Shown here: piece by piece, positions 1-61,253 of the stretch
Position numbering within the stretch: position 1 is the first letter of the stretch
How the letters are laid out: every line of letters starts with the position of its first letter
Assembly: GCA_019694735.1 (NCBI GenBank)
Contig: JAIBBJ010000098.1
Span: forward strand, 1-61,253
DNA: 61,253 nucleotides
Reading direction: 5' to 3'
Origin: Gemmatimonadaceae bacterium
Lineage (GTDB): Bacteria; Gemmatimonadota; Gemmatimonadetes; Gemmatimonadales; Gemmatimonadaceae
Notes under the pieces: generated by a model
What the model was told of the DNA's origin: nothing
What the model saw: the letters and a program-made list of their open reading frames with translations, nothing else
Databases searched by the model: none
Made by a program: the position numbers and the translations under genes

Positions 1-1585
1 GCCGCCGCCGCGCTGCACGGGTGCCGCGCTCGACCTCGCGACGAGCGTCGCGCGGATGCGCGCGCGCGCGCAGCAGGCGCTCCTCGCCGCCGCCGGGGTC
101 GCCATCGAGGTGACCGCCGCGCGCGAGCTGCTCGCGTTCGCCGATTCGATGGAAGTGCGCATCACCGTGCACAACCGCGGCGTGCGGCCGGTGCGGTTCG
201 ACGCCGCCGAGCTGCGGCCGTCGTTCGCGGGCGGGCGCCCCGGCGTCACCATCGCGCCCGACTCCTCGGCGAGCGTCACCGACCAGCTGCTCGGGCTCGT
301 GGACCACAGCCCGTGGTGGGTGGGCGGCCGCGCCGGCGCGATGTTCGCCGACACGCGCTCGCCCGAGGACGGCATCGCGCTCGTCTCGTATGGCCCCGAT
401 GCGCCGCTCGTGCCGAGCGTCGCGGTCCCCGAGGGCACCCGGCGGTTGAGCGCCGCGCAGGTCACCCTCGGCATCGCGGGCATCACCACCACGGTGGACG
501 CGGGCGACCTCACGTACCGCTTCGCCGATCCCGTGCTCGGCGAGGTGTGGCGGCCGGCGGGCGGCGTGCCGCCGGTGACGCTCGAGCTCGACCGTGGGCT
601 CGAGTGGGCGCGGGCGGGGCAGCCGCTGACGCGCACCGTGCGCGTGACCGTCCGCTCGCACACCGCGCGCCCGCGCGCGCTGAAGCTGCGCTACCTGCTG
701 CCGCCGGGCCTCCGGGTCGAGGGCGTGCCCGACACGCTCACCCTCGCGGCGGGGGAGGTGCGCGAGCTCTTCCTGACGCTGCGCGGCACGCTCGCCGAGG
801 GGCGGCATGAGTTCGGTGTCGGTGCCGAGAGCGAGGGCACGACGTATGCCGAGGGGTTCCGGCTCATCGACTATCCGCACATCCGCCCGATCCGGCTCTA
901 CCGCAGCTCCGCGATGTACGTGCAGGCGGTCACGGTGACGGTGCCGCGCGAGTTGCGTGTCGCGTACGTGGCGGGCGTCTCCGACGCCGTCGCGCCGGTG
1001 CTCGTCGGCCTCGAGATCCCGACGACCGTGGTGACGGTGGACGAGCTGCCGCTGCTCGACCTCGGCCGCTACACCACCGTGGTGATCGGCCCGCGCGCGT
1101 ACGAGGCGCACCCGGAACTCGCGACGCAGAACCCGCGTTTGCTCCAGTGGGTGCGCGCGGGTGGCACGCTCGTCGTGCAGTACGGGCAGTTCGAGATGGC
1201 GGGTGCCGGGATGATGCCCTACCCGGTCGGCTTCACGCGGCCGGCCGCGCGGGTGACGATCGAGGATGCGCCGGTCACGGTGACGCAGCCGGCGAGCACG
1301 CTCCTCGGCTGGCCCAACCGGATCGGCGCCGCCGACTGGCGCGAGTGGGTGCAGGAGCGCGGGCTCTACATGCCGACGACCATCGACCCGCGCTACCGGA
1401 CGCCGCTCGAGCTCCACGATCCGGGCGAGCCGGAGAACCGTGGCGCGCTCCTCGAGGCGACGCTCGGCCGCGGACGGTACGTGTACACCACGCTCTCCCT
1501 CTTCCGCCAGCTGCCGGCGGGGGTGCCGGGGAGCGCCCGGCTGCTGGTGAACCTCCTCTCGGCGGGGCTCGTCCCCGTCCCCTGA
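1..1585 (+). CDS. PIG-L/LmbE-type deacetylase, C-terminal part (5' end outside window)
   Basis: The frame is open to the left edge, so the first visible ATG (56) is not the true start and about 527 residues of a longer protein are seen. The visible part is a beta-rich NEW3/CARDB-like region (for example LRYLLPPGLRVEG) followed by a Rossmann-like segment with RVAYVAGVSDAVAPVLVG, VVIGPRAYEAHPEL and WVRAGGTLVVQYGQFE, resembling the class I amidotransferase/DJ-1 fold. I recall this C-terminal architecture behind an N-terminal zinc PIG-L deacetylase domain in Gemmatimonadota proteins of roughly 850 residues; that catalytic domain would lie outside the window. The next gene starts 5 bases after this stop, so the two are probably co-transcribed. 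The family assignment is from memory of architecture and is only moderately sure. Confidence 0.55.
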   Translation, partial: PPPRCTGAALDLATSVARMRARAQQALLAAAGVAIEVTAARELLAFADSMEVRITVHNRGVRPVRFDAAELRPSFAGGRPGVTIAPDSSASVTDQLLGLVDHSPWWVGGRAGAMFADTRSPEDGIALVSYGPDAPLVPSVAVPEGTRRLSAAQVTLGIAGITTTVDAGDLTYRFADPVLGEVWRPAGGVPPVTLELDRGLEWARAGQPLTRTVRVTVRSHTARPRALKLRYLLPPGLRVEGVPDTLTLAAGEVRELFLTLRGTLAEGRHEFGVGAESEGTTYAEGFRLIDYPHIRPIRLYRSSAMYVQAVTVTVPRELRVAYVAGVSDAVAPVLVGLEIPTTVVTVDELPLLDLGRYTTVVIGPRAYEAHPELATQNPRLLQWVRAGGTLVVQYGQFEMAGAGMMPYPVGFTRPAARVTIEDAPVTVTQPASTLLGWPNRIGAADWREWVQERGLYMPTTIDPRYRTPLELHDPGEPENRGALLEATLGRGRYVYTTLSLFRQLPAGVPGSARLLVNLLSAGLVPVP

Positions 1586-1590
1586 CGCGC

Positions 1591-2952
1591 ATGGCACGCA
1601 CCCGGGTGGTCATCATCGGCGGCGGCTTCGGCGGCCTCAACGCGGCCCGCGCGTTCGCGGGGGCCGACGTCGAGGTGCTGCTCATCGACCGCACCAACCA
1701 CCACCTGTTCCAGCCGCTGCTCTACCAGGTCGCCACGACCTCGCTCGCCCCGAGCGAGATCACCGCACCGATCCGCTGGGTGCTCCGCAAGCAGAAGAAC
1801 GTGACGACGCTGCTCGGCACGGTGGAGCGGATCGACCGGCGCAACCGGTCGGTGCACGTGAAGGGCGAGGTGGACCCGATCCACTACGACTACCTGATCG
1901 TCGCCACGGGCACCCGGCACGCCTACTTCGGTCGACCGGAATGGGAGACGTGGGCGCCGGGCCTGAAGAACGTCGAGGACGCGCGCCGCATCCGGAAGCG
2001 CTTCCTGCTCGCGTTCGAGCGGGCCGAGTGGGAGGAGGACCCGGCGGCGCGGCAGGCGCTGCTGACGTTCGTGGTCGTGGGCGGCGGGCCCACCGGCGTG
2101 GAGCTCGCGGGCGTGCTCCCCGAGATGTGCCGCGTCGCGTTCCGGCCCGACTTCCGCCGCATCGACACCGGCCGCGTCCGCGTGATCCTCGTCGAGGGCG
2201 GCACGCGGATCCTGCCGGCGTTCCCGCCGGCGCTCTCGGCGCGCGCGCAGCGCGACCTCGAGCGGCTCGGCGTCGAGGTCCGCACGGCGACGATGGTGAC
2301 GGAGATTGACGAGCAGGGTGTCGTGCTCGGCGGCGGCGAGCGCATCCTCTCGCAGTCGGTCTTCTGGGCCGCCGGCAACGCCGCGTCGCCGCTGGGGGCG
2401 ACGCTCGACGTGCCGCTCGAGCGCACCGGCCGCGTGCTGGTGGAGCCCGATCTCTCCCTTCCCGGCGACCCGCGCGTGTTCGTGATCGGCGACCTGTCGG
2501 CGGCGGCGCTCCCCGGCGGCGGGTACGTGCCGAGCGTGGCGCCGGCCGCGAACCAGATGGGGCAGCATGCCGCCGCGAACATCCTGCGTCTCGTGCGCGG
2601 GGCGCCGTCGCAGCCGTTCCGCTACTTCAACAAGGGCGACCTCGCCACCATCGGCCGCCACAAGGCCGTCGCCTCCTTCGGCGGCGGCCGGATCCAGATG
2701 GCCGGCTACTTCGCCTGGTTCATGTGGTTGTTCATCCACATCGCGTACCTGATCGGCTTCCGCAACCGGCTCAGCGTCATGCTGCAGTGGGCGTACAACT
2801 ACCTGTTCTTCGAACGCGGCGTGCGCCTGATCACCGAGACCGAGGACGCGTCGATGAGCCGGCATCCGGCGACGATCGGGCGGACCGGGGAGTTCGAGGC
2901 GCGGTCGGCCGCGGCGAAGGCCGCCGACGCGGGGCAGGGCGGGGCGCGCTGA
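1591..2952 (+). CDS. ndh: Type II NADH:quinone oxidoreductase
   Basis: A non-proton-pumping flavoprotein that passes electrons from NADH to the membrane quinone pool. The 453-residue protein has an N-terminal FAD dinucleotide-binding motif (GGGFGG, residues 10-15), an active-site-like stretch [13 protein letters not shown] near residues 37-49, a second NAD(H)-binding motif [11 protein letters not shown] (164-174) and the distal FAD motif VFVIGD. The C-terminal third contains an amphipathic/hydrophobic stretch ([19 protein letters not shown]) typical of membrane anchoring in NDH-2. Length matches the family. ATG 1591 was chosen because it gives the canonical start just before the first beta strand ([11 protein letters not shown]) and lies 5 bases after the preceding stop. 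With cytochrome bd further along the window it could form a minimal respiratory chain. Confidence 0.93.
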
Positions 2953-2973
2953 GCCGGCGCCCCGCGCCCGCGC

Positions 2974-4035
2974 TCAGCCGACCGGCAGTGCGTGCGCCGC
3001 GGCAGGGCCCGTCGCGAGCGAGCGGCCCACCGCGCGCGCGACCAGCGCGCATCGCTGCATCATCGCCTCGAACGCCGCCGGTTCGAGCGACTGCTCGCCG
3101 TCCGAGCGGGCCTTCGAGGGCTCCGGGTGCACCTCGACGATGAGGCCGTCGGCGCCCGCGGCGATCGCCGCGAGGGCGAGTGGCGTGACCAGGTCGGCGC
3201 GGCCGCCGGCGTGACTGGGGTCCACGATCACGGGCAGGTGCGTCTCGCGCTTGAGCACCGGAATGGCCGCCACGTCCATCGTGTTCCGGGTGGCCGTCTC
3301 GTACGTGCGGATGCCGCGCTCGCACAGCATCACATCCCGGTTGCCCTGCGCCATGATGTACTCGGCGGCCATCAGCAGCTCGGTGACGGTGCCGGAGAGC
3401 CCGCGCTTGAGGAGCACCGGCCGCGGCACGCGCCCGACCTCGGTGAGGAGCGGGAAGTTCTGCATGTTGCGCGCACCGATCTGGAGGACGTCGGCGTACT
3501 CGGCCACGAGTTCCACCTGCCGCGTGTCCATGACCTCCGTGACCACCGGCAGCCCGGTCGCGCGCCGCGTCTCGGCGAGGAGCTCGAGTCCCTCGCGCCC
3601 CATCCCCTGGAACGCGTACGGCGAGGAGCGTGGCTTGAAGGCGCCGCCGCGCAGCAGGCGGGCCCCGGCGGCGCGCACGCGCTCCGCCGTCGTCTGCAGC
3701 ATCTCGCGGCCCTCGACCGAGCAGGGGCCGGCGATCACCACCACCTCGGATCCGCCGATGATGGTCTCCGCCGGATCGCCGAAGGCGATGCGCGAATCGC
3801 CGGCGGCGAACTCGCGCGAGGCGAGGCGGTAGGGCTTGAGTACCGGCATCACCTGCTCGACCCCTTCGAGCATCCGCAGCCCGGCCTCCGACAGGCGGGC
3901 GTCGTCGCCGATGCAGCCGATGACGGTGCGCTGCTCGCCGCGGATGAGGTGGGTGCGGAGGCCGGCCGCCTCCACGTGCTGGACGATGCGGTCGAGACCT
4001 TCAGGGCTGAGGTCGGGGCGGGTGACGATGATCAT
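2974..4035 (-). CDS. aroF: 3-deoxy-7-phosphoheptulonate (DAHP) synthase, type I-beta with ferredoxin-like regulatory domain
   Basis: Condenses phosphoenolpyruvate and erythrose 4-phosphate in the first step of the shikimate pathway. The 353-residue protein aligns closely from memory with Thermotoga maritima DAHP synthase: an N-terminal ferredoxin-like domain (residues 1 to about 75; [20 protein letters not shown]) that binds Tyr/Phe in that enzyme, then the TIM barrel with metal-site Cys in [10 protein letters not shown] (102-111), [30 protein letters not shown] and EVHPEP. The start at 4035 has a GGAGAG Shine-Dalgarno; the open frame continues upstream, but that part has no homology and contains an intrinsic terminator. 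Expression appears to be set by the leader peptide and terminator immediately upstream (4048-4195), so both the gene and the enzyme would respond to Phe/Tyr. Its precursor erythrose 4-phosphate links it to the neighbouring Calvin operon. Confidence 0.95.
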
Positions 4036-4047
4036 CGGGCTCTCCGG

Positions 4048-4084
4048 GGAAAAGGAAGAGGCCCGTGCGGTGGGCACGGGCCTC
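4048..4084 (-). terminator. Intrinsic terminator (attenuator) in the aroF leader
   Basis: A perfect 11-bp stem, GAGGCCCGTGC (4058-4068) with GCACGGGCCTC (4074-4084), has a 5-base loop. On the minus strand it is followed by TTCCTTTTCC, then the aroF ribosome-binding site. Its 5' arm on the RNA can instead pair with CACGGGCC inside the leader peptide gene (4142-4135), giving mutually exclusive structures. Confidence 0.85.
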
Positions 4085-4108
4085 GGGGTCATCAGGAGCA
4101 TCGCAGCG

Positions 4109-4195
4109 TCAGTCGCGCGCGGTTCCTGCACCGGGGCCCGTGGGGGTCGGCGCGAAGCAGCTAAAGTAGAAGACGGTCGCGTGGTGGCGCAGCAT
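4109..4195 (-). CDS. Aromatic leader peptide controlling aroF (28 aa)
   Basis: A 28-codon frame between the aroF promoter and its terminator, too short to be listed by ordinary gene finding. It begins MLRHHAT and carries VFYFSCF at residues 8-14: three Phe and one Tyr codons within six (TTC 4171-4169, TAC, TTT, TTC 4156-4154). The segment CACGGGCC, 12-19 bases downstream of the last Phe codon, is identical to part of the terminator's 3' arm and can pair with the 5' arm. A ribosome waiting for charged tRNA-Phe or tRNA-Tyr would leave it free to form the antiterminator. This is the logic of pheL/trpL attenuation. The stop codon lies 24 bases beyond that segment, unlike the textbook layout. The ATG is about 3 bases from the predicted transcription start, so translation may be leaderless. 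Confidence 0.75.
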
Positions 4196-4204
4196 GATCT
4201 GCTG

Positions 4205-4233
4205 AGGCTACCGGCTCCCTCGCGCCACGTCAA
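4205..4233 (-). promoter_or_regulatory. aroF promoter
   Basis: On the minus strand, TTGACG (4233-4228), a 17-base spacer and TAGCCT (4210-4205) form a good sigma-70-type promoter. The transcript should start near 4198, just before the leader peptide ATG at 4195. Confidence 0.7.
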
Positions 4234-4263
4234 CTGCGGCGCCGAGGTGCGGGAATGCCCGAC

Positions 4264-4292
4264 TTCGCACCAAATGGTGCAAGCGGTAGCTT
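4264..4292 (+). promoter_or_regulatory. Predicted cbb operon promoter with internal palindrome
   Basis: TTCGCA (4264-4269), a 17-base spacer and TAGCTT (4287-4292, followed by TCCGC) form a plausible promoter giving a 5' leader of about 150 bases before cbbM. The spacer contains the inverted repeat GCACCAAATGGTGC (4267-4280; 6-bp arms, 2-base centre), so a bound regulator would sit exactly on the polymerase site. No cbbR-like gene is present nearby. Confidence 0.5.
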
Positions 4293-4451
4293 TCCGCTCG
4301 GTCGCCCGCACCGCGAGGTCGGCCGACAAATAGGAAGGGAAGCGTAGGCCCCCCGGTTCGCTCGACCACCACCTTCCCGTCGGGAGGGGCTCGCCGCACG
4401 TCGCGGCCACCCTCGCGGACGGGACCGGGTCACCCGGGGAGCCCCCGCGCG

Positions 4452-5834
4452 ATGGACCAATCCGACCGCTACGCCGCCCTCGACCTCGACGAGGCGACCC
4501 TCATGCGCGAGGGGCGGCACATCCTCGCCGCCTACAAGATGCGGCCCAAGCCCGGCCACGCGTATCTCGCGGCCGCCGCGCACTTCGCCGCGGAGTCGAG
4601 CACCGGGACCAACGTCGCGGTCTCCACCACCGATGACTTCACGCGGGGCGTGGACGCGCTGGTGTACCACATCGACGCGGCGTCCGACGAGCTGCGGATC
4701 GCGTACCCGCTCGAGCTCTTCGACCGGAACATCACCGACGGCCGGATGATGATCGTGTCGTTCCTCACCCTGGCGATGGGGAACAACCAGGGGATGGGCG
4801 ACATCGAGCACGCGAAGCTCTACGACTTCTGGGTGCCCGACCGGGCGCTGCAGCTCTTCGACGGGCCGGCGAAGGACATCTCGGACCTGTGGCGGGTCCT
4901 CGGCCGCGACGTGCGCGACGGCGGCTACATCGCCGGCACCATCATCAAGCCGAAGCTCGGGCTGCGCCCCGAGCCGTTCGCGAAGGCCGCCTACGAGTTC
5001 TGGCTGGGCGGCGACTTCATCAAGAACGACGAGCCGCAGGGGAACCAGGTGTTCGCGCCGCTCAAGCGGACCATCCCGCTGGTGCGCGACGCGATGCGCC
5101 GGGCGATGGACGAGACGGGGCAGGCGAAGCTCTTCTCGGCGAACATCACCGCCGACGACCACTACGAGATGTGCGCGCGCGCCGACTTCATCCTCGAGAC
5201 GTTCGGCGCCGACGCCGACAAGGTCGCATTCCTCGTGGACGGCTTCGTCGGCGGTCCGGGGATGGTCACCACCGCGCGCCGGCAGTACCCGGGCCAGTAC
5301 CTGCACTACCATCGCGCGGGGCACGGGATGGTCACCTCGCCGAGCGCGAAGCGCGGCTACACCGCGTACGTCCTGGCGAAGATGGCGCGGCTGCAGGGCG
5401 CCTCGGGGATCCATGTCGGCACCATGGGCTACGGCAAGATGGAGGGCGCGCAGGACGACCGTGCGATCGCCTACATCATCGAGCGCGACGAGTACCAGGG
5501 CCCCGCCTACCACCAGCGCTGGCTGGGGATGCGGCCGACCACGCCAATCATTTCGGGTGGGATGAATGCCCTCCGCTTGCCCGGCTTCTTCGCGAACCTC
5601 GGGCACGGTAACGTCATCAACACCGCGGGGGGCGGGTCCTATGGGCATCTGGACTCGCCGGCGGCGGGCGCGACGTCGCTGCGGCAGGCGTACGAGTGCT
5701 GGAAGGCCGGGGCGGATCCGGTCGAGTGGGCGCGGACGCACCGGGAGTTCGCGCGGGCCTTCGAGTCCTTCCCGGGTGACGCGGATGCGCTCTACCCGGG
5801 CTGGCGTGCCCGGCTGGGCGTGGCGGCCCCGTGA
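4452..5834 (+). CDS. cbbM: Form II ribulose-1,5-bisphosphate carboxylase/oxygenase, large subunit only
   Basis: Fixes CO2 onto ribulose 1,5-bisphosphate in the Calvin cycle. The 460-residue protein follows Rhodospirillum rubrum CbbM nearly end to end from memory, even to the N-terminus (MDQSxRY) and residue numbering: Lys166 in [10 protein letters not shown], carbamylated Lys191 with Asp193 and Glu194 in [39 protein letters not shown] for loop 6, [10 protein letters not shown] and a terminal SFPGDAD. All catalytic motifs are intact and no small subunit gene adjoins, as expected for form II. It opens a four-gene operon with fructose-bisphosphatase, phosphoribulokinase and aldolase. Form II enzymes are typically low-specificity and suited to high-CO2, low-O2 settings. 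CbbQ/CbbO activases and CbbR, often linked to cbbM in proteobacteria, are absent here. Base composition does not differ visibly from neighbours, so any transfer is not recent. Confidence 0.97.
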
Positions 5835-5850
5835 CCGAGAGGAGTCCCTG

Positions 5851-6924
5851 ATGCCGACCGGTGGACGCTCGACGCTGACGCAGTACCTCATCGAGGAACG
5901 CCGGCGCGCTCCCGGCGCGACCGGCGAGCTCAACTCGCTCATCACCGACATCTCGCTCGCCTGCAAGGCGATCGCGAAGCGGGTCGCGCACGGGGCGCTC
6001 AGCGGCGCGAGCGGGTCGGCCGGCACGCGCAACGTGCAGGGCGAGGAGCAGCAGCAACTCGACGTCCTCTCCAACGGCCTCTTCCTCCGCGCCACCGAAT
6101 GGGGCGGGCACGTGGCCGGCATGGTCTCGGAGGAGCTCGAGGCGCCGTACGTCCTGCCCGCGCAGTACCCGCGCGGCAAGTACCTCCTCTGCTTCGACCC
6201 GCTCGACGGCTCGTCCAACATCGACGTGAACGTCGCCGTCGGGAGCATCTTCTCGGTGCTCCGCGCGCCGACCCCGGGCACCGACGCGCGCCCCGAGGAC
6301 TTCCTGCAGCCCGGCACGCAGCAGGTCTGCGCGGGCTACGCGATCTACGGGCCCTGCACGATGCTCGTGCTGACGCTCGGGAACGGCACGCACGGCTTCA
6401 CCCTCGACCCGCTGCTGGGCGAGTGGGTCCTGAGCCACCCGGGGATCCGGGTGCCCGCCGAGACGCGGGAGTTCGCGATCAACGCGTCCAACAGCCGGCA
6501 CTGGGAGCCGGCGGTGAAGCGGTACGTGGACGAGTGCCTCGCGGGGGCGACGGGGCCGCGCGGCAAGGACTTCAACATGCGGTGGATCGCGTCGCTGGTG
6601 GCGGAGACGCACCGGATCCTGATGCGGGGCGGGGTGTTCCTCTATCCGCGCGACACGCGCGACGGCACGAAGCCCGGCCGCCTGCGCCTCCTGTACGAGG
6701 TGAATCCGATCGCGTTCCTCATCGAGCAGGCCGGCGGCCTCTCGAGCGACGGGCATCGGCGCGTGATGGACGTGACGCCGACGGCGCACCACCAGCGGAT
6801 CGGCTGCATCTTCGGGTCCGCCGACGAGGTGGCGCGGATCGAGCGGTACCACACCGAGGCCCCGCCCGATGCGCACGACTCGCCGCTGTTCGGGCGCCGC
6901 GGGCTCTTCTCCGCCCCCGACTGA
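5851..6924 (+). CDS. cbbF: Fructose-1,6-bisphosphatase, class I
   Basis: Hydrolyses fructose 1,6-bisphosphate to fructose 6-phosphate in RuBP regeneration and gluconeogenesis. The 357-residue protein carries the class I metal/substrate signature [14 protein letters not shown] starting at residue 115, an EELEAP acidic motif before it, [17 protein letters not shown] and the C-terminal loop [23 protein letters not shown] that holds the phosphate- and sugar-binding residues. ATG 5851 follows AGAGGAG by a good spacing and lies 16 bases after the cbbM stop. The plant-type redox cysteine insertion is not evident. Its position second in the operon, ahead of phosphoribulokinase, matches proteobacterial cbb clusters. 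In the absence of other FBPase genes in view it may also serve gluconeogenesis. Confidence 0.95.
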
Positions 6925-6962
6925 CCTTCACCGGCGCCGGGCACCGGCGCACGAGGCCCAGG

Positions 6963-7838
6963 ATGTCCGCCAAGCACCCCATCATCGCCATCACCGGCTC
7001 GTCCGGCGCCGGCACGACGTCGGTGACGCGCGTCTTCGAGAACATCTTCCGCCGCGAGGGCGTGCGGGCGGCGGTCGTGGAGGGCGACTCCTTCCACCGC
7101 TACGACCGCACGGCGATGAAGCAGCGGATGGCCGCCGAGGAGGCCGCGGGCAACCGCACCTACTCGCACTTCGGCGAGGACGCCAACCTCTTCCCCGAAC
7201 TCGCCGAGCTGTTCCGGCAGTACGGCGAGACCGGGACCGGCACGGTGCGGAAGTACCTGCACAATGACGAGGAGGCGGCGCCGTACCGGCAGCCGCAGGG
7301 CACCTTCACCCCGTGGGAGCCGCTCCCGGAGAGCGAGCTCCTCTTCTATGAGGGGCTCCACGGCGCGGTGGTCACGGAGACGGCCAACGTCGCGCAGCAC
7401 CCCGACCTGCTGATCGGCGTCGTGCCGGTGATCAACCTCGAGTGGATCCAGAAGCTCCACCGCGACCGCATCCAGCGCGGCTACTCCACCGAGGCGGTCA
7501 CCGACGTGATCCTCCGCCGGATGCCCGACTACATCCACTACATCGTGCCGCAGTTCCAGCGCACGCACGTGAACTTCCAACGCGTGCCGGTGGTGGACAC
7601 CTCCAACCCGTTCATCGCGCGGACGATCCCGACGGCGGACGAGTCGATCGTCGTGATCCGCTTCGCGAACCCGCGCGGCATCGACTTCCCGTACCTGCTT
7701 TCGATGCTCGGGGGCTCGTGGATGTCGCGCGCCAACACGATCGTCGTGCCCGGCGGCAAGATGGAGCTGGCGATGCAGCTCATCTTCACGCCGATGATCA
7801 TGCGCCTCGTCGACCGGCGCCGGAAGATGGTCGGCTGA
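6963..7838 (+). CDS. cbbP: Phosphoribulokinase, bacterial class I
   Basis: Phosphorylates ribulose 5-phosphate to RuBP, the substrate of RuBisCO, and is diagnostic for a working Calvin cycle. The 291-residue length is that of the proteobacterial octameric class, not the longer cyanobacterial/plant class. The P-loop GSSGAGTTS occupies residues 12-20. Asp42 and His45 in [10 protein letters not shown] coincide with the catalytic residues known in the Rhodobacter sphaeroides enzyme. Other family blocks are [21 protein letters not shown] and [25 protein letters not shown]. The ATG at 6963 gives the family-standard N-terminus; an AGGCCCAGG stretch just upstream is a weak ribosome site. Class I enzymes are allosterically controlled by NADH and AMP, which the sequence cannot confirm here. 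Confidence 0.96.
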
Positions 7839-7869
7839 CCCGCGGTCCCACCCTCACCGAACGCCCGCG

Positions 7870-8934
7870 ATGCCCCTCGTCTCGATGCGCCAGCTGCTCG
7901 ACCACGCCGCCGAGCACGGCTACGGCCTCCCCGCCTTCAACGTCAACAACCTCGAGCAGATCCAGGCGATCATGGAGGCGGCCGCCGAGTGCGACAGCCC
8001 GGTGATCATGCAGGGGTCGGCGGGGGCGCGGAAGTACGCCGGCGAGGCGTACCTGCGCCACCTCATCGAGGCCGCGATCGAGTCGCACCCCGACATCCCG
8101 ATCGTGATGCACCAGGACCACGGCGCCAGTCCCGCCGTCTGCGTGCAGGCGATGCGCTCCGGCTTCTCGAGCGTGATGATGGACGGCTCGCTGCTCGAGG
8201 ACGCGAAGACGCCGGCCGACTACGCGTACAACGCGAAGGTGACGCGCCACGTCGTGGACATCGCCCACGCCATCGGTGTCTCGGTCGAGGGGGAGCTCGG
8301 CTGCCTCGGCTCGCTGGAGACGGGGAAGGGCGAGGCCGAGGACGGCCACGGCGCCGAGGGCGCGCTGTCGCATGACCAGCTGCTCACCGACCCCGATGAG
8401 GCGGCGGCGTTCGTCCAGGCGACCAACGTGGACGCGCTGGCGATCGCGATCGGCACGTCGCACGGCGCCTACAAGTTCACCCGCCCGCCGACCGGGGCGG
8501 TGCTGCGGATCGACCGCATCAAGGCGATCCACGCGCGCATCCCGTCCACGCACCTCGTGATGCACGGCTCGTCGTCGGTGCCGCAGGAGTGGCTCGCGGT
8601 GATCAACGAGTTCGGCGGCGAGATGGGCGAGACCTACGGCGTCCCGGTGGAGGAGATCGTCGAGGGGATCAGGCACGGGGTCCGGAAGGTGAACATCGAC
8701 ACCGACCTGCGGATGTCGAGCACCGGGGCGATCCGGCAATTCCTCGCGAAGAACCGCAAGGAGTTCGATCCGCGGAAGTACCTCGCGTCGGCCCGGGCGG
8801 CGATGAAGGCGCTCTGCAAGGCGCGATACGAGGCGTTCGGGAGCGCGGGGCAGGCGAGCCGGATCAAGGCCCTGCCGCTCGAGGCGATGGCGGCGCGCTA
8901 CCGGAAGGGGGAGCTGGACGCGGTCGTGAGGTGA
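7870..8934 (+). CDS. cbbA: Fructose-bisphosphate aldolase, class II (CbbA type)
   Basis: A zinc-dependent aldolase joining glyceraldehyde 3-phosphate and dihydroxyacetone phosphate; CbbA enzymes also act on sedoheptulose bisphosphate in the Calvin cycle. The 354-residue protein has the class II signatures: Zn-binding His in [32 protein letters not shown] with a second His, and [10 protein letters not shown] with the third, then VNIDTDLRM for phosphate binding. The C-terminal half ([22 protein letters not shown]) matches the CbbA subgroup rather than the FbaA group. It follows cbbP by 31 bases and closes the four-gene operon, before a GC hairpin (9016-9046) and a convergent transporter gene. 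Transketolase and other pentose-phosphate steps are not in view. Confidence 0.95.
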
Positions 8935-9015
8935 GCGGCGCGCGGGGCGCGCGGGTAGCCACCCGGCCGGCGCGCGCGGCCTCCCGCGTCCCGCGCGCGA
9001 TCCCGGGGCTGCCGC

Positions 9016-9046
9016 GCACGGTCGGGGCGCCTGCGCCCTCCCGTGC
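9016..9046. terminator. Bidirectional hairpin between cbbA and the convergent MFS gene
   Basis: GCACGG pairs with CCGTGC and, inside a small internal loop, GGGCGC pairs with GCGCCC. There is no clear T-tract. It lies between convergent stops, the usual place for a shared terminator. The rest of 8935-9049 is GC-rich without other visible signals. Confidence 0.4.
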
Positions 9047-9049
9047 CGC

Positions 9050-10291
9050 TCACTGCGCCGGCTTCGGCGCGCCGTGCGGCGGGATGTGATGCTCGATCCC
9101 CATCCCGAGCGCGATGGTGGTCGCCGCGAGGGCCGCGCCCGTGTAGAACGGCACGCCGTGCCCGAGATGGTCGAACGCGAACCCGGCCCAGAGTGGCCCG
9201 ATGACACGCGCCATCCCGCCGAAGGTCTGCTGTACGCCCATGTAGAGCCCGCGCTCGTGGTTCGGGATCACCTGCGACAGCATCCCCGTCACGCAGGGGA
9301 AGGTGAACGCCGTGCCGAGCGGGACGAGCAGGATCGCGAGCGCGAGCGACACGTAGTTGGACGTGAACGGGAGGGCGAGCAGGCCGAGTGCGAGCAGCGT
9401 CTGCCCGTACCGCGAGAGCCGCGGCTCCCCGTACCGGTCGATCGCCGGGCTCAGCACCAGGGCGCGCGCCAGCAGCGAGAGCACGCCGATGTAAGTGAAC
9501 ACGTGCCCGATCCCCTGCTCGGCGATGCCGTAGCGGTCGAACAGGAAGAGCGCGAGGATGGACGTCATCCCCTGGAAGGCGCCCATGCCGACCGCGTACA
9601 TCCAGATGAGGCGCGACGCGGGGTCCTCGGGATGCGTCAGCACGCGCTTGAGCGCCACGCTCGACCGGCGCACCGCCGGGTGCTCGCCCGTCCGCTTCCC
9701 CACGCGCTCGTTGCTCTCGGTGAGATAGCGGTACGCGAAGCCCATCGTCACGAGCGCGAGCATCGCGGCGACGAGGCCGGGCCAGATGGGGCCGAGGCGC
9801 GAGGAGAAGGACCCGATGACGGGGCCGAGCGCGACGCCGGCATTGGTGACGGCGGAGAGCCAGCCGAGGGTCTTGGCGCGGTCCTTCGGTTCGGTGGCGT
9901 CGGCGACGTAGGCCTGGATGACGCCGACGGTCCCCCCCCCGGCCCCCTGCACGAGGCGCGAGATGAAGAGCAGCTCGAGCGAGTTGGCGAACGCGAAGAT
10001 GACGTACGCCACCGCGCTTGCGCCCATGCCGATCATCAGGGCGGGGCGGCGGCCGAAGCGGTCGGAGACCCGGCCCCACATCGGCGCCGAGGAGAGCTGG
10101 GCGATGGCGAAGCAGGAGACCATCAGCGCGATCACCGTGCCCTCGCCCCCGGCCCCGACCGCGTCGAGCGCGTGCCAGAGCGGACCCTCGCCGACGAAGC
10201 GCTTCGCGTAGAACGGGAGCAGGGGGAGCACCATGAGGAGCCCCACCATGTCCAGGAACGCGGTGACCATCAGGACGACGAGCTTGCCCAG
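9050..10291 (-). CDS. Major facilitator superfamily transporter (TetA/multidrug-like)
   Basis: A polytopic inner-membrane transporter of about 413 residues with the drug:H+ antiporter layout: first helix FLDMVGLLMVLPLLPFYA, loop 2-3 motif GRVSDRFGRRPAL, and the motif C-like GAGGGTVGVIQAYVADA in helix 5. Substrate cannot be read from sequence. The start is uncertain. The frame is open upstream to a TTG at 10342, but a TATCTT promoter hexamer lies inside that extension (10329-10324), so translation probably begins downstream. CTG 10291 follows GGAGAG with good spacing and yields MGKLVVLMVTAFLD; ATG 10267 is the conservative alternative. Helix 5 is encoded over a run of nine identical bases (9932-9940), a possible slippage site. 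It converges on the cbb operon and is divergent from mlaE. Confidence 0.85.
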   Translation of the reverse strand: MGKLVVLMVTAFLDMVGLLMVLPLLPFYAKRFVGEGPLWHALDAVGAGGEGTVIALMVSCFAIAQLSSAPMWGRVSDRFGRRPALMIGMGASAVAYVIFAFANSLELLFISRLVQGAGGGTVGVIQAYVADATEPKDRAKTLGWLSAVTNAGVALGPVIGSFSSRLGPIWPGLVAAMLALVTMGFAYRYLTESNERVGKRTGEHPAVRRSSVALKRVLTHPEDPASRLIWMYAVGMGAFQGMTSILALFLFDRYGIAEQGIGHVFTYIGVLSLLARALVLSPAIDRYGEPRLSRYGQTLLALGLLALPFTSNYVSLALAILLVPLGTAFTFPCVTGMLSQVIPNHERGLYMGVQQTFGGMARVIGPLWAGFAFDHLGHGVPFYTGAALAATTIALGMGIEHHIPPHGAPKPAQ

Positions 10292-10323
10292 GACTGCTCT
10301 CCGGCGGCGGGAGGGAACGGCGA

Positions 10324-10329
10324 AAGATA
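10324..10329 (-). promoter_or_regulatory. TAnnTT element upstream of the MFS gene
   Basis: TATCTT followed by TCGCCG on the minus strand. It lies inside the longest open frame of the MFS gene, arguing for a start downstream of it. Confidence 0.4.
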
Positions 10330-10477
10330 ACCGGCGAAGCAATCCTGCCGGTCGCGCGGGGTCCGCGCCCGCGGCCCGCTCCGGCGCTCCGCGCGGGTGG
10401 TCCCGGATGCGGTCCGGTGCGGTCGGGCCCGGCGCCCCCGTCCGGGGAACCCTCTAGGGGCCCGCGCGGCCGGGGCG

Positions 10478-10483
10478 TAACTT
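10478..10483 (+). promoter_or_regulatory. TAnnTT element 6 bases upstream of mlaE
   Basis: TAACTT, then GGGACC, then the GTG start. The spacing puts the transcription start at the GTG itself, predicting a leaderless message; no Shine-Dalgarno is visible. Confidence 0.5.
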
Positions 10484-10489
10484 GGGACC

Positions 10490-11266
10490 GTGATCGAGAC
10501 CATCGGCAGGGTCGTCCGCGAGGCGCTCGAGTCCTTCGGAGCGGCGGGCAAGCTCACCGCGGAGGCCGTCCGTTCGGCGCGCGACGTCCGGACCTGGGGG
10601 CCGAACCTGACCCAGCAGGCCCGGAAGCTGGGCGTCGATTCGCTGCCCATCGGCATCCTCATCGCGCTGTTCACGGGCGTGGTGCTCGCGCTGCTGGCCA
10701 GCTACAGCTTCACCGGCTGGGTGCCGCGCTACCTCGTGGGCACCCTGGTGCAGAAGACGGTGATGATGGAGCTCGCCCCGGTGCTCACGGGGCTCGCGCT
10801 CGCCGGGCGCGTGGGCGCGAACATCGCCGCCGAGCTCGGCACGATGCGCGTGACCGAGCAGGTAGACGCGCTCGAGACGCTGAGCTTCGACCCGGTGGCG
10901 TACCTCGTGGTGCCGCGGATCCTCGCCGGCGTGGTGATGTTCCCGGTGGTGGTGGGCGTGGCGATGGTGGTGGGGCTCGCGGCCGGGTGGGGCGCGTCGC
11001 TCGGGCTGCTCGACCTGAGCTCGCAGGAGTTCCTGAAGGGGGCGCGGCTCTTCTTCGACGCGTTCGACGTGCGCTACGGGCTCGTGAAGTCGGCGAGCTT
11101 CGGGTTCGCGGTCTCGGTGCTCGGCTGCGTCAACGGCCTGCGGGCGCGCGGCGGGGCGCAGGGGGTCGGCGCCTCGGCGACGAGCGCGGTGGTGCAGTCG
11201 GCGGTGATGATCCTGGTCCTCGACGCCTTCTGGGCGGTCATCTGGCTCCTGGGGAGGGCGAAGTGA
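10490..11266 (+). CDS. mlaE: MlaE-family ABC transporter permease
   Basis: Integral membrane permease of the MCE/Mla type, which moves phospholipids or other lipids between the membranes of diderm bacteria. The 258-residue protein has an N-terminal amphipathic segment, a first helix (LPIGILIALFTGVVLALLAS) and the family block ELAPVLTGLALAGRVGANIAAELGTMRVTEQVDALE, with further helices around IAGVVMFPVVVGVAMVVGLA-like residues and at the C-terminus. The GTG at 10490 follows TAACTT by 6 bases and no ribosome site is seen, suggesting leaderless translation. Its stop overlaps the start of mlaD by 4 bases, so the two are translationally coupled. The ATPase MlaF that normally accompanies this permease is missing from this locus. 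Confidence 0.9.
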   Translation: MIETIGRVVREALESFGAAGKLTAEAVRSARDVRTWGPNLTQQARKLGVDSLPIGILIALFTGVVLALLASYSFTGWVPRYLVGTLVQKTVMMELAPVLTGLALAGRVGANIAAELGTMRVTEQVDALETLSFDPVAYLVVPRILAGVVMFPVVVGVAMVVGLAAGWGASLGLLDLSSQEFLKGARLFFDAFDVRYGLVKSASFGFAVSVLGCVNGLRARGGAQGVGASATSAVVQSAVMILVLDAFWAVIWLLGRAK

Positions 11267-12276
11267 CGAAGACACGGTCGAACGACTGGCTGGTGGGGGC
11301 GGCGATCCTCGCGACGATGGGGCTCGTGATCGCGGCGACGCTCTTCCTGCAGCAGGCGGACCTGGGCGAGCGACGGCAGGAGGTGACGGCGCGGTTCCGC
11401 GACGTGGCGAGCCTGCAGGTCGGCAACGCGGTGGTGATCCGCGGCGTGCGCTCGGGCCGCGTGCGCGAGATCGCGCTCGCGCCGAATGACTGGGTGCAGG
11501 TGACGATGGACCTCGACGAGGGCGTGGCGCTCCCGACGCATCCGGTGGGGCTGATCCAGTCGTCGTCGCTGCTCGGCGAGTTCCAGCTGCTCATCGCGCC
11601 GATGACCGGCGCGCCGCAGATCCGCGAGGTGACGGCGCAGCTGGAGGACTCGGTGGGGGCGCCGCGGGAGGCCTTCCCGGGCGCGGTGCTGCCGGACATC
11701 GCGCAGCTCACCACGGTGGCCGGCGGCATCGCCGGCAACGTGGCGAGCGTCGCCGAGCGGGTGCGCACGGCGTTCGACGACTCGGCGGCGCGCGAGCTGC
11801 GGGCGAGCATCCGCAACTTCACCCAGCTGAGCCAGGACCTCGCACGCGCGGTGCGCGTGCAGTCGCGCAACCTCGACTCGATCGCGGTGAACGTGCGGTC
11901 GTCGATGGCCGACGTCGCGAGGACGGCCGAGGCGATCCGGCTGACGTCGGGGCGCGTGGACTCGGCGACCGCGCAGGGGGAGATCGCGAACATCATCAAG
12001 GAGACGGAGCTGGCGACGGCGAACCTCCGCGCCGCCAGCGCGCGCGTGAACGACCTCACGGTGTCGCTGCAGCGGAGCGAGCAGAACCTGCACGGCGCGA
12101 TCGCGAAGGCGGACTCGGTGCTCGGGAAGGTGAACCGCGGCGAGGGGACGCTCGGCCTGCTGATCAACGACCAGTCGCTCTACCGGAACTCTGACTCGCT
12201 GCTGGTGGACCTGCGGACGCTGATCAACGACTTCCGGAAGGACCCGAAGCGCTACTTCGCGCTGCGCGTGTTCTGA
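11263..12276 (+). CDS. mlaD: MlaD/MCE-domain lipid-transport protein
   Basis: Periplasmic, membrane-anchored substrate-binding subunit of an Mla-type transporter. The 337-residue protein starts with a single N-terminal transmembrane segment (WLVGAAILATMGLVIAATLF), then the MCE domain (RFRDVASLQVGNAVVIRGVRSGRVREI, residues about 45-125), then a long alpha-helical, probably coiled-coil stretch (about 150-320) rich in heptad-like Leu/Ala/Val, ending LRTLINDFRKDPKRYFALRVF. That tail resembles the helical needle or barrel extension of MCE proteins. The GTG start is within GTGA, overlapping the mlaE stop. No MlaF, MlaC or MlaB gene follows; the next gene is an unrelated peptidase. Confidence 0.9.
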   Translation: MTKTRSNDWLVGAAILATMGLVIAATLFLQQADLGERRQEVTARFRDVASLQVGNAVVIRGVRSGRVREIALAPNDWVQVTMDLDEGVALPTHPVGLIQSSSLLGEFQLLIAPMTGAPQIREVTAQLEDSVGAPREAFPGAVLPDIAQLTTVAGGIAGNVASVAERVRTAFDDSAARELRASIRNFTQLSQDLARAVRVQSRNLDSIAVNVRSSMADVARTAEAIRLTSGRVDSATAQGEIANIIKETELATANLRAASARVNDLTVSLQRSEQNLHGAIAKADSVLGKVNRGEGTLGLLINDQSLYRNSDSLLVDLRTLINDFRKDPKRYFALRVF

Positions 12277-12422
12277 GGGCGGGGGAGGGCACCGGCCGGG
12301 CGCGCCGCCGGCGCGCGGGGACCGCCAGGTGCGGGGGTGAGCGGCGGGTGCCATGTTCCCCGCGTCGTGCCGCCCCTGCGGCCCGCATCGCCCCAGGCGG
12401 ATCCCTCCCACCCTTCCCTCCG

Positions 12423-13718
12423 ATGACCGACCGCCGCCAGTTCCTCGCCACGACCGCCACGCTCGGCGCCGCCCTCGCCCTCGGGGCGCGCGCGGGCGCG
12501 GCACAGGACGACCACGACGCGCCCACCCGGCAGGAGGGGACATTGCCGCCGGCGATCCGTGCGCTGCGGCCGATGCGCGACGGCGTCGTGCCGATCTCGG
12601 TCGCCGAGCGGCAGGGCCGGCTGGAGCAGGCGAAGCGGTTGATGCGCGCGCAGGGCATCGACGCGCTGATGCTCACCGGCGGCACCTCGATGGTCTACTT
12701 CACGGGGATCCAATGGGGGCTGAGCGAGCGGCTGCTCGCCGCCTTCATCCCGGTGAATGGCAAGCCGTTCCTCGTGACGCCGAAGTTCGAGGAGGAACGC
12801 GCGATGGAGCAGGTGCGCCTCGGTCCGATGACCGGCGGCGCCGACGTCTATGCGTGGGAGGAGGACGACGACCCGTACGCGCGCATCGCCGAGGGCCTGC
12901 GCGTGCGCGGCCTGAGCGGCGCGACGATCGCGGTCGAGGAGACGGTCCGCTGGCAGTTCAGCCACGGCACGTCGCGTCTCCCCGCGGTGAAGCTGGTGGA
13001 CGGCACGCCGGTGACCGCGGGCTGCCGGATGGTGAAGGACGCGCACGAGCTGGCGCTGATGCGCCATGCGAGCGCGGTGACGCTCAAGGCGTACGAGGCG
13101 GCCTACCGGTCGCTCACCGAGGGGATGACGCAGGGCGACTTCGCCCGCCTCGTCTCGCTCGCGCACGATCGCCTGGGGTACTCCGGCGGCGCCGGGGTGC
13201 AGGTGGGCGCGTACTCGGCGTTGCCGCACGGCTCGGCGACGCCGCAGGTGGTGCGTGAGGGCAGCATCCTGCTGATCGACGGCGGCTGCAAGGTCGAGGG
13301 CTACAGCTCCGACATCTCGCGCACGTTCGTGCTGGGCAAGGCGACGCAGCGGATGAAGGATGTCTTCGAGATCGAGCACCGGGCGCAGACGGCGGCGCTG
13401 CGGACCGCGCGGCCGGGGCTCCCGTGCGAGGCGGTGGACGCGGCGGCGCGGAAGGTGATCGTGGACGCGGGCTTCGGACCGGGCTACACGTACTTCTCCC
13501 ACCGCGTGGGCCACGGGATGGGGATGGACGGCCACGAATGGCCGTACCTCGTGAAGGGGAACACGCGGCCGCTGGCGCCGGGGATGGTCTTCTCCGACGA
13601 GCCGGGGATCTACATCCCGGGCGAGTTCGGCATCCGGCTCGAGGACGACATGGTGATCACCGAGGGCGGGGCGGAGCTGTTCACGCCGCAGTCGGAGTCG
13701 CTCGAGAAGCCGTTCTAG
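12423..13718 (+). CDS. Tat-exported M24 family metallopeptidase (Xaa-Pro aminopeptidase-like)
   Basis: A 431-residue pita-bread-fold peptidase. The N-terminus DRRQFLATTATLGAALALGA is a twin-arginine signal, so the folded metalloenzyme is probably exported to the periplasm. A creatinase-like N-terminal domain (residues about 50-190) precedes the catalytic domain. Dinuclear metal ligands are recognisable: Asp in LLIDGGCK, Asp in YSSDISRTF, His in VGHGMGMDGHE, Glu in FSDEPGIY and Glu in RLEDDM. ATG 12423 is preferred over an in-frame ATG 25 codons upstream because it places the Tat motif at the extreme N-terminus. Substrate specificity (Xaa-Pro dipeptides or longer peptides) is not determined by the sequence. 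It stands alone between mlaD and a convergent nucleoside transporter. Confidence 0.9.
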   Translation: MTDRRQFLATTATLGAALALGARAGAAQDDHDAPTRQEGTLPPAIRALRPMRDGVVPISVAERQGRLEQAKRLMRAQGIDALMLTGGTSMVYFTGIQWGLSERLLAAFIPVNGKPFLVTPKFEEERAMEQVRLGPMTGGADVYAWEEDDDPYARIAEGLRVRGLSGATIAVEETVRWQFSHGTSRLPAVKLVDGTPVTAGCRMVKDAHELALMRHASAVTLKAYEAAYRSLTEGMTQGDFARLVSLAHDRLGYSGGAGVQVGAYSALPHGSATPQVVREGSILLIDGGCKVEGYSSDISRTFVLGKATQRMKDVFEIEHRAQTAALRTARPGLPCEAVDAAARKVIVDAGFGPGYTYFSHRVGHGMGMDGHEWPYLVKGNTRPLAPGMVFSDEPGIYIPGEFGIRLEDDMVITEGGAELFTPQSESLEKPF

Positions 13719-13734
13719 GCCAGCGGCGTCCTGC

Positions 13735-13769
13735 GGGAGGCGGCGCGGCCCGTGGGTCCGCCGCCTCCC
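13735..13769. terminator. Bidirectional terminator between M24 peptidase and CNT transporter
   Basis: GGGAGGCGGCG pairs perfectly with CGCCGCCTCCC (11 bp, 13-base loop) between two convergent stop codons. Confidence 0.6.
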
Positions 13770-13784
13770 GTCGCGCGGGGGCCG

Positions 13785-15215
13785 CTAGGCCAGCATGCCG
13801 GCGATCGACGCCGAGATGAAGGCGGCGAGGTTGCCGGCGATCATCGCGCGCAAGCCGAGCCTGGCGATGTCCTTGCGCCGCTCGGGGGCCAGCCCCCCGA
13901 TGCCGCCGATCTGGATCGCGATCGACGAGAGGTTCGCGAAGCCGAGCAGCGCGTACGTGAGGATGATCGCGCTCCGCGGCTCGAGCGCGCGGCCGCTGCC
14001 GAGGTCGGTCGCGAACTGCGAGTAGGCGACGAACTCGTTGAGCGTCGCCTTGAGCCCGATCAAGGAGCCGACGTACTCGCTGTCCTGCCACGGCACGCCC
14101 ATCACCCAGGCGAGCGGGCGGAGGGCCGCGCCGAGGATGGTCTGGAGGGAGAGCCCCTCGATGCCGAACCAGCCGCCGACGCCGCCGAGCAGCGCATTGA
14201 GCAGCGCGACGAGCGCGACGAACGCCATCAGCATGGCGGCGACGTTGATCGCGAGCTGCACGCCCTGTGCGGCCCCGTTCGCGGCGGCCTCGATGACGCT
14301 GTTGTCGGAGGAGTCGGTGGTGAGCAGGCGGGCGAACCACCCGCCGGTGTTGGGCGGCCGGTCCACCGCGGCGGCGGCGGACTTGATGCCGGCCGCGGTC
14401 TCCGGCACCTCGGTCTCGGGGAGGAGGATCTTGGAGATGGCGAGGCCCGCCGGCGCGTTCATGACGCTCGCGGCGAGCAGGTGCGCCGCGATGCCGGGGA
14501 ACATCCCCGAGAGCATCCCGACGTACGCGGCGAGCACTCCGCCGGCGACGGTCGCGAAGCCGCCGATCATCACCGTGTTCAGCTCGGAGTTCGTCATCTT
14601 GCCGACGAAGGGCTTGATGAGCAGCGGGGCCTCGGTCTGGCCGAGGAAGATGTTGCCCGACGCCGAGAGCGTCTCGGCGCCCGAGGTGCCGAGGGTCCGC
14701 TGCATCACGACCGCGAGGCCCTTCACGATGAGCTGCATGATGCCGAGGTAGTACATCACCGACATCAGCGCCGAGAAGAAGATGATGGTCGGCAGCACGT
14801 TGAACGCGAAGAACGCGCCCGTCTGGGCGACCATGCCGGCGGTCGCCCCGTCGCCGGTGACCGGCACCGCGCTCTGCACGAGGTTGCCGAAGACGAAGCG
14901 CGCGCCCTGCTCCTGGAAGCCGAGGAGGGCGGTGATCCAGTCGCCGACGGTCTGGAAGACGAGGCGGCCGTACTCCGTCTTGAGGACGACCACGCCGAAG
15001 AGGGCCTGCAGCCCGAACCCGGATGCGACGAGGCGCCAGTTGATGCGCTTGCGATCCCAGCTCATCAGGTACGCGAGGAGGATCATCATCCCGATCCCGA
15101 TGAACCCGATGAGCCGCTGGCCGAGCGGGATGTCGAGGCCGGCGCGGGCGGCGGCGAGCCGTTCGGCGGCGGACTGGGCCTGCAGGAGGATCGGCAGGCC
15201 GGCGGTGGCGAGCAT
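13785..15215 (-). CDS. nupC: Concentrative nucleoside transporter (CNT/NupC family)
   Basis: A cation-coupled nucleoside uptake carrier of the inner membrane, 476 residues. Family hallmarks are clear: FNVLPTIIFFSALMSVMYYLG, the substrate-site block SASGNIFLGQTEAPLLIKPF, MTNSELNTVMIGGFATVAG, the second repeat NEFVAYSQFA and the closing NLSSIAIQIGGIGGLAPERR. Compared with NupC it carries an N-terminal leader of about 30 residues before the first helix and a soluble insertion around residues 275-300 (ETEVPETAAGIKSAAAAVD region). The start is ATG 15215, with GGAG-containing sequence upstream and a TACCTT element at 15251-15246. It converges with the M24 peptidase gene and is divergent from nadB. 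Ion and nucleoside specificity cannot be read from the sequence. Confidence 0.93.
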   Translation of the reverse strand: MLATAGLPILLQAQSAAERLAAARAGLDIPLGQRLIGFIGIGMMILLAYLMSWDRKRINWRLVASGFGLQALFGVVVLKTEYGRLVFQTVGDWITALLGFQEQGARFVFGNLVQSAVPVTGDGATAGMVAQTGAFFAFNVLPTIIFFSALMSVMYYLGIMQLIVKGLAVVMQRTLGTSGAETLSASGNIFLGQTEAPLLIKPFVGKMTNSELNTVMIGGFATVAGGVLAAYVGMLSGMFPGIAAHLLAASVMNAPAGLAISKILLPETEVPETAAGIKSAAAAVDRPPNTGGWFARLLTTDSSDNSVIEAAANGAAQGVQLAINVAAMLMAFVALVALLNALLGGVGGWFGIEGLSLQTILGAALRPLAWVMGVPWQDSEYVGSLIGLKATLNEFVAYSQFATDLGSGRALEPRSAIILTYALLGFANLSSIAIQIGGIGGLAPERRKDIARLGLRAMIAGNLAAFISASIAGMLA

Positions 15216-15245
15216 GCGGCGGACTCCGGGGGAGGGAAGGGGGGG

Positions 15246-15251
15246 AAGGTA
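15246..15251 (-). promoter_or_regulatory. TAnnTT element upstream of the CNT transporter
   Basis: TACCTT followed by CCCCCC on the minus strand, 31 bases before the start codon, leaving room for an ordinary leader with a ribosome site. Confidence 0.4.
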
Positions 15252-15292
15252 CCCGTTCCCCGGGGGCCCCCGCCAGCATTGATTCCTACGGC

Positions 15293-16804
15293 ATGCCAGA
15301 CCGCCTCCGCACCCGCGTCCTCGTCATCGGCTCGGGGATCGCGGGCCTCCAGACCGCGTGGCGCGCGTCCGACCACGGCGACGTGGTCGTGATGACGAAG
15401 CGCACCCTGCAGGACTCGGCCACGGCCTACGCGCAGGGCGGGATCGCCGCGGCGCTCGGGGCCGGGGACTCGCCCGACCTCCACAAGAGCGACACGCTCG
15501 CCGCCGGCGCCGCGCTCTGCGACGCCTCGGCGGTCGAGGTGCTGGTGGAGGAGGGCCCGGACCGGGTCCGCGAGCTCGCCTCGGCGGGCGCGCAGTTCGA
15601 CACCGACGAGAGCGGCCGGTTCACGCTCGGTCGCGAGGCGGCGCACTCGCGCAAACGGATCGTGCACGCGAAGGGCGACCAGACGGGCGCCGAGGTGGCG
15701 CGGGCGCTGATCGCGCGGGTGACGGAGCGGGCGAACATCTCGGTGCTCGAGCGGGCGCGCGCGCTCGACCTCATGGTGGTGCAGGGGCGCTGCGCCGGCG
15801 TGCGCGCCAACGTCGCGGGGCGCGCGGTGGAGATCGTGGCGGACGCGACGGTGCTCGCGACGGGCGGCTGCGGCCAGCTCTACCGGTACACCACGAACCC
15901 GATGGTCGCGACGGGCGACGGCTACGCGATCGCGCACCGCGCGGGGGCGCGGCTGGCCGATATGGAGTTCGTGCAGTTCCACCCGACCGCGCTCGAGACG
16001 AGCGAGAACCCGCTGGCGCTGATCTCCGAGGCGGTGCGCGGCGAGGGGGCGGTGCTGCTGAACGACCGCGGCACACGCTTCATGCCCAAGCGCCACAGGC
16101 TCGCGGAGCTCGCGCCGCGCGACATCGTCGCGCGCGAGATCTTCCGCGAACAGCAGACGGGGAGCCGGGTCTGGCTTGACGCGCGGAAGATGGGTCGCGC
16201 CTTCGGGCGCCGGTTCCCGGGGATCCTGCAGCTGTGCCTCGCGCGCGGCATCGATCCCCGGCGCGAGCTGATCCCGGTGACGCCCGCCGCGCACTACATG
16301 ATGGGTGGCATCGTGACCGACCTCGCGGGCCGCTCGACGCTCGAGCGGCTCTATGCGTGCGGCGAGGTGAGCCGCACCGGCGTGCACGGCGCGAACCGCC
16401 TCGCAAGCAACTCGCTGCTCGAGGGGCTCGTCTTCGCCGAACGGGTGGCGCGCGACGCGGTGAACCAGCCGAAGCTGCCGCGCGTGCCGGCGCGCACCGA
16501 CTGGGACGTCGCGCGCCTGCGCGACTCGGGTGCCGGCCAGGTCGCGGCGGACGAGGTGCGGCGCGTGATGTGGGACCACGTGGGGATCGCGCGCGACGCG
16601 ACGGGGCTCACGGCGGCCCGGAAGGCGCTCGAGGCGATCCGCGGGCGGCTCACGCCGGACCTCACCGAGGAGCGCAACATGGTGGACACGGCGAGCCTGA
16701 TCGTCGCGTCGGCGCTCAAGCGGCGCGAGTCGCGCGGCGGCCACTTCCGCCGCGACTTCCCCAAGCCGCGCAACGCGTGGCGGGGGAAGCACATCGAGTG
16801 GTGA
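15293..16804 (+). CDS. nadB: L-aspartate oxidase
   Basis: Oxidises L-aspartate to iminoaspartate, the first step of NAD de novo synthesis, passing the product to NadA. The 503-residue flavoprotein has the FAD-binding GSGIAG motif (residues 13-18), TKRTLQDSATAYAQGGIAAAL typical of the succinate dehydrogenase/aspartate oxidase superfamily, ATGGCGQLYRYTTNP, EFVQFHPTAL, the capping-domain HYMMGGI and YACGEVSRTGVHGANRLASNSLLEGLVF. The C-terminal helical domain ends with the family block RRESRGGHFRRDFP. A TTGATT variant of the local promoter element lies 8 bases before the ATG. Its partners nadA and nadC lie 4.3 kb further on, separated by a copper-handling operon on the opposite strand. Confidence 0.96.
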   Translation: MPDRLRTRVLVIGSGIAGLQTAWRASDHGDVVVMTKRTLQDSATAYAQGGIAAALGAGDSPDLHKSDTLAAGAALCDASAVEVLVEEGPDRVRELASAGAQFDTDESGRFTLGREAAHSRKRIVHAKGDQTGAEVARALIARVTERANISVLERARALDLMVVQGRCAGVRANVAGRAVEIVADATVLATGGCGQLYRYTTNPMVATGDGYAIAHRAGARLADMEFVQFHPTALETSENPLALISEAVRGEGAVLLNDRGTRFMPKRHRLAELAPRDIVAREIFREQQTGSRVWLDARKMGRAFGRRFPGILQLCLARGIDPRRELIPVTPAAHYMMGGIVTDLAGRSTLERLYACGEVSRTGVHGANRLASNSLLEGLVFAERVARDAVNQPKLPRVPARTDWDVARLRDSGAGQVAADEVRRVMWDHVGIARDATGLTAARKALEAIRGRLTPDLTEERNMVDTASLIVASALKRRESRGGHFRRDFPKPRNAWRGKHIEW

Positions 16805-16809
16805 GTCGC

Positions 16810-16855
16810 GGACGCCGGCCCGGGTGCACCCCGTGGTGCACGCCCGGGTGCGTCC
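16810..16855. terminator. Imperfect bidirectional hairpin between nadB and copD
   Basis: GGACGC (16810-16815) pairs with GCGTCC (16850-16855) around an inner GTGCACC/GGTGCAC stem with loop CCGT. It sits between convergent stops. Confidence 0.5.
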
Positions 16856-16862
16856 GCCGCGG

Positions 16863-17735
16863 TCAGCGCGGGCTGGTGCTGGTGAGCGCTGCGGTGAGCA
16901 CGAACACCACGGCCGCGAGCTGCAGCTCGCGTGCGAAGCTCTGTCGCAGGGCCGCGCGGTCGCCGGCCAGCACGCGCGCCTCGCCGCCACGCCAGTGCCG
17001 GTAGCCTAGGCGCGCGACGCCGGCGAGCACGACGAGCTTGGCGACGAGGAGCCGGCCCCAGCCGGTGGTCACGAGCTCGACCGGGGTGTCCACGAGCGTC
17101 CAGACGTGCCAGAGCCCGCTCGCGACGACGAGCGTGACGCCGCCGAGCGCGATGCCGTGGAAGTTCTCGAGCAGCCGGACGAGGGTCGCCTCGCTGGCCT
17201 TCCGCGCGATCCGCCAGAGGTGGAAGAGCCCGCCGATCCAGGCGCCCGCGCCGAGCACGTGCAGCACCGTCGCGACCTGCGCCGGCAGCCGCGGGTCCGT
17301 GGCCGCGGCGTGTCCGCGCAGCGCGACGACGATCGCCGAGACCGTCACGGTGACCGCGGCGAAGGTCCACCCGCGCTGCGGACCGAGGCGGGCGACGGAG
17401 AAGGCGAAGGCCATCGCCGCGGCCCACACGCCCTGGAGCGCGATCGCGCGGCCGGCGTCGGTGGTGGTCAGCACCTGCCGCAGGAGCGGCAGCAGCGGGT
17501 CGCCGGGGAAGGCGAGGCCGAGCGCCTGGGCGAGCGCGGCGGACGGGACCGCGAGCAGCACGCCGATCGCGCCGGCGAAGCCGTACTTCGCAAGGTCCCG
17601 CTCCGCCGGGCCGCGCTCGGTGACCGTGAGGCCGCTCCGATTCACCAGCGCGAAGCGCAGCACGACGGCGCCGACGGCGAGTGCGAGCCCGGCGAAGTGC
17701 AGGAGGTTGGCGAGCGGGCGGAGCCAGTCGGACAT
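16863..17735 (-). CDS. copD: CopD-family copper resistance membrane protein
   Basis: A 290-residue polytopic inner-membrane protein of the CopD family, thought to work with periplasmic CopC in copper uptake or tolerance. The first helix includes NLLHFAGLALAVGAVVLRFA. Later blocks VATVLHVLGAGAWIGGLFHLW and NFHGIALGGVTLVVASGLWHVW carry the conserved intramembrane His residues of the family (HVLGAGAWIGG and NFHG). About eight hydrophobic segments are visible. It is the last gene of a minus-strand set whose order is Cys/His-rich protein, mbnP, mbnH, copC, copD. A TAGATT element lies at 17789-17784 in the 154-base gap after copC, so it may also have its own promoter. Sequence alone does not say whether it imports or detoxifies copper. 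Confidence 0.9.
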   Translation of the reverse strand: MSDWLRPLANLLHFAGLALAVGAVVLRFALVNRSGLTVTERGPAERDLAKYGFAGAIGVLLAVPSAALAQALGLAFPGDPLLPLLRQVLTTTDAGRAIALQGVWAAAMAFAFSVARLGPQRGWTFAAVTVTVSAIVVALRGHAAATDPRLPAQVATVLHVLGAGAWIGGLFHLWRIARKASEATLVRLLENFHGIALGGVTLVVASGLWHVWTLVDTPVELVTTGWGRLLVAKLVVLAGVARLGYRHWRGGEARVLAGDRAALRQSFARELQLAAVVFVLTAALTSTSPR

Positions 17736-17783
17736 GCGCGCGTGGGGGGAGGGGGAACGGCGCGGGCGCGGGACCGCGTGGCC

Positions 17784-17789
17784 AATCTA
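17784..17789 (-). promoter_or_regulatory. TAnnTT element upstream of copD
   Basis: TAGATT followed by GGCCAC on the minus strand, about 48 bases before the copD ATG; a candidate internal promoter of the copper cluster. Confidence 0.4.
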
Positions 17790-17889
17790 CGCGGTCCCGC
17801 GCCCGGCTCCAGCCGCGTCCATCGGCTGGGCACCCGCACGCCCGACCTCGTCCCGCGCGGCGCGTCGGTGCGCCGTGCGGGGGGCCGGG

Positions 17890-18288
17890 TCAGGGCCGCA
17901 CGGTGAAGTTGAAGCTCCCCTGCACGGGGTGCCCGTCGCCTGAGGCGGCGGCCCAGTTCACCGTGTACTGGCCGGCGGCCATCGTGCCGGTGATGCCAGC
18001 GACCACGGGCGCGTTCTCGGCGGCATCGTCGCGCGTGAGCGCGGCGAGCTCGACCGCCCTGCCGGTCGCGTCGGTGAGCCGCACGCGGCTCGCCTTCAGG
18101 TCGATCCGCTCGCTGAACCAGAGCTCGAGTGCCTTGGGCGCCGCAGCGATCGTGGTGTCCTTGGCGGGCGCGCTCTTCACGAGACGCGTGTGGAAGCGCG
18201 CCGCGGGTGCCGACGCGGCGGTGGCGGCCGCGACCGCGACGAGGAGCGCGGTCAGGGCGAGGCGGGGGGAACGCAGGAAGCGGGACAT
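17890..18288 (-). CDS. copC: CopC-family periplasmic copper-binding protein
   Basis: A small cupredoxin-like copper carrier, 132 residues with an N-terminal signal peptide (ALTALLVAVAAATAASAPAA) and a mature domain of about 100 residues. The mature N-terminus carries His33 (RFHTRLVKSAP), corresponding to the N-terminal His of the Cu(II) site, and the C-terminal GDGHPVQGSFNFTVRP supplies Asp118 and His120, the usual partners. The Met-rich Cu(I) loop of Pseudomonas CopC is absent, so this resembles the Cu(II)-only majority class. ATG 18288 was chosen because it starts directly at the basic n-region (MSRFLRSPR); the frame is open upstream without signal-peptide character. It lies 54 bases after mbnH and before copD. 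Confidence 0.93.
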   Translation of the reverse strand: MSRFLRSPRLALTALLVAVAAATAASAPAARFHTRLVKSAPAKDTTIAAAPKALELWFSERIDLKASRVRLTDATGRAVELAALTRDDAAENAPVVAGITGTMAAGQYTVNWAAASGDGHPVQGSFNFTVRP

Positions 18289-18328
18289 GCGGGATCCTCT
18301 GGGAATGGGGCGCGGGGGCGCCCGGTGG

Positions 18329-18334
18329 AAGGTA
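18329..18334 (-). promoter_or_regulatory. TAnnTT element upstream of copC
   Basis: TACCTT followed by CCACC on the minus strand in the mbnH-copC gap, about 40 bases before the copC start. Confidence 0.35.
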
Positions 18335-18341
18335 CCGTGGG

Positions 18342-19580
18342 TCATTCGGGGCGGCGCGGCCGCCCGCGCGCGGCGAGCGTGTCGAGCCAGGGGTTCGCGT
18401 GCCGTGCGTCGGTGATGAAGCTCGAGTCGGTGAGCGCGTGCAGGAACGCGATGAGGTCCGCGCGCTGCGCCGCCGTGAGCTCGAACCCGTTGATGAACTC
18501 GCTCTTGTTCGGATTGTCGGCCCCGACGCCGCGGTGGGGGCCGTCGGCGATCGTGCGACCCGCCGCGGCGTAGTGGTCGATCACGCCTTCGAGCGTCGGG
18601 ATGCTGCCGTCGTGCATGTACGGCGCCGTGAGCGCGATGTTCCGCAGCGTCGGCGCCTTCATCCTCCCCTCGTCCTCGGCGCGGCCGGTGAACGCCATCA
18701 GCCCGGGGTTGTCCGCCGGGAAGTGGCCGCGGCCGATGTTGTAGAGCCCGGTGTTGTGGAACTCCACCTCGGGGAATCCCTTCGTCACGTCATCGGTGGT
18801 GCCAGTGAAGTTGTAGCCTCCGTGGCAGTGGAAGCACTCGAGCTGCTCGGAGAAGAAGAGCTGTTCGCCGCGTTGCGCCGCTGCCGACATCGCGGCGTGG
18901 TCACCGTGCTCCGCGCGGTCGTACGGGGCACGGCCGGAGATGAGCGTCCGCTCGAAGCTCGCGATCGCGCGCGTGATGTTCACGAGCGTGACCGGATCCG
19001 CCTCGCCGGGGAACGCGGCTGCGAAGAGCGGGCCGTACCGCCGCTCGGCACGGATCCGCCGGAAGAGCTCCTGCTCCTTGCCCGCGAGGCCGAGCTCCAC
19101 GGGTTCCTCGCCGAACATCGGCACGAGCGCCTGCGCCTCGAGCGTGCGCATGTTCGGATTGGCCCAGGTGAGGGCCGAGGCGTATGCGACGTTGGCGAGG
19201 GACATCGGGCCGCGCGGATGCACCTCGCCGGTGGAGCCGACGCCGCGCGGCTGCGGGTCCGCGAACGCGCGCGCCTGCTGGTGGCAGGTCGCGCACGATT
19301 GCGTGCCGTTGCCGGAGAGGCGTGTGTCGTAGAACAGGTGGCGGCCGAGCGCGACCTTCGCCACGGTCATCGGATTCTCGGCGGGGACGCGCGGCCGCGG
19401 GAATCCGGGCGGCAGGTCCCACTGCCACTCCTCGTGCGGGGCCGCGGCGCCGAGCGCGGCGAACGCCAGCGCGAGCACGGCGATGCCGCCCGCCGCGGGG
19501 AGCCAGCGGCCCACCGCCGATCCCACCCGGCGGCGCGCCCGGTACGCGCGGCCCCCGGGTGCGCCGACGCCGTCACTCAC
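18342..19580 (-). CDS. mbnH: MbnH-family di-heme cytochrome c peroxidase-like enzyme
   Basis: A periplasmic di-heme protein of the bacterial cytochrome c peroxidase/MauG superfamily. In methanotrophs MbnH oxidises a Trp of its partner MbnP to kynurenine to build a copper site. The 412-residue protein has two heme-binding motifs, CATCH at residues 96-100 and CFHCH at 249-253, an N-terminal membrane/signal segment (GGIAVLALAFAALGAAA), LGRHLFYDTRLSGNGTQSCA and RNIALTAPYMHDGSIPTLEGV near the C-terminus. It starts at GTG 19580, overlapping the mbnP stop by 8 bases, which tightly couples the two. An in-frame extension of 65 codons upstream lies inside mbnP and is Arg/Pro-rich nonsense. The pair is known to annotators as the metallo-mystery pair. 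Confidence 0.9.
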   Translation of the reverse strand: MSDGVGAPGGRAYRARRRVGSAVGRWLPAAGGIAVLALAFAALGAAAPHEEWQWDLPPGFPRPRVPAENPMTVAKVALGRHLFYDTRLSGNGTQSCATCHQQARAFADPQPRGVGSTGEVHPRGPMSLANVAYASALTWANPNMRTLEAQALVPMFGEEPVELGLAGKEQELFRRIRAERRYGPLFAAAFPGEADPVTLVNITRAIASFERTLISGRAPYDRAEHGDHAAMSAAAQRGEQLFFSEQLECFHCHGGYNFTGTTDDVTKGFPEVEFHNTGLYNIGRGHFPADNPGLMAFTGRAEDEGRMKAPTLRNIALTAPYMHDGSIPTLEGVIDHYAAAGRTIADGPHRGVGADNPNKSEFINGFELTAAQRADLIAFLHALTDSSFITDARHANPWLDTLAARGRPRRPE

Positions 19581-20469
19581 GGTCGGCCGCTGCGCGCGCG
19601 GCGCCGGGCTGCGCGCGGAGCCAGGACTGCGGGCCGGCCGGGGCATCGCCGAACGCGAGGCCGAGCACCTTGAACACGGGGCCGCAATCCGCGTCGGAGG
19701 GGCCCGACATGCACCCGGCGGCGGTGCGCGGCTGGTTGTTCTCGAGGTCGCTGCCGGCGTAGAGCGCCGCCACATCGGCGACGATGAGGTCGGCGTCCGG
19801 ATCGAACCGGTCGAACGCGACGGTCACGCGATTCGCGTGGCCGCAGCGCGTCGGCGGCTCGGTCGCCTTCTCGTTGGGCATGCAGTCGGTGCTGCCGAGG
19901 TGGAGCACCCAGTTCTTCCCGCTCTCGGTCTTGGCGTCGAGGCGCACGAACTTGTGGCCGGAGTTCCACGCCCAGAACATGCGGGTGATCGAGAGCGGCG
20001 CCGGCTGCGCGGCGAGGTCGCCGTGGTTCCGCTCGAACGGCACGCCGATCTCGAAGCGGACGCCCACATAGCGCCCGGCCGGCGCGTCGCCGGTGATCGT
20101 GGTGCGCAGCGCGGGTGTGCCGTTCACGCAGGGGCCGGTGCCGTCCTCGAAGTCGAGCATCGCGAGCCCTTGGGACTGCCAGGTCCCGTCCTGCTCGAGC
20201 GCCATCGGCACGGCCGTGCCGTCCGCGGTGAGCAGCTCGACCTGCGAGATGAACATCCGGAATTCGGACGGCGTGATGGTCGACTTCGCGGTGCCGATGC
20301 CCGCGTAGGAGCGGCCACAGGCGAAGGGCTGGTCGCCGACGACGGCGGCGAAGTGGAGGGTGATGGGGCGGCGCGCGTCGGCGGCGCGCGGGGCGCGCGT
20401 GAAGGCGACGAGCGGCACGACGGCGAGCGCGCCGGCGGCGAGCCGGCGTACGAGCGTACGGGGGTGCAT
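19573..20469 (-). CDS. mbnP: MbnP-family (metallo-mystery pair, four-Cys motif) copper protein
   Basis: A secreted copper-binding protein predicted to be matured by the overlapping mbnH product. The 298-residue precursor has a signal peptide (about residues 1-30), then the family fold: ITLHFAAVVGDQPFACG, YAGIGTAKSTITPSEFRMFIS, LLDFEDG-like AMLDFEDGTGPC, VGVRFEIGVPFERNH, MFWAWNSGHKFVRLD and CGHANRVTV. Six cysteines (51, 114, 196, 209, 253, 262) include the four of the family motif. Five Trp residues (97, 166, 168, 187, 283) are candidates for kynurenine conversion, the FWAW pair being most conserved in my recollection. ATG 20469 begins the signal peptide. Adjacent copC and copD support a role in copper handling rather than another metal. 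Confidence 0.88.
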   Translation of the reverse strand: MHPRTLVRRLAAGALAVVPLVAFTRAPRAADARRPITLHFAAVVGDQPFACGRSYAGIGTAKSTITPSEFRMFISQVELLTADGTAVPMALEQDGTWQSQGLAMLDFEDGTGPCVNGTPALRTTITGDAPAGRYVGVRFEIGVPFERNHGDLAAQPAPLSITRMFWAWNSGHKFVRLDAKTESGKNWVLHLGSTDCMPNEKATEPPTRCGHANRVTVAFDRFDPDADLIVADVAALYAGSDLENNQPRTAAGCMSGPSDADCGPVFKVLGLAFGDAPAGPQSWLRAQPGAARAAADRE

Positions 20470-20572
20470 CGGGGGATCCTCGGAACGGAGTGGACGCGGC
20501 ACGCACGGCGGCGCGCGGGGCGCGCGGCGTGGGGCACGCAGGGAGTCGGGGGCGCGCCACGCGGCGCGCGGG

Positions 20573-21061
20573 TCAGCCGACCTGCGTGGGCGGTCCGTTC
20601 GCGAAGGGGAGGCGGTGCGCGAGGCCCGGGCGCGGGGCGCTCGCCGCGGCGGCGCGCGGGGCGGCCGGCGGCCGGCCGACCGTCGCCGCGATCCGCAGCG
20701 CGCCCGTGGGCAGCACGGCGACGGCGGGCGCGGCGCAGCAGCAGTCCACGCAGCGGCATGACGCGGGCCGCTGCTCCTCGTCGGGCACCGGGATCGTCGC
20801 GGCCGTGCTCGCGGATCCCGGTGGGTCCACCGGTAGTCCGGCCGCCGCGAGCATCGCGGCGTGGTCGTGGTGCGGCGCCGGGGCGTCCACGCCCGCGGGC
20901 GCAATCACGGGCGCCGGCACGGCTCCCGCGGCCATCGCGTGCGTGCCATGGCCGGCCGTCCCGTGCGTGGGGCACGGCGGCATCAGCATCGGGGCGCTCA
21001 GGGAGGCGGTGCTCCAGAGGGCCCCGAGGAGTCCGAACGCGGTCCGGAGGCGGCGCAGCAT
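20573..21061 (-). CDS. Unrecognised exported Cys/His-rich protein at the head of the copper cluster
   Basis: I do not recognise this 162-residue protein. It begins with a signal-like segment (LRTAFGLLGALWSTASLSAP) followed by potential metal ligands: MLMPPCPTHGTAGHGTHAM, then HHDH near the middle, then a striking CRCVDCCC cluster. The remainder is Ala/Pro-rich and probably disordered. It is the first gene of the minus-strand copper set, 104 bases before mbnP, so a copper-binding or copper-sensing accessory role is a reasonable inference from context and composition. ATG 21061 is 8 bases after TATGCT, suggesting a nearly leaderless message; an in-frame start 3 codons upstream is possible. It loosely recalls the small DUF2946-type proteins found with copper genes, but I cannot confirm that. 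Confidence 0.65.
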   Translation of the reverse strand: MLRRLRTAFGLLGALWSTASLSAPMLMPPCPTHGTAGHGTHAMAAGAVPAPVIAPAGVDAPAPHHDHAAMLAAAGLPVDPPGSASTAATIPVPDEEQRPASCRCVDCCCAAPAVAVLPTGALRIAATVGRPPAAPRAAAASAPRPGLAHRLPFANGPPTQVG

Positions 21062-21128
21062 GGTCCCCAAGCATACCCCCGGCCGCCGCGGTCGGCCACC
21101 GACGGGGGCCCGCGCCCGCGGTGGGCGC

Positions 21129-21134
21129 TAGATT
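21129..21134 (+). promoter_or_regulatory. TAnnTT element 6 bases upstream of nadA
   Basis: TAGATT, then CCGCGC, then ATG. The same 15-base layout (TAnnTTCCGCGCAT) recurs upstream of 33898 and near 56117. It predicts a leaderless nadA transcript. Confidence 0.55.
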
Positions 21135-21140
21135 CCGCGC

Positions 21141-22160
21141 ATGGCCCCCACCCCTGCGACCGATCGCGAGGTCGCCGAGCTGCAGCGCCGCATCCGTGAG
21201 CTGGCCCGCGCGCGCCGCGCCGTGATCCTCGCGCACAACTACGAGCGTCCCGAGGTCCAGGACGTCGCCGACTACGTCGGCGACTCGCTCGGCCTCTCGC
21301 GCGAGGCCGCGCGGACCGATGCCGACGTCATCGTCTTCTGCGGCGTCCACTTCATGGCGGAGACGGCGGCGATCCTGTCGCCGTCGAAGACGGTGCTGCT
21401 GCCCGACCTCGCCGCCGGCTGCTCGCTCGCGTCCACGATCGACGCGGCGCAGCTCCGCGCGTGGAAGGCGGAGCACCCGGGTGCGGTCGTGGTCGCGTAC
21501 GTGAACACGACCGCCGAGGTGAAGGCGGAGAGCGACTACTGCTGCACGTCGGGGAACGCGGTGGAGGTGGTGCACGCGATCCCGGCCGACCGGGAGATCC
21601 TCTTCCTCCCCGACATGTTCCTCGGCGCGCACGTGCGCCGCGTCACCGGCCGCGAGAACATCCACGTGTGGATGGGCGAGTGCCACGTGCACGCGGGGAT
21701 CGACCCCGAGAACATCCGGCTGCAGCGGCGGCTGCATCCCGAGGCGGAGTTCCTGATCCACCCCGAGTGCGGGTGCGCGACGAGCGTCGTCGAGGCGGTG
21801 AGCGCCGGCGACGTGGACCCGTCGGGTGTGCACATCCTCTCCACGGAGGGGATGATCAAGCGGCCGGGCGTGAGCGACGCGCCGGCGTTCATCGTCGCGA
21901 CCGAGATCGGCATCCTGCACCGGCTGCAGCGCGCCTACCCGTCGAAGCGGTTCCACGCGGCCAACGAGCGCGCCTCGTGCGCCTACATGAAGGTGACGAC
22001 GCTGCCCAAGGTGCTCGGCGCGCTCGAGGAGCTGAAGCACCGCATCACGGTGCCGGCGGACGTGGCGGCGCGCGCGCGCCGGTCGATCGAGCGGATGGTG
22101 GCGATCGGCGGGGCGGGCGCGCCGGCGCCGGCCTCGCCGGGCGTGGACCCGGGCGAGTGA
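21141..22160 (+). CDS. nadA: Quinolinate synthase A
   Basis: Condenses iminoaspartate with dihydroxyacetone phosphate to quinolinate using a 4Fe-4S cluster. The 339-residue protein contains the three-fold pseudo-repeat of the family: [95 protein letters not shown] and STEGMIKR. Cysteines in [12 protein letters not shown]-adjacent YCC and HPECGC are candidates for cluster ligands. The start is ATG 21141, 6 bases after a TAGATT element with no ribosome site, consistent with leaderless translation. Its stop overlaps the nadC start (GTGA), beginning a chain of coupled genes that runs through cydA and cydB to 25668. The C-terminus is extended by an Ala/Pro-rich tail. Confidence 0.96.
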
Positions 22161-23077
22161 GCGCGCCGGGCGCGCCGGTCCCGCCGCGGCGGATCACGCC
22201 GCTCGCGACACCGACCTATGCGCCGGTCGGGTCGGGCTTCCCGCTCGCCGAGCCGGCGCTCGTCGCGCTGGTGCGGGCCGCGCTCGAGGAGGACCGCGCG
22301 TTCGACGATGTCACGACCATCTCGACCGTCGTCTCGACGCGCCACGCGCGCGCGGCGCTCGTGGCCCGGACGCCGGGCACGCTGGCGGGGATCCCGCTCG
22401 CGCTCGCGGCGTTCCGGCTGCTCGACACGCATGTCGAGATCCGCGTGGACGCCGAGGACGGGACGCGCGTGGCGCGCGGGGACACGGTGCTGCACCTGAG
22501 CGGGCCGGCGCGCGGGCTGCTGAGCGCGGAGCGGGTCGCGCTGAACTTCGTGCAGCGGCTCTCCGGCGTCGCCACGCTCACCGCCCGCTACGTCGCGGCG
22601 GTGCAGGGGGCGCGCACGGTGATCGTGGACACGCGGAAGACCACGCCCGGCTGGCGCGACCTCGAGAAGTACGCCGTGCGGTGCGGCGGCGGGCGCAACC
22701 ACCGGCGGGACCTCTCCGACGCGGTGCTGATCAAGGACAACCACATCGCGGCCTGCGACGGGGACGTCGCGGTCGCGGTGGCGCGGGCCCGCTCGCACGT
22801 GCCGGCGGGGCTCCTGATCCAGGTGGAGTGCGACACCGTCGCGCAGGTCCGGGCCGCCGTCGCGGCCGGCGCCGACGCGCTGCTGCTCGACAACATGGGC
22901 CCCGCCCTGCTGCGCGAGTGCGTGCAGGTGGCGAAGGGCCACTGCTGGACCGAGGCCTCCGGCGGCGTGACGCTCGAGACGGTGCGCGCGATCGCCGAGG
23001 CGGGCGTGGACCGCATCTCGATCGGCGCGCTCACCCACTCGGCGCCGGCCCTCGACCTCGCGCTCGACTTCGAGTGA
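22157..23077 (+). CDS. nadC: Nicotinate-nucleotide pyrophosphorylase (carboxylating)
   Basis: Converts quinolinate and PRPP to nicotinate mononucleotide, the third step of NAD synthesis. The 306-residue protein has the type II PRTase features: [14 protein letters not shown] near the N-terminus, [18 protein letters not shown], the active-site block [59 protein letters not shown] and [29 protein letters not shown]. The GTG start lies within GTGA shared with the nadA stop; the open frame continues far upstream only as an overlap with nadA. About 30 Pro-rich residues precede the recognisable domain. Its own stop overlaps the cydA start in the same 4-base fashion. Confidence 0.95.
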
Positions 23078-24399
23078 CCGACCTGCTCGCCGCCCGCGGC
23101 CAGATGGCGATGTCCCTGGCCTTCCACATCATCTTCGCCGTCCTCGGGATCGGGATGCCGGCGCTGATGGTGCTCGCGGAGCGTCAGTGGATCCGCACCC
23201 GCGACCCGGTGTGGCTCGACCTCGCGAAGCGGTGGAGCAAGGGCACGGCGATCCTCTTCGCCGTCGGCGCGGTGAGCGGCACCGTGCTCTCGTTCGAGCT
23301 CGGCCTGCTCTGGCCGCGCTTCATGGAGTACGCCGGCGCGATCATCGGGATGCCGTTCTCGCTCGAGGGGTTCGCCTTCTTCACCGAGGCGATCTTCCTC
23401 GGCGTGTACCTCTATGGCTGGACCCGCCTGTCGGCGCGCGCCCACTGGTGGGCCGGCGTCGCGGTCGCGGTGAGCGGCACCATCTCGGGGATCTTCGTGG
23501 TCTTCGCCAATGCGTGGATGAACGCGCCGACGGGGTTCCGGGTCGTGGACGGCGCCGCGGTGGAGATCGACCCGATCGCGGCGATGCTGAACCCCGCCGC
23601 GTTCTCGCAGTCGCTCCACATGACGCTCGCGGCCTTCGCCACCACCGGCTTCGCCGTGGCGGGGATCCATGCCTGGATGCTGCGGAAGGAGGCGACGTCC
23701 GCGTTCCACCGCGCCGCGCTGCGCGTGGCGCTGGCGATCGCCGTGCCGGCCGCGCTGCTGCAGCTCGTGAGCGGCGACCTCTCGGCGAAGTTCGTCGCCC
23801 GCACGCAGCCGGTGAAGCTCGCGGCGATGGAGGGGCACTTCGAGACGGCGGCGCGGGCGCCGCTGCGCCTCGGTGGCCTCCCCGACGAGGCGACGCGCAC
23901 CACCCGCTGGTCGGTGGACATCCCGGGCGGACTCTCGTTCCTCGCCTTCGGGGACCCCGACGCCGAGGTGAAGGGGCTCGAGAACTTCCCGGAGAGCGAC
24001 TGGCCGCCGGTCGCGGTCACGCACCTCGCGTTCCAGGTGATGGTCGGCCTCGGCACGCTGATGGCGCTCGCGGCCGCGTGGGTCGCGGTCTGCTGGGTCC
24101 GGAAGCGCGAGGTCGCCGAGACGCGGCCGCTCCTCGGGCTGCTGGCGCTGCTGACGCCGGCGGGATTCGTGGCCGTCGAGGCGGGATGGGTCGTCACCGA
24201 GGTCGGGCGGCAGCCGTGGATCATCCAGGGCGTGATGCGCACCGCGGACGCCGTGACGCCGATGCCCGGGCTCGTGGTGCCGTTCGCCGCCTTCACGCTC
24301 CTCTACCTGTTCCTCGGCGTGATCGTCGCGTGGCTGCTGTGGGCGCAGATCGTGAAGACGCGCCCCGACCCGGCGCATCCCATCCGGCGGGACGTCTGA
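23074..24399 (+). CDS. cydA: Cytochrome bd-type quinol oxidase subunit I
   Basis: Heme-bearing subunit of the copper-free terminal oxidase that reduces O2 to water with quinol electrons. The 441-residue protein starts DLLAARGQMAMSLAFHIIFA with His18 in the place of the E. coli heme ligand His19. It has SLHMTLAAFATTGFAVAG with a second His and GRQPW at residues 378-382. The length and the short periplasmic Q loop place it with the short-loop CydA/cyanide-insensitive group. The GTG start within GTGA overlaps the nadC stop, so oxidase synthesis is coupled to NAD biosynthesis genes. Whether the hemes are b and d, or all b as in CioAB, cannot be told from sequence. Confidence 0.95.
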   Translation: MTDLLAARGQMAMSLAFHIIFAVLGIGMPALMVLAERQWIRTRDPVWLDLAKRWSKGTAILFAVGAVSGTVLSFELGLLWPRFMEYAGAIIGMPFSLEGFAFFTEAIFLGVYLYGWTRLSARAHWWAGVAVAVSGTISGIFVVFANAWMNAPTGFRVVDGAAVEIDPIAAMLNPAAFSQSLHMTLAAFATTGFAVAGIHAWMLRKEATSAFHRAALRVALAIAVPAALLQLVSGDLSAKFVARTQPVKLAAMEGHFETAARAPLRLGGLPDEATRTTRWSVDIPGGLSFLAFGDPDAEVKGLENFPESDWPPVAVTHLAFQVMVGLGTLMALAAAWVAVCWVRKREVAETRPLLGLLALLTPAGFVAVEAGWVVTEVGRQPWIIQGVMRTADAVTPMPGLVVPFAAFTLLYLFLGVIVAWLLWAQIVKTRPDPAHPIRRDV

Positions 24400-24400
24400 G

Positions 24401-25465
24401 ATGCCCACGCTGCCGACCGTGACCCTCGCCGATGCGGTCGCCGCCATCGTGATGCTGGCGCTGAACGCGTACGTGATCCTCGGCGGCGCGGACTTCGGCG
24501 CGGGGGTGTGGGACCTCCTCGCGGTGGGGCGGCGCGCCGAGCGGCAGCGCGCGGTGATCGCCGAGGGGATCGGGCCGATCTGGGAGGCGAACCACGTCTG
24601 GCTGATCCTGGTGGTGGTGCTGCTGTTCGTCTGCTTCCCGCCGGTGTACGCGCGGCTCTCGGTGGAACTGCACGTGCCGCTGGTGCTCATGCTGATCGGC
24701 ATCGTGCTGCGCGGCTCGGCGTTCACGTTCCGTGCCTACGACTCCACCGGCTCGGCCGTGCAGCGGCACTGGGGGCGCCTCTTCTCGATCGCGAGCACGG
24801 TGACGCCGTTCGTGCTCGGGACCTGCGTCGGCGCGATCGCGTCGGGCGCGCTCGCGGTGCCGGCAGGCGCGGACTTCACGGCGCGCTTCCTCGCACCCTG
24901 GACCTCGCCGTTCGCACTGGCGACCGGGGCGTTCACGCTGGTGGTGTTCGCGTTCCTCGCCGCGGTCTACCTCACGGTCGAGGCGCGCGACGAGGACCTG
25001 CGCGAGGACTTCCGGCAGATGGCGATCCTCGCGGCGATCGGCGTCTTCGCGTGCGCCGGCCTCGTCGCGTGGCTCGGGTCGCGCCTGGACGGCGCGGTCA
25101 CGGGTGCGCTCTTCACCGGCCCGCTGGCGCTCCCGCTCCATGCCGTCACGGGACTGGCGGCGCTCACCGCGTTCGCCGGCCTCGTCCGTGGGCGCTTCCG
25201 CCTCGCCCGCGCCGCGGCGGTCGTGCAGGTCAGTGCGATCGTGTGGGGCTGGGGTTACGCGCAGTACCCGGCGCTCATCCCCGGTGTGCACACGGTGCAG
25301 TCGGCCGCCGCGCCCGCGATCACGCTCAAGCTCGTGCTGATCGGGCTCGCCGGCGGGGCCGTCGTGCTCGTGCCGTCGCTCTGGTACCTGTACCGGGTGT
25401 TCAAGAGCGAGGCGGCGAGCGCCTTCGTGCGCGTGGACACCGCCGAGTACCGGGCGCCGAAGTGA
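24401..25465 (+). CDS. cydB: Cytochrome bd-type quinol oxidase subunit II
   Basis: Structural partner of CydA in the bd oxidase, with about eight to nine membrane helices. The 354-residue protein has the family N-terminus ALNAYVILGGADFGAGVWDLL, IGPIWEANHVWLILVVVLLFVCFP, LRGSAFTFRAYD and the C-terminal GWGYAQYPALIPG. ATG 24401 lies a single base after the cydA stop. The last bases (GTGA, 25462-25465) are shared with the start of a small zinc-ribbon gene that occupies the position where CydX-type small subunits sit in other operons, though it does not resemble CydX. Confidence 0.95.
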   Translation: MPTLPTVTLADAVAAIVMLALNAYVILGGADFGAGVWDLLAVGRRAERQRAVIAEGIGPIWEANHVWLILVVVLLFVCFPPVYARLSVELHVPLVLMLIGIVLRGSAFTFRAYDSTGSAVQRHWGRLFSIASTVTPFVLGTCVGAIASGALAVPAGADFTARFLAPWTSPFALATGAFTLVVFAFLAAVYLTVEARDEDLREDFRQMAILAAIGVFACAGLVAWLGSRLDGAVTGALFTGPLALPLHAVTGLAALTAFAGLVRGRFRLARAAAVVQVSAIVWGWGYAQYPALIPGVHTVQSAAAPAITLKLVLIGLAGGAVVLVPSLWYLYRVFKSEAASAFVRVDTAEYRAPK

Positions 25466-25668
25466 GCGGCGGGCCGTCCGGACCCGAGGGGCGGGGCGCG
25501 ATGCCCTCCGCACCGAGTGCGCGGAGCGCGACGGACGGCCGCCCGGCGGACGGCCCGGCCATCGGCGAGACCTGCGACTACTGCGGCGCCACGGCCCTGC
25601 AGTGGCGCAAGTGCAAGCTGATCTGCGAGAACTGCCGGCAGATCAACAAGTCCTGCGCCGACCTCTGA
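25462..25668 (+). CDS. Small zinc-ribbon protein coupled to cydB (68 aa)
   Basis: A 68-residue soluble protein, starting at GTG 25462 within the cydB stop (GTGA) or, less likely, at ATG 25501 (55 residues). The N-terminal 30 residues are low complexity. The C-terminal half is compact: TCDYCGATALQWRKCKLIC, followed by ENCRQINKSCADL, with Cys pairs CxxC and CxxC plus two further Cys, as in a single zinc ribbon. I cannot assign a function. Being the last gene of the nadA-nadC-cydA-cydB chain and having the same 4-base overlap suggests regulated co-production with the oxidase, perhaps as an assembly or metal-sensing factor. It ends only 4 bases from the convergent stop of the next gene. Confidence 0.75.
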   Translation: MSGGPSGPEGRGAMPSAPSARSATDGRPADGPAIGETCDYCGATALQWRKCKLICENCRQINKSCADL

Positions 25669-25672
25669 CGGT

Positions 25673-27715
<2,043 letters not shown>

Positions 27716-27770
27716 GGTATCTTCATTGTAGTCGCCGGTCACGCCGTCGCCCAACCACGCGCCCTCCGCA

Positions 27771-29330
27771 GTGCCCCACGGCTCCCCTCCCGTCCCTGCC
27801 GACCCGCGCGCCTTCCGCCAGGCGCTGCTCGTGCTCGCCGGCGCGACCGCGCTCCGGCTCGTGCTCGCGGCAGCCGTGCCGCTCTTCCCGGACGAGGCCT
27901 ACTACTGGGACTGGTCGCGGCACCTCGCCGGCGGCTACTTCGACCATCCGCCGGTCATCGCGTGGTGCATCGCCGCCGGGACCGCGCTCCTCGGCGATTC
28001 GGCGCTCGGGGTGCGCCTGGTGCCGATCCTCGTCGGAAGCTCCGGCACCGTCGCGCTGACCCTCGCCGCGCGCCGGCTCGCCGGCGACCGGGCGGCCCGG
28101 TACATCGCGCTGCTGTTCGCGGTGCTGCCGCTCTCGGCCGCGGGGCTCGTGCTCGCGACGCCCGACGCGCCGCTGCTCGGCGCGCTCGCGTGGACGCTGT
28201 TCGCGCTGACGGGCGCGCTCGCGGCGCCGGTCGGGGCCGCCACGCGCTGGTGGCTCGGCGCGGGACTCGCCATCGGGCTCGCGATGGCGTCCAAGTTCAC
28301 CGGTGTCTTCTTCCCGCTCGCGCTGCTGGTCGCGTTCGCCTGGCACGCGCCCCTGCGGGCGCGCTTCCGCGAGCCCGGCCCGTACCTCGCGGTGGCGGTG
28401 GCGTCGGCGGTGATGGCGCCGGTGCTGCTCTGGAACGCGCAGCACGACTGGATCGCCTTCCGTTTCCAGCTCGGCCACGGGCTCGGCACGAACGCGAAGG
28501 AGACGTTCCTCCAGCGCGAGCTCAACCTGGTCGCGTCGCAGTTCGGGCTCGTGACGCCGATCCTGTTCGTGCTGGTGCTGGGCGCGATCGCGCGCGGGCT
28601 CCGCGCGGCGGAGGACCGTGCGGCGCCGACGCGCGCAGCGTTCGCGACCATCGCCGCGTTCTGTGCCGCCTTCTTCGTCTATTCGGCGACGCGGCGGAAC
28701 GTCGAGGCCAACTGGCCCGCCATCGCGTGGCTGCCGGCGCTCGTGCTGCTGGGTGCGCGCACGACGGGCGCGCGCAGCGCGTGGGAGCGCCGCGGCGCGT
28801 GGCTCGCCGGCACGCTGAGCGCCGTGCTGCTGCTCCACGTCGCGTTCCGCGTCCTCCCGCTGCCGGCGCGCCGGGACCAGGCCTCGCAGGCGCACGGCTG
28901 GGACCGCCTCGCGGCGCGCGTGGACTCGGCGCGCCACTCCATCACGCTCGGCGACGGCGGCCCGGTGCTCGTCGCGGCCAACCGGTACCAGGATGCCGCG
29001 CTGCTGGCGTACCACCTCCCGGGCCGGCCGCTCGTGCCGGCGCTCAACCTCGGCGGCCGCCGCAATCAATACGACCTCTGGCCGCGCTACGAGGACGTGG
29101 CGCACACCGGCGACCCGCTGCTGCTCGTGCTTGAGATCCCGCGCGACAGCACGGCGCTCCCCGGCCCTGTCCGGCGCCTGCTCCTGCACTTCGGCTCGAT
29201 CACGCCCGGCGAGGTGATCCCGCTCGAGCGCGATGGCGAGGTCGTCGGGCGCCGACAGCTCTGGATCCTCGAGGGCTGGGACGGCGCCTGGCCGACGGAC
29301 AGCACCGACCCGCGCGCGCCCCGCCGCTGA
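27771..29330 (+). CDS. Glycosyltransferase family 39 (ArnT/PMT-like) membrane protein
   Basis: A 519-residue polytopic glycosyltransferase of the GT-C fold, expected to use a polyprenyl-phosphate sugar and modify a lipid or protein on the outer face of the inner membrane. The diagnostic first periplasmic loop has the acidic pair D41-E42 in [15 protein letters not shown] followed by [12 protein letters not shown]. About ten hydrophobic segments follow, then a soluble C-terminal domain (from about residue 375). Family 39/83 members include ArnT (lipid A aminoarabinose transfer) and protein mannosyltransferases, and the substrate here is unknown. The start is GTG 27771. The following dipeptidase gene begins 22 bases after the stop and an FkbM methyltransferase follows it, so a short operon is possible. 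Confidence 0.88.
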
Positions 29331-29352
29331 TCCCACTCCCTCCCCATCCCCC

Positions 29353-30735
29353 GTGTCCCTCGACCCGTCCCTCGCCTCCTGGCTCGCCACCCACGACGCC
29401 CGCCTGCTCGACGACCTCGGGGCGTTCCTCCGCATCCCGAGCGTGAGTGCGCGCTCGGAGCACAAGGCCGACGTCGCGCGGGCGGCCGAGTGGCTGCACG
29501 CGCGCCTCGCGCGGATCGGGTTCGCGGTCGAGACGATCCCGACCCCCGGGCACCCGGTGGTGCTCGCCGAGTGGCGCCACGCCGCGCCCGGCGCCCCGAC
29601 GGTGCTCGTCTACGGCCACTACGATGTGCAGCCGCCGGAGCCGCTCGAGCTGTGGACCTCGCCGGCCTTCGAGCCGACGGTGCGCGACGGCCGGCTGTAC
29701 GCGCGCGGCAGCGTGGACGACAAGGGGCAGGTGTGGGCCCACGTCGCCGCGGTCGAGGCGCACCTCGCGGTGCGCGGCGCGCTCCCGGTGAACCTGCTCT
29801 TCCTCGTCGAGGGGGAGGAGGAGGTCGGGTCGGTGCACCTCGCGCCGTTCATCGAGCGGCATCGCGAGCGCCTCCGCTGCGACGCGGTGGTGATCAGCGA
29901 CAGCGCGATGTTCGCGCCGGGGATCCCGAGCATCCTGTCGTCGCTGCGCGGGCTCGCGTACTTCGAACTCAACGCGACCGGCCCCAACGGGGACCTGCAC
30001 AGCGGGATGTACGGCGGCGCGGTGGTGAATCCCGCGACCGCGCTCGCGCGGGTGATCGCCAGCCTCCACGATCCCGACGGCCGCGTGGCCATCGCCGGCT
30101 TCCATGATGCGGTGCGCCCGTTCCCGGATGCCGTGCTGGCGCAGATGCGCACGCTCCCGTTCGACGAGGCGGGCTTCAAGCGCGAGCTCGGCGTGGACGC
30201 GCTGTTCGGCGAGGCGCGGTACACGACGCTCGAGAAGCTGTGGACGCGCCCGACCTGCGAGGTGAACGGCCTGCTGTCCGGCTACACGGGCGAGGGCGCC
30301 AAGACGGTGCTCCCCGGCAAGGCGATGGCGAAGGTGAGCTGCCGCCTCGTGCCCGACCAGGATCCCGAGACCATCCACCGGCTGCTCGAGCGCCACGTCG
30401 CCGCGCACACGCCGGCCGGCGTGACGATCACGGTGACGGCGCTGCACGGCGGGCGTCCGTGGCGCGCGGACCTCTCGGGTCCGCTGTACGAGGCGTGCGC
30501 GCGGGCGCTCGCGTCGGCGTTCGGCCGCGCCCCGGTGATCCAGGGCGAGGGCGGCTCGATCCCGGTGGTCGGCGACTTCGAGCGGCTGCTCGGCGTGCCG
30601 GTGCTGCTGGTCGGCTTCGGGCTGCCGGGCGAGAACGCGCACGCGCCTGACGAGTGGATCGACCTCGGCAACCTGCGCAACGGCGCGCGCGCGATGGCCG
30701 CGTTGTGGGACGAGCTCGCGCGGACGGGCCTCTGA
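29353..30735 (+). CDS. M20 family dipeptidase
   Basis: A di-zinc exopeptidase of the M20 (carnosinase/CNDP-like) group, 460 residues, probably cytosolic as no signal peptide is visible. Catalytic motifs in order: LVYGHYDVQPPEPLELW (metal His and Asp), ARGSVDDKGQ (bridging Asp), VEGEEEVGS (general base Glu and metal Glu), the lid/dimerisation domain (about 185-365) with NPDGDLHSG-like TGPNGDLHSGMYGG, and HAPDEWIDL (last metal His). The GTG at 29353 gives the usual N-terminus (SLDPSLASWLATHDARLLDDL). The enzyme probably recycles dipeptides; exact specificity is not determined. The next gene starts 13 bases after its stop. Confidence 0.93.
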   Translation: MSLDPSLASWLATHDARLLDDLGAFLRIPSVSARSEHKADVARAAEWLHARLARIGFAVETIPTPGHPVVLAEWRHAAPGAPTVLVYGHYDVQPPEPLELWTSPAFEPTVRDGRLYARGSVDDKGQVWAHVAAVEAHLAVRGALPVNLLFLVEGEEEVGSVHLAPFIERHRERLRCDAVVISDSAMFAPGIPSILSSLRGLAYFELNATGPNGDLHSGMYGGAVVNPATALARVIASLHDPDGRVAIAGFHDAVRPFPDAVLAQMRTLPFDEAGFKRELGVDALFGEARYTTLEKLWTRPTCEVNGLLSGYTGEGAKTVLPGKAMAKVSCRLVPDQDPETIHRLLERHVAAHTPAGVTITVTALHGGRPWRADLSGPLYEACARALASAFGRAPVIQGEGGSIPVVGDFERLLGVPVLLVGFGLPGENAHAPDEWIDLGNLRNGARAMAALWDELARTGL

Positions 30736-30748
30736 GCCGCGGCCGCCG

Positions 30749-31615
30749 GTGAGCCTCTACGACGTCCTCGCCGCGCTCGCGCGCGCGACGCCCAACGTGC
30801 GCGGCAAGGGTTCCCTCGCGCGGGCCCTGCATCGCCGGCTCGGGCCGGCGGCGATCGCGCGCGACCCGATGCGCGAGGTCACCATGCGCGACGGCAGCCG
30901 CGCGCGCTGGGACCTGCGGGACGAGGCCGAGGCGCTCGCCTGCTGGCTCGGCGAGGCCGACGACGCCGTGCGCGATGCGCTCCTGCGGATGGTCCCGTCC
31001 GATGCGGTGATCGCCGACGTCGGGGCGAACGTCGGATGGTGGACGGTCCCGCTTGCGCGGCGCGTGGGGCCGCGCGGGGGCCGCGTGCTCGCGTTCGAGC
31101 CGGTGCCCGCCAACCGTGCGCGGCTGGAGTGGGCGATCGCCGCCAACGCCGTCGGCGCGCACGTGACCGTCGCCCCGGTCGCGCTCGGCGCCGAGCCGGG
31201 CACGCTGGGCATGTGGCTCAAGAGTGCGGAGACCGGTGCGGGCAGCGGCACCGCGGCGCTCGTGACCGGCGACGGGCCGGCGCACCTCACCGTGCCGGTG
31301 CTGCGGCTGGACGACTGGGCCGAGCAGCAGGGCGTCACGCGGTGCGACCTGATGAAGCTCGACATCGAGGGCGCCGAGCTGCTGATGCTGCGCGGCGCCG
31401 AGCGGTTCATCGCGCGGACGCGGCCCCTCATCTTCGGCGAGTTCGAGGCGTACTGGCTCACGACGTTCGGCGCGACGTTCCTCGACGTGGCCGCGTGGGC
31501 GGGCCGGAACGGCTACACGATGCGCCGCTGGGACGCGCGCGCGGCGGCGTTCGTGCCGCTCGGCGAGGTCCGCGAGGGACTCCAGGACGTGCTCCTGGCG
31601 CCGGCGGCCGGCTGA
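30749..31615 (+). CDS. FkbM-family SAM-dependent methyltransferase
   Basis: A 288-residue class I methyltransferase. The SAM-binding motif I is VIADVGANVGWWTVPLARR, followed by VLAFEPVPANRARLEWAI (acidic loop residue after strand 2), LDDWAEQQGVTRCDLMKLDIEGAELLMLRGA (the FkbM signature KxDIEGxE) and LIFGEFE. Members methylate hydroxyls of sugars or secondary metabolites, and with the GT39 gene upstream a role in glycan decoration is plausible but unproven. The first 70 residues are a family-typical lead-in. The start is GTG 30749, 13 bases after the dipeptidase stop. A strong hairpin follows (31633-31668) before the convergent rho gene. Confidence 0.88.
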   Translation: MSLYDVLAALARATPNVRGKGSLARALHRRLGPAAIARDPMREVTMRDGSRARWDLRDEAEALACWLGEADDAVRDALLRMVPSDAVIADVGANVGWWTVPLARRVGPRGGRVLAFEPVPANRARLEWAIAANAVGAHVTVAPVALGAEPGTLGMWLKSAETGAGSGTAALVTGDGPAHLTVPVLRLDDWAEQQGVTRCDLMKLDIEGAELLMLRGAERFIARTRPLIFGEFEAYWLTTFGATFLDVAAWAGRNGYTMRRWDARAAAFVPLGEVREGLQDVLLAPAAG

Positions 31616-31632
31616 CGGAGGGGCGGCGGCAC

Positions 31633-31668
31633 GAGGCGGGAGCAGGGGGTGTCCCCGGCTCCCGCCTC
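31633..31668. terminator. Bidirectional terminator between FkbM methyltransferase and rho
   Basis: GAGGCGGGAGC (31633-31643) pairs perfectly with GCTCCCGCCTC (31658-31668), with an additional GGGG/CCCC stem inside. It lies between convergent stops; there is no T-tract. Confidence 0.6.
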
Positions 31669-31700
31669 GATGCTCGCGATCCCGCGCCGTCCGGCGCCGC

Positions 31701-33353
<1,653 letters not shown>

Positions 33354-33619
33354 GCAAACGGGTGTGGGACCACGGGGGGTCGTGTGGCGGTCACGGGGGA
33401 CCGCGGGACAGCGATGGGCTGCGGCGTGCTGCGCGAGGACCTGCGCGATGTGCTGCGGGGCGTCCTGACGTATCCGGCCGGTTCCCGGTCAGTGGTCCGG
33501 GGAGGCGCCGCGCACATGGGCGGGGCGGGGGAGCGTCGGGGACGCGATCGTCGCGGGGGCAATGGGCCGCGGCACGACGATGGTGAATGGAGTATCACCC
33601 ATCCCGCGGCGGGGCGCAA
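33354..33619 (-). promoter_or_regulatory. rho promoter and long C-rich leader
   Basis: This 300-base region holds no gene. A promoter fits on the minus strand: TTGCGC (33619-33614), 17 bases, GATACT (33596-33591), giving a leader of about 235 bases. The leader RNA is C-rich and G-poor in patches (for example CGACCCCCCGTGGTCCCACA just before the start), as expected of a Rho-loading site. Autoregulation of rho through its leader is known in other bacteria and is inferred here. Confidence 0.5.
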
Positions 33620-33653
33620 CCCTGCCCCCCGCCCGCCGGACCGGATCCTTCCG

Positions 33654-33848
33654 TCAGGCCATGTCCGGCGGGACCCGGTCGCGCACGATGCGGATCACCC
33701 GGCGCACGAGGTCGATGGAGCGCTCGACGCCCTCCCGCTGCTCGGCCGTCAGCTCCTCCATCTCGAGCAACTGCAGCTCCGCGAGGAGCGCGGCGAGCGG
33801 GTTGTTCAGCGTGTGCTGCAGGCCCTTGGGCCGCTCCTCGGTGCTCAC
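33654..33848 (-). CDS. Stand-alone histidine-kinase-like DHp domain protein (64 aa)
   Basis: A 64-residue protein that is essentially one HisKA-type helical hairpin. His12 sits in LQHTLNNPLAALLAELQLLE, which mirrors the H-box HxLxNPLaai of sensor kinases. A second helix follows (TAEQREGVERSIDLVRRVIRIVRDR). No ATP-binding domain is attached or adjacent. It could be a phosphotransfer or dimerisation module acting with a kinase encoded elsewhere, or a remnant. The start is GTG 33848 with CGGAG upstream. It is transcribed toward rho, 300 bases away, and is divergent from a TPR gene. Confidence 0.65.
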   Translation of the reverse strand: MSTEERPKGLQHTLNNPLAALLAELQLLEMEELTAEQREGVERSIDLVRRVIRIVRDRVPPDMA

Positions 33849-33885
33849 GGGGACTCCGGTGTGCCGTGCCAGGGGTGGTGCCGAT

Positions 33886-33891
33886 TAACTT
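33886..33891 (+). promoter_or_regulatory. TAnnTT element 6 bases upstream of the TPR gene
   Basis: TAACTT, then CCGCGC, then ATG 33898: the same layout as nadA, predicting a leaderless message. Confidence 0.55.
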
Positions 33892-33897
33892 CCGCGC

Positions 33898-34494
33898 ATG
33901 GTCCGTTCAGCGCCAGATGCCCGCGCCGCCGTCGCGGCCGCCGTAGGGGATTATCGGTCGGAGGCCGACATTCCCAAGCTCCTCGCCCGTCTCGACGCGA
34001 TCTGCGCGGAGACGACCGACACCGCCGCGTTGATCGCGGCGGTCGAGCCGTACCGCGAGATGCACGAGGTGGCCGGTCCGGTGTACGAACGCGTGGTGGA
34101 GCGCGAGCCGGAGAACGCGGCGGCCCTGGTGGCCCTCGCGAATGCGTACTGGCTCACGGGCCGCGGCCCCGACGTCGTGGGCGGCATCGCATCGCGCGCG
34201 CTCGCGGCCGACCCGGAGAACCGCGCCGCCTGGCACCTGTGGGCGCTCACCGAGCCGTCGCCGCGCGGGCGGATGAACCGCTGGCATCAGGTGACGCAGC
34301 GCTTCCCCGAGGACAAGCTCGCCCACGCCGCCCTCGCGGACAATGCGGCGAGCGTCGCCGGCGCGGAGAACGACACGGTCGCGCTCAAGCTCGCGATCGG
34401 GACCTACGAGATGCTGCTCGCCGGCGCGACGAGCGCGCAGGAGCGCACGGCGCTCTCGGACGCGCTCACGACGCTCAAGAAGTGGCGCGCCTGA
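33898..34494 (+). CDS. TPR-like protein of unknown function
   Basis: A 198-residue, probably cytosolic all-helical protein. TPR-like spacing is seen in YERVVEREPENAAALVALANAYWLTGRG and in SRALAADPENRAAWHLWALTE (Pro-Glu-Asn turns between paired helices), with a weaker repeat near the C-terminus (LKLAIGTYEMLLAGATSAQERTALSDAL). I do not recognise a specific family. The ATG lies 6 bases after TAACTT with no ribosome site, so it is probably translated leaderlessly. It is divergent from the orphan DHp gene; the two starts are only 50 bases apart and could share regulation. A three-copy 12-base tandem repeat begins at its stop codon. Confidence 0.7.
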   Translation: MVRSAPDARAAVAAAVGDYRSEADIPKLLARLDAICAETTDTAALIAAVEPYREMHEVAGPVYERVVEREPENAAALVALANAYWLTGRGPDVVGGIASRALAADPENRAAWHLWALTEPSPRGRMNRWHQVTQRFPEDKLAHAALADNAASVAGAENDTVALKLAIGTYEMLLAGATSAQERTALSDALTTLKKWRA

Positions 34495-34526
34495 TGGCGC
34501 GTCTGACGGTGCGTCTGATGGCGCGA
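34491..34526. repeat. 12-bp tandem repeat, three copies
   Basis: CTGATGGCGCGT, CTGACGGTGCGT and CTGATGGCGCGA follow one another. The first copy contains the TGA stop of the TPR gene, so copy-number change would not alter that protein. Confidence 0.75.
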
Positions 34527-34591
34527 CAGCCGGAGCGCTGAGGGCGCACCACGGGCACTCCGGTACTGCTGGCTCCCCCCGTCGCCGCGGT

Positions 34592-35515
34592 TCACCGCCG
34601 CGGCTGCACGTACCGCCCCCGCCGTTCGATCACGCCGAGCCAGCGCTCCAGCTCCTCCGCGAACACCTGGATCCGCGGGATGCGCAGCGGGTCGAAGGCC
34701 GGGTCGAACGGGCTCTTCGCCGGTCCGCCCGATACCTCGAGCACGGCATCGAGCCGATACGCTGTCGTGCGTCGGCTGCGCGGGTCGGTCCAGCTCCCCT
34801 GTGTGAGCAGCGCCCGGTTGCGCGGCCACACGCCGAGCGGCAGCGCGATGGTGCGCATCTGCACGCCGGTGCCCGCCGAATCCACGGCGAGCTGGGCGCG
34901 CGCGATCTGCTCCTGCACGCCGGCATCGCCCATCTTCGCCAGGTTGGCGTGCCAGAGCGTGTGGTTGCAGAGCTCGTAGCCGCCGGCCGCGAGGTGCCGG
35001 AGCTTGTGCATCCGCCACTCGGTGCGCTGGCCCTGGATGCCCTTGTCGCCGAAGAACGCGTGGCCCTCGGTCGCGCCGGGGAGCACGCAGAACACGGCGC
35101 GCCCCTTCCATTCCGGATGCCGCGCGGCGAACGCCTCCCACACGCCGAGCGCGGAGGTGGGGTCCACGACGAGCGAGTCGCCGCGCGCCACGTAACGGAA
35201 CTGGCCCGGGCTCGCGTCGTCGAACGTGATGACGACGGGCGACGTGCCGGGCGGGATGTCGATGCGGCGCTCGACGAGCTGCCGCACGGTGATCGGGCGG
35301 TAGCCGCGTGCGTGCAGCAGTTCGAGGTCGCGCGCGAAGCGCTGCCAGCTCCGCCCCCACCGGCTCTCGCGGTCGCCGATGAGATGGTATTCGAGCACGG
35401 GGATGACGCCGAGCGTATCGGCGCGGGGTGCCGGGGCCTGCGATTGCGCGACGGCAGGGGCGGAGACGACGACGGCCGCGCCGAGCGCGGCCGCGAGGAT
35501 GCGGCGGGGGAACAT
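34592..35515 (-). CDS. Exported polysaccharide deacetylase (NodB fold)
   Basis: A 307-residue carbohydrate esterase 4-type protein with a signal peptide (RRILAAALGAAVVVSAPAVAQ). NodB motifs are present: the metal Asp pair in VVITFDDASPGQFRYV and the metal His pair in NHTLWHANL (HTLWH). LEYHLIGD precedes and MRTIALPLGVWPRN follows, corresponding to the Arg/Pro-containing third motif. It probably removes acetyl groups from a cell-surface glycan or peptidoglycan; the substrate is unknown. ATG 35515 starts the signal peptide and lies 6 bases after TATCTT, which suggests leaderless translation; the upstream open frame is Arg-rich and implausible. It is followed by the DUF1501/DUF1800 pair on the same strand further upstream. 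Confidence 0.85.
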   Translation of the reverse strand: MFPRRILAAALGAAVVVSAPAVAQSQAPAPRADTLGVIPVLEYHLIGDRESRWGRSWQRFARDLELLHARGYRPITVRQLVERRIDIPPGTSPVVITFDDASPGQFRYVARGDSLVVDPTSALGVWEAFAARHPEWKGRAVFCVLPGATEGHAFFGDKGIQGQRTEWRMHKLRHLAAGGYELCNHTLWHANLAKMGDAGVQEQIARAQLAVDSAGTGVQMRTIALPLGVWPRNRALLTQGSWTDPRSRRTTAYRLDAVLEVSGGPAKSPFDPAFDPLRIPRIQVFAEELERWLGVIERRGRYVQPRR

Positions 35516-35521
35516 GGGTGA

Positions 35522-35527
35522 AAGATA
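35522..35527 (-). promoter_or_regulatory. TAnnTT element 6 bases upstream of the polysaccharide deacetylase
   Basis: On the minus strand TATCTT, then TCACCC, then ATG 35515; predicts a leaderless transcript. Confidence 0.5.
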
Positions 35528-35595
35528 GTCTGGTGTCCCGCCCATCCCTCGCTCGCGGCCGCGGTGCGGCGTCCGCGGACGGAGCGCGATCCCGC

Positions 35596-36909
35596 TCAGA
35601 CCAGCAGCCCGAGGCTCCGTTGCCCGTCGAACCCCGGGAAGAGCGCCTCGAGGTGCGTCGCGCCGAGATGGCCGGCCGCGACCTCGCTGAACACGCTCCG
35701 GAAGTCGGTCGTCAGCGCGAGATCGCGCCCCTCGTAGAGCTGCTCCGGCGCGAGCCCCGGCCACCGGCCGTGCACCCGCCCGCCGCGCACGGCGCCACCG
35801 ATCGCGAACATCGCGCCGGCGTGGCCGTGGTCGGTCCCGCCGTTCCCGTTCTGCCGCGCCATCCGGCCGAACTCCGACATCGTGAGGATGAGCACGTCCT
35901 CCATCCGGTCGCCGAGGTCCTGCACGAAAGCGGCGATGCTGGTGCCGAAGTCGGTGAGGCGGTTGGCGAGCTGGCCGGTCGCGCCGCCCTGGTTGACGTG
36001 CGTGTCCCAGCCGCCGATGTCGGCGAAGCCGACCTCGAGCCCGACGTCCGCCTTGATGAGCTGCGCGAGCTGCCGGAGCCGCTGGCCGAACTCGCTGCGC
36101 GGGTAGTCTGCGCCGTTCGCCGGTGCGTACCGTGCGGGATCCGCCTCGCGCAGCCGCTTCACGGCGTCGAAGGTCTCGGCGCCGGTCGCGTGCACGAGGT
36201 CGGCGGAGCCGGTGCGGTAGAGCGCCTCGAGCCGCTCTGCCACGCCGCCGGCGCTGCGCACGGTGAAGGCGTCGATGCTGGTCATCGCGACGGCGGGTGC
36301 GGGGCCCATCAGGATGCGCGGCGTCTGCTGGGTCATCGCGACGGCGCGGAACGGCTCGGCCCGCGCCCCGCCGCGATCCGCCGTGCCGGCGCCGCTGCTG
36401 CTGCTGCCGCTGCCGCTGGCGGCGCGGCCGGCCTCGCAGGTGTCGCAGGTCGCGAGGTAGCGGTTGAGCCAGCCGTCCCTGGTGCCCTTCACGTCCGGGG
36501 TGCCGCTCTCCATGTAATCCTGCGCATCGAAGTGCGAGCGGGTGCTGCTCGGGCTGCCGACGGCATGGATCGGGGCCAGCAGGTCCCGGTCCCAGAGGGG
36601 CTTGAGCGGGGCGAGGGCGGGATGGAGGCCGAAGAAGCCGTCGAGGTCCAGCGCGCCGGAGGTGCCGGCGCTCCGGGCCGGTCGCGCGATGGCGATGCTG
36701 GGGCGGAGGCGGCCGTAGTGGGGGTCGCCATGCGGGACGACCATGTTGAGTGCGTCGGCGGCGCCGCGCTGGAAGAGGCAGACGAGCACCTTGCCCTTCG
36801 CGGCGCGTGGGAGGGACATCGCGAAGGACGCGCGGCGGAGGAAGGAGGGGCTGAGGCCCATCGTCACGAGCGAGAGGGCGCCGGACTTCACGAAGACGCG
36901 TCTGTGCAT
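35596..36909 (-). CDS. DUF1501 protein, Tat-exported
   Basis: A 437-residue protein of the DUF1501 (sulfatase-like alkaline phosphatase superfamily) group. The N-terminus HRRVFVKSGALSLVTMGLSPSFLRR is a twin-arginine signal, so it is probably exported folded. Recognisable blocks are VLVCLFQRGAADALNMVVPHGD, DLDGFFGLHPALAPLKPLW, HAVGSPSSTRSHFDAQDYME and LTMSEFGRMARQNGNGGTDHGHAGAMFAIGG, with a WDTH motif midway. Function is not established; the family is nearly always paired with DUF1800, as here. ATG 36909 was chosen because the Tat signal begins there; an upstream in-frame extension would precede the signal peptide. A Ser/Gly-rich stretch interrupts the middle (residues about 177-190). Confidence 0.9.
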   Translation of the reverse strand: MHRRVFVKSGALSLVTMGLSPSFLRRASFAMSLPRAAKGKVLVCLFQRGAADALNMVVPHGDPHYGRLRPSIAIARPARSAGTSGALDLDGFFGLHPALAPLKPLWDRDLLAPIHAVGSPSSTRSHFDAQDYMESGTPDVKGTRDGWLNRYLATCDTCEAGRAASGSGSSSSGAGTADRGGARAEPFRAVAMTQQTPRILMGPAPAVAMTSIDAFTVRSAGGVAERLEALYRTGSADLVHATGAETFDAVKRLREADPARYAPANGADYPRSEFGQRLRQLAQLIKADVGLEVGFADIGGWDTHVNQGGATGQLANRLTDFGTSIAAFVQDLGDRMEDVLILTMSEFGRMARQNGNGGTDHGHAGAMFAIGGAVRGGRVHGRWPGLAPEQLYEGRDLALTTDFRSVFSEVAAGHLGATHLEALFPGFDGQRSLGLLV

Positions 36910-36970
36910 AGGGTGATGATGGGTGCGGGGGAACGGCGGTGCGGGGAGGTGACGACCGAGGCGCGGGTGG

Positions 36971-38800
36971 CTAGCGGCGTTGGAACTCGGGGGAGCCGAT
37001 CGCCAGACCCACCAGCTGTGCGAGGCCCCTGATCGGAGGGAGGGGACGCATCTCGTCATCCACCGCGCCGCTCCGCTGGAGCGGGTTGGTGCCGGTCAAC
37101 AGGATCTCGCGGGTCTCGGGGCTCACCCGGCCGCCGAGGAAGTGGGCGATCACGGCATCCACCTGCATCTCCTTGGAGGCGGATCGCAGGGAGTCGACGC
37201 CCGGCCAGCCCTCGGGGTTCGCGCCGGGGAGGCGGCGGGCGCCGATGGCCTGGCCGAAGTTGATCCGGTTGAGGATCGCGCCGGTGCCCATCCACTCCGC
37301 CGCGACGTCGGGCCAGCCGTCCGGCGTCTGGCGGCCGTAGATCGGCTGGCCGAGCTGGTTCACGACCTGCGCGGTGCGGGGCGTGGCGTCGGGGGCGGCG
37401 TCGAGGGCGCGGAGCGCGCTCACCACCACCTCGAACGGCGTCTTCACCTTCGCGCGGAAGGCATCACGCGAGAAGAACTCGGGGCTCGTGACGATCGTGC
37501 GCACCACCTCGCGAAGGTCGCCGTCGGTGCGCGTGAACACCTCGGCCGCGCGGGCGACGAGGGCCTCGGGCGGGTCGTCGCTCACGAAGCGGCGCACGAG
37601 CTTCGTGGCCAGATGCCGCGCGGTCGCGGGGTGACGGGCGACGAGGTCGAGCACCTCCTCGCCGTCCTCGATGCCGCGGCCGCCGCGGAGGCGCTGGCCG
37701 AGCACGACCTTCTCGCCGGCGTCGTGCACCTGCGGATTGAAATAGAAGACGCCGGGCGCGGGGAGCCGCTGCGCGATGGCGCGGGCGATGCGCGGATCCT
37801 GCGCGGCGCGGCCCCGGCCCGCGGCGCCGGGGCGGATGCCGGGGCGCGCACCGGGCCGTCCGCCCGGGGCGCCCTCCGTCGCCATCCGCTGCAGCTGTTG
37901 CGCGTTGGGACGCTGCGGCAGGAAGGTCCAGCCGGTGAGTGCGCGTGCGACCTGGATCACATCCTGCTGCGTGTAGCCGCCGTCCACGCCGAGGGTGTGG
38001 AGCTCGAGCAGCTCCCGCCCGAAGTTCTCGTTGAGGCCGCGGTTGCGCGCCTGCGCGAACCGCGGCGACTCGAGCCGCGGGCGCCCGGAGTCGGCTGCGC
38101 TCTGCCAGTTGTCGAGGTAGTAGAGCATCGCGGGGCTCTTCGCGACGGTGCCGAGCAGGTCGCGGAACCGCCCGAGCGCGCGCGCACGGATCGCGCGCTC
38201 GTATTCGGGGATCGCATAGCGCATCAACGCATTCTTGCCGCCGAAGACGGAGAAGTGATTGAGCCAGAAGTCGGTCATCACCTCCTCGAGCTGTCGTTCG
38301 GTGAGCAACGCCCGCCCGATGCGCGCGCTCTGCACCTCGGTGCTGACGCGCCGCAGCCCCTGGACGGTGCGCCGGAACTCGGCTGAGTCCGCTGGCGACA
38401 ACGAGTTACGGTTCGCGGCGCCGAGGGCCTGCAGGGCCTCGTTGGGTCTCGGGTACGCCTCTTGCAACTCCCGGTAGCTCAGGTCGAGGGTCTCGAACTG
38501 GCGGAGCCAGGCTTCGAGGCGCTGGTCCGGGAGCCGCTCCGGGCGGAGCTGCTGGGCGATGAAGGCGTCGACGCCCATCTGCCGCACGCGGGCGACATCG
38601 CCGGGCCGGGCGCCGAAGGTGAGGCGGCTCAGCACGTGCTGGACCTGCTCGTCGGCGGTCTGTTCGCGGGCCGACGTGCCGATACTCGACGTAGCGACAC
38701 CCCCGAGAGGGGCGACCGTCGTCGCACTGCGCGGTGCAGTGGGGGCGCACGCGGCGGCGGTCAGGGTGAGGGCGATCACCAGGCGCTGGGAGGGCATCAT
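36971..38800 (-). CDS. DUF1800 putative lipoprotein
   Basis: A 609-residue exported protein. The N-terminus LVIALTLTAAACAPTAP ends in a lipobox-like LTAAAC, so it is probably lipidated. The DUF1800 core is clear: HVLSRLTFGARPGDVARVRQMG, DFWLNHFSVFGGKNALMRYAIPEYERAIRARALG, NENFGRELLELHTLGVDGGYTQQDVIQVARALTGWTF, FYFNPQVHDAGEKVVLG and ATKLVRRFVSDDPPEALV. A Gly/Arg/Ala-rich insert (about residues 310-345) separates two parts. The family has no established function; the conserved partner DUF1501 begins 61 bases downstream, indicating an operon. A TAACCT element on the minus strand (38832-38827) precedes a GAGAG ribosome site. Confidence 0.9.
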   Translation of the reverse strand: MMPSQRLVIALTLTAAACAPTAPRSATTVAPLGGVATSSIGTSAREQTADEQVQHVLSRLTFGARPGDVARVRQMGVDAFIAQQLRPERLPDQRLEAWLRQFETLDLSYRELQEAYPRPNEALQALGAANRNSLSPADSAEFRRTVQGLRRVSTEVQSARIGRALLTERQLEEVMTDFWLNHFSVFGGKNALMRYAIPEYERAIRARALGRFRDLLGTVAKSPAMLYYLDNWQSAADSGRPRLESPRFAQARNRGLNENFGRELLELHTLGVDGGYTQQDVIQVARALTGWTFLPQRPNAQQLQRMATEGAPGGRPGARPGIRPGAAGRGRAAQDPRIARAIAQRLPAPGVFYFNPQVHDAGEKVVLGQRLRGGRGIEDGEEVLDLVARHPATARHLATKLVRRFVSDDPPEALVARAAEVFTRTDGDLREVVRTIVTSPEFFSRDAFRAKVKTPFEVVVSALRALDAAPDATPRTAQVVNQLGQPIYGRQTPDGWPDVAAEWMGTGAILNRINFGQAIGARRLPGANPEGWPGVDSLRSASKEMQVDAVIAHFLGGRVSPETREILLTGTNPLQRSGAVDDEMRPLPPIRGLAQLVGLAIGSPEFQRR

Positions 38801-39009
38801 GCCTCTCGGACGATGGGGGCCGCCGAAGGTTAAGGCCGCCGCGGGTCAGGGTGTGGGGCTCGGGCCCCGGCGGCGCAGGGATCATGGTGAGAGCAGGCGT
38901 GGCGGGGCCGTGCGCAGCATCATCGGCCCACCGATGAAACGATCCTGCCACGGGTGCTGCTCACCGCCACTGTGCAGTGACGTTCGCGTTAGTGTTGGGG
39001 TAGGAACTC

Positions 39010-39585
39010 ATGCGTCACCACGAGTATTCCTCTCGTGCACGCACGGGCCACCGACGAGGACGGAAGCGGACCATGGATGTGATGGTGCAGTGGGAGCAGG
39101 AGCCGGGGGACCGTCCCGCGATCGCGCGGGTCCGGTCGGTCGCGTCGCCCGAGACGGCGGAGCAGCCGCAGCGGGACGTCGTGACGCTCTACGGGCAGCC
39201 GACGCCGGAGTCGCTGGCGCTCGCGCTCGCCGCGGCGATGGAGGCGCGGAAGCAGGGCGCCCACGTGACGCGCGAGTTCGAGGTGCATGCGGCGGCCGAC
39301 GTGACGGGCGACGTGGCCTGGCGTGACCGCTCCACCGGCGAGCTGATCCGCCGGGACCTCTCCATCCCGCTGACGGTCATCCGGGAGACCGCCCAGGACC
39401 TGCTGGCCGAGGGCGGCCAGGCGATCCGGGGCCTCCTCGCGGGACTCCTGATGCCGGAGTGGCCGGAAGGGACGCGCCGCGCGCTCTCGTTCCAGCTCGC
39501 CGGTCCCCGGGCCCCCCAACGATCCTCGGACGTCCTCGCCGCGATGCGCGAGGCGGACGGCGAGGATTACGACGAGACGGCGTAG
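39010..39585 (+). CDS. Unrecognised soluble protein
   Basis: No family recognised. With ATG 39010 (AGGA four bases upstream) the protein has 191 residues, beginning with a basic stretch ([12 protein letters not shown]). With ATG 39073 it has 170 residues and starts MDVMVQWEQ. The body is acidic and helical-looking, with TLYGQPTPESLALALAAAMEARKQGAHVTREFEVHAAADV and ETAQDLLAEGGQAIRGLLAGLLMPEWPEG, and no signal peptide or membrane segment. Codon use matches neighbouring genes, which is why I call it real. It stands alone, divergent from the DUF1800 gene across 209 bases where I see no strong promoter, and is followed by a strong hairpin terminator (39690-39729). Confidence 0.55.
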   Translation: MRHHEYSSRARTGHRRGRKRTMDVMVQWEQEPGDRPAIARVRSVASPETAEQPQRDVVTLYGQPTPESLALALAAAMEARKQGAHVTREFEVHAAADVTGDVAWRDRSTGELIRRDLSIPLTVIRETAQDLLAEGGQAIRGLLAGLLMPEWPEGTRRALSFQLAGPRAPQRSSDVLAAMREADGEDYDETA

Positions 39586-39689
39586 CCGGCCGCGGCCGGG
39601 CTAACGCCGTGATCCGTCGGCACATCGGAAGACGCGGGAGCGCGCCAGGGTGCGCGTGAACGCGGAGCCGCGCTCCGAGCGCGGCCCAG

Positions 39690-39729
39690 GCAGGGGGAAG
39701 ACCGCACACATGTTGCGGCTTCCCCCTGC
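39690..39729 (+). terminator. Strong intrinsic terminator-like hairpin
   Basis: GCAGGGGGAAG (39690-39700) pairs with CTTCCCCCTGC (39719-39729), extended inward by CCGCA/TGCGG after a bulged A. It is followed by TTGCATCC. It lies 104 bases after the preceding stop and upstream of the EF-G-2 leader. Confidence 0.6.
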
Positions 39730-39751
39730 TTGCATCCCCCCGGCCGCGGCC

Positions 39752-39803
39752 ACACCCTCTCCCTACCAAGAACACGCCCGCCGGGCCGGCGGGAGGAGGG
39801 TGT
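39752..39803 (+). promoter_or_regulatory. Leader hairpin covering the EF-G-2 ribosome-binding site
   Basis: ACACCCTC (39752-39759) is the exact complement of GAGGGTGT (39796-39803), which includes the 3' half of the GGGAGGAGGG Shine-Dalgarno. An inner stem CCCGCC/GGCGGG (39777-39782, 39788-39793) closes the structure. The hairpin would hide the ribosome site of the gene starting at 39808. Confidence 0.5.
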
Positions 39804-39807
39804 CCCC

Positions 39808-41907
39808 ATGCGGGAGTACAAGAGCGCGGAGATCCGCAACATCGCGGTAGTGGGCCATGGAGCGAGCGGCAAGACCACGTTGGTCGATGCGCTCGCTTTC
39901 GTTTCCGGGGCGACTCGACGCCATGGCTCCATCAAGGACGGGACGACCCTCACCGACACGTCCCCCGAAGAGATCGCCCACGGCTACTCCATCGCCCTCG
40001 GCTGCGCGCACGCCGAGTGGCGTGACACGAAGCTCAACCTGCTCGACACGCCCGGGTACGCGGACTTCGCGGGCGATGCGATCGCGGGGCTCGTCGCCGC
40101 GGATGGGGCGCTGGTCACGGTGGGCGCGACCGGCGGCGTCGAGGTCGGCACGGAGCGGATGTTCCGCGAGGCGGTGCGGCGGAACGACCCCGTGCTGTTC
40201 GTGGTCGCGATGATGGACAAGGAGCACGCCGATTTCGACGCGGCGTACGCGAGCATCAAGGCGAAGCTCACGCCCAAGGTCGTGCCGGTGGAGATCCCGA
40301 TCGGCGCCGGGGCCGGCTTCCGCGGCGTGATCAACCTCTTCACCCGCAAGGCGCACGTCTTCAAGGCCGGGACCAAGTCGGGCGAGTACGAGGAGGTGGC
40401 GATCCCCGCCGAGGAGCAGGCGCGCTTCGCGCGGTACCACGCGGAGCTGGTCGAGGCGATCGCGGCGACCGACGACGCGCTCCTGGAGCGCTTCTTCAAC
40501 GGCGAGGAGATCCCCGGCGAGGAGGAGATGCGTGCGATGAAGGAGGCGATGAAGCGCGCGGAGCTCTTTCCGCTCCTCGCCTGCTCGTCGCAGCTCACGT
40601 GGGGCGTGCGCACGGTGCTCGACCTGCTCGTGCAGCTGATGCCCAATGCCTACGAGATGGAGGAGATCCACGCCCTGAGAGGCGCCGAGGGCACGAAGGT
40701 GGTGGAGATCCACCCGCGGGATGACGCGCCCTTCACCGCGCTCGTGTTCAAGACGACGAGCGAGAGCCACGTCGGCGAGGTGAGCTACTTCCGCACGTTC
40801 AGCGGCGCGGTCTCGAGCGGCGCCGAGGTGTACAATGCGACGCGCGCGACGCCGGAGAAGCTGGTGCACCTCGCGGTGCCGCAGGGGAAGGAGCGGCTGG
40901 AGGTGGCGACGCTGCACCCGGGCGACATCGGCTGCGTCGCGAAGCTGAAGGGGACGCACACGAACGACACGCTGAGCACGAAGGAGCACCCGGTGCGGCT
41001 GCCGGCGATCCCGTTCCCGGACCCGCTGGTGAGCTTCGCGATCGAGGCGGTGAGCCACGCCGACGAGGAGAAGCTGCAGCTGGGGCTGCATCGCCTGCAC
41101 GACGAGGACCCCACGATCCAGACGCACTTCGAGCCGGAGACGCACGAGACCATCATCGAGGGGCTCGGGGAGCGGCACCTCGACGTGGCGCTGCAGCGGC
41201 TCAAGCGGCAGTTCGGGGTGCAGGCGACGCTGCGCACGCCCGCGATCCCGTACCGCGAGACGCTGCTCGGGCACGCCGAGGGACAGGGGCGGCACAAGAA
41301 GCAGACGGGCGGGAAGGGGCAGTTCGGCGACTGCTGGATCCGGATCAAGCCGCGGCCGCGCGGCGCCGGTTACGCGTTCGTCGACGAGATCTCGGGCGGC
41401 GTGATCCCGCGGCAGTACATCCCGGCGGTGGACAAGGGGGTGCAGGAGGCGGCGGAACGCGGCGTGCTGGCCGGCTATCCGGTGGTGGACTTCGCGGTGG
41501 AGTGCTTCGACGGCTCGTACCATTCGGTGGACTCGAACGAGGCGAGCTTCCGGATGGCGGGGATCCTCGCGTTCAGGACGATCGCGCCGAAGTGCCGGCC
41601 GGCGCTGCTGGAGCCGCTGATGACGGTGGAGGTCACGACGCCCGATGCGTACCTTGGGGACGTGATGGGCGACCTCTCGGGGCGGCGCGGGCAGATCGCG
41701 GGTACGGAGCCCGCGGCGGACGGCACGGGGACCGTGGTGAAGGCCACGGTGCCGATGGCGGAGCTGCACCTGTACGCCACGAAGCTCCAGAGCCTGACGC
41801 ACGGGCACGGCACGGTGCGGACGCGGTTCGAGGGGTTCGAGCTGATGGCGCACGAGGCGGCGGCGAAGGTGCCGGTGCGGGGGCGCGCGAAGGAAGTGGA
41901 GGAGTGA
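39808..41907 (+). CDS. EF-G-2-type translational GTPase paralogue
   Basis: A 699-residue member of the EF-G-like family exemplified by Thermus thermophilus EF-G-2, distinct from canonical FusA. G1 is GHGASGKT (residues 16-23), G3 is LLDTPGYADF (Asp80-Gly83). The guanine-specificity motif NKxD is degraded: the aligned positions read AMMD (134-137). Domain IV has EGQGRHKKQTGGKGQFGDCWIR and the family-typical GGVIPRQYIPAVDKGVQEAAERGVLAG and DGSYHSVDSNEASF. Such paralogues bind the ribosome but their cellular role is unclear. ATG 39808 follows a strong GGGAGGAGGG ribosome site that is buried in a leader hairpin. The next gene starts one base after this stop, so translational coupling is likely. 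Confidence 0.9.
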   Translation: MREYKSAEIRNIAVVGHGASGKTTLVDALAFVSGATRRHGSIKDGTTLTDTSPEEIAHGYSIALGCAHAEWRDTKLNLLDTPGYADFAGDAIAGLVAADGALVTVGATGGVEVGTERMFREAVRRNDPVLFVVAMMDKEHADFDAAYASIKAKLTPKVVPVEIPIGAGAGFRGVINLFTRKAHVFKAGTKSGEYEEVAIPAEEQARFARYHAELVEAIAATDDALLERFFNGEEIPGEEEMRAMKEAMKRAELFPLLACSSQLTWGVRTVLDLLVQLMPNAYEMEEIHALRGAEGTKVVEIHPRDDAPFTALVFKTTSESHVGEVSYFRTFSGAVSSGAEVYNATRATPEKLVHLAVPQGKERLEVATLHPGDIGCVAKLKGTHTNDTLSTKEHPVRLPAIPFPDPLVSFAIEAVSHADEEKLQLGLHRLHDEDPTIQTHFEPETHETIIEGLGERHLDVALQRLKRQFGVQATLRTPAIPYRETLLGHAEGQGRHKKQTGGKGQFGDCWIRIKPRPRGAGYAFVDEISGGVIPRQYIPAVDKGVQEAAERGVLAGYPVVDFAVECFDGSYHSVDSNEASFRMAGILAFRTIAPKCRPALLEPLMTVEVTTPDAYLGDVMGDLSGRRGQIAGTEPAADGTGTVVKATVPMAELHLYATKLQSLTHGHGTVRTRFEGFELMAHEAAAKVPVRGRAKEVEE

Positions 41908-41908
41908 G

Positions 41909-44629
41909 CTGACCGCGGCCTCCCGTCGCCGCGTCGCGAGCGCGGTCGCCCTCCTGGCGGCCGCGCTCGCGTGTCGTGGCGACGGCCCCACCGGGCCGTC
42001 CTTCGCGATCGTGGACGCCACCCTCCGCAACGGCATCGTCAGCGTCCCCTACGCCGACACCCTCGACGCGCGCGGCGGCGCGAAGACCAAGAACTGGCTC
42101 GTCGTCTCCGGCGCACTCCCGCCGGGCCTCACGCTGCTGCGCTCGGGCGTGCTCTCCGGGACACCGACCACGGCGGGCGCCTACACCGCCGAGCTCCGCG
42201 TCACCGCGGGCAAGCAGAAGCGCACGCGCAGCTTCACCATCACCATCGAAGCGGCGCTCGGCGTGACGACGACGGTCCTCGCGAGCGGACAGGTGGGTGC
42301 GCCGTACCTCGACACGCTCGAGGCATCGGGCGGCGCGGGCGCGCGCGTGTGGAGCCTCGCCGCCGGGGCGCTGCCGGCCGGCCTCGCGCTCGGGGCCGAC
42401 GGGATCATCCGCGGCACGCCGACGGTGCCCGGCACCGCGAGCCTCACGGCGCGGGTCACGAGCGGCACGCAGCAGGCGGAGCGCGCCTTCACGCTGCCGG
42501 TGATCCCGGTGCTCACGGTGGTCACCGACTCGCTCGCCGACGGCGTGGTGGGGCGGGCGTACGCGGACACGCTGCGCGCGGTCGGGATGACGGGCGCGCC
42601 CAGCTGGGCGGTGCAGAGCGGCGCGTTGCCGGCCGGCCTCACGCTGCTCGCGAGCGGCGCGCTCGCGGGCACGCCGACGACGGCCGGCACCTCGACATTC
42701 ACGGTGCAGGTCACCAGCGGCGCGGACCTCGCGACGCGGACGCTCGGCGCGACGATCGTCCCCGCGCTCGTGCTCACCACGACGTCGCTGCCGAACGCCA
42801 CGGCGACCGCGGCGTACTCCCTCGCGCTCGCCGCGACCGGCGGCACGGGCACGTATGCGTGGAGCCTCGCGGGCGGCACGCTGCCGGCGGGGCTCACGCT
42901 CTCGGCGGCGGGCGTGCTGAGCGGCATCCCCTCCACGCCCTCGAGCAGCAGCTTCACCATCCGGGTGACGAGCGGCACGCAGCAGGTGGAGCGCGGCTTC
43001 ACGATGCTCGTGTCGTCGCCCGACGCGGCGGCGGTCGTGATCACGACGCTGCGCGACTCGGTCGAGCTCGGCGACTCGCTCCCGCTCGCCGCGGAGGCGC
43101 GCGACGCCGGCGACGTCGTGCTGCCGGGGCGGCCGATCGCCTGGACCTCGCTCAACCCGGCCGTCGCGACGGTGAGCGGCACCGGCGTCGTGCGCGCGCT
43201 GTCGCTCGGCGCGGTGGGGATCGTCGCGAGCACGACGGGCGCGGGGGGCGGGACCGTGAGCGACACCGCGATCCTGCGCGTGCAGCCGCGGCCGGTGGAC
43301 TCGGTGGAGGTCGTGCCGGGCGAGTCGTCGCTGCTGATCGGCGAGACGCTGCAGCTGGCGACGATCCTGCGCGACCGGTTCGGGAACGTGCTCGCCGGCC
43401 GGACCGTCACCTGGACGAGCAGCGACGCGGGTGTCGCGGCCGTGGACCCGAACACGGGATTCGTGACCTCGGGGGCGGCCGGGACGGCGGAGGTGGTGGC
43501 GTTCAGCGAGGGTGTGACCGACACGGCGGTGGTCCGGGTGTCGCGCGGGCTGATCCTGACGCAGGTGACCGGCGGCCTGCAGCACTCGTGCGGCGTGACC
43601 GAGGCCTCGCTCATCTTCTGCTGGGGCCGCAACGCCGAGGGGCAGCTCGGCGACAGCTCGACGATCGCGCGCATCTTCCCCGTGCGGGTGCGCGGCACGA
43701 CCTCGTACGCGTCGGTCACGACGGGGCAGCTGCACAGCTGCGCGCTGACGACGACGAACCAGGCGTACTGCTGGGGGTCGAACCCCGATGGGCGGCTCGG
43801 CACCGCCGACACGCTGGCGCGCAGCACGCCCGTGGCCGTCGCGGGCGGCATCACCTTCACGCAGCTCACCGCGGGGGGCACGCACACGTGCGGCCTCACC
43901 GCGGCCGGCGTCGCGTACTGCTGGGGCCTGAACCAGAACGGCCAGCTCGGGAACAACTCACAGATCCGGTCGAACGTGCCGGTGCTCGTCGCCGGCGGGC
44001 ACACCTTCACGGCGATCGTCGCGGGCGGCGTGCATACCTGCGGGATCGACGATGCCGGCGCGGCGTGGTGCTGGGGACTCAACTCGTTCGGGCAGGTCGG
44101 CGACGGCACGAGCGGCGGGGTGAACCTCAACAAGATCGTGCCGACCCTCGTCAGCGGCGGCCGCACGTACGCCGCCGTCGGGGCCGGCAGCGCGCACACG
44201 TGCGCCATCGCCACGACCGGCGAGAGCTATTGCTGGGGGCAGAACGGCTCGTCCGCCGCCGCCGCCGCGAAGCTCGGGGACGGCACCACGGTGCTCACGC
44301 GCACCACGCCGACCCTCGTCGTCGGCGGCCTCACCTTCACGTCCATCGCCGTCGGCGGCGACGTGACGTGCGGTCGCACGGCGGGCGGCAGCGTCCACTG
44401 CTGGGGCCTCAACGGCAGCGGCCAGCTCGGCGACGGCACCACCACGCACCGCAATGTCCCGACCGCGCTCGCGGGCGGCCTCACGTGGGACGCGTTCGGT
44501 GTCGGGGGGCTGCACGGCTGCGCCATCCGCGACCTGGGACGCACCTTCTGCTGGGGCCAGAACGCCCAGGGCGCGATCGGCGACGGCACGACGACCAACC
44601 GCACCTCACCCGTCCCCGTCCGCCCCTGA
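41909..44629 (+). CDS. Large Ig-like/RCC1-repeat lipoprotein, probable CTG start
   Basis: A 906-residue predicted surface lipoprotein. No ATG, GTG or TTG is available before a signal peptide, but CTG 41909 lies 6 bases after GGAGG and gives TAASRRRVASAVALLAAALAC with the lipobox cysteine at residue 22. Then come four putative-Ig (He_PIG) repeats, each with a PYxDTLxAxGG...GALPAGLTL...GTPTTAG pattern (about residues 32-370), two BIG2-like repeats (about 375-545; WTSLNPAVATVSG and WTSSDAGVAAVD), and seven RCC1-type repeats (about 550-906), each with HxCG...YCWGxNxxGQLGD. Seven blades suit a closed beta-propeller, and the paired Cys per blade could form disulfides. The role is unknown, probably adhesion or ligand binding outside the cell. 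Confidence 0.85.
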   Translation: MTAASRRRVASAVALLAAALACRGDGPTGPSFAIVDATLRNGIVSVPYADTLDARGGAKTKNWLVVSGALPPGLTLLRSGVLSGTPTTAGAYTAELRVTAGKQKRTRSFTITIEAALGVTTTVLASGQVGAPYLDTLEASGGAGARVWSLAAGALPAGLALGADGIIRGTPTVPGTASLTARVTSGTQQAERAFTLPVIPVLTVVTDSLADGVVGRAYADTLRAVGMTGAPSWAVQSGALPAGLTLLASGALAGTPTTAGTSTFTVQVTSGADLATRTLGATIVPALVLTTTSLPNATATAAYSLALAATGGTGTYAWSLAGGTLPAGLTLSAAGVLSGIPSTPSSSSFTIRVTSGTQQVERGFTMLVSSPDAAAVVITTLRDSVELGDSLPLAAEARDAGDVVLPGRPIAWTSLNPAVATVSGTGVVRALSLGAVGIVASTTGAGGGTVSDTAILRVQPRPVDSVEVVPGESSLLIGETLQLATILRDRFGNVLAGRTVTWTSSDAGVAAVDPNTGFVTSGAAGTAEVVAFSEGVTDTAVVRVSRGLILTQVTGGLQHSCGVTEASLIFCWGRNAEGQLGDSSTIARIFPVRVRGTTSYASVTTGQLHSCALTTTNQAYCWGSNPDGRLGTADTLARSTPVAVAGGITFTQLTAGGTHTCGLTAAGVAYCWGLNQNGQLGNNSQIRSNVPVLVAGGHTFTAIVAGGVHTCGIDDAGAAWCWGLNSFGQVGDGTSGGVNLNKIVPTLVSGGRTYAAVGAGSAHTCAIATTGESYCWGQNGSSAAAAAKLGDGTTVLTRTTPTLVVGGLTFTSIAVGGDVTCGRTAGGSVHCWGLNGSGQLGDGTTTHRNVPTALAGGLTWDAFGVGGLHGCAIRDLGRTFCWGQNAQGAIGDGTTTNRTSPVPVRP

Positions 44630-44634
44630 TGCAC

Positions 44635-44668
44635 GACGGGCGGTGAGGCCCGTGCCCCACCGCCCGTC
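44635..44668. terminator. Bidirectional terminator between the RCC1 lipoprotein and thyX
   Basis: GACGGGCGGTG (44635-44645) pairs perfectly with CACCGCCCGTC (44658-44668), between convergent stops. Confidence 0.6.
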
Positions 44669-44703
44669 CCCGGTGCCGCGTCGCGCGTGCGGCGGCCGCC
44701 GGC

Positions 44704-45459
44704 TCAGACCTTGTGGTAGACGATCCGCGCCGCCTCGACCCGGTCGGCGGCGGTGTAGATCTCGAAGTCGGAGAAGAACGCCGGCGCCTCGGCCTGCAGC
44801 ACGCGCAGCACCGCGAGCGCCATCCGGCGGATCTCGAACTCCGCCGCCTCGCTCGCGCGCAGTTCCAGCATCGTGCGCCAGCCGCGCGCGTTGGCCGTCA
44901 CGACGATCTTCGTCTCGGTCGAGTTGGGCAGGACGCCGCGCGCGGCCTCGCGGGCCATCTTCCGGCGGTGGACCTTGTCGTCCACCCACTTGTAGCGGTC
45001 CATCAGCTTCTCGACGAGCGCCACGTAGGTCGCCTGCGCGCCCTCGACCTGGGCCTTCCACGCCGCGAGCAGCGCCTCGTCGCCGATGATCGCCGGCGGG
45101 ACCACGAACGCCGCGTCGCTCTCGTCCACGTAGCGCTGCGAGAGCTGCGAGTACGCGAACCCCGCGCGGTGCCGCACGAGTTCGTGCGTCAGCGACCGGC
45201 TCACGCCCTCGAGCAGCAGCGAGTACGTCGCGTGCTCGAGCACCGACCCGTGTCCCTGCTTCTTGATGTTCTCCAGGTAGTCCCGCGTGGTGCGGCTTGC
45301 CGGGTTCTTCTGGCTCATGTAGCAGAGCCGCCCGGCGAACTCCGCGAGCCGCTCGCCGTCCGTGGCCTCGCCCATCCACTGCACGGGCAGGTGGCCCGGC
45401 TCGGCGAACGACGGGCGGGCGAGGACGGTGACCTGGGGTGCGGTGAAGAAGTGCGGCAT
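44704..45459 (-). CDS. thyX: Flavin-dependent thymidylate synthase
   Basis: Makes dTMP from dUMP using FAD and methylenetetrahydrofolate, in place of ThyA. The 251-residue protein has the ThyX core: NIKKQGHGSVLEHATYSL (FAD-binding His/Glu), the signature beginning at RHR (96-98) in HELVRHRAGFAYSQLSQRY, and LPNSTETKIVVTANARGWRTMLELRAS for nucleotide and FAD binding. The spacing from RHR to the Ser before QRY is 8 residues (Ser107), one more than the classic RHRx7S. ATG 45459 begins the usual N-terminal strand. A TACCTT element lies at 45497-45492, about 33 bases upstream. It is the last gene of the minus-strand run that starts near 53 kb but has its own promoter-like element. Confidence 0.95.
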   Translation of the reverse strand: MPHFFTAPQVTVLARPSFAEPGHLPVQWMGEATDGERLAEFAGRLCYMSQKNPASRTTRDYLENIKKQGHGSVLEHATYSLLLEGVSRSLTHELVRHRAGFAYSQLSQRYVDESDAAFVVPPAIIGDEALLAAWKAQVEGAQATYVALVEKLMDRYKWVDDKVHRRKMAREAARGVLPNSTETKIVVTANARGWRTMLELRASEAAEFEIRRMALAVLRVLQAEAPAFFSDFEIYTAADRVEAARIVYHKV

Positions 45460-45491
45460 GCTCGGGACGGAGGCTGGAGGATGGAGACCGA

Positions 45492-45497
45492 AAGGTA
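45492..45497 (-). promoter_or_regulatory. TAnnTT element upstream of thyX
   Basis: TACCTT followed by TCGGTC on the minus strand, in the 43-base gap after the FAD oxidase gene. Confidence 0.4.
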
Positions 45498-45502
45498 GTG
45501 CG

Positions 45503-47176
45503 TCACGCCGCGGGCGGGGGCGGCAGGAGCCCGAGGCGGCTGCGGGCGTAGGCCCGCTCGCGCGTCACCAGCTCGAGGGCCTCGCGGGCCGCGCGCGGCA
45601 GCGGGGGGAGGGCGGGGTCGTACTTGATCGCGTCCAGCGCGCGCGCGCCCGCCGCGGGCACCTTCACGCCCGGGTTCAGCACCCCCGCCGGGTCGAATGC
45701 GGACTTCACCGCCGCGAAGAGCGCCAGCGTCTCCGGCGGCCACACCTGCGGGAGGAGCGGTGTCCGCAGCCGTCCGTCACCGTGCTCGCCGGCCAGCGTC
45801 CCGCCGAGCCGCGCGACGGCCGCGGTCACCTCGGCGAGCACCTGCTCGCAGCGGGAACGCCAGTCGGGCTCGCGCACGTCGGCCAGCACATTGACGTGCG
45901 CGTGCGCGTCACCGGCGTGGCCGAAGATCACGCCGGCGAACCGTGCGCGGTCGAGCGCGGCGCGCACCGCACGCACGTACTCGGCGAAGCGCGCGGGCGG
46001 GACGCAACCGTCCTCCACGAGCTGCAGGCTCTGCAGCGCGGGCGCGAGCGTCGTGAGGATCGGGCTCGCGGCGTGGCGCAGTGCCCACAGCGTCGCCTCC
46101 TCGCCCGCCGAGAGGGCGGTCCGGAGGTGCACGGCGCCGCCGGATTCGCAGCGCTGGCGGATCGCGGCGATCGCCGCGCCGGCCGCGGCCTCGTCCAGGG
46201 CCTCGGCCTCGGTGAGCAGCACCGCCTCGAGCCCGTCCGGCACGGGCAGCGCGCGTCCGCCGCGTCCGGCGACCTCGAGGAAGGTCCGGTCGAGGAGTTC
46301 GACGGCGCTCGCGCCGAGGGCGCCGAGGTCGGCGGCGCTCGTCGCGGCCGCCTCGACCGAGGCGAAGCCGGCGAGGAGGCTGGCGGTCGCGATCGGCAGC
46401 GGCGTGAGGCGCACCTCGACGGCCGTGATGAACGCCAGCGTCCCCTCGCTGCCGATCAGCAGGTCGAGCACGTCCCCGGAGCGCCGGTAGGCCTCGAGCG
46501 CGTAGCCGCTCGACTCCTTGCGCACCCCCTCGTGCCGGAGGAGCCGCACGTCGGCGGCGCGGATCGCCGGTGCGACGTCCCGCGTGAACCGGGCGATCGC
46601 CGGGATGTCGTCGAGCACGGCGCCGCGATGCACCCAGCCGCGCGTGCCGTCGGCGAACACGCACTCGACCCCCTCGATCCACTCGCGGAGCGGGCCGTAG
46701 CGCACGGTGCGCGAGCCGGCGGCGTGCGTCGCGACCATCCCGCCGACGGTCGCGAAGGCGCTGCTCGACGGGTCCACCGGGAAGCTCATGCCGACGGAGT
46801 TCGCCGCCCGCTGGAGGTCGTCGCGGATGACCGCGGCGCCGGCAACGAGGCGTGTGGGCGCGTAGGTGCGGCCGCCGCTCACGCTCGCGCGCTTGCGCCC
46901 CGCCTCGAGCCCGCCGAGCCGGCCGAGGTCCACGATGAGACCGTCGCCCACCGCGCCGCCGGCCATCGAGCTGCCGGCCCCACGCGGGATGAGCGGGACG
47001 CCGCCCTCGGAGGCCCACTGCGCGAGCAGCGCGAGGTCGTCGGCGTCGGCGGGGACCGCCACGCCGCGCGGCATCACGCGGGCGACGCCGGCGGCCTCGC
47101 TGTACACCGCGCGCGCGTCCGCGTCATCGCGGCACTCGCCGCGGAAGGCGAGCGGGAGGCGCGGCAGCGCGGTCAC
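45503..47176 (-). CDS. FAD-linked oxidase, GlcD/D-lactate dehydrogenase-like
   Basis: A 557-residue flavoenzyme of the FAD-binding type 4 (PCMH) group that oxidises a 2-hydroxyacid, most likely D-lactate or glycolate. The FAD domain shows GVPLIPRGAGSSMAGGAVGDGLIVDLGRLGG, NSVGMSFPVDPSSSAFATVGGMVATHAAGSRT and DLLIGSEGTLAFITAVEVRLTPLP. The C-terminal substrate domain has GVIFGHAGDAHAHVNVLAD and TLAGEHGDGRLR, the His residues being the expected metal or catalytic ligands. No Fe-S domain is fused, unlike long D-lactate dehydrogenases. GTG 47176 begins 5 bases after the preceding synthase stop. Glycolate oxidation would be useful beside a form II RuBisCO, but the gene is 37 kb away and specificity is not determined. 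Confidence 0.85.
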   Translation of the reverse strand: MTALPRLPLAFRGECRDDADARAVYSEAAGVARVMPRGVAVPADADDLALLAQWASEGGVPLIPRGAGSSMAGGAVGDGLIVDLGRLGGLEAGRKRASVSGGRTYAPTRLVAGAAVIRDDLQRAANSVGMSFPVDPSSSAFATVGGMVATHAAGSRTVRYGPLREWIEGVECVFADGTRGWVHRGAVLDDIPAIARFTRDVAPAIRAADVRLLRHEGVRKESSGYALEAYRRSGDVLDLLIGSEGTLAFITAVEVRLTPLPIATASLLAGFASVEAAATSAADLGALGASAVELLDRTFLEVAGRGGRALPVPDGLEAVLLTEAEALDEAAAGAAIAAIRQRCESGGAVHLRTALSAGEEATLWALRHAASPILTTLAPALQSLQLVEDGCVPPARFAEYVRAVRAALDRARFAGVIFGHAGDAHAHVNVLADVREPDWRSRCEQVLAEVTAAVARLGGTLAGEHGDGRLRTPLLPQVWPPETLALFAAVKSAFDPAGVLNPGVKVPAAGARALDAIKYDPALPPLPRAAREALELVTRERAYARSRLGLLPPPPAA

Positions 47177-47180
47177 GGCC

Positions 47181-48257
47181 TCATCCGACCGTCGCGAGCG
47201 TGAAGGGCCGCGCCTGGACGCGGTGCACCAGCCAGCGGAGCGCGGTGTTGCTGCCGAGCGCCGCGACACCGGCGATCATGAGCGCCTTCACCTCGCGGCG
47301 CGAGATCTTCACCTGGCCGCCGACCTGCAGCATCGCCCGCGAGCCCGAGAGGTCGCGCAGCGTGGCGTAGGCGAAGAGGAGCGGCAGCACACAGAAGGCG
47401 CGGATCCGGAACGCGCGCCGCGGGATCATCAGCGTGTACTCGAGCGCGTCGTCGAGGTCCTGCCGGGCGAGGTCGATGAAGTGCGCGACGGCCTTGTGGT
47501 TGTGCTCCACGTGGTCGGGCGAGAGCAGCGTCTCGTGCCCGCTCCCGTGCCGGGCGAGGTCCTGCGCCGGGATGTAGATCGAGTTCTCGTGCTGCGCGTC
47601 CCAGGCGATGTCCTTCAGGATGTTCACCGTCTGCAGCGCCTCGCCGAACGCCTGGCACTTCACGAGCAGCCGGTCGTACTCGGCGCGGCCGATGGCGGGC
47701 GCGTGCTCGTGCCAGAGCTCGGTGAGCATGAAGCCCACGGTGCCGGCGACGTAGTAGCAGTACTCCCTGTACTCGGCGAGCGTCTGGATGCGGATGCCGT
47801 GCGGATAGGTGCGCACGAACTTCGCCATCCCGACGCCCATCTCGCGCACCCAGTGCGCCACGCGCTCGCGCGTGCGCGGCGGAAGCGTGCGGAACCGCAC
47901 GAGCACGAGGTCGGTGTGCCGCACGAGCGCGAGGTGGGCCGGGTCGCCCTGCAGCGCGGCCGCCTCGGTCGGGAACGCCTCGGCGGCGTCGCGGTCGTCG
48001 AGCGTGCGGAGGAATCGTTCGAGGAGCTCGGCGCGCCGCGCCGGCGGGGTGGTGTTGTCGTCCTCGATCGTGTCGGCGATGCGGCAGAGCAGGTACGCGA
48101 CGTTCACCGCGGCGCCGAGCGTGCCGGGGAGGAAGCGGATGCTGATGGCGAAGGTGCGGGAGACCTCGGGGAGGATCCCGACCGAGAAGCGCGCCGCCTC
48201 GCGGATCCGTTCCGGCGGGTCGGCGGCGGGCTGGTAGGGGGCCATCGCGTCGGGCAC
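47181..48257 (-). CDS. Squalene/phytoene synthase family protein
   Basis: Head-to-head prenyl transferase of the trans-isoprenyl diphosphate synthase class, 358 residues. The first Asp-rich motif is LLCRIADTIEDD and the second region is ALQTVNILKDIAWD, with SRTFAISIRFLPGTL near the N-terminus and YCYYVAGTVGFMLTELW between them. These are the family's diphosphate-Mg binding motifs. The NILKDIAWD variant and the C-terminal hydrophobic segment lean toward a squalene (FDFT-like) synthase, but phytoene synthase cannot be excluded. No other carotenoid or hopanoid gene is adjacent. The GTG start at 48257 is 6 bases after TAGCTT (with TTGTAA 17 bases further up), a leaderless arrangement. Confidence 0.87.
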   Translation of the reverse strand: MPDAMAPYQPAADPPERIREAARFSVGILPEVSRTFAISIRFLPGTLGAAVNVAYLLCRIADTIEDDNTTPPARRAELLERFLRTLDDRDAAEAFPTEAAALQGDPAHLALVRHTDLVLVRFRTLPPRTRERVAHWVREMGVGMAKFVRTYPHGIRIQTLAEYREYCYYVAGTVGFMLTELWHEHAPAIGRAEYDRLLVKCQAFGEALQTVNILKDIAWDAQHENSIYIPAQDLARHGSGHETLLSPDHVEHNHKAVAHFIDLARQDLDDALEYTLMIPRRAFRIRAFCVLPLLFAYATLRDLSGSRAMLQVGGQVKISRREVKALMIAGVAALGSNTALRWLVHRVQARPFTLATVG

Positions 48258-48263
48258 GGCGGA

Positions 48264-48292
48264 AAGCTAGGGATGACGGGGCGGCGTTACAA
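48264..48292 (-). promoter_or_regulatory. Promoter of the squalene/phytoene synthase gene
   Basis: On the minus strand TTGTAA, 17 bases, TAGCTT (48269-48264), then TCCGCC and the GTG start. One of the few TAnnTT sites here with a convincing -35 hexamer. Confidence 0.55.
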
Positions 48293-48306
48293 TCGGCCGC
48301 CCGCCG

Positions 48307-49098
48307 TCAGCGCCCCCCGAGCAGGAGCGAATCCACCAGCCCGCGCTTCTTCGGCTCGCTGAACTCGAGCCGGTCGAGCACCTGCTCCACCGCCAGCTGC
48401 ATCCGGCCGGCGTCGTTGCGGTAGGCCCCGCGCGCGACGACGCCGGGAACGATCGCCGCGACCACGCCGACGCCGATCGCGACGGGCGCGATGACGCTCA
48501 GTGCCGTCAGCACGCCGCCGAGGGCCACGCCGCCGACGAGGCCGCCGACGCCCGTGCGCAGCGCGTTGGCGCGCTTGCGCGCGAGGGTCGCCTCGATCCG
48601 CACGTGGACCCGCCCCGGCTCCACCTGCACCACCGAGAGGCTCACCTCGTCGGCCTTGTCGAGCACGAGCGCGCGCCCGCTGAACCCCGCCGCGACGCCG
48701 GCCATCGCGCCGGCGAGGCCACGACGCGGGCCCCAGACGATGCGGTCAGGGAAGCGGCGCAGCACGACGAGGTTCTCGCCCGACTGGAAGTCCTGCTCGA
48801 CGCGCTCCAGCACCGCGCGCGCCTCGCCCGGCACCACGCGCGAGGCGGCGAAGCCGGCCGGTCCCGCGACGGCCGCCGCGAAGCCGCGCTCCTCGGGGAG
48901 CGTCACCCGCATCCGCTCCTCCGCGAGCGCCTGCTTCACCGCGACCGGCGAGATCCCCACCTCCTTCGCGAGGGCGAGGAGGTCGGCCTCGCTCATCGTC
49001 TCGGGCACGTCAGCGCTCGCCGCGTGCAGCTCGGCCGCGCGGAGCAGCACGCGCTCGAGCGCCGCGCGCGGGAGGATCGGGGCCGGCTCGTTCGCCAT
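48307..49098 (-). CDS. Unrecognised protein with two C-terminal hydrophobic segments
   Basis: A 263-residue protein I do not recognise. Residues about 36-62 (SEADLLALAKEVGISPVAVKQALAEE) look like a small helix-turn-helix or DUF-type helical motif. The middle is a mixed alpha/beta domain (VVLRRFPDRIVWGPRRG, SLSVVQVEPGRVHVRIEATLARKRA). Two adjacent hydrophobic stretches (VGGLVGGVALGGVLTALSVI and IGVGVVAAIVPGVVARGA, about 185-225) suggest membrane association, followed by a helical tail. The ATG at 49098 abuts the stop of the upstream lipoprotein gene (one base apart), so they are probably co-translated. Confidence 0.7.
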   Translation of the reverse strand: MANEPAPILPRAALERVLLRAAELHAASADVPETMSEADLLALAKEVGISPVAVKQALAEERMRVTLPEERGFAAAVAGPAGFAASRVVPGEARAVLERVEQDFQSGENLVVLRRFPDRIVWGPRRGLAGAMAGVAAGFSGRALVLDKADEVSLSVVQVEPGRVHVRIEATLARKRANALRTGVGGLVGGVALGGVLTALSVIAPVAIGVGVVAAIVPGVVARGAYRNDAGRMQLAVEQVLDRLEFSEPKKRGLVDSLLLGGR

Positions 49099-49099
49099 C

Positions 49100-50233
49100 T
49101 CAGATCCCCGTGAAGGCCAGGTCGATCTGCCGCTGCATGGACGCGACCATCTCGGCCGGCATGGGGAACGCGGCCGCGAGCGCCTCAAGCGCAGTCCCGG
49201 TGCCCACGGGCCTGCCGGCCTGCGCGAGGTACCAGCGTGCGTACCGCTCGCCGAGCGCCGCATCCACCTTGGCGACCAGGAGCGCACCGCCGCGCACCAG
49301 CGCGGTGGCCATCAGCTTCGCGCCCATCCCCTCGCGCTGCTGGGCCGGCGTCAGGTGGTCGTTCACCGCGACGGCCGCCACCGGGCTCGCGGCCTCGTGG
49401 ACGAACGTGAAGAGCGCGACCTCCGCCGAGTCGGGGCTCGCGGGCCAGGCCACCGCGTACTGGCTGAGCGAGCGACCCGCCGGCACCGCGCGCCCCTCGC
49501 CGCCCAGCGCCCGCACGAGGAGGAGGTCGCCGTTGGTCTGCTGCGTGTGGTTGAGGTAGGGCTGCAGCGCCGGCCGCCAGCGCGACTGCCAGAGCGAGTC
49601 GAACGCGGCGAAGCCGGCCGTGCGGGCGCGCTGCTCCTCGAGCCACCACGCGTGGTGGAAGCGCGCCTGCTCGTCGGCGAGCACGCGCACGAAGCGCAGC
49701 GCGAACTCGCGGTCCTCCTTCCGCGGGAACTGCTCGGCGAGCACGGCGATCACCTGCTGCACGTCGCGGTTCGACGCCTGGCGCGGGTCGCCCTCCGCCT
49801 TGCGGAAGTACTCGAACGCCTGCTGCATCTCGGGCCACGAGCCGAAGTAGAGTGCGAGGAACTGCGCGCCCTCGAGCACCGGCCGCTGGCGCAGCGACGC
49901 CTGGAGCTGGGACCGCGCCGAGTCGAGGGCGGAGTAGACGCCGCGCCGGTTCTTCTCGATGGTGACATGCTGGGCGTAGTCGCGCGCGAAGAGCGGCACC
50001 GTCGCGGTATCGGTCATCAGCAGGGCGAAACCATGGAGCCAGAGGTCCACGTGCTCCCGCGACTTGACCGGCCACTGCGGGCCGCGCGCGATCGGCCGGA
50101 GCGGCTCGGCCCGCGTCTGCGGGCCGGCGCAGCCGGCGGTGAGGAGCGAGGTGACGAGGGCGGCGGCGAGTCCCGCGCGCCGCGTGGCGGCGCGCGTCAG
50201 GCCTTCCGGCCGCAGGTGACGCAGAACTTCCAT
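49100..50233 (-). CDS. Unrecognised lipoprotein
   Basis: A 377-residue predicted lipoprotein: basic n-region, hydrophobic stretch and lipobox LLTAGC (RRAGLAAALVTSLLTAGCAG). The mature part contains HGFALLMTDTATVPLFARDY, a helical middle, LADEQARFHHAWWLEEQRAR, and FVHEAASPVAAVAVNDHLTPAQ. The HEAASPV block faintly recalls an HExxH-like metalloprotease helix but lacks the second His, so no activity is claimed. ATG 50233 overlaps the end of the upstream zinc-ribbon gene by 37 bases; an earlier in-frame start would overlap more. The gene is co-directional and nearly contiguous with its neighbours from 51893 down to 48307. Confidence 0.75.
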   Translation of the reverse strand: MEVLRHLRPEGLTRAATRRAGLAAALVTSLLTAGCAGPQTRAEPLRPIARGPQWPVKSREHVDLWLHGFALLMTDTATVPLFARDYAQHVTIEKNRRGVYSALDSARSQLQASLRQRPVLEGAQFLALYFGSWPEMQQAFEYFRKAEGDPRQASNRDVQQVIAVLAEQFPRKEDREFALRFVRVLADEQARFHHAWWLEEQRARTAGFAAFDSLWQSRWRPALQPYLNHTQQTNGDLLLVRALGGEGRAVPAGRSLSQYAVAWPASPDSAEVALFTFVHEAASPVAAVAVNDHLTPAQQREGMGAKLMATALVRGGALLVAKVDAALGERYARWYLAQAGRPVGTGTALEALAAAFPMPAEMVASMQRQIDLAFTGI

Positions 50234-51030
50234 CCCGATTCGATCTCCGCGCTGCACCCGGGGCAGCGTCTCACGAGGAGGTTCTGCCCGCAGGCGGGGC
50301 AGAACTTGACCGCGCGCCCCGAGGGGAGCGCCTCCGCACAGTACGGGCAGCCGCCGTCGCCGGTGACGGCGGCCACATGCGTCGCGTCCGCGGCCGTGGT
50401 CCCCGCATACGCGTCGTACGCCTCTTGTAGCGCGCCGTCGGGACGGGGTTCCGTGGGACCGTCATCGGCGGCTGGCGCCGCGGGCCGGCCGCCGGCCGAG
50501 ACCGCCGGCGAGGCGCGCGGCTCGGTCGGGGTGGCGCCCGCGGGCCGTCCGGCGCCGGAGGGCCGCGGCGCCGCCGCGCTCGGCCGTGCGGCGGGCGCGG
50601 CGCCACTCGGCCGGCCGGTGCCCTGCGCAGGCGAGGCCCCGGAGACGCGCTTCACCCCCAGCGGCGTCGGCGGCGTGAGGTCGATCGCCGTGTCACCCGC
50701 GAGCACCTCGGCGGCGGCGGCGGACGAGAGCCGCACCTTCGACTGCGCGTAGGTGCGCACCGCCTGCAGGTCCGGGTTCGTGGACACGAGCTCGGCCTTG
50801 AGGTCGTCCTGCATCAGGTCGTCGCCGTACATCCGGTCGCCCTCCCCGGAGACGAGACGCGTGAGCGCGTGCAGGTAGTCCTCGAGCGTGTCGAGCGCGC
50901 CGTCGCGCCGCGCCGCCGCGTAGGGGGCGAGCGTCTCGAGGATCTCGCCCACCGTCACCGGACGTTCGAGCGCGCCCTGCGCCTGCGCGGCGAGGACGAT
51001 GCGGCGGAAGAGGAGGTCGAAGGCGTCCAT
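50197..51030 (-). CDS. Double zinc-ribbon protein
   Basis: A 277-residue protein in three parts. The N-terminal helical domain (about 1-105; FDLLFRRIVLAAQAQGALERPVTVGEIL, YGDDLMQDDLKAEL) is followed by a Pro/Ala-rich linker (about 120-215). The C-terminus carries two zinc ribbons: CPYC...CPAC and CPGC...CVTC. Such C-terminal double zinc ribbons mediate protein or nucleic acid contacts; the N-terminal domain is not recognised. ATG 51030 is directly followed upstream by the RNase H stop (adjacent bases), indicating one transcriptional unit. Function is unknown. Confidence 0.8.
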   Translation of the reverse strand: MDAFDLLFRRIVLAAQAQGALERPVTVGEILETLAPYAAARRDGALDTLEDYLHALTRLVSGEGDRMYGDDLMQDDLKAELVSTNPDLQAVRTYAQSKVRLSSAAAAEVLAGDTAIDLTPPTPLGVKRVSGASPAQGTGRPSGAAPAARPSAAAPRPSGAGRPAGATPTEPRASPAVSAGGRPAAPAADDGPTEPRPDGALQEAYDAYAGTTAADATHVAAVTGDGGCPYCAEALPSGRAVKFCPACGQNLLVRRCPGCSAEIESGWKFCVTCGRKA

Positions 51031-51675
51031 TCAGCTCCCGGAGGCGGCGCCCGAACGCGTCGGCACGCGCGGCAAAGATGCCGAGGGCGTGAACGCCTCG
51101 CCATCGGGGAACGGCGCGACCTCGCCCTTCGCGCCCCCCTTGGCGCGGCGCGCGGCGAGCCAGGCCTCGAACCCCGAGGGCACCAGCCCGCCCGACTGCG
51201 TCTGCTCGGTGGCGGCCTTCACCGCGAGATCGTTGGCGTACTCGTTCTGCGGATGGCCGGCATGCCCCTTCACCCACTGCCACGAGGCCTCGTGGCCGTG
51301 CACCGAGGCGATCGCGTCGAACCAGAGCGGGAGGTTCTCGATCGCGCCGGTCTTGCGCGTCCAGCCATTGCGCGCCCAGCCGAACACCCAGCCGGTCATC
51401 CCGTCCACGATGTAGCGGGAGTCGGTGGTGAAGCGCACGCTGAAGCGGCCGTCCTTCGCGCCGAGCGCGCGGAACGCCTCGGTGACGGAGCGCAGCGCCA
51501 TGCGGTTGTTGGTCGTCGCCGGCTCGCTGATCCAGAGGTCGCGCCGCGTGATGCGGCCGTCGGCGTGGCGCCACTCGATCAGCACGCCCGCGCCGCCGGG
51601 ATTGGCGCCCTCCTTGCCGTTGCCGAGGCAGGACTCGTCGGCGTACACCGCGACCAGCGGGTGGCGCGCGCTCAT
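51031..51675 (-). CDS. rnhA: Ribonuclease HI family protein with rearranged active-site carboxylates
   Basis: RNase HI fold, 214 residues, expected to cut RNA in RNA-DNA hybrids. The family frame is clear: VYADESCLGN, TTNNRMALRSV, FTTDSRYIVDGMTGWVFGW, RNGWTRKTGAIENLPLWF and WQWVKGHAGHPQNEYANDLA. Compared with E. coli RNase HI, Asp10 and Asp70 are kept (Asp13, Asp85), but Glu48 is Ala60 and Asp134 is Asn148. A new Glu14 follows Asp13 (DES instead of DGS), and a 4-residue insertion follows CLGN. I recall DESCLGN-type homologues in other phyla, so this looks like a real subgroup. The C-terminal 55 residues are a low-complexity extension. The start overlaps the preceding small gene (ATGA). Confidence 0.85.
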   Translation of the reverse strand: MSARHPLVAVYADESCLGNGKEGANPGGAGVLIEWRHADGRITRRDLWISEPATTNNRMALRSVTEAFRALGAKDGRFSVRFTTDSRYIVDGMTGWVFGWARNGWTRKTGAIENLPLWFDAIASVHGHEASWQWVKGHAGHPQNEYANDLAVKAATEQTQSGGLVPSGFEAWLAARRAKGGAKGEVAPFPDGEAFTPSASLPRVPTRSGAASGS

Positions 51676-51893
51676 CGGGGCACCACGTCGAGCGCGTCCA
51701 CCTCATCGAGGCGGATCGTGAGTCTGGCGCCCGTGGTCGGGTGGCGCGCCAGGATCGCCTCGGCGCGGTCCACCGTGACGAGGCGCTCGGGGATGACGAT
51801 GAACTCCGTGCCGCGGCGGAGGATGGCGACACGGCGCGCGTCCACGATGGCGCGCTCGAGCGCGTCGTACTGCCGGACCGTCAACTGGCCCAC
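51672..51893 (-). CDS. Small unrecognised protein coupled to rnhA (73 aa)
   Basis: A 73-residue protein lying between an M20 peptidase and the RNase HI gene. The sequence QLTVRQYDALERAIVDARRVAI, then RRGTEFIVIPERLVTVDRAE and TTGARLTIRLDEVDALDVV, suggests a small beta-rich domain with an N-terminal helix. It overlaps the M20 stop by 13 bases at GTG 51893 (TTG 51884 is an alternative sharing the M20 stop), and its own stop overlaps the rnhA start (ATGA). The two overlaps argue that it is a real translated gene; its function is unknown. Confidence 0.6.
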   Translation of the reverse strand: MGQLTVRQYDALERAIVDARRVAILRRGTEFIVIPERLVTVDRAEAILARHPTTGARLTIRLDEVDALDVVPR

Positions 51894-53056
51894 GCGGTGG
51901 CTCCGGAGCCGCACCAGGCGGCGATGGTGTGGGCGAGGATCGCCGTTGCGCGGTCGATCTCGGCTTCGGGCACCCACTCCTCGGCGGCGTGCGCGAGCGC
52001 GATGTCACCGGGGCCGAAGCAGACGGCGGGGATCCCCGCGGCCGTGAGGAGCGCGGCGTCGGTCCAGCACGAGAGCCCTTCGAGGGGCGCTGACCAGCCC
52101 TCGGCCGCGCACGCCGCCCCGAGGGCCTGCACGAGGGGATGGTCCACGGCGACGTCATTCGGGTCCTGCACGAGGCCCGGCACGACGCGGGCGCGGAGGC
52201 CGGGCGCGCCCGCCGCGGCGCGCCGCACCGCCGACTCCACCTCGGCCACGAAGTCCGCGCCGCGCTCGCCGGGCAGGGTGCGCCGTTCGAGCGAGACGGT
52301 GCAGCGGTCCGGGTAGGTCGAGAGGCCGATCCCGCCGCTGATCGTGCCGGCGTGCAGCGACGCGTGCCCGAGCAGCGGGTGCGTGCGCGCGGCCAGGGTC
52401 TCCCGCTGGAAGTGATCGAGCTCGGTGAGCACGTGCGCGGCATGCGTGATGGCGTCCACGCCCACGTCGTAGCGCGAGCCGTGGGCGGCGCGCCCCTCGA
52501 CCACGACCTCCGCCCAGGCGAAGCCGCGGTGCGCGGGGCAGATCGCGAGGCGCGTCGGCTCGGTGACGATCGCGGCATCGGCCCTCAGGCCCGATGCGAG
52601 GAGTGCGCGCGTGCCGAGCGAGGCGTACTCCTCGTCGGCGACGGCGGCGAGGATGACCTCGCCCTCGAGCCCGGCGTCGAGTGCGCGTACGGAGGCGGCG
52701 CACATCGCCGCGATGCCACCCTTCATGTCGGCGCTGCCGCGGCCGTGGAGCCGGCCGTCGCGCGACTCGGGGCTGAAGGGCGCGTGGGTCATGCCCTCGA
52801 CGCCGACCGTGTCGAGGTGGCCGTTGAGGAGCAGCGTGCGCGCCCCGGCGCGGCCGGCGCGCGCCACGACGTTCGGACGCCCCGGTGCGGCATCGGCGAT
52901 CTCCACCGCGAAGCCCCACTCGCGCAGCGTCGCGGCGAGCAGGTCCGCGACGGCGCGCTCCCCGGGCGCGCCCGGGGCGAGCGACGGGTTGCGGGAATCG
53001 GTGGCGACGAGCGCGCGCGTGAGCGCGAGGGCGTCGCCGCGGGGGATCGCGGGCAC
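51881..53056 (-). CDS. M20 family metallopeptidase (ArgE/DapE-like deacylase)
   Basis: A 391-residue di-zinc deacylase or peptidase. Motifs: LLLNGHLDTVG (metal His and Asp), GRGSADMKGGIAAM (bridging Asp), AAVADEEYASLGT (catalytic Glu and metal Glu), ICPAHRGFAWAEVVVEGRAAHGS with the dimerisation-domain His, and CWTDAALLTAAGIPAVCFGPG. The last metal His appears to be in LAHAAEEWVP. This pattern fits the ArgE/DapE/succinyl-diaminopimelate desuccinylase branch; the exact substrate is unresolved. GTG 53056 is preferred because the longer open frame runs back through a 15-bp terminator hairpin. It heads a tightly packed minus-strand set with the 73-residue protein and rnhA. Confidence 0.87.
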   Translation of the reverse strand: MPAIPRGDALALTRALVATDSRNPSLAPGAPGERAVADLLAATLREWGFAVEIADAAPGRPNVVARAGRAGARTLLLNGHLDTVGVEGMTHAPFSPESRDGRLHGRGSADMKGGIAAMCAASVRALDAGLEGEVILAAVADEEYASLGTRALLASGLRADAAIVTEPTRLAICPAHRGFAWAEVVVEGRAAHGSRYDVGVDAITHAAHVLTELDHFQRETLAARTHPLLGHASLHAGTISGGIGLSTYPDRCTVSLERRTLPGERGADFVAEVESAVRRAAAGAPGLRARVVPGLVQDPNDVAVDHPLVQALGAACAAEGWSAPLEGLSCWTDAALLTAAGIPAVCFGPGDIALAHAAEEWVPEAEIDRATAILAHTIAAWCGSGATAWAS

Positions 53057-53081
53057 GAGGCGGGGCAGGGGAGGGACGAAG

Positions 53082-53115
53082 CGCGAAGAGCGCACCGAAA
53101 GGTGCGCTCTTCGCG
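53082..53115 (-). terminator. 15-bp hairpin with GAAA loop after the phasin-like gene
   Basis: CGCGAAGAGCGCACC (53082-53096) pairs perfectly with GGTGCGCTCTTCGCG (53101-53115) around the tetraloop GAAA (TTTC in the minus-strand RNA). It lies 24 bases after the phasin-like stop; the following T-tract is weak (CTTCGTCC). Confidence 0.65.
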
Positions 53116-53138
53116 TCGGATGCGGCACCGCTACGGGC

Positions 53139-53365
53139 CTACTTCTTGGGGGCCGGCTTCTTGGCGGCGGGCTTCGCGGCGGGCTTCTTCGCGGCAGGCT
53201 TGGCCGCAGGCTTCGGGGCCGGCTTCGCCGTGGGCTTGGCGGCCGGCTTGGCGGCCGGCTTCGCGGCAGCGGCTGGCGCGGGCTTCGCGGTGGCCGCCGC
53301 TGGCTTCACCGGTGCGGCGGCCGGCTTCGGCGCGAGCGCGATCGCCGCGGCCCCCGGCTTGGGGA
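53139..53365 (-). repeat. Ala/Lys/Pro-coding low-complexity repeat
   Basis: The 3' part of the phasin-like gene is built of degenerate 12-15-base units encoding AAKP/PAAK. Copy number could vary by recombination or slippage. Confidence 0.7.
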
Positions 53366-53696
53366 GCGGCTTGCCCTTGTTCTTCTTGAGCCACGCTTCC
53401 TCGGCCTCGCGGATCAGCTTGTCGGCCTCATCCTGCGTCATCTGGCCGCGGCGGACCATATACTGCACGAGGTCGCGCGCGCTCTCGATCGAGAAGGCGA
53501 TCAGGCCGGCGGCCGCACCGATGACCTCCTTCATCGCGCCGGCCATCTTGGAACCGGCTTCGAGGGAGATCTCGTGGGCCTTGGCGGCCATCTCCGCGAC
53601 GGTGTCGCGGACGTCCTGGCCGCGGTGGCCGGGGTGGCGCTTGGGCGGGGTGGCGGGAGCGGCCGTCTCGGCCGGCTTCGCGGAATCGGGCATCAT
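53139..53696 (-). CDS. Phasin-like protein with histone H1-like Ala/Lys/Pro tail
   Basis: A 185-residue protein in two parts. Residues about 25-105 are helical (ISLEAGSKMAGAMKEVIGAA, then SARDLVQYMVRRGQMTQDEADKLIREAEEAWLKK) and resemble the phasin-type COG3937 pattern of granule-associated proteins, including the RGxMTxDEA turn. Residues about 111-185 are a repeated Ala-Lys-Pro tail (KPAAKPAAKP), like histone H1 and the DNA-binding tail of PhaF. Proteins of this build link polyhydroxyalkanoate granules to the nucleoid. No PHA synthase is in view, so a general nucleoid-binding role is an alternative. A good promoter lies upstream (53765-53738) and a strong hairpin follows. Confidence 0.65.
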   Translation of the reverse strand: MMPDSAKPAETAAPATPPKRHPGHRGQDVRDTVAEMAAKAHEISLEAGSKMAGAMKEVIGAAAGLIAFSIESARDLVQYMVRRGQMTQDEADKLIREAEEAWLKKNKGKPLPKPGAAAIALAPKPAAAPVKPAAATAKPAPAAAAKPAAKPAAKPTAKPAPKPAAKPAAKKPAAKPAAKKPAPKK

Positions 53697-53737
53697 TGGC
53701 GTCCGTTGCGAGGTGCTGCGCTACCTGAACGGCCGCA

Positions 53738-53765
53738 AGTATATGATTTTTCAGCTTGTACGCAA
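53738..53765 (-). promoter_or_regulatory. Promoter of the phasin-like gene
   Basis: On the minus strand TTGCGT (53765-53760), 16 bases, TATACT (53743-53738), giving a leader of about 35 bases. It lies in a locally AT-richer segment (53735-53860) shared with a divergent promoter. Confidence 0.65.
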
Positions 53766-53806
53766 GGTAGCAATCGGGGAATTTCGGCCGCGCTCGTCCG
53801 CGGATG

Positions 53807-53815
53807 TGCTACAAT
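53807..53815 (+). promoter_or_regulatory. Extended -10 promoter of the CaiB-type gene
   Basis: TGC directly followed by TACAAT (53810-53815), an extended -10 element; no good -35 is seen. It implies a leader of about 42 bases before ATG 53864. Confidence 0.5.
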
Positions 53816-53863
53816 AATATCGCGCTTCAAAAGGCCACTGAAGAGACATACACGAGACAGTTT

Positions 53864-55015
53864 ATGCTTTCCGGTGTACGAGTACTCGATTTGTCCCGCG
53901 TCCTGGCCGGACCGCTCGCCGGCATGATCCTCGGCGATCTCGGGGCCGACGTCCTGAAGGTCGAGCGCCCCGGGGCCGGGGACGACACCCGGAGTTGGGG
54001 GCCCCCCTTCGACGATCGGGGAGAGTCGGCCTACTACCTCTCCGCCAATCGCAACAAGCTGGGAGTCGCCGCCGACCTCGGCCTCCCGGCCGACCGAGCG
54101 TTGCTGGAACGCCTGATCGGCGAGGCCGACGTCGTGCTGGAGAACTTCAGGCCCGGCACGCTCGAGAAGCGCGGCCTCGGCGCGGACGCGATGCTCGCGC
54201 GGCATCCGCGGCTCGTCTGGTGCACGATCACGGGATTCGGGCTCGAGAGCCCGCGGCCGGGATACGACTTCGTGGTGCAGGCCGAGTCGGGGTGGATGGC
54301 GATCACGGGCGAGGCGGCGGGCGGCCCGATGAAGGTCGGCGTGGCGCTCGCGGACGTGCTCGCCGGCAAGGACGCCGCGATCGCGATCCTCGGCGCGCTC
54401 GCCGCGCGCGGGCTCGCGGCGTCGCGCGCGGTCGGCGTCGGCGGCAGCGGTCTCGGTGCGATGCCGGCGGCCCACCGCCGGCTGAGCGTCTCGCTCGCGC
54501 ACTCGGCGACGGCCGCCCTCGTGAATGTCGCGCAGAACGCGCTCGTCACCGGCCAGGAGGCGCGCCGGTGGGGGAATGCGCACCCGAACCTCGTGCCGTA
54601 CGAGCTCTTCGAGGCGAGCGACCGCCCGTTCGTGATCGCCGTCGGCAACGACCAGCAGTTCGCCGCCTGCGCGCGCGCGCTCGGGCTGGACACGCTGGCG
54701 CAGGACCCTGCACTCGCGACGAACGCCGGCCGGCTCGCGGCGCGGGCGCGCGTGGTGAACGCGATCGCGGTCCACGTGCGCGGAGCCCCGGCGGCGCACT
54801 GGATCGCGCGGCTCGAGGACGCGGGCGTGCCGTGCGGCGTGGTGAAGCCGGTGCTGGAGGCGCTGCGCGCCGTGGACGCCTCGGCGCTCACCGGCGTCGC
54901 CCCGCAGCGGCCCGGGCGCGTGCGGCATGCGCCGCCGCGGCTCGACGAGCACGGGGCGGCCGTCCGCGCCCACGGGTGGGGTGCCTTCGGCGCCGCTGGC
55001 GCGTCCTCGGGCTGA
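53864..55015 (+). CDS. CaiB/BaiF-family CoA transferase
   Basis: A family III CoA transferase, 383 residues, moving CoA between acyl groups through an aspartyl-CoA anhydride. The N-terminus LSGVRVLDLSRVLAGPLAGMILGDLGADVLKVE is the family hallmark, followed by LSANRNKLGVAADL, ADVVLENFRPGTLEKRGLG, GYDFVVQAESGWMAITGE and ALADVLAGKDAAIAILGAL, in which the Asp of ALADVLAG is the expected nucleophile. WGNAHPNLVPYELFEASD and GVPCGVVKPVLEAL close the fold. A short insert (VGVGGSGLGAMPAAHRR) interrupts the usual ERTGxGQxVDVSL segment, which is degenerate. Substrate is unknown. ATG 53864 matches the family start. It is divergent from the phasin-like gene across an AT-richer 167-base region. Confidence 0.9.
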   Translation: MLSGVRVLDLSRVLAGPLAGMILGDLGADVLKVERPGAGDDTRSWGPPFDDRGESAYYLSANRNKLGVAADLGLPADRALLERLIGEADVVLENFRPGTLEKRGLGADAMLARHPRLVWCTITGFGLESPRPGYDFVVQAESGWMAITGEAAGGPMKVGVALADVLAGKDAAIAILGALAARGLAASRAVGVGGSGLGAMPAAHRRLSVSLAHSATAALVNVAQNALVTGQEARRWGNAHPNLVPYELFEASDRPFVIAVGNDQQFAACARALGLDTLAQDPALATNAGRLAARARVVNAIAVHVRGAPAAHWIARLEDAGVPCGVVKPVLEALRAVDASALTGVAPQRPGRVRHAPPRLDEHGAAVRAHGWGAFGAAGASSG

Positions 55016-55143
55016 GGGGTGCGGGGCCCCGCTGTGCAGTCTGTTACCACTCGGGCGCCCGCTCGTCCCTCTGATGCGACGTACCGGGTTCGCGCGGTGC
55101 GCCGGGTGTTGTGGAGGGCCTGTCCGCAGGGCGGCGCCGGGGT

Positions 55144-55149
55144 TATCCT
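55144..55149 (+). promoter_or_regulatory. -10 element 6 bases upstream of the sigma factor gene
   Basis: TATCCT, then AGCGTC, then GTG 55156; the spacing again predicts a leaderless transcript. The rest of the 140-base gap shows no clear -35. Confidence 0.4.
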
Positions 55150-55155
55150 AGCGTC

Positions 55156-55728
55156 GTGCCACAGCAGACGACCGAGCCCAAAGCCCCCGACGAATCGTTC
55201 GACGCCGATCAGGCGGTCATCGACCGCGTGCTCGCCGGTGACCGCAACGCCTTCGGCATCCTGATCGAGCGGTACAGCGACCCGCTGTACCGGCACGCCT
55301 ACGGGATGACGGGCAGCGCGGACGTGGCGGAGGACATCCTGCAGGTCTCGTTCATCAAGGCGTTCCATCACCTTGGCGAGGTGCGAGGCCGGTTCGATGC
55401 GTGGGTGTTCCGGATCGTGGCGAATGGGTGCAAGGACTGGCTCAAGAACATCCGGCGCACGCACCTCAGTTACGAGGAGGACGACCAACCTTCGGGGCTG
55501 GAGACGCCGGAGGAGGAGCTCGACCGGGGGGAGATGCGGCGGGATCTGGATTCCGCCCTCGCAGCGCTCCCATCCTCGTTGCGGGAAGCCTTCGTGATGA
55601 AGCACGTCGAGGGACGCTCGTACGAAGAGATGGCCGAGCTCCTCGATGCGACGGTCGGTGCCCTGAAGATGCGTGTCCATCGCGCCCGCGAGGCGCTGCA
55701 GAAGCTCCTGGAGGATCGGTACTCGTGA
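55156..55728 (+). CDS. ECF-type RNA polymerase sigma factor
   Basis: A 190-residue sigma-70 family factor with only regions 2 and 4. Region 2 (about 20-90) includes AGDRNAFGILIERYSDPLYRHAYGM, ADVAEDILQVSFIKAFHHL and FDAWVFRIVANGCKDWLKN for -10 recognition and melting. A short acidic linker precedes region 4 (about 125-185; LAALPSSLREAFVMKHVEGRSYEEMAELL, ATVGALKMRVHRAREALQKLL), the helix-turn-helix for the -35. The GTG start is 6 bases after TATCCT. The downstream gene overlaps the stop (TGATG) and probably encodes its regulator. Target promoters cannot be inferred from this window. Confidence 0.93.
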   Translation: MPQQTTEPKAPDESFDADQAVIDRVLAGDRNAFGILIERYSDPLYRHAYGMTGSADVAEDILQVSFIKAFHHLGEVRGRFDAWVFRIVANGCKDWLKNIRRTHLSYEEDDQPSGLETPEEELDRGEMRRDLDSALAALPSSLREAFVMKHVEGRSYEEMAELLDATVGALKMRVHRAREALQKLLEDRYS

Positions 55729-56024
55729 TGCATGACTCTCTCGACCCCCGTGATGCGGTGCGCCAGCCGGCGACCGAGAACCGCCCGGCCCAGCAGGCCG
55801 AGCCGGTCGCTGCCGACCGCGAGGTGACGCCGCAGGGGACCGAGCTCCCCAGCGCGGTGCACGCCTACCTGGACGGCGACAAGGTGAACGAGCAGGCGCT
55901 CAACGCCGCCCAGCGGGAGCTGGAGCTGTGGAAGCGCATCTCGCAGGAGACCGGACGCCGCCGCCGCATGGTGACGCCCGCGCACCTGCCCTCGCAGATC
56001 CTGTCGAAGCTCGCGGACGACTGA
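55728..56024 (+). CDS. Small partner of the ECF sigma factor (possible anti-sigma factor)
   Basis: A 98-residue protein whose ATG overlaps the sigma factor stop by one base (TGATG); GTG 55725 is an alternative. The N-terminal half is polar and probably disordered. A segment LPSAVHAYLDGDKVNEQALNAAQRELELWKRISQET is helical and similar in feel to the N-terminal anti-sigma domain of ZAS-type proteins (a YLDGE-like turn followed by a long helix), and the end MVTPAHLPSQILSKLADD is amphipathic. It has no Cys, so the zinc-binding HxxxCxxC of ZAS anti-sigma factors is absent, and no membrane segment. Position and coupling suggest a regulator of the sigma factor; this is inference. Confidence 0.65.
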   Translation: MHDSLDPRDAVRQPATENRPAQQAEPVAADREVTPQGTELPSAVHAYLDGDKVNEQALNAAQRELELWKRISQETGRRRRMVTPAHLPSQILSKLADD

Positions 56025-56048
56025 CGTCGCACCCATGGGCTCGGCACC

Positions 56049-56074
56049 AAGGGGTCACCTTCGGGTGGCCCCTT
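56049..56074 (+). terminator. Intrinsic terminator after the sigma factor operon
   Basis: AAGGGGTCACC (56049-56059) and GGTGGCCCCTT (56064-56074), one G-T pair, close a TTCG tetraloop and are followed by CTCGTTTC. It lies 25 bases after the stop. Confidence 0.8.
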
Positions 56075-56116
56075 CTCGTTTCCCGGTGCTCCGCCCGCAC
56101 CCGCCGCGCCGCAGAG

Positions 56117-56122
56117 TAGATT
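56117..56122 (+). promoter_or_regulatory. TAnnTT element upstream of the DinB gene
   Basis: TAGATT followed by CCGCGC and AT, the same block as at nadA, but here the start codon (GTG 56152) lies further downstream behind a GGAG ribosome site. Confidence 0.5.
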
Positions 56123-56151
56123 CCGCGCATCCCACGACCGGAGCCGCCGCC

Positions 56152-56691
56152 GTGCCCGACGTCCGACAGCAGCGCCCCACCGCCGACGAGTACGCCGCCT
56201 TCTACGCCGGCTATGTGTCGCAGGTCCCCGACGGCGACGTCGTCGAGGCGCTCATCGGCGGCGCGGAGATCATGGCGGCGCTCCTCCACGACGTGGACGA
56301 GGAGGCGGGCAACCGTGCGTACGCCCCGGGCAAGTGGACGCTGAAGGAGGTCCTCCTCCACTGCGCGGATGCGGAGCGCATCTTCGCCTACCGCGCGCTC
56401 CGCATCGCGCGCGGCGACACGACGCTGCTGCCGGGGTGGGACGAGAACGCCTACGCGCCGAAGTCGGGCGCGACGGCCCGCACGATGGGGTCGCTGCTCG
56501 ACGAGATGGAGTCGGTGCGCGACGCGACGGTCACGCTCTTCCAGGGCTTCCCGGAGGAGGCGTGGGCCCGCATCGGCAACGCCAACGGCCAGCCGATCTC
56601 GGTGCGCGCCCTCGCGTGGATCTGCGCCGGGCACCTGCTGCACCACCTGCAGGTCGTGCAGGACCGCTATCTGGCGCTGCGCGGGCAGTAG
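56152..56691 (+). CDS. DinB-family four-helix protein
   Basis: A 179-residue DinB/YfiT-like four-helix bundle. The three His metal ligands typical of the superfamily appear as WTLKEVLLHCADAERIFAYR (first His) and ICAGHLLHHLQVVQDRYL (second and third candidates). APGKWTLKEVLLH is the usual family opening. DinB members include metal-dependent thiol transferases and many proteins of unknown role; no substrate is implied by the neighbours. GTG 56152, preceded by CGGAG, is chosen; the open frame upstream runs through a promoter element. It is followed by a convergent lpdA gene with a hairpin between. Confidence 0.85.
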   Translation: MPDVRQQRPTADEYAAFYAGYVSQVPDGDVVEALIGGAEIMAALLHDVDEEAGNRAYAPGKWTLKEVLLHCADAERIFAYRALRIARGDTTLLPGWDENAYAPKSGATARTMGSLLDEMESVRDATVTLFQGFPEEAWARIGNANGQPISVRALAWICAGHLLHHLQVVQDRYLALRGQ

Positions 56692-56700
56692 GCCGGGCGG

Positions 56701-56724
56701 CTCCCGGCCGCCGCCGGCCGGGAG
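56701..56724. terminator. Bidirectional hairpin between DinB and lpdA
   Basis: CTCCCGGCC (56701-56709) and GGCCGGGAG (56716-56724) pair perfectly around GCCGCC, between convergent stops. Confidence 0.55.
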
Positions 56725-56745
56725 GGCGGCCGCGCGTCGCCGCGA

Positions 56746-58152
<1,407 letters not shown>

Positions 58153-58178
58153 GGGGGAGGGGGTTCGGGTCTGGCCGC

Positions 58179-58184
58179 AATCTA
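58179..58184 (-). promoter_or_regulatory. TAnnTT element upstream of lpdA
   Basis: TAGATT followed by GCGGCC on the minus strand, 26 bases before the GTG start. Confidence 0.45.
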
Positions 58185-58247
58185 ATGGCCGCGCGTACGG
58201 GGCCGGGCGTCCCGTCCTCCGCGCCGCTGTGGCGACGGCCGTCGCAC

Positions 58248-58253
58248 TAGCTT
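58248..58253 (+). promoter_or_regulatory. TAnnTT element 7 bases upstream of the GT2 gene
   Basis: TAGCTT, then TCCGCCC, then GTG 58261. Nearly identical to the squalene synthase start region on the other strand; predicts a leaderless transcript. Confidence 0.5.
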
Positions 58254-58260
58254 TCCGCCC

Positions 58261-59265
58261 GTGCCGACGCTCTCCCTCATCACCTGCACGCGGGACCCTG
58301 ACCCGACGATGCTGCGGCGGGTGCTCGTCGCCGTGGAGGCGCTGCGGGTGCCGGCGGCGTGGGACCGGGAGTACCTCCTGGTCGATTCGGCCTCGGCCCA
58401 TCCGCTCGCCGACCGGGCGGAGGAACGCCTCTTCCTCGACCGCGAACCGTGGGCGCGGCTGGTGCGCGTGGACGTGCCGGGGCTCGCGGCGGCGCGCCGG
58501 GCCGCCGTGCGTGAGGCGCGCGGGTCGCTCCTCATCTGGTTCGACGACGACAACGTCCCCGCCCCCGGGTACCTCGAGGCCGCCGTCGCGTTCGCGACGG
58601 CGCATCCGTCCGTGAGCGTGTGGGGGGCCGGGCGCATCACCGTCGACTTCACCGGCCCCGTCGCCCCGTGGGTCGAGCGCAGCATGCGCCCGTTCTTCCA
58701 GGAGCGCACGCATCCGCGCGACGAGTTCGGGCGCACCACCCACTGGGCGCCCTTCTTCCCCGTGGGCTCGGGACTCGTCACGCGCCCCCCGGCGATGACG
58801 CGCTGGGTGGACGCGCACACGCGCGGCGCCTACACGTTGAGCGGCCGGAAGGGCACCGCCCTCACCGCCGGCGACGACGCGCAGATCATCTTCGGGGCCA
58901 TCGCCGCCGGCGAGGACGTCGGCGTCTGCGCGGCGCAGCACCTCACGCACCTGATCCCGCCCGCGCGCTGCACCGCCGACTACCTCGCGCGGATGGAGTT
59001 CGGGATCTCGGCCTCGCTGCGCATCGCGCGTGCGGAGTGCTTCCCGGCGGAGCGGGCCGCGCTCGCGGCCGATGACGTGTCGATGGTGGACGCCGTGCGC
59101 GCCGCGCTCGCGTCGCTGCCGGCGCACGGTGTGGTGGACGGACCGCGCCACGCACGGCTGGAGATCGCCCGCCGCCTCGGTGCGCTCGCCGCGACGCTCC
59201 AGCTGCAGGACCGCGCGGAGCCGGAGTGGCTCCGCGCGGCCATCGCGCTGTTCGGATTGCGCTGA
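58261..59265 (+). CDS. Glycosyltransferase family 2 protein
   Basis: A 334-residue GT-A fold glycosyltransferase, probably cytosolic or membrane-associated, acting on cell-surface polysaccharide. The N-terminus TLSLITCTRDPDPTMLRRVL is the nucleotide-binding strand, AARRAAVREARGSLLIWFDDDNVPAPGYLEAAV holds the DxD-like FDDDN motif, and GDDAQIIFGAIAAGEDV is the acceptor-side acidic motif. WGAGRI and THWAPFFPVGSGLVTRP lie between. The sugar donor is unknown. The start is GTG 58261, 7 bases after TAGCTT. It is divergent from lpdA and convergent with a methyltransferase gene. Confidence 0.87.
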   Translation: MPTLSLITCTRDPDPTMLRRVLVAVEALRVPAAWDREYLLVDSASAHPLADRAEERLFLDREPWARLVRVDVPGLAAARRAAVREARGSLLIWFDDDNVPAPGYLEAAVAFATAHPSVSVWGAGRITVDFTGPVAPWVERSMRPFFQERTHPRDEFGRTTHWAPFFPVGSGLVTRPPAMTRWVDAHTRGAYTLSGRKGTALTAGDDAQIIFGAIAAGEDVGVCAAQHLTHLIPPARCTADYLARMEFGISASLRIARAECFPAERAALAADDVSMVDAVRAALASLPAHGVVDGPRHARLEIARRLGALAATLQLQDRAEPEWLRAAIALFGLR

Positions 59266-59275
59266 GGGCGCCCGT

Positions 59276-59297
59276 CGCGGGGTCCGCTCCCCCCGCG
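59276..59297. terminator. Bidirectional hairpin between GT2 and methyltransferase genes
   Basis: CGCGGGG (59276-59282) pairs with CCCCGCG (59291-59297) between convergent stops; short, no T-tract. Confidence 0.4.
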
Positions 59298-59311
59298 GCC
59301 GCGTTGCGGGC

Positions 59312-60202
59312 TCAGCGCCGCGTCGCGACCACCTCGAGGTACTCCGAGTCCACCTCGGTCCCGCTCGCGCCCGCGCGGTGCGCCGACTCCCAGAGTTCGC
59401 GCAGCCGCTGGCCGAACTCCGCCCGCTGGTCCTCGGTGATCGCCTCGAGCGTGCGCACAGTCGGGCCGTAGCTCGCGCGGAACAGTTCGGCCGTGCCTGC
59501 GGGCGAATGCGGGAACCGGAAGGTCAGCACGCGTGGCGTGAGGGTGAGGTCCCAGTGCTCGGCCGGGAAGCGCTCACGCAGCGCCGCCTCGTCGCCCCAC
59601 AGCAGCGTGCTCGGTGCTCCGGCCGGCGGCGGCGCGTACGCGACGTGCAGCGCGAGCATCCGGCCGATGAAGCCGCCCATCACCCAGTTCGCCATCGCGA
59701 CGCGCCCGCCCTGCCGCGTGACGCGCGCCAGCTCGGACGCCACGAGCGCGGGGCGCGCCGCGAACATCGCGCCGAACATCGAGACCACGAGCGGGAACGC
59801 GCCGTCGGCGTACGGCATCTCCTCCACCGTCCCCTCGTCGAGCATCACCCCCACGCGCTCGCGGGCGGCCCAGGCCTGCGCCTCGTGCAGCAGGTTGCGC
59901 GCGATGTCGAGCCCGAAGACGCGCGCGCCGCCGCGGGCGAGCGGGATGGTGAGGTTGCCCGAGCCGCAGGCGGCGTCGAGCACGTAGGTGCCGGGCGCCA
60001 CGCCGAGGCGCGCAACGAATGCCTCCGCCTCGTGGCGGAAGCCGGCGGCGATGCGGTCGTACGCGCCGGCGGTCCAGACGCGCCGGGCGCGCGTGACGCC
60101 CGGATCCTCGGGCGTGGCGGGGACGGGGGTGCTGCGGCGGCGGGTGGCGGTGCCGTCGCCCTCGGTGCCGGGGCGGGCGGGGCGGCTGGTCGCGGTCTGC
60201 AT
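59312..60202 (-). CDS. Class I SAM-dependent methyltransferase
   Basis: A 296-residue methyltransferase with SAM motif I YVLDAACGSGNLTIPLARGG, the acidic loop GLDIARNLLHEA, VEEMPYADGAFPLVVSMFGAMF (motif II region) and LARVTRQGGRVAMANWV (motif III). This is the UbiE/COQ5-like layout used on small molecules; the substrate is unknown. About 50 N-terminal residues are low-complexity (TATSRPARPGTEGDGTATRR). ATG 60202 is chosen because it follows GGAGAG with good spacing; an in-frame start 20 codons upstream is possible. It lies between the E2 gene and the convergent GT2 gene. Confidence 0.85.
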   Translation of the reverse strand: MQTATSRPARPGTEGDGTATRRRSTPVPATPEDPGVTRARRVWTAGAYDRIAAGFRHEAEAFVARLGVAPGTYVLDAACGSGNLTIPLARGGARVFGLDIARNLLHEAQAWAARERVGVMLDEGTVEEMPYADGAFPLVVSMFGAMFAARPALVASELARVTRQGGRVAMANWVMGGFIGRMLALHVAYAPPPAGAPSTLLWGDEAALRERFPAEHWDLTLTPRVLTFRFPHSPAGTAELFRASYGPTVRTLEAITEDQRAEFGQRLRELWESAHRAGASGTEVDSEYLEVVATRR

Positions 60203-60281
60203 CGGGTCGCTCTCCGTGTCGGTGTACCGGGGACTGCGCCGGATGCGGCGCGGGCCGGACACGGCGCGCCGGAACGCGAAC

Positions 60282-60310
60282 GGCGCCGGCGCACCCGGTG
60301 CGCCAGCGCC
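60282..60310 (-). terminator. Hairpin after the E2 gene
   Basis: GGCGCCGGCGCAC (60282-60294) pairs with GTGCGCCAGCGCC (60298-60310) with one mismatch that becomes a G-U pair in the minus-strand RNA. It lies 21 bases after the E2 stop. Confidence 0.5.
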
Positions 60311-60331
60311 GTCGTCCCTGCCGGGCCGCGG

Positions 60332-61253
60332 TCAGTCGTCGATGAGCATTGCCGCCGGGTCCTCCATCAGCTCCTTCACCCGCACGAGGAACAGCACGGC
60401 CTGCTGGCCGTCGATGATGCGGTGGTCGTAGCTCAGCGCGACGTACATCATCGGGCGGACCTCCACCCGGCCGTCGATCGCGACGGGGCGGTCCTGCGTC
60501 TTGTGCAGCCCGAGGATGGCGACCTGCGGGAAGTTGATGATCGGCGTCGAGATGAGCGAGCCGAAGACGCCGCCGTTGGTGATGGTGAACGAGCCGCCGG
60601 TGAGGTCGTCCATCGTGAGCTTCCCGTCGCGCGCACGCTTGGCGACGGCGTTCATCGCCCGGGAGAAGCCGATCAGCGACATCCGGTCGGCATCCTTCAC
60701 GTTCGGCACGACGAGCCCCTGATCGCTCGCGACGGCGATGCCGAGGTTCACGTAGTGCTTGTAGAGGACGTGGTCGCCGTCGATCTGCGCATTGACGACC
60801 GGATACGCCCTGAGGGCGAGGCAGGCGGCCTTCGCGAAGAAGGGCATGAAGCTGAGCTTCACGCCATGCTGCTTCTCGACGCGCTCCTTCATCCGCTCGC
60901 GGAGCGCCGTCACCGCGCTCATGTCGATCTCGTTGAACGTCGTGAGGTGCGCGGTCTGGTGTTGGGCGTTGAGCAGGTTCTCGGCGATGCGCTTGCGGCG
61001 CGTCGTCATCCGCTCGCGCGTCTCCCGGGTGCCGGGCGCGGGGGCGGAGGCCGGCGGGGCGGCGACCACCGACGGCACGGAGGGCGCCGCGGGCGTCGGC
61101 GCGCTCGGCTGGCGCTCGGCGTGGGCGACGACGTCCGGCTTGCTCACGACGCCGCCACGGCCCGTGCCCTGCACCTGGCCCAGGTCGATGCCCTGCTCGG
61201 CGGCCAGGCGCTGGGCGCTGGGCGCCGCGCGGACCTCGACCGGCGCGGCGACG
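60332..61253 (-). CDS. sucB: 2-oxoacid dehydrogenase E2, SucB-type (N-terminus outside window)
   Basis: The frame is open to the right edge; 306 C-terminal residues are seen. They comprise the peripheral E3-binding domain (RAAPSAQRLAAEQGIDLGQ and VQGTGRGGVVSKPDV), an Ala/Pro linker, and the acyltransferase domain beginning TRERMTTRRKRIAENLLNAQHQTAHLTTFNEIDM. It ends with the catalytic SYDHRIIDGQQAVLFLVRVKELMEDP (His and Asp). The linker-to-catalytic pattern (LLNAQHQTAHLTTFNEIDM, TNGGVFGSLISTPIINFPQ) matches dihydrolipoyl succinyltransferase of 2-oxoglutarate dehydrogenase rather than pyruvate dehydrogenase E2. The lipoyl domain lies outside. lpdA, encoding E3, is 2.2 kb downstream on the same strand. 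Confidence 0.93.
   Translation of the reverse strand, partial: VAAPVEVRAAPSAQRLAAEQGIDLGQVQGTGRGGVVSKPDVVAHAERQPSAPTPAAPSVPSVVAAPPASAPAPGTRETRERMTTRRKRIAENLLNAQHQTAHLTTFNEIDMSAVTALRERMKERVEKQHGVKLSFMPFFAKAACLALRAYPVVNAQIDGDHVLYKHYVNLGIAVASDQGLVVPNVKDADRMSLIGFSRAMNAVAKRARDGKLTMDDLTGGSFTITNGGVFGSLISTPIINFPQVAILGLHKTQDRPVAIDGRVEVRPMMYVALSYDHRIIDGQQAVLFLVRVKELMEDPAAMLIDD

Follow-up and report, generated by a model that had tools for sequence, protein, structure and literature searches.

A probable LC9-type RNase HI with a relocated active-site glutamate in a Gemmatimonadaceae bacterium and its relatives in the phylum

The unusual acidic residues of the RNase HI encoded in the window (the whole stretch of 61,253 nucleotides analyzed, contig JAIBBJ010000098.1 of the Gemmatimonadaceae assembly GCA_019694735.1) are explained by an enzyme already described, LC9-RNase H1, from which the arrangement with a moved glutamate is known. 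Based on its residues, predicted fold, relatives, residue co-occurrence and selection, the protein is very probably a catalytically active type 1 RNase H with a housekeeping role, belonging to the LC9-RNase H1 group, in which Glu14 would replace Glu48 of E. coli RNase HI as a metal holder. Its catalysis and metal binding are ones that we infer from what is known of LC9-RNase H1 and the E. coli enzyme.

The rnhA-like gene of the LC9 type was located at 51031..51675 on the minus strand (open reading frame 51675..51031; assigned with the Pfam and PDB matches) and encoded 214 amino acids. The sole Pfam match of the protein was RNase_H (PF00075), with an E value of 9.6e-27 and 94.3 bits against a curated cut-off of 25.8; the RNase_HII domain (PF01351) was not found in it by the Pfam search, and the NCBIfam ribonuclease HI profile gave 120 bits, below the 160-bit cut-off. 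A single PF00075 gene was found in the window genome (97% complete, 226 contigs), together with one RNase HII gene (PF01351) on contig C33.

Residue equivalences were obtained by alignment to E. coli K-12 rnhA from NC_000913, and all codons were read on the minus strand of the window sequence. Asp13 (GAC, 51637..51639) corresponded to Asp10 and Asp85 (GAC, 51421..51423) to Asp70, both being metal ligands by analogy, and His138 (CAT, 51262..51264) corresponded to His124. Glu14 (GAG, 51634..51636), the relocated glutamate, stood at the site of Gly11, so that the protein read DES for DGS, while Ala60 (GCG, 51496..51498) occupied the site of Glu48 and Asn148 (AAC, 51232..51234) that of Asp134, where relatives had either Asn or Asp. 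The loop after CLGN, residues 20-24 (51604..51618), was four residues longer than in E. coli (CLGN-GKEGA-NPGG versus CLGN-P-GPGG, net +4). An earlier note on this DNA had called the two replacements, the new glutamate and the four-residue insertion, and codons and alignment bore out all of them. With Ala60 at the Glu48 site and Asn148 at the Asp134 site, the protein falls outside the classical DEDD enzymes, and it carries the residues of the LC9-RNase H1 group (atypical DEDN), namely E14, A60 and N148, in common with chain 4ibn_A.

Sequence search of the PDB returned 4ibn_A first (E 2.6e-85), with chains of E. coli RNase HI next, at E values of 7e-27 or poorer; by entry titles, the E. coli mutants E48A, D134N and E48A/D134N are also in the PDB. 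The aligned 4ibn_A chain had the same ADESCLGN, TTNNRMA and NEYAN stretches as the window protein, including the Asn at the fourth position. The AlphaFold2 model of the window protein, built with 16 homologues, had a mean pLDDT of 92.4 and a pTM of 0.89, and Foldseek placed 4ibn first for this model (E 1.7e-29, TM 0.90, 65% identity). The predicted model thus has the RNase HI fold by its Foldseek matches to 4ibn and to E. coli RNase HI structures. Entry 4ibn, released in 2013, is titled "Crystal structure of LC9-RNase H1, a type 1 RNase H with the type 2 active-site motif".

LC9-RNase H1, which is derived from a metagenome, shares with the window protein the type 1 fold, ADESCLGN with Glu beside the first Asp, TTNNRMA replacing NNRME, the fourth-position Asn, a C-terminal extension and a similar length, at 65-67% identity, whereas about a third of the residues differ. 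Its nearest row was not the window protein but L022 (85%), from another genome of the window's family. On the tree LC9 grouped, with support, with six rows from this family (f1), and such a place inside the family supports common descent of LC9 and the window protein. The second Glu of LC9 reportedly lies on strand 1 beside the first Asp, as in RNase H2. LC9 is also presumably the active enzyme without the DEDD/E motif that came from a compost screen. In that screen (Kanaya et al. 2010), a library made from leaf and branch compost was tested by complementation and yielded twelve genes for type 1 RNases H; one of the enzymes had no DEDD/E motif and yet was active, according to the excerpt of PMC6411959. 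The title of the 2013 paper (Nguyen et al.), as it stands in the reference list of PMC4423430, names an "atypical DEDN active site motif". The novelty of the residue combination, which the earlier note had implied, was therefore not borne out, since the papers concerned date from 2010 and 2013 and the structure 4ibn has been solved.

Among the other known systems, E. coli RNase HI (DEDD) resembles the window protein in the fold (TM about 0.6 by query and 0.8-0.9 by target) and in Asp10, Asp70 and His124, but the window protein differs by Ala for Glu48, Glu for Gly11, Asn for Asp134, the longer CLGN loop and the C-terminal extension. Soybean Rsv4, of the RNase H family with a DEDN motif, likewise has Asn at the fourth position, but the excerpt of PMC6764979 describes only that Asn replaces the last Asp of the DEDD motif, and no moved Glu. 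RNase HII (rnhB, PF01351) is a different family and is encoded by a separate gene in the same genome. The acidic Asp-Glu pair of RNase HII stands at the start of strand 1, which fits the title of 4ibn.

By analogy with these enzymes, the window protein would most likely use the common two-metal mechanism to cleave the RNA strand in RNA/DNA hybrids. Glu48, which normally reaches in from helix A, is absent, and Glu14 on strand 1 would substitute for it, as in RNase HII. The two divalent metals would be held by Asp13, Glu14, Asp85 and Asn148, with His138 probably assisting in the role of His124. In E. coli RNase HI, the D134N mutant keeps activity and the E48A mutant does not. The relocation of Glu might go beyond the layout of the carboxylates and confer an RNase HII-like specificity, that is, 5' junction cleavage at single ribonucleotides, as the type 2 active-site motif cited in the 4ibn title could be taken to mean; we consider this improbable, because the window genome has its own RNase HII and the properties of LC9 are reportedly RNase H1-like otherwise.

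The co-occurrence of the Glu14 gain and the Glu48 loss was examined in the window's phylum, Gemmatimonadota, in which PF00075 was present in 376 of 395 genomes. From these, 127 PF00075 loci were fetched without regard to motif: the 30 best scorers, loci from 34 genomes taken for low scores or rare families (30 + 6 loci), and 60 more sites among the genomes listed, in most cases a single one for each genus, with a few genomes contributing two loci. Glu14 together with a readable position 60 was found in 110 of the 127 loci, and Ala60 was present in all 110. Complete E14+A60 rows came from 108 loci (107 other than that of the window), the remaining two (L145 and L146) being cut before position 148. 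Three loci cut at the N-terminus (L138-L140) had A60+N148, as did L125, which was out of frame at positions 13/14. No readable row among the 127 combined Glu14 with Glu48 or Gly11 with Ala60, so that a DES homologue keeping Glu48, which the earlier note had named as evidence against its reading, was absent from the readable rows of the sample; the co-occurrence that it had proposed to test in DES-type homologues was seen in all 110 of these rows. Seven loci (L150-L152, L215-L218) had no match to the seed profile; by eye, their printed rows read DG with an AEY motif, and in L218, which was partly masked, AEY was visible in the later half only.

The same survey bears on whether the protein has lost catalysis and persists by binding hybrids or in a structural role. 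Compared with E. coli, it lacks two of the four classical carboxylates; however, no readable row among the 120 aligned phylum rows departed from Asp13, Asp85 or His138, the unreadable L125 apart, and a type 1 enzyme lacking the DEDD/E motif is reported to be active in the excerpt of PMC6411959. The gene is also the sole PF00075 gene found in the window genome, and nine pairs of the window gene and close relatives gave dN/dS values of 0.13-0.44 (by a simple counting method, on GC-rich genes), a range that points to purifying selection and is consistent with a maintained function rather than a dead protein. A dead enzyme was rejected on the invariant residues, dN/dS and the Glu14/Ala60 survey, and is very improbable. 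The shifted metal site, which the earlier note had favored over an inactive protein, is supported by the title of 4ibn, the active DEDD/E-less enzyme and the 110/110 co-occurrence. An assembly or sequencing error at the Glu48 and Asp134 codons, for which one could cite that Glu to Ala needs one base (GAG to GCG) and that the genome is a draft of 226 contigs, has practically no chance of being right and was refuted by the homologues and 4ibn, since 107 other complete loci share Ala60 (107) and Asn148 (76) and the solved chain has the same residues.

The classical Gly11/Glu48 pair was found in six phylum rows, four complete (L002, L003, L004 and L147) and two cut (L148 and L149). An exact search for TTNNRME found 3 of 395 genomes, G264, G226 and G165, corresponding to L002, L003 and L004, all with Gly11; exact patterns were not fully sensitive, as TTNNRMA was held by 97 of the 108 complete DE rows. 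These three genes, from family f5, encode N-terminally extended RNase HI of the classical kind. When the three genomes were searched with the alignment of DES-type proteins, no additional copy of that type was found, and their classical gene looks like a replacement of the DES-type gene. The exact ADESCLGN motif was found in 38 of 61 relatives; variants such as HLDESCLGN occur in some lineages, so failure to match the exact motif does not imply that the gene is absent. The 19 of 395 genomes without a PF00075 match gave no match to the window protein either (0/19, in a search without a positive control), and the enzyme may be dispensable in some genomes of the phylum. The match of L046 (G397:C141:66762-67382) to the window protein contained one in-frame TGA, and in L125, a DES-type gene, the 5' part was out of frame in the assembly, by a frame slip or an assembly error.

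In genome_contigs, loci were collected with motif patterns; the 80 best of 375 all read D-E-A-D-H-N, but, being selected by motif and by rank, they are not an independent test of co-occurrence. Among these best 80 of 375, 75 carriers had Gemmatimon- names, the others being one Roseisolibacter, one bin labelled Kuenenia and three others, and the closest named relative of the window protein was a Gemmatimonas phototrophica MAG, at 83%.

The RNase H gene is closely flanked on both sides. Upstream, a small open reading frame (51672..51887, minus strand), of which a part of about 70 residues is conserved and which had no Pfam match, ends with a stop that overlaps the RNase H start (ATGA). Downstream, a gene at 50197..51030 on the minus strand starts directly after the RNase H stop; the N-terminal part of its product is conserved and had no Pfam match, the middle is rich in Pro and Ala, and a double zinc ribbon lies at the C-terminus. 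Both genes were identified from the list of open reading frames and the flank matches, the downstream one also from Pfam. In flanks of up to 1.5 kb, the upstream frame was matched at 80/80 and the downstream gene at 75/80 of the genome_contigs loci (best 80 of 375), these counts meaning presence within the flanks and not exact adjacency. In the motif-free set, the upstream frame was matched at 8/10 loci of f1, 5/9 of f2, 0/1 of f3 and 0/25 of f5, and the downstream N-terminal part at 8/10, 5/9, 1/1 and 0/25 loci, respectively. The gene arrangement was seen inside the order to which the window belongs, and enzymes with the relocated Glu are also encoded where this arrangement is lacking. Elsewhere in the window, the list of open reading frames contained a protein with a long Lys/Ala/Pro repeat tail at 53139-53696 on the minus strand.

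In the viral_contigs search, nine loci were obtained. L113, L114, L116, L117 and L118, which were included in the outgroup, had Gly11/Glu48, and L115 had the same states as L114. For L120 and L121 the script reading of DDEDHD was a misalignment, and by eye they read TDGG with GELEA. L119 was a weak match of 66 bits, cut before the last two sites, and read D-G-V-D, with Gly11 and Val at position 60; having neither Glu48 nor Glu14, it stands outside the Glu14/Ala60 rule and may be degenerate. Matches in 961 phage and 761 plasmid records were all below 60% identity, and residue states were read in eight of them. Two viral proteins, L220 (Erwinia phage Kaldavass) and the viral contig L114, had the classical Gly11/Glu48 with Asn at the Asp134 site, which implied that Asn also arises without relocation of Glu.

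The order of the changes was followed on a tree of 126 rows, consisting of 108 DE/Ala rows, 4 classical phylum rows and 14 classical outgroup rows, which was made by a quick method with the four trait columns left out and carried a long-branch warning for the classical row L147 and several outgroup rows. A single branch (SH-aLRT 99) separated the DG/Glu rows from the DE/Ala rows, and the swap counted as one change. Position 148 behaved differently. Among the 108 complete rows it was Asn in 77 and Asp in 31, and its Asn state took 14 changes on the 126-row tree, of which branches with good support require 8, and 13 on the best tree within the DE/Ala rows alone; such change counts do not separate gain from loss. 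Among the outgroup rows, 2/14 had Asn and 1/14 had His at the fourth position, and since these rows kept Glu48, the fourth-position Asn is not diagnostic of the relocated-Glu group. Raw associations with position 148 were seen before pair counting, for example at positions 11, 87, 91 and 147, but among the associations listed no partner residue tracking Asn/Asp148 was significant when counted on 8 independent pairs over supported branches. The loss of Glu48 and the gain of Glu14 are coupled, as the earlier note had proposed (110/110), but the change of Asp134 to Asn is separate from them, with Asp in 31/108 and 13 changes.

We consider it an evenly balanced question whether Glu moved in a single event, basal to most families in the main class of the phylum, with gain and loss coupled and with no reversal inside the gene in any lineage sampled (the apparent replacement by a classical gene being the only return seen), after which the fourth carboxylate would have become near-neutral, with Asp and Asn interchanging repeatedly. 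The additions made here are the spread across the phylum, the coupling of Glu14 with Ala60, and the exchange of Asn and Asp, which is separate and repeated; none of the three was found in the literature reached, the LC9 papers themselves lying outside that reach.

The moved-Glu enzyme is common across a whole bacterial group, and a published, structurally solved variant of a textbook enzyme was confirmed from sequence alone. The LC9 enzyme, known from metagenome DNA, is placed inside a family with Gemmatimonas-like named members. If the history of a single move is true, the group would be a natural experiment on a two-metal active site rewired without loss of function. The survey supplies 108 complete homologues that have the second carboxylate relocated and variation at the fourth, and with these the sequence of events, the Glu swap first and the reversible Asp/Asn exchange later, becomes testable with few variants.
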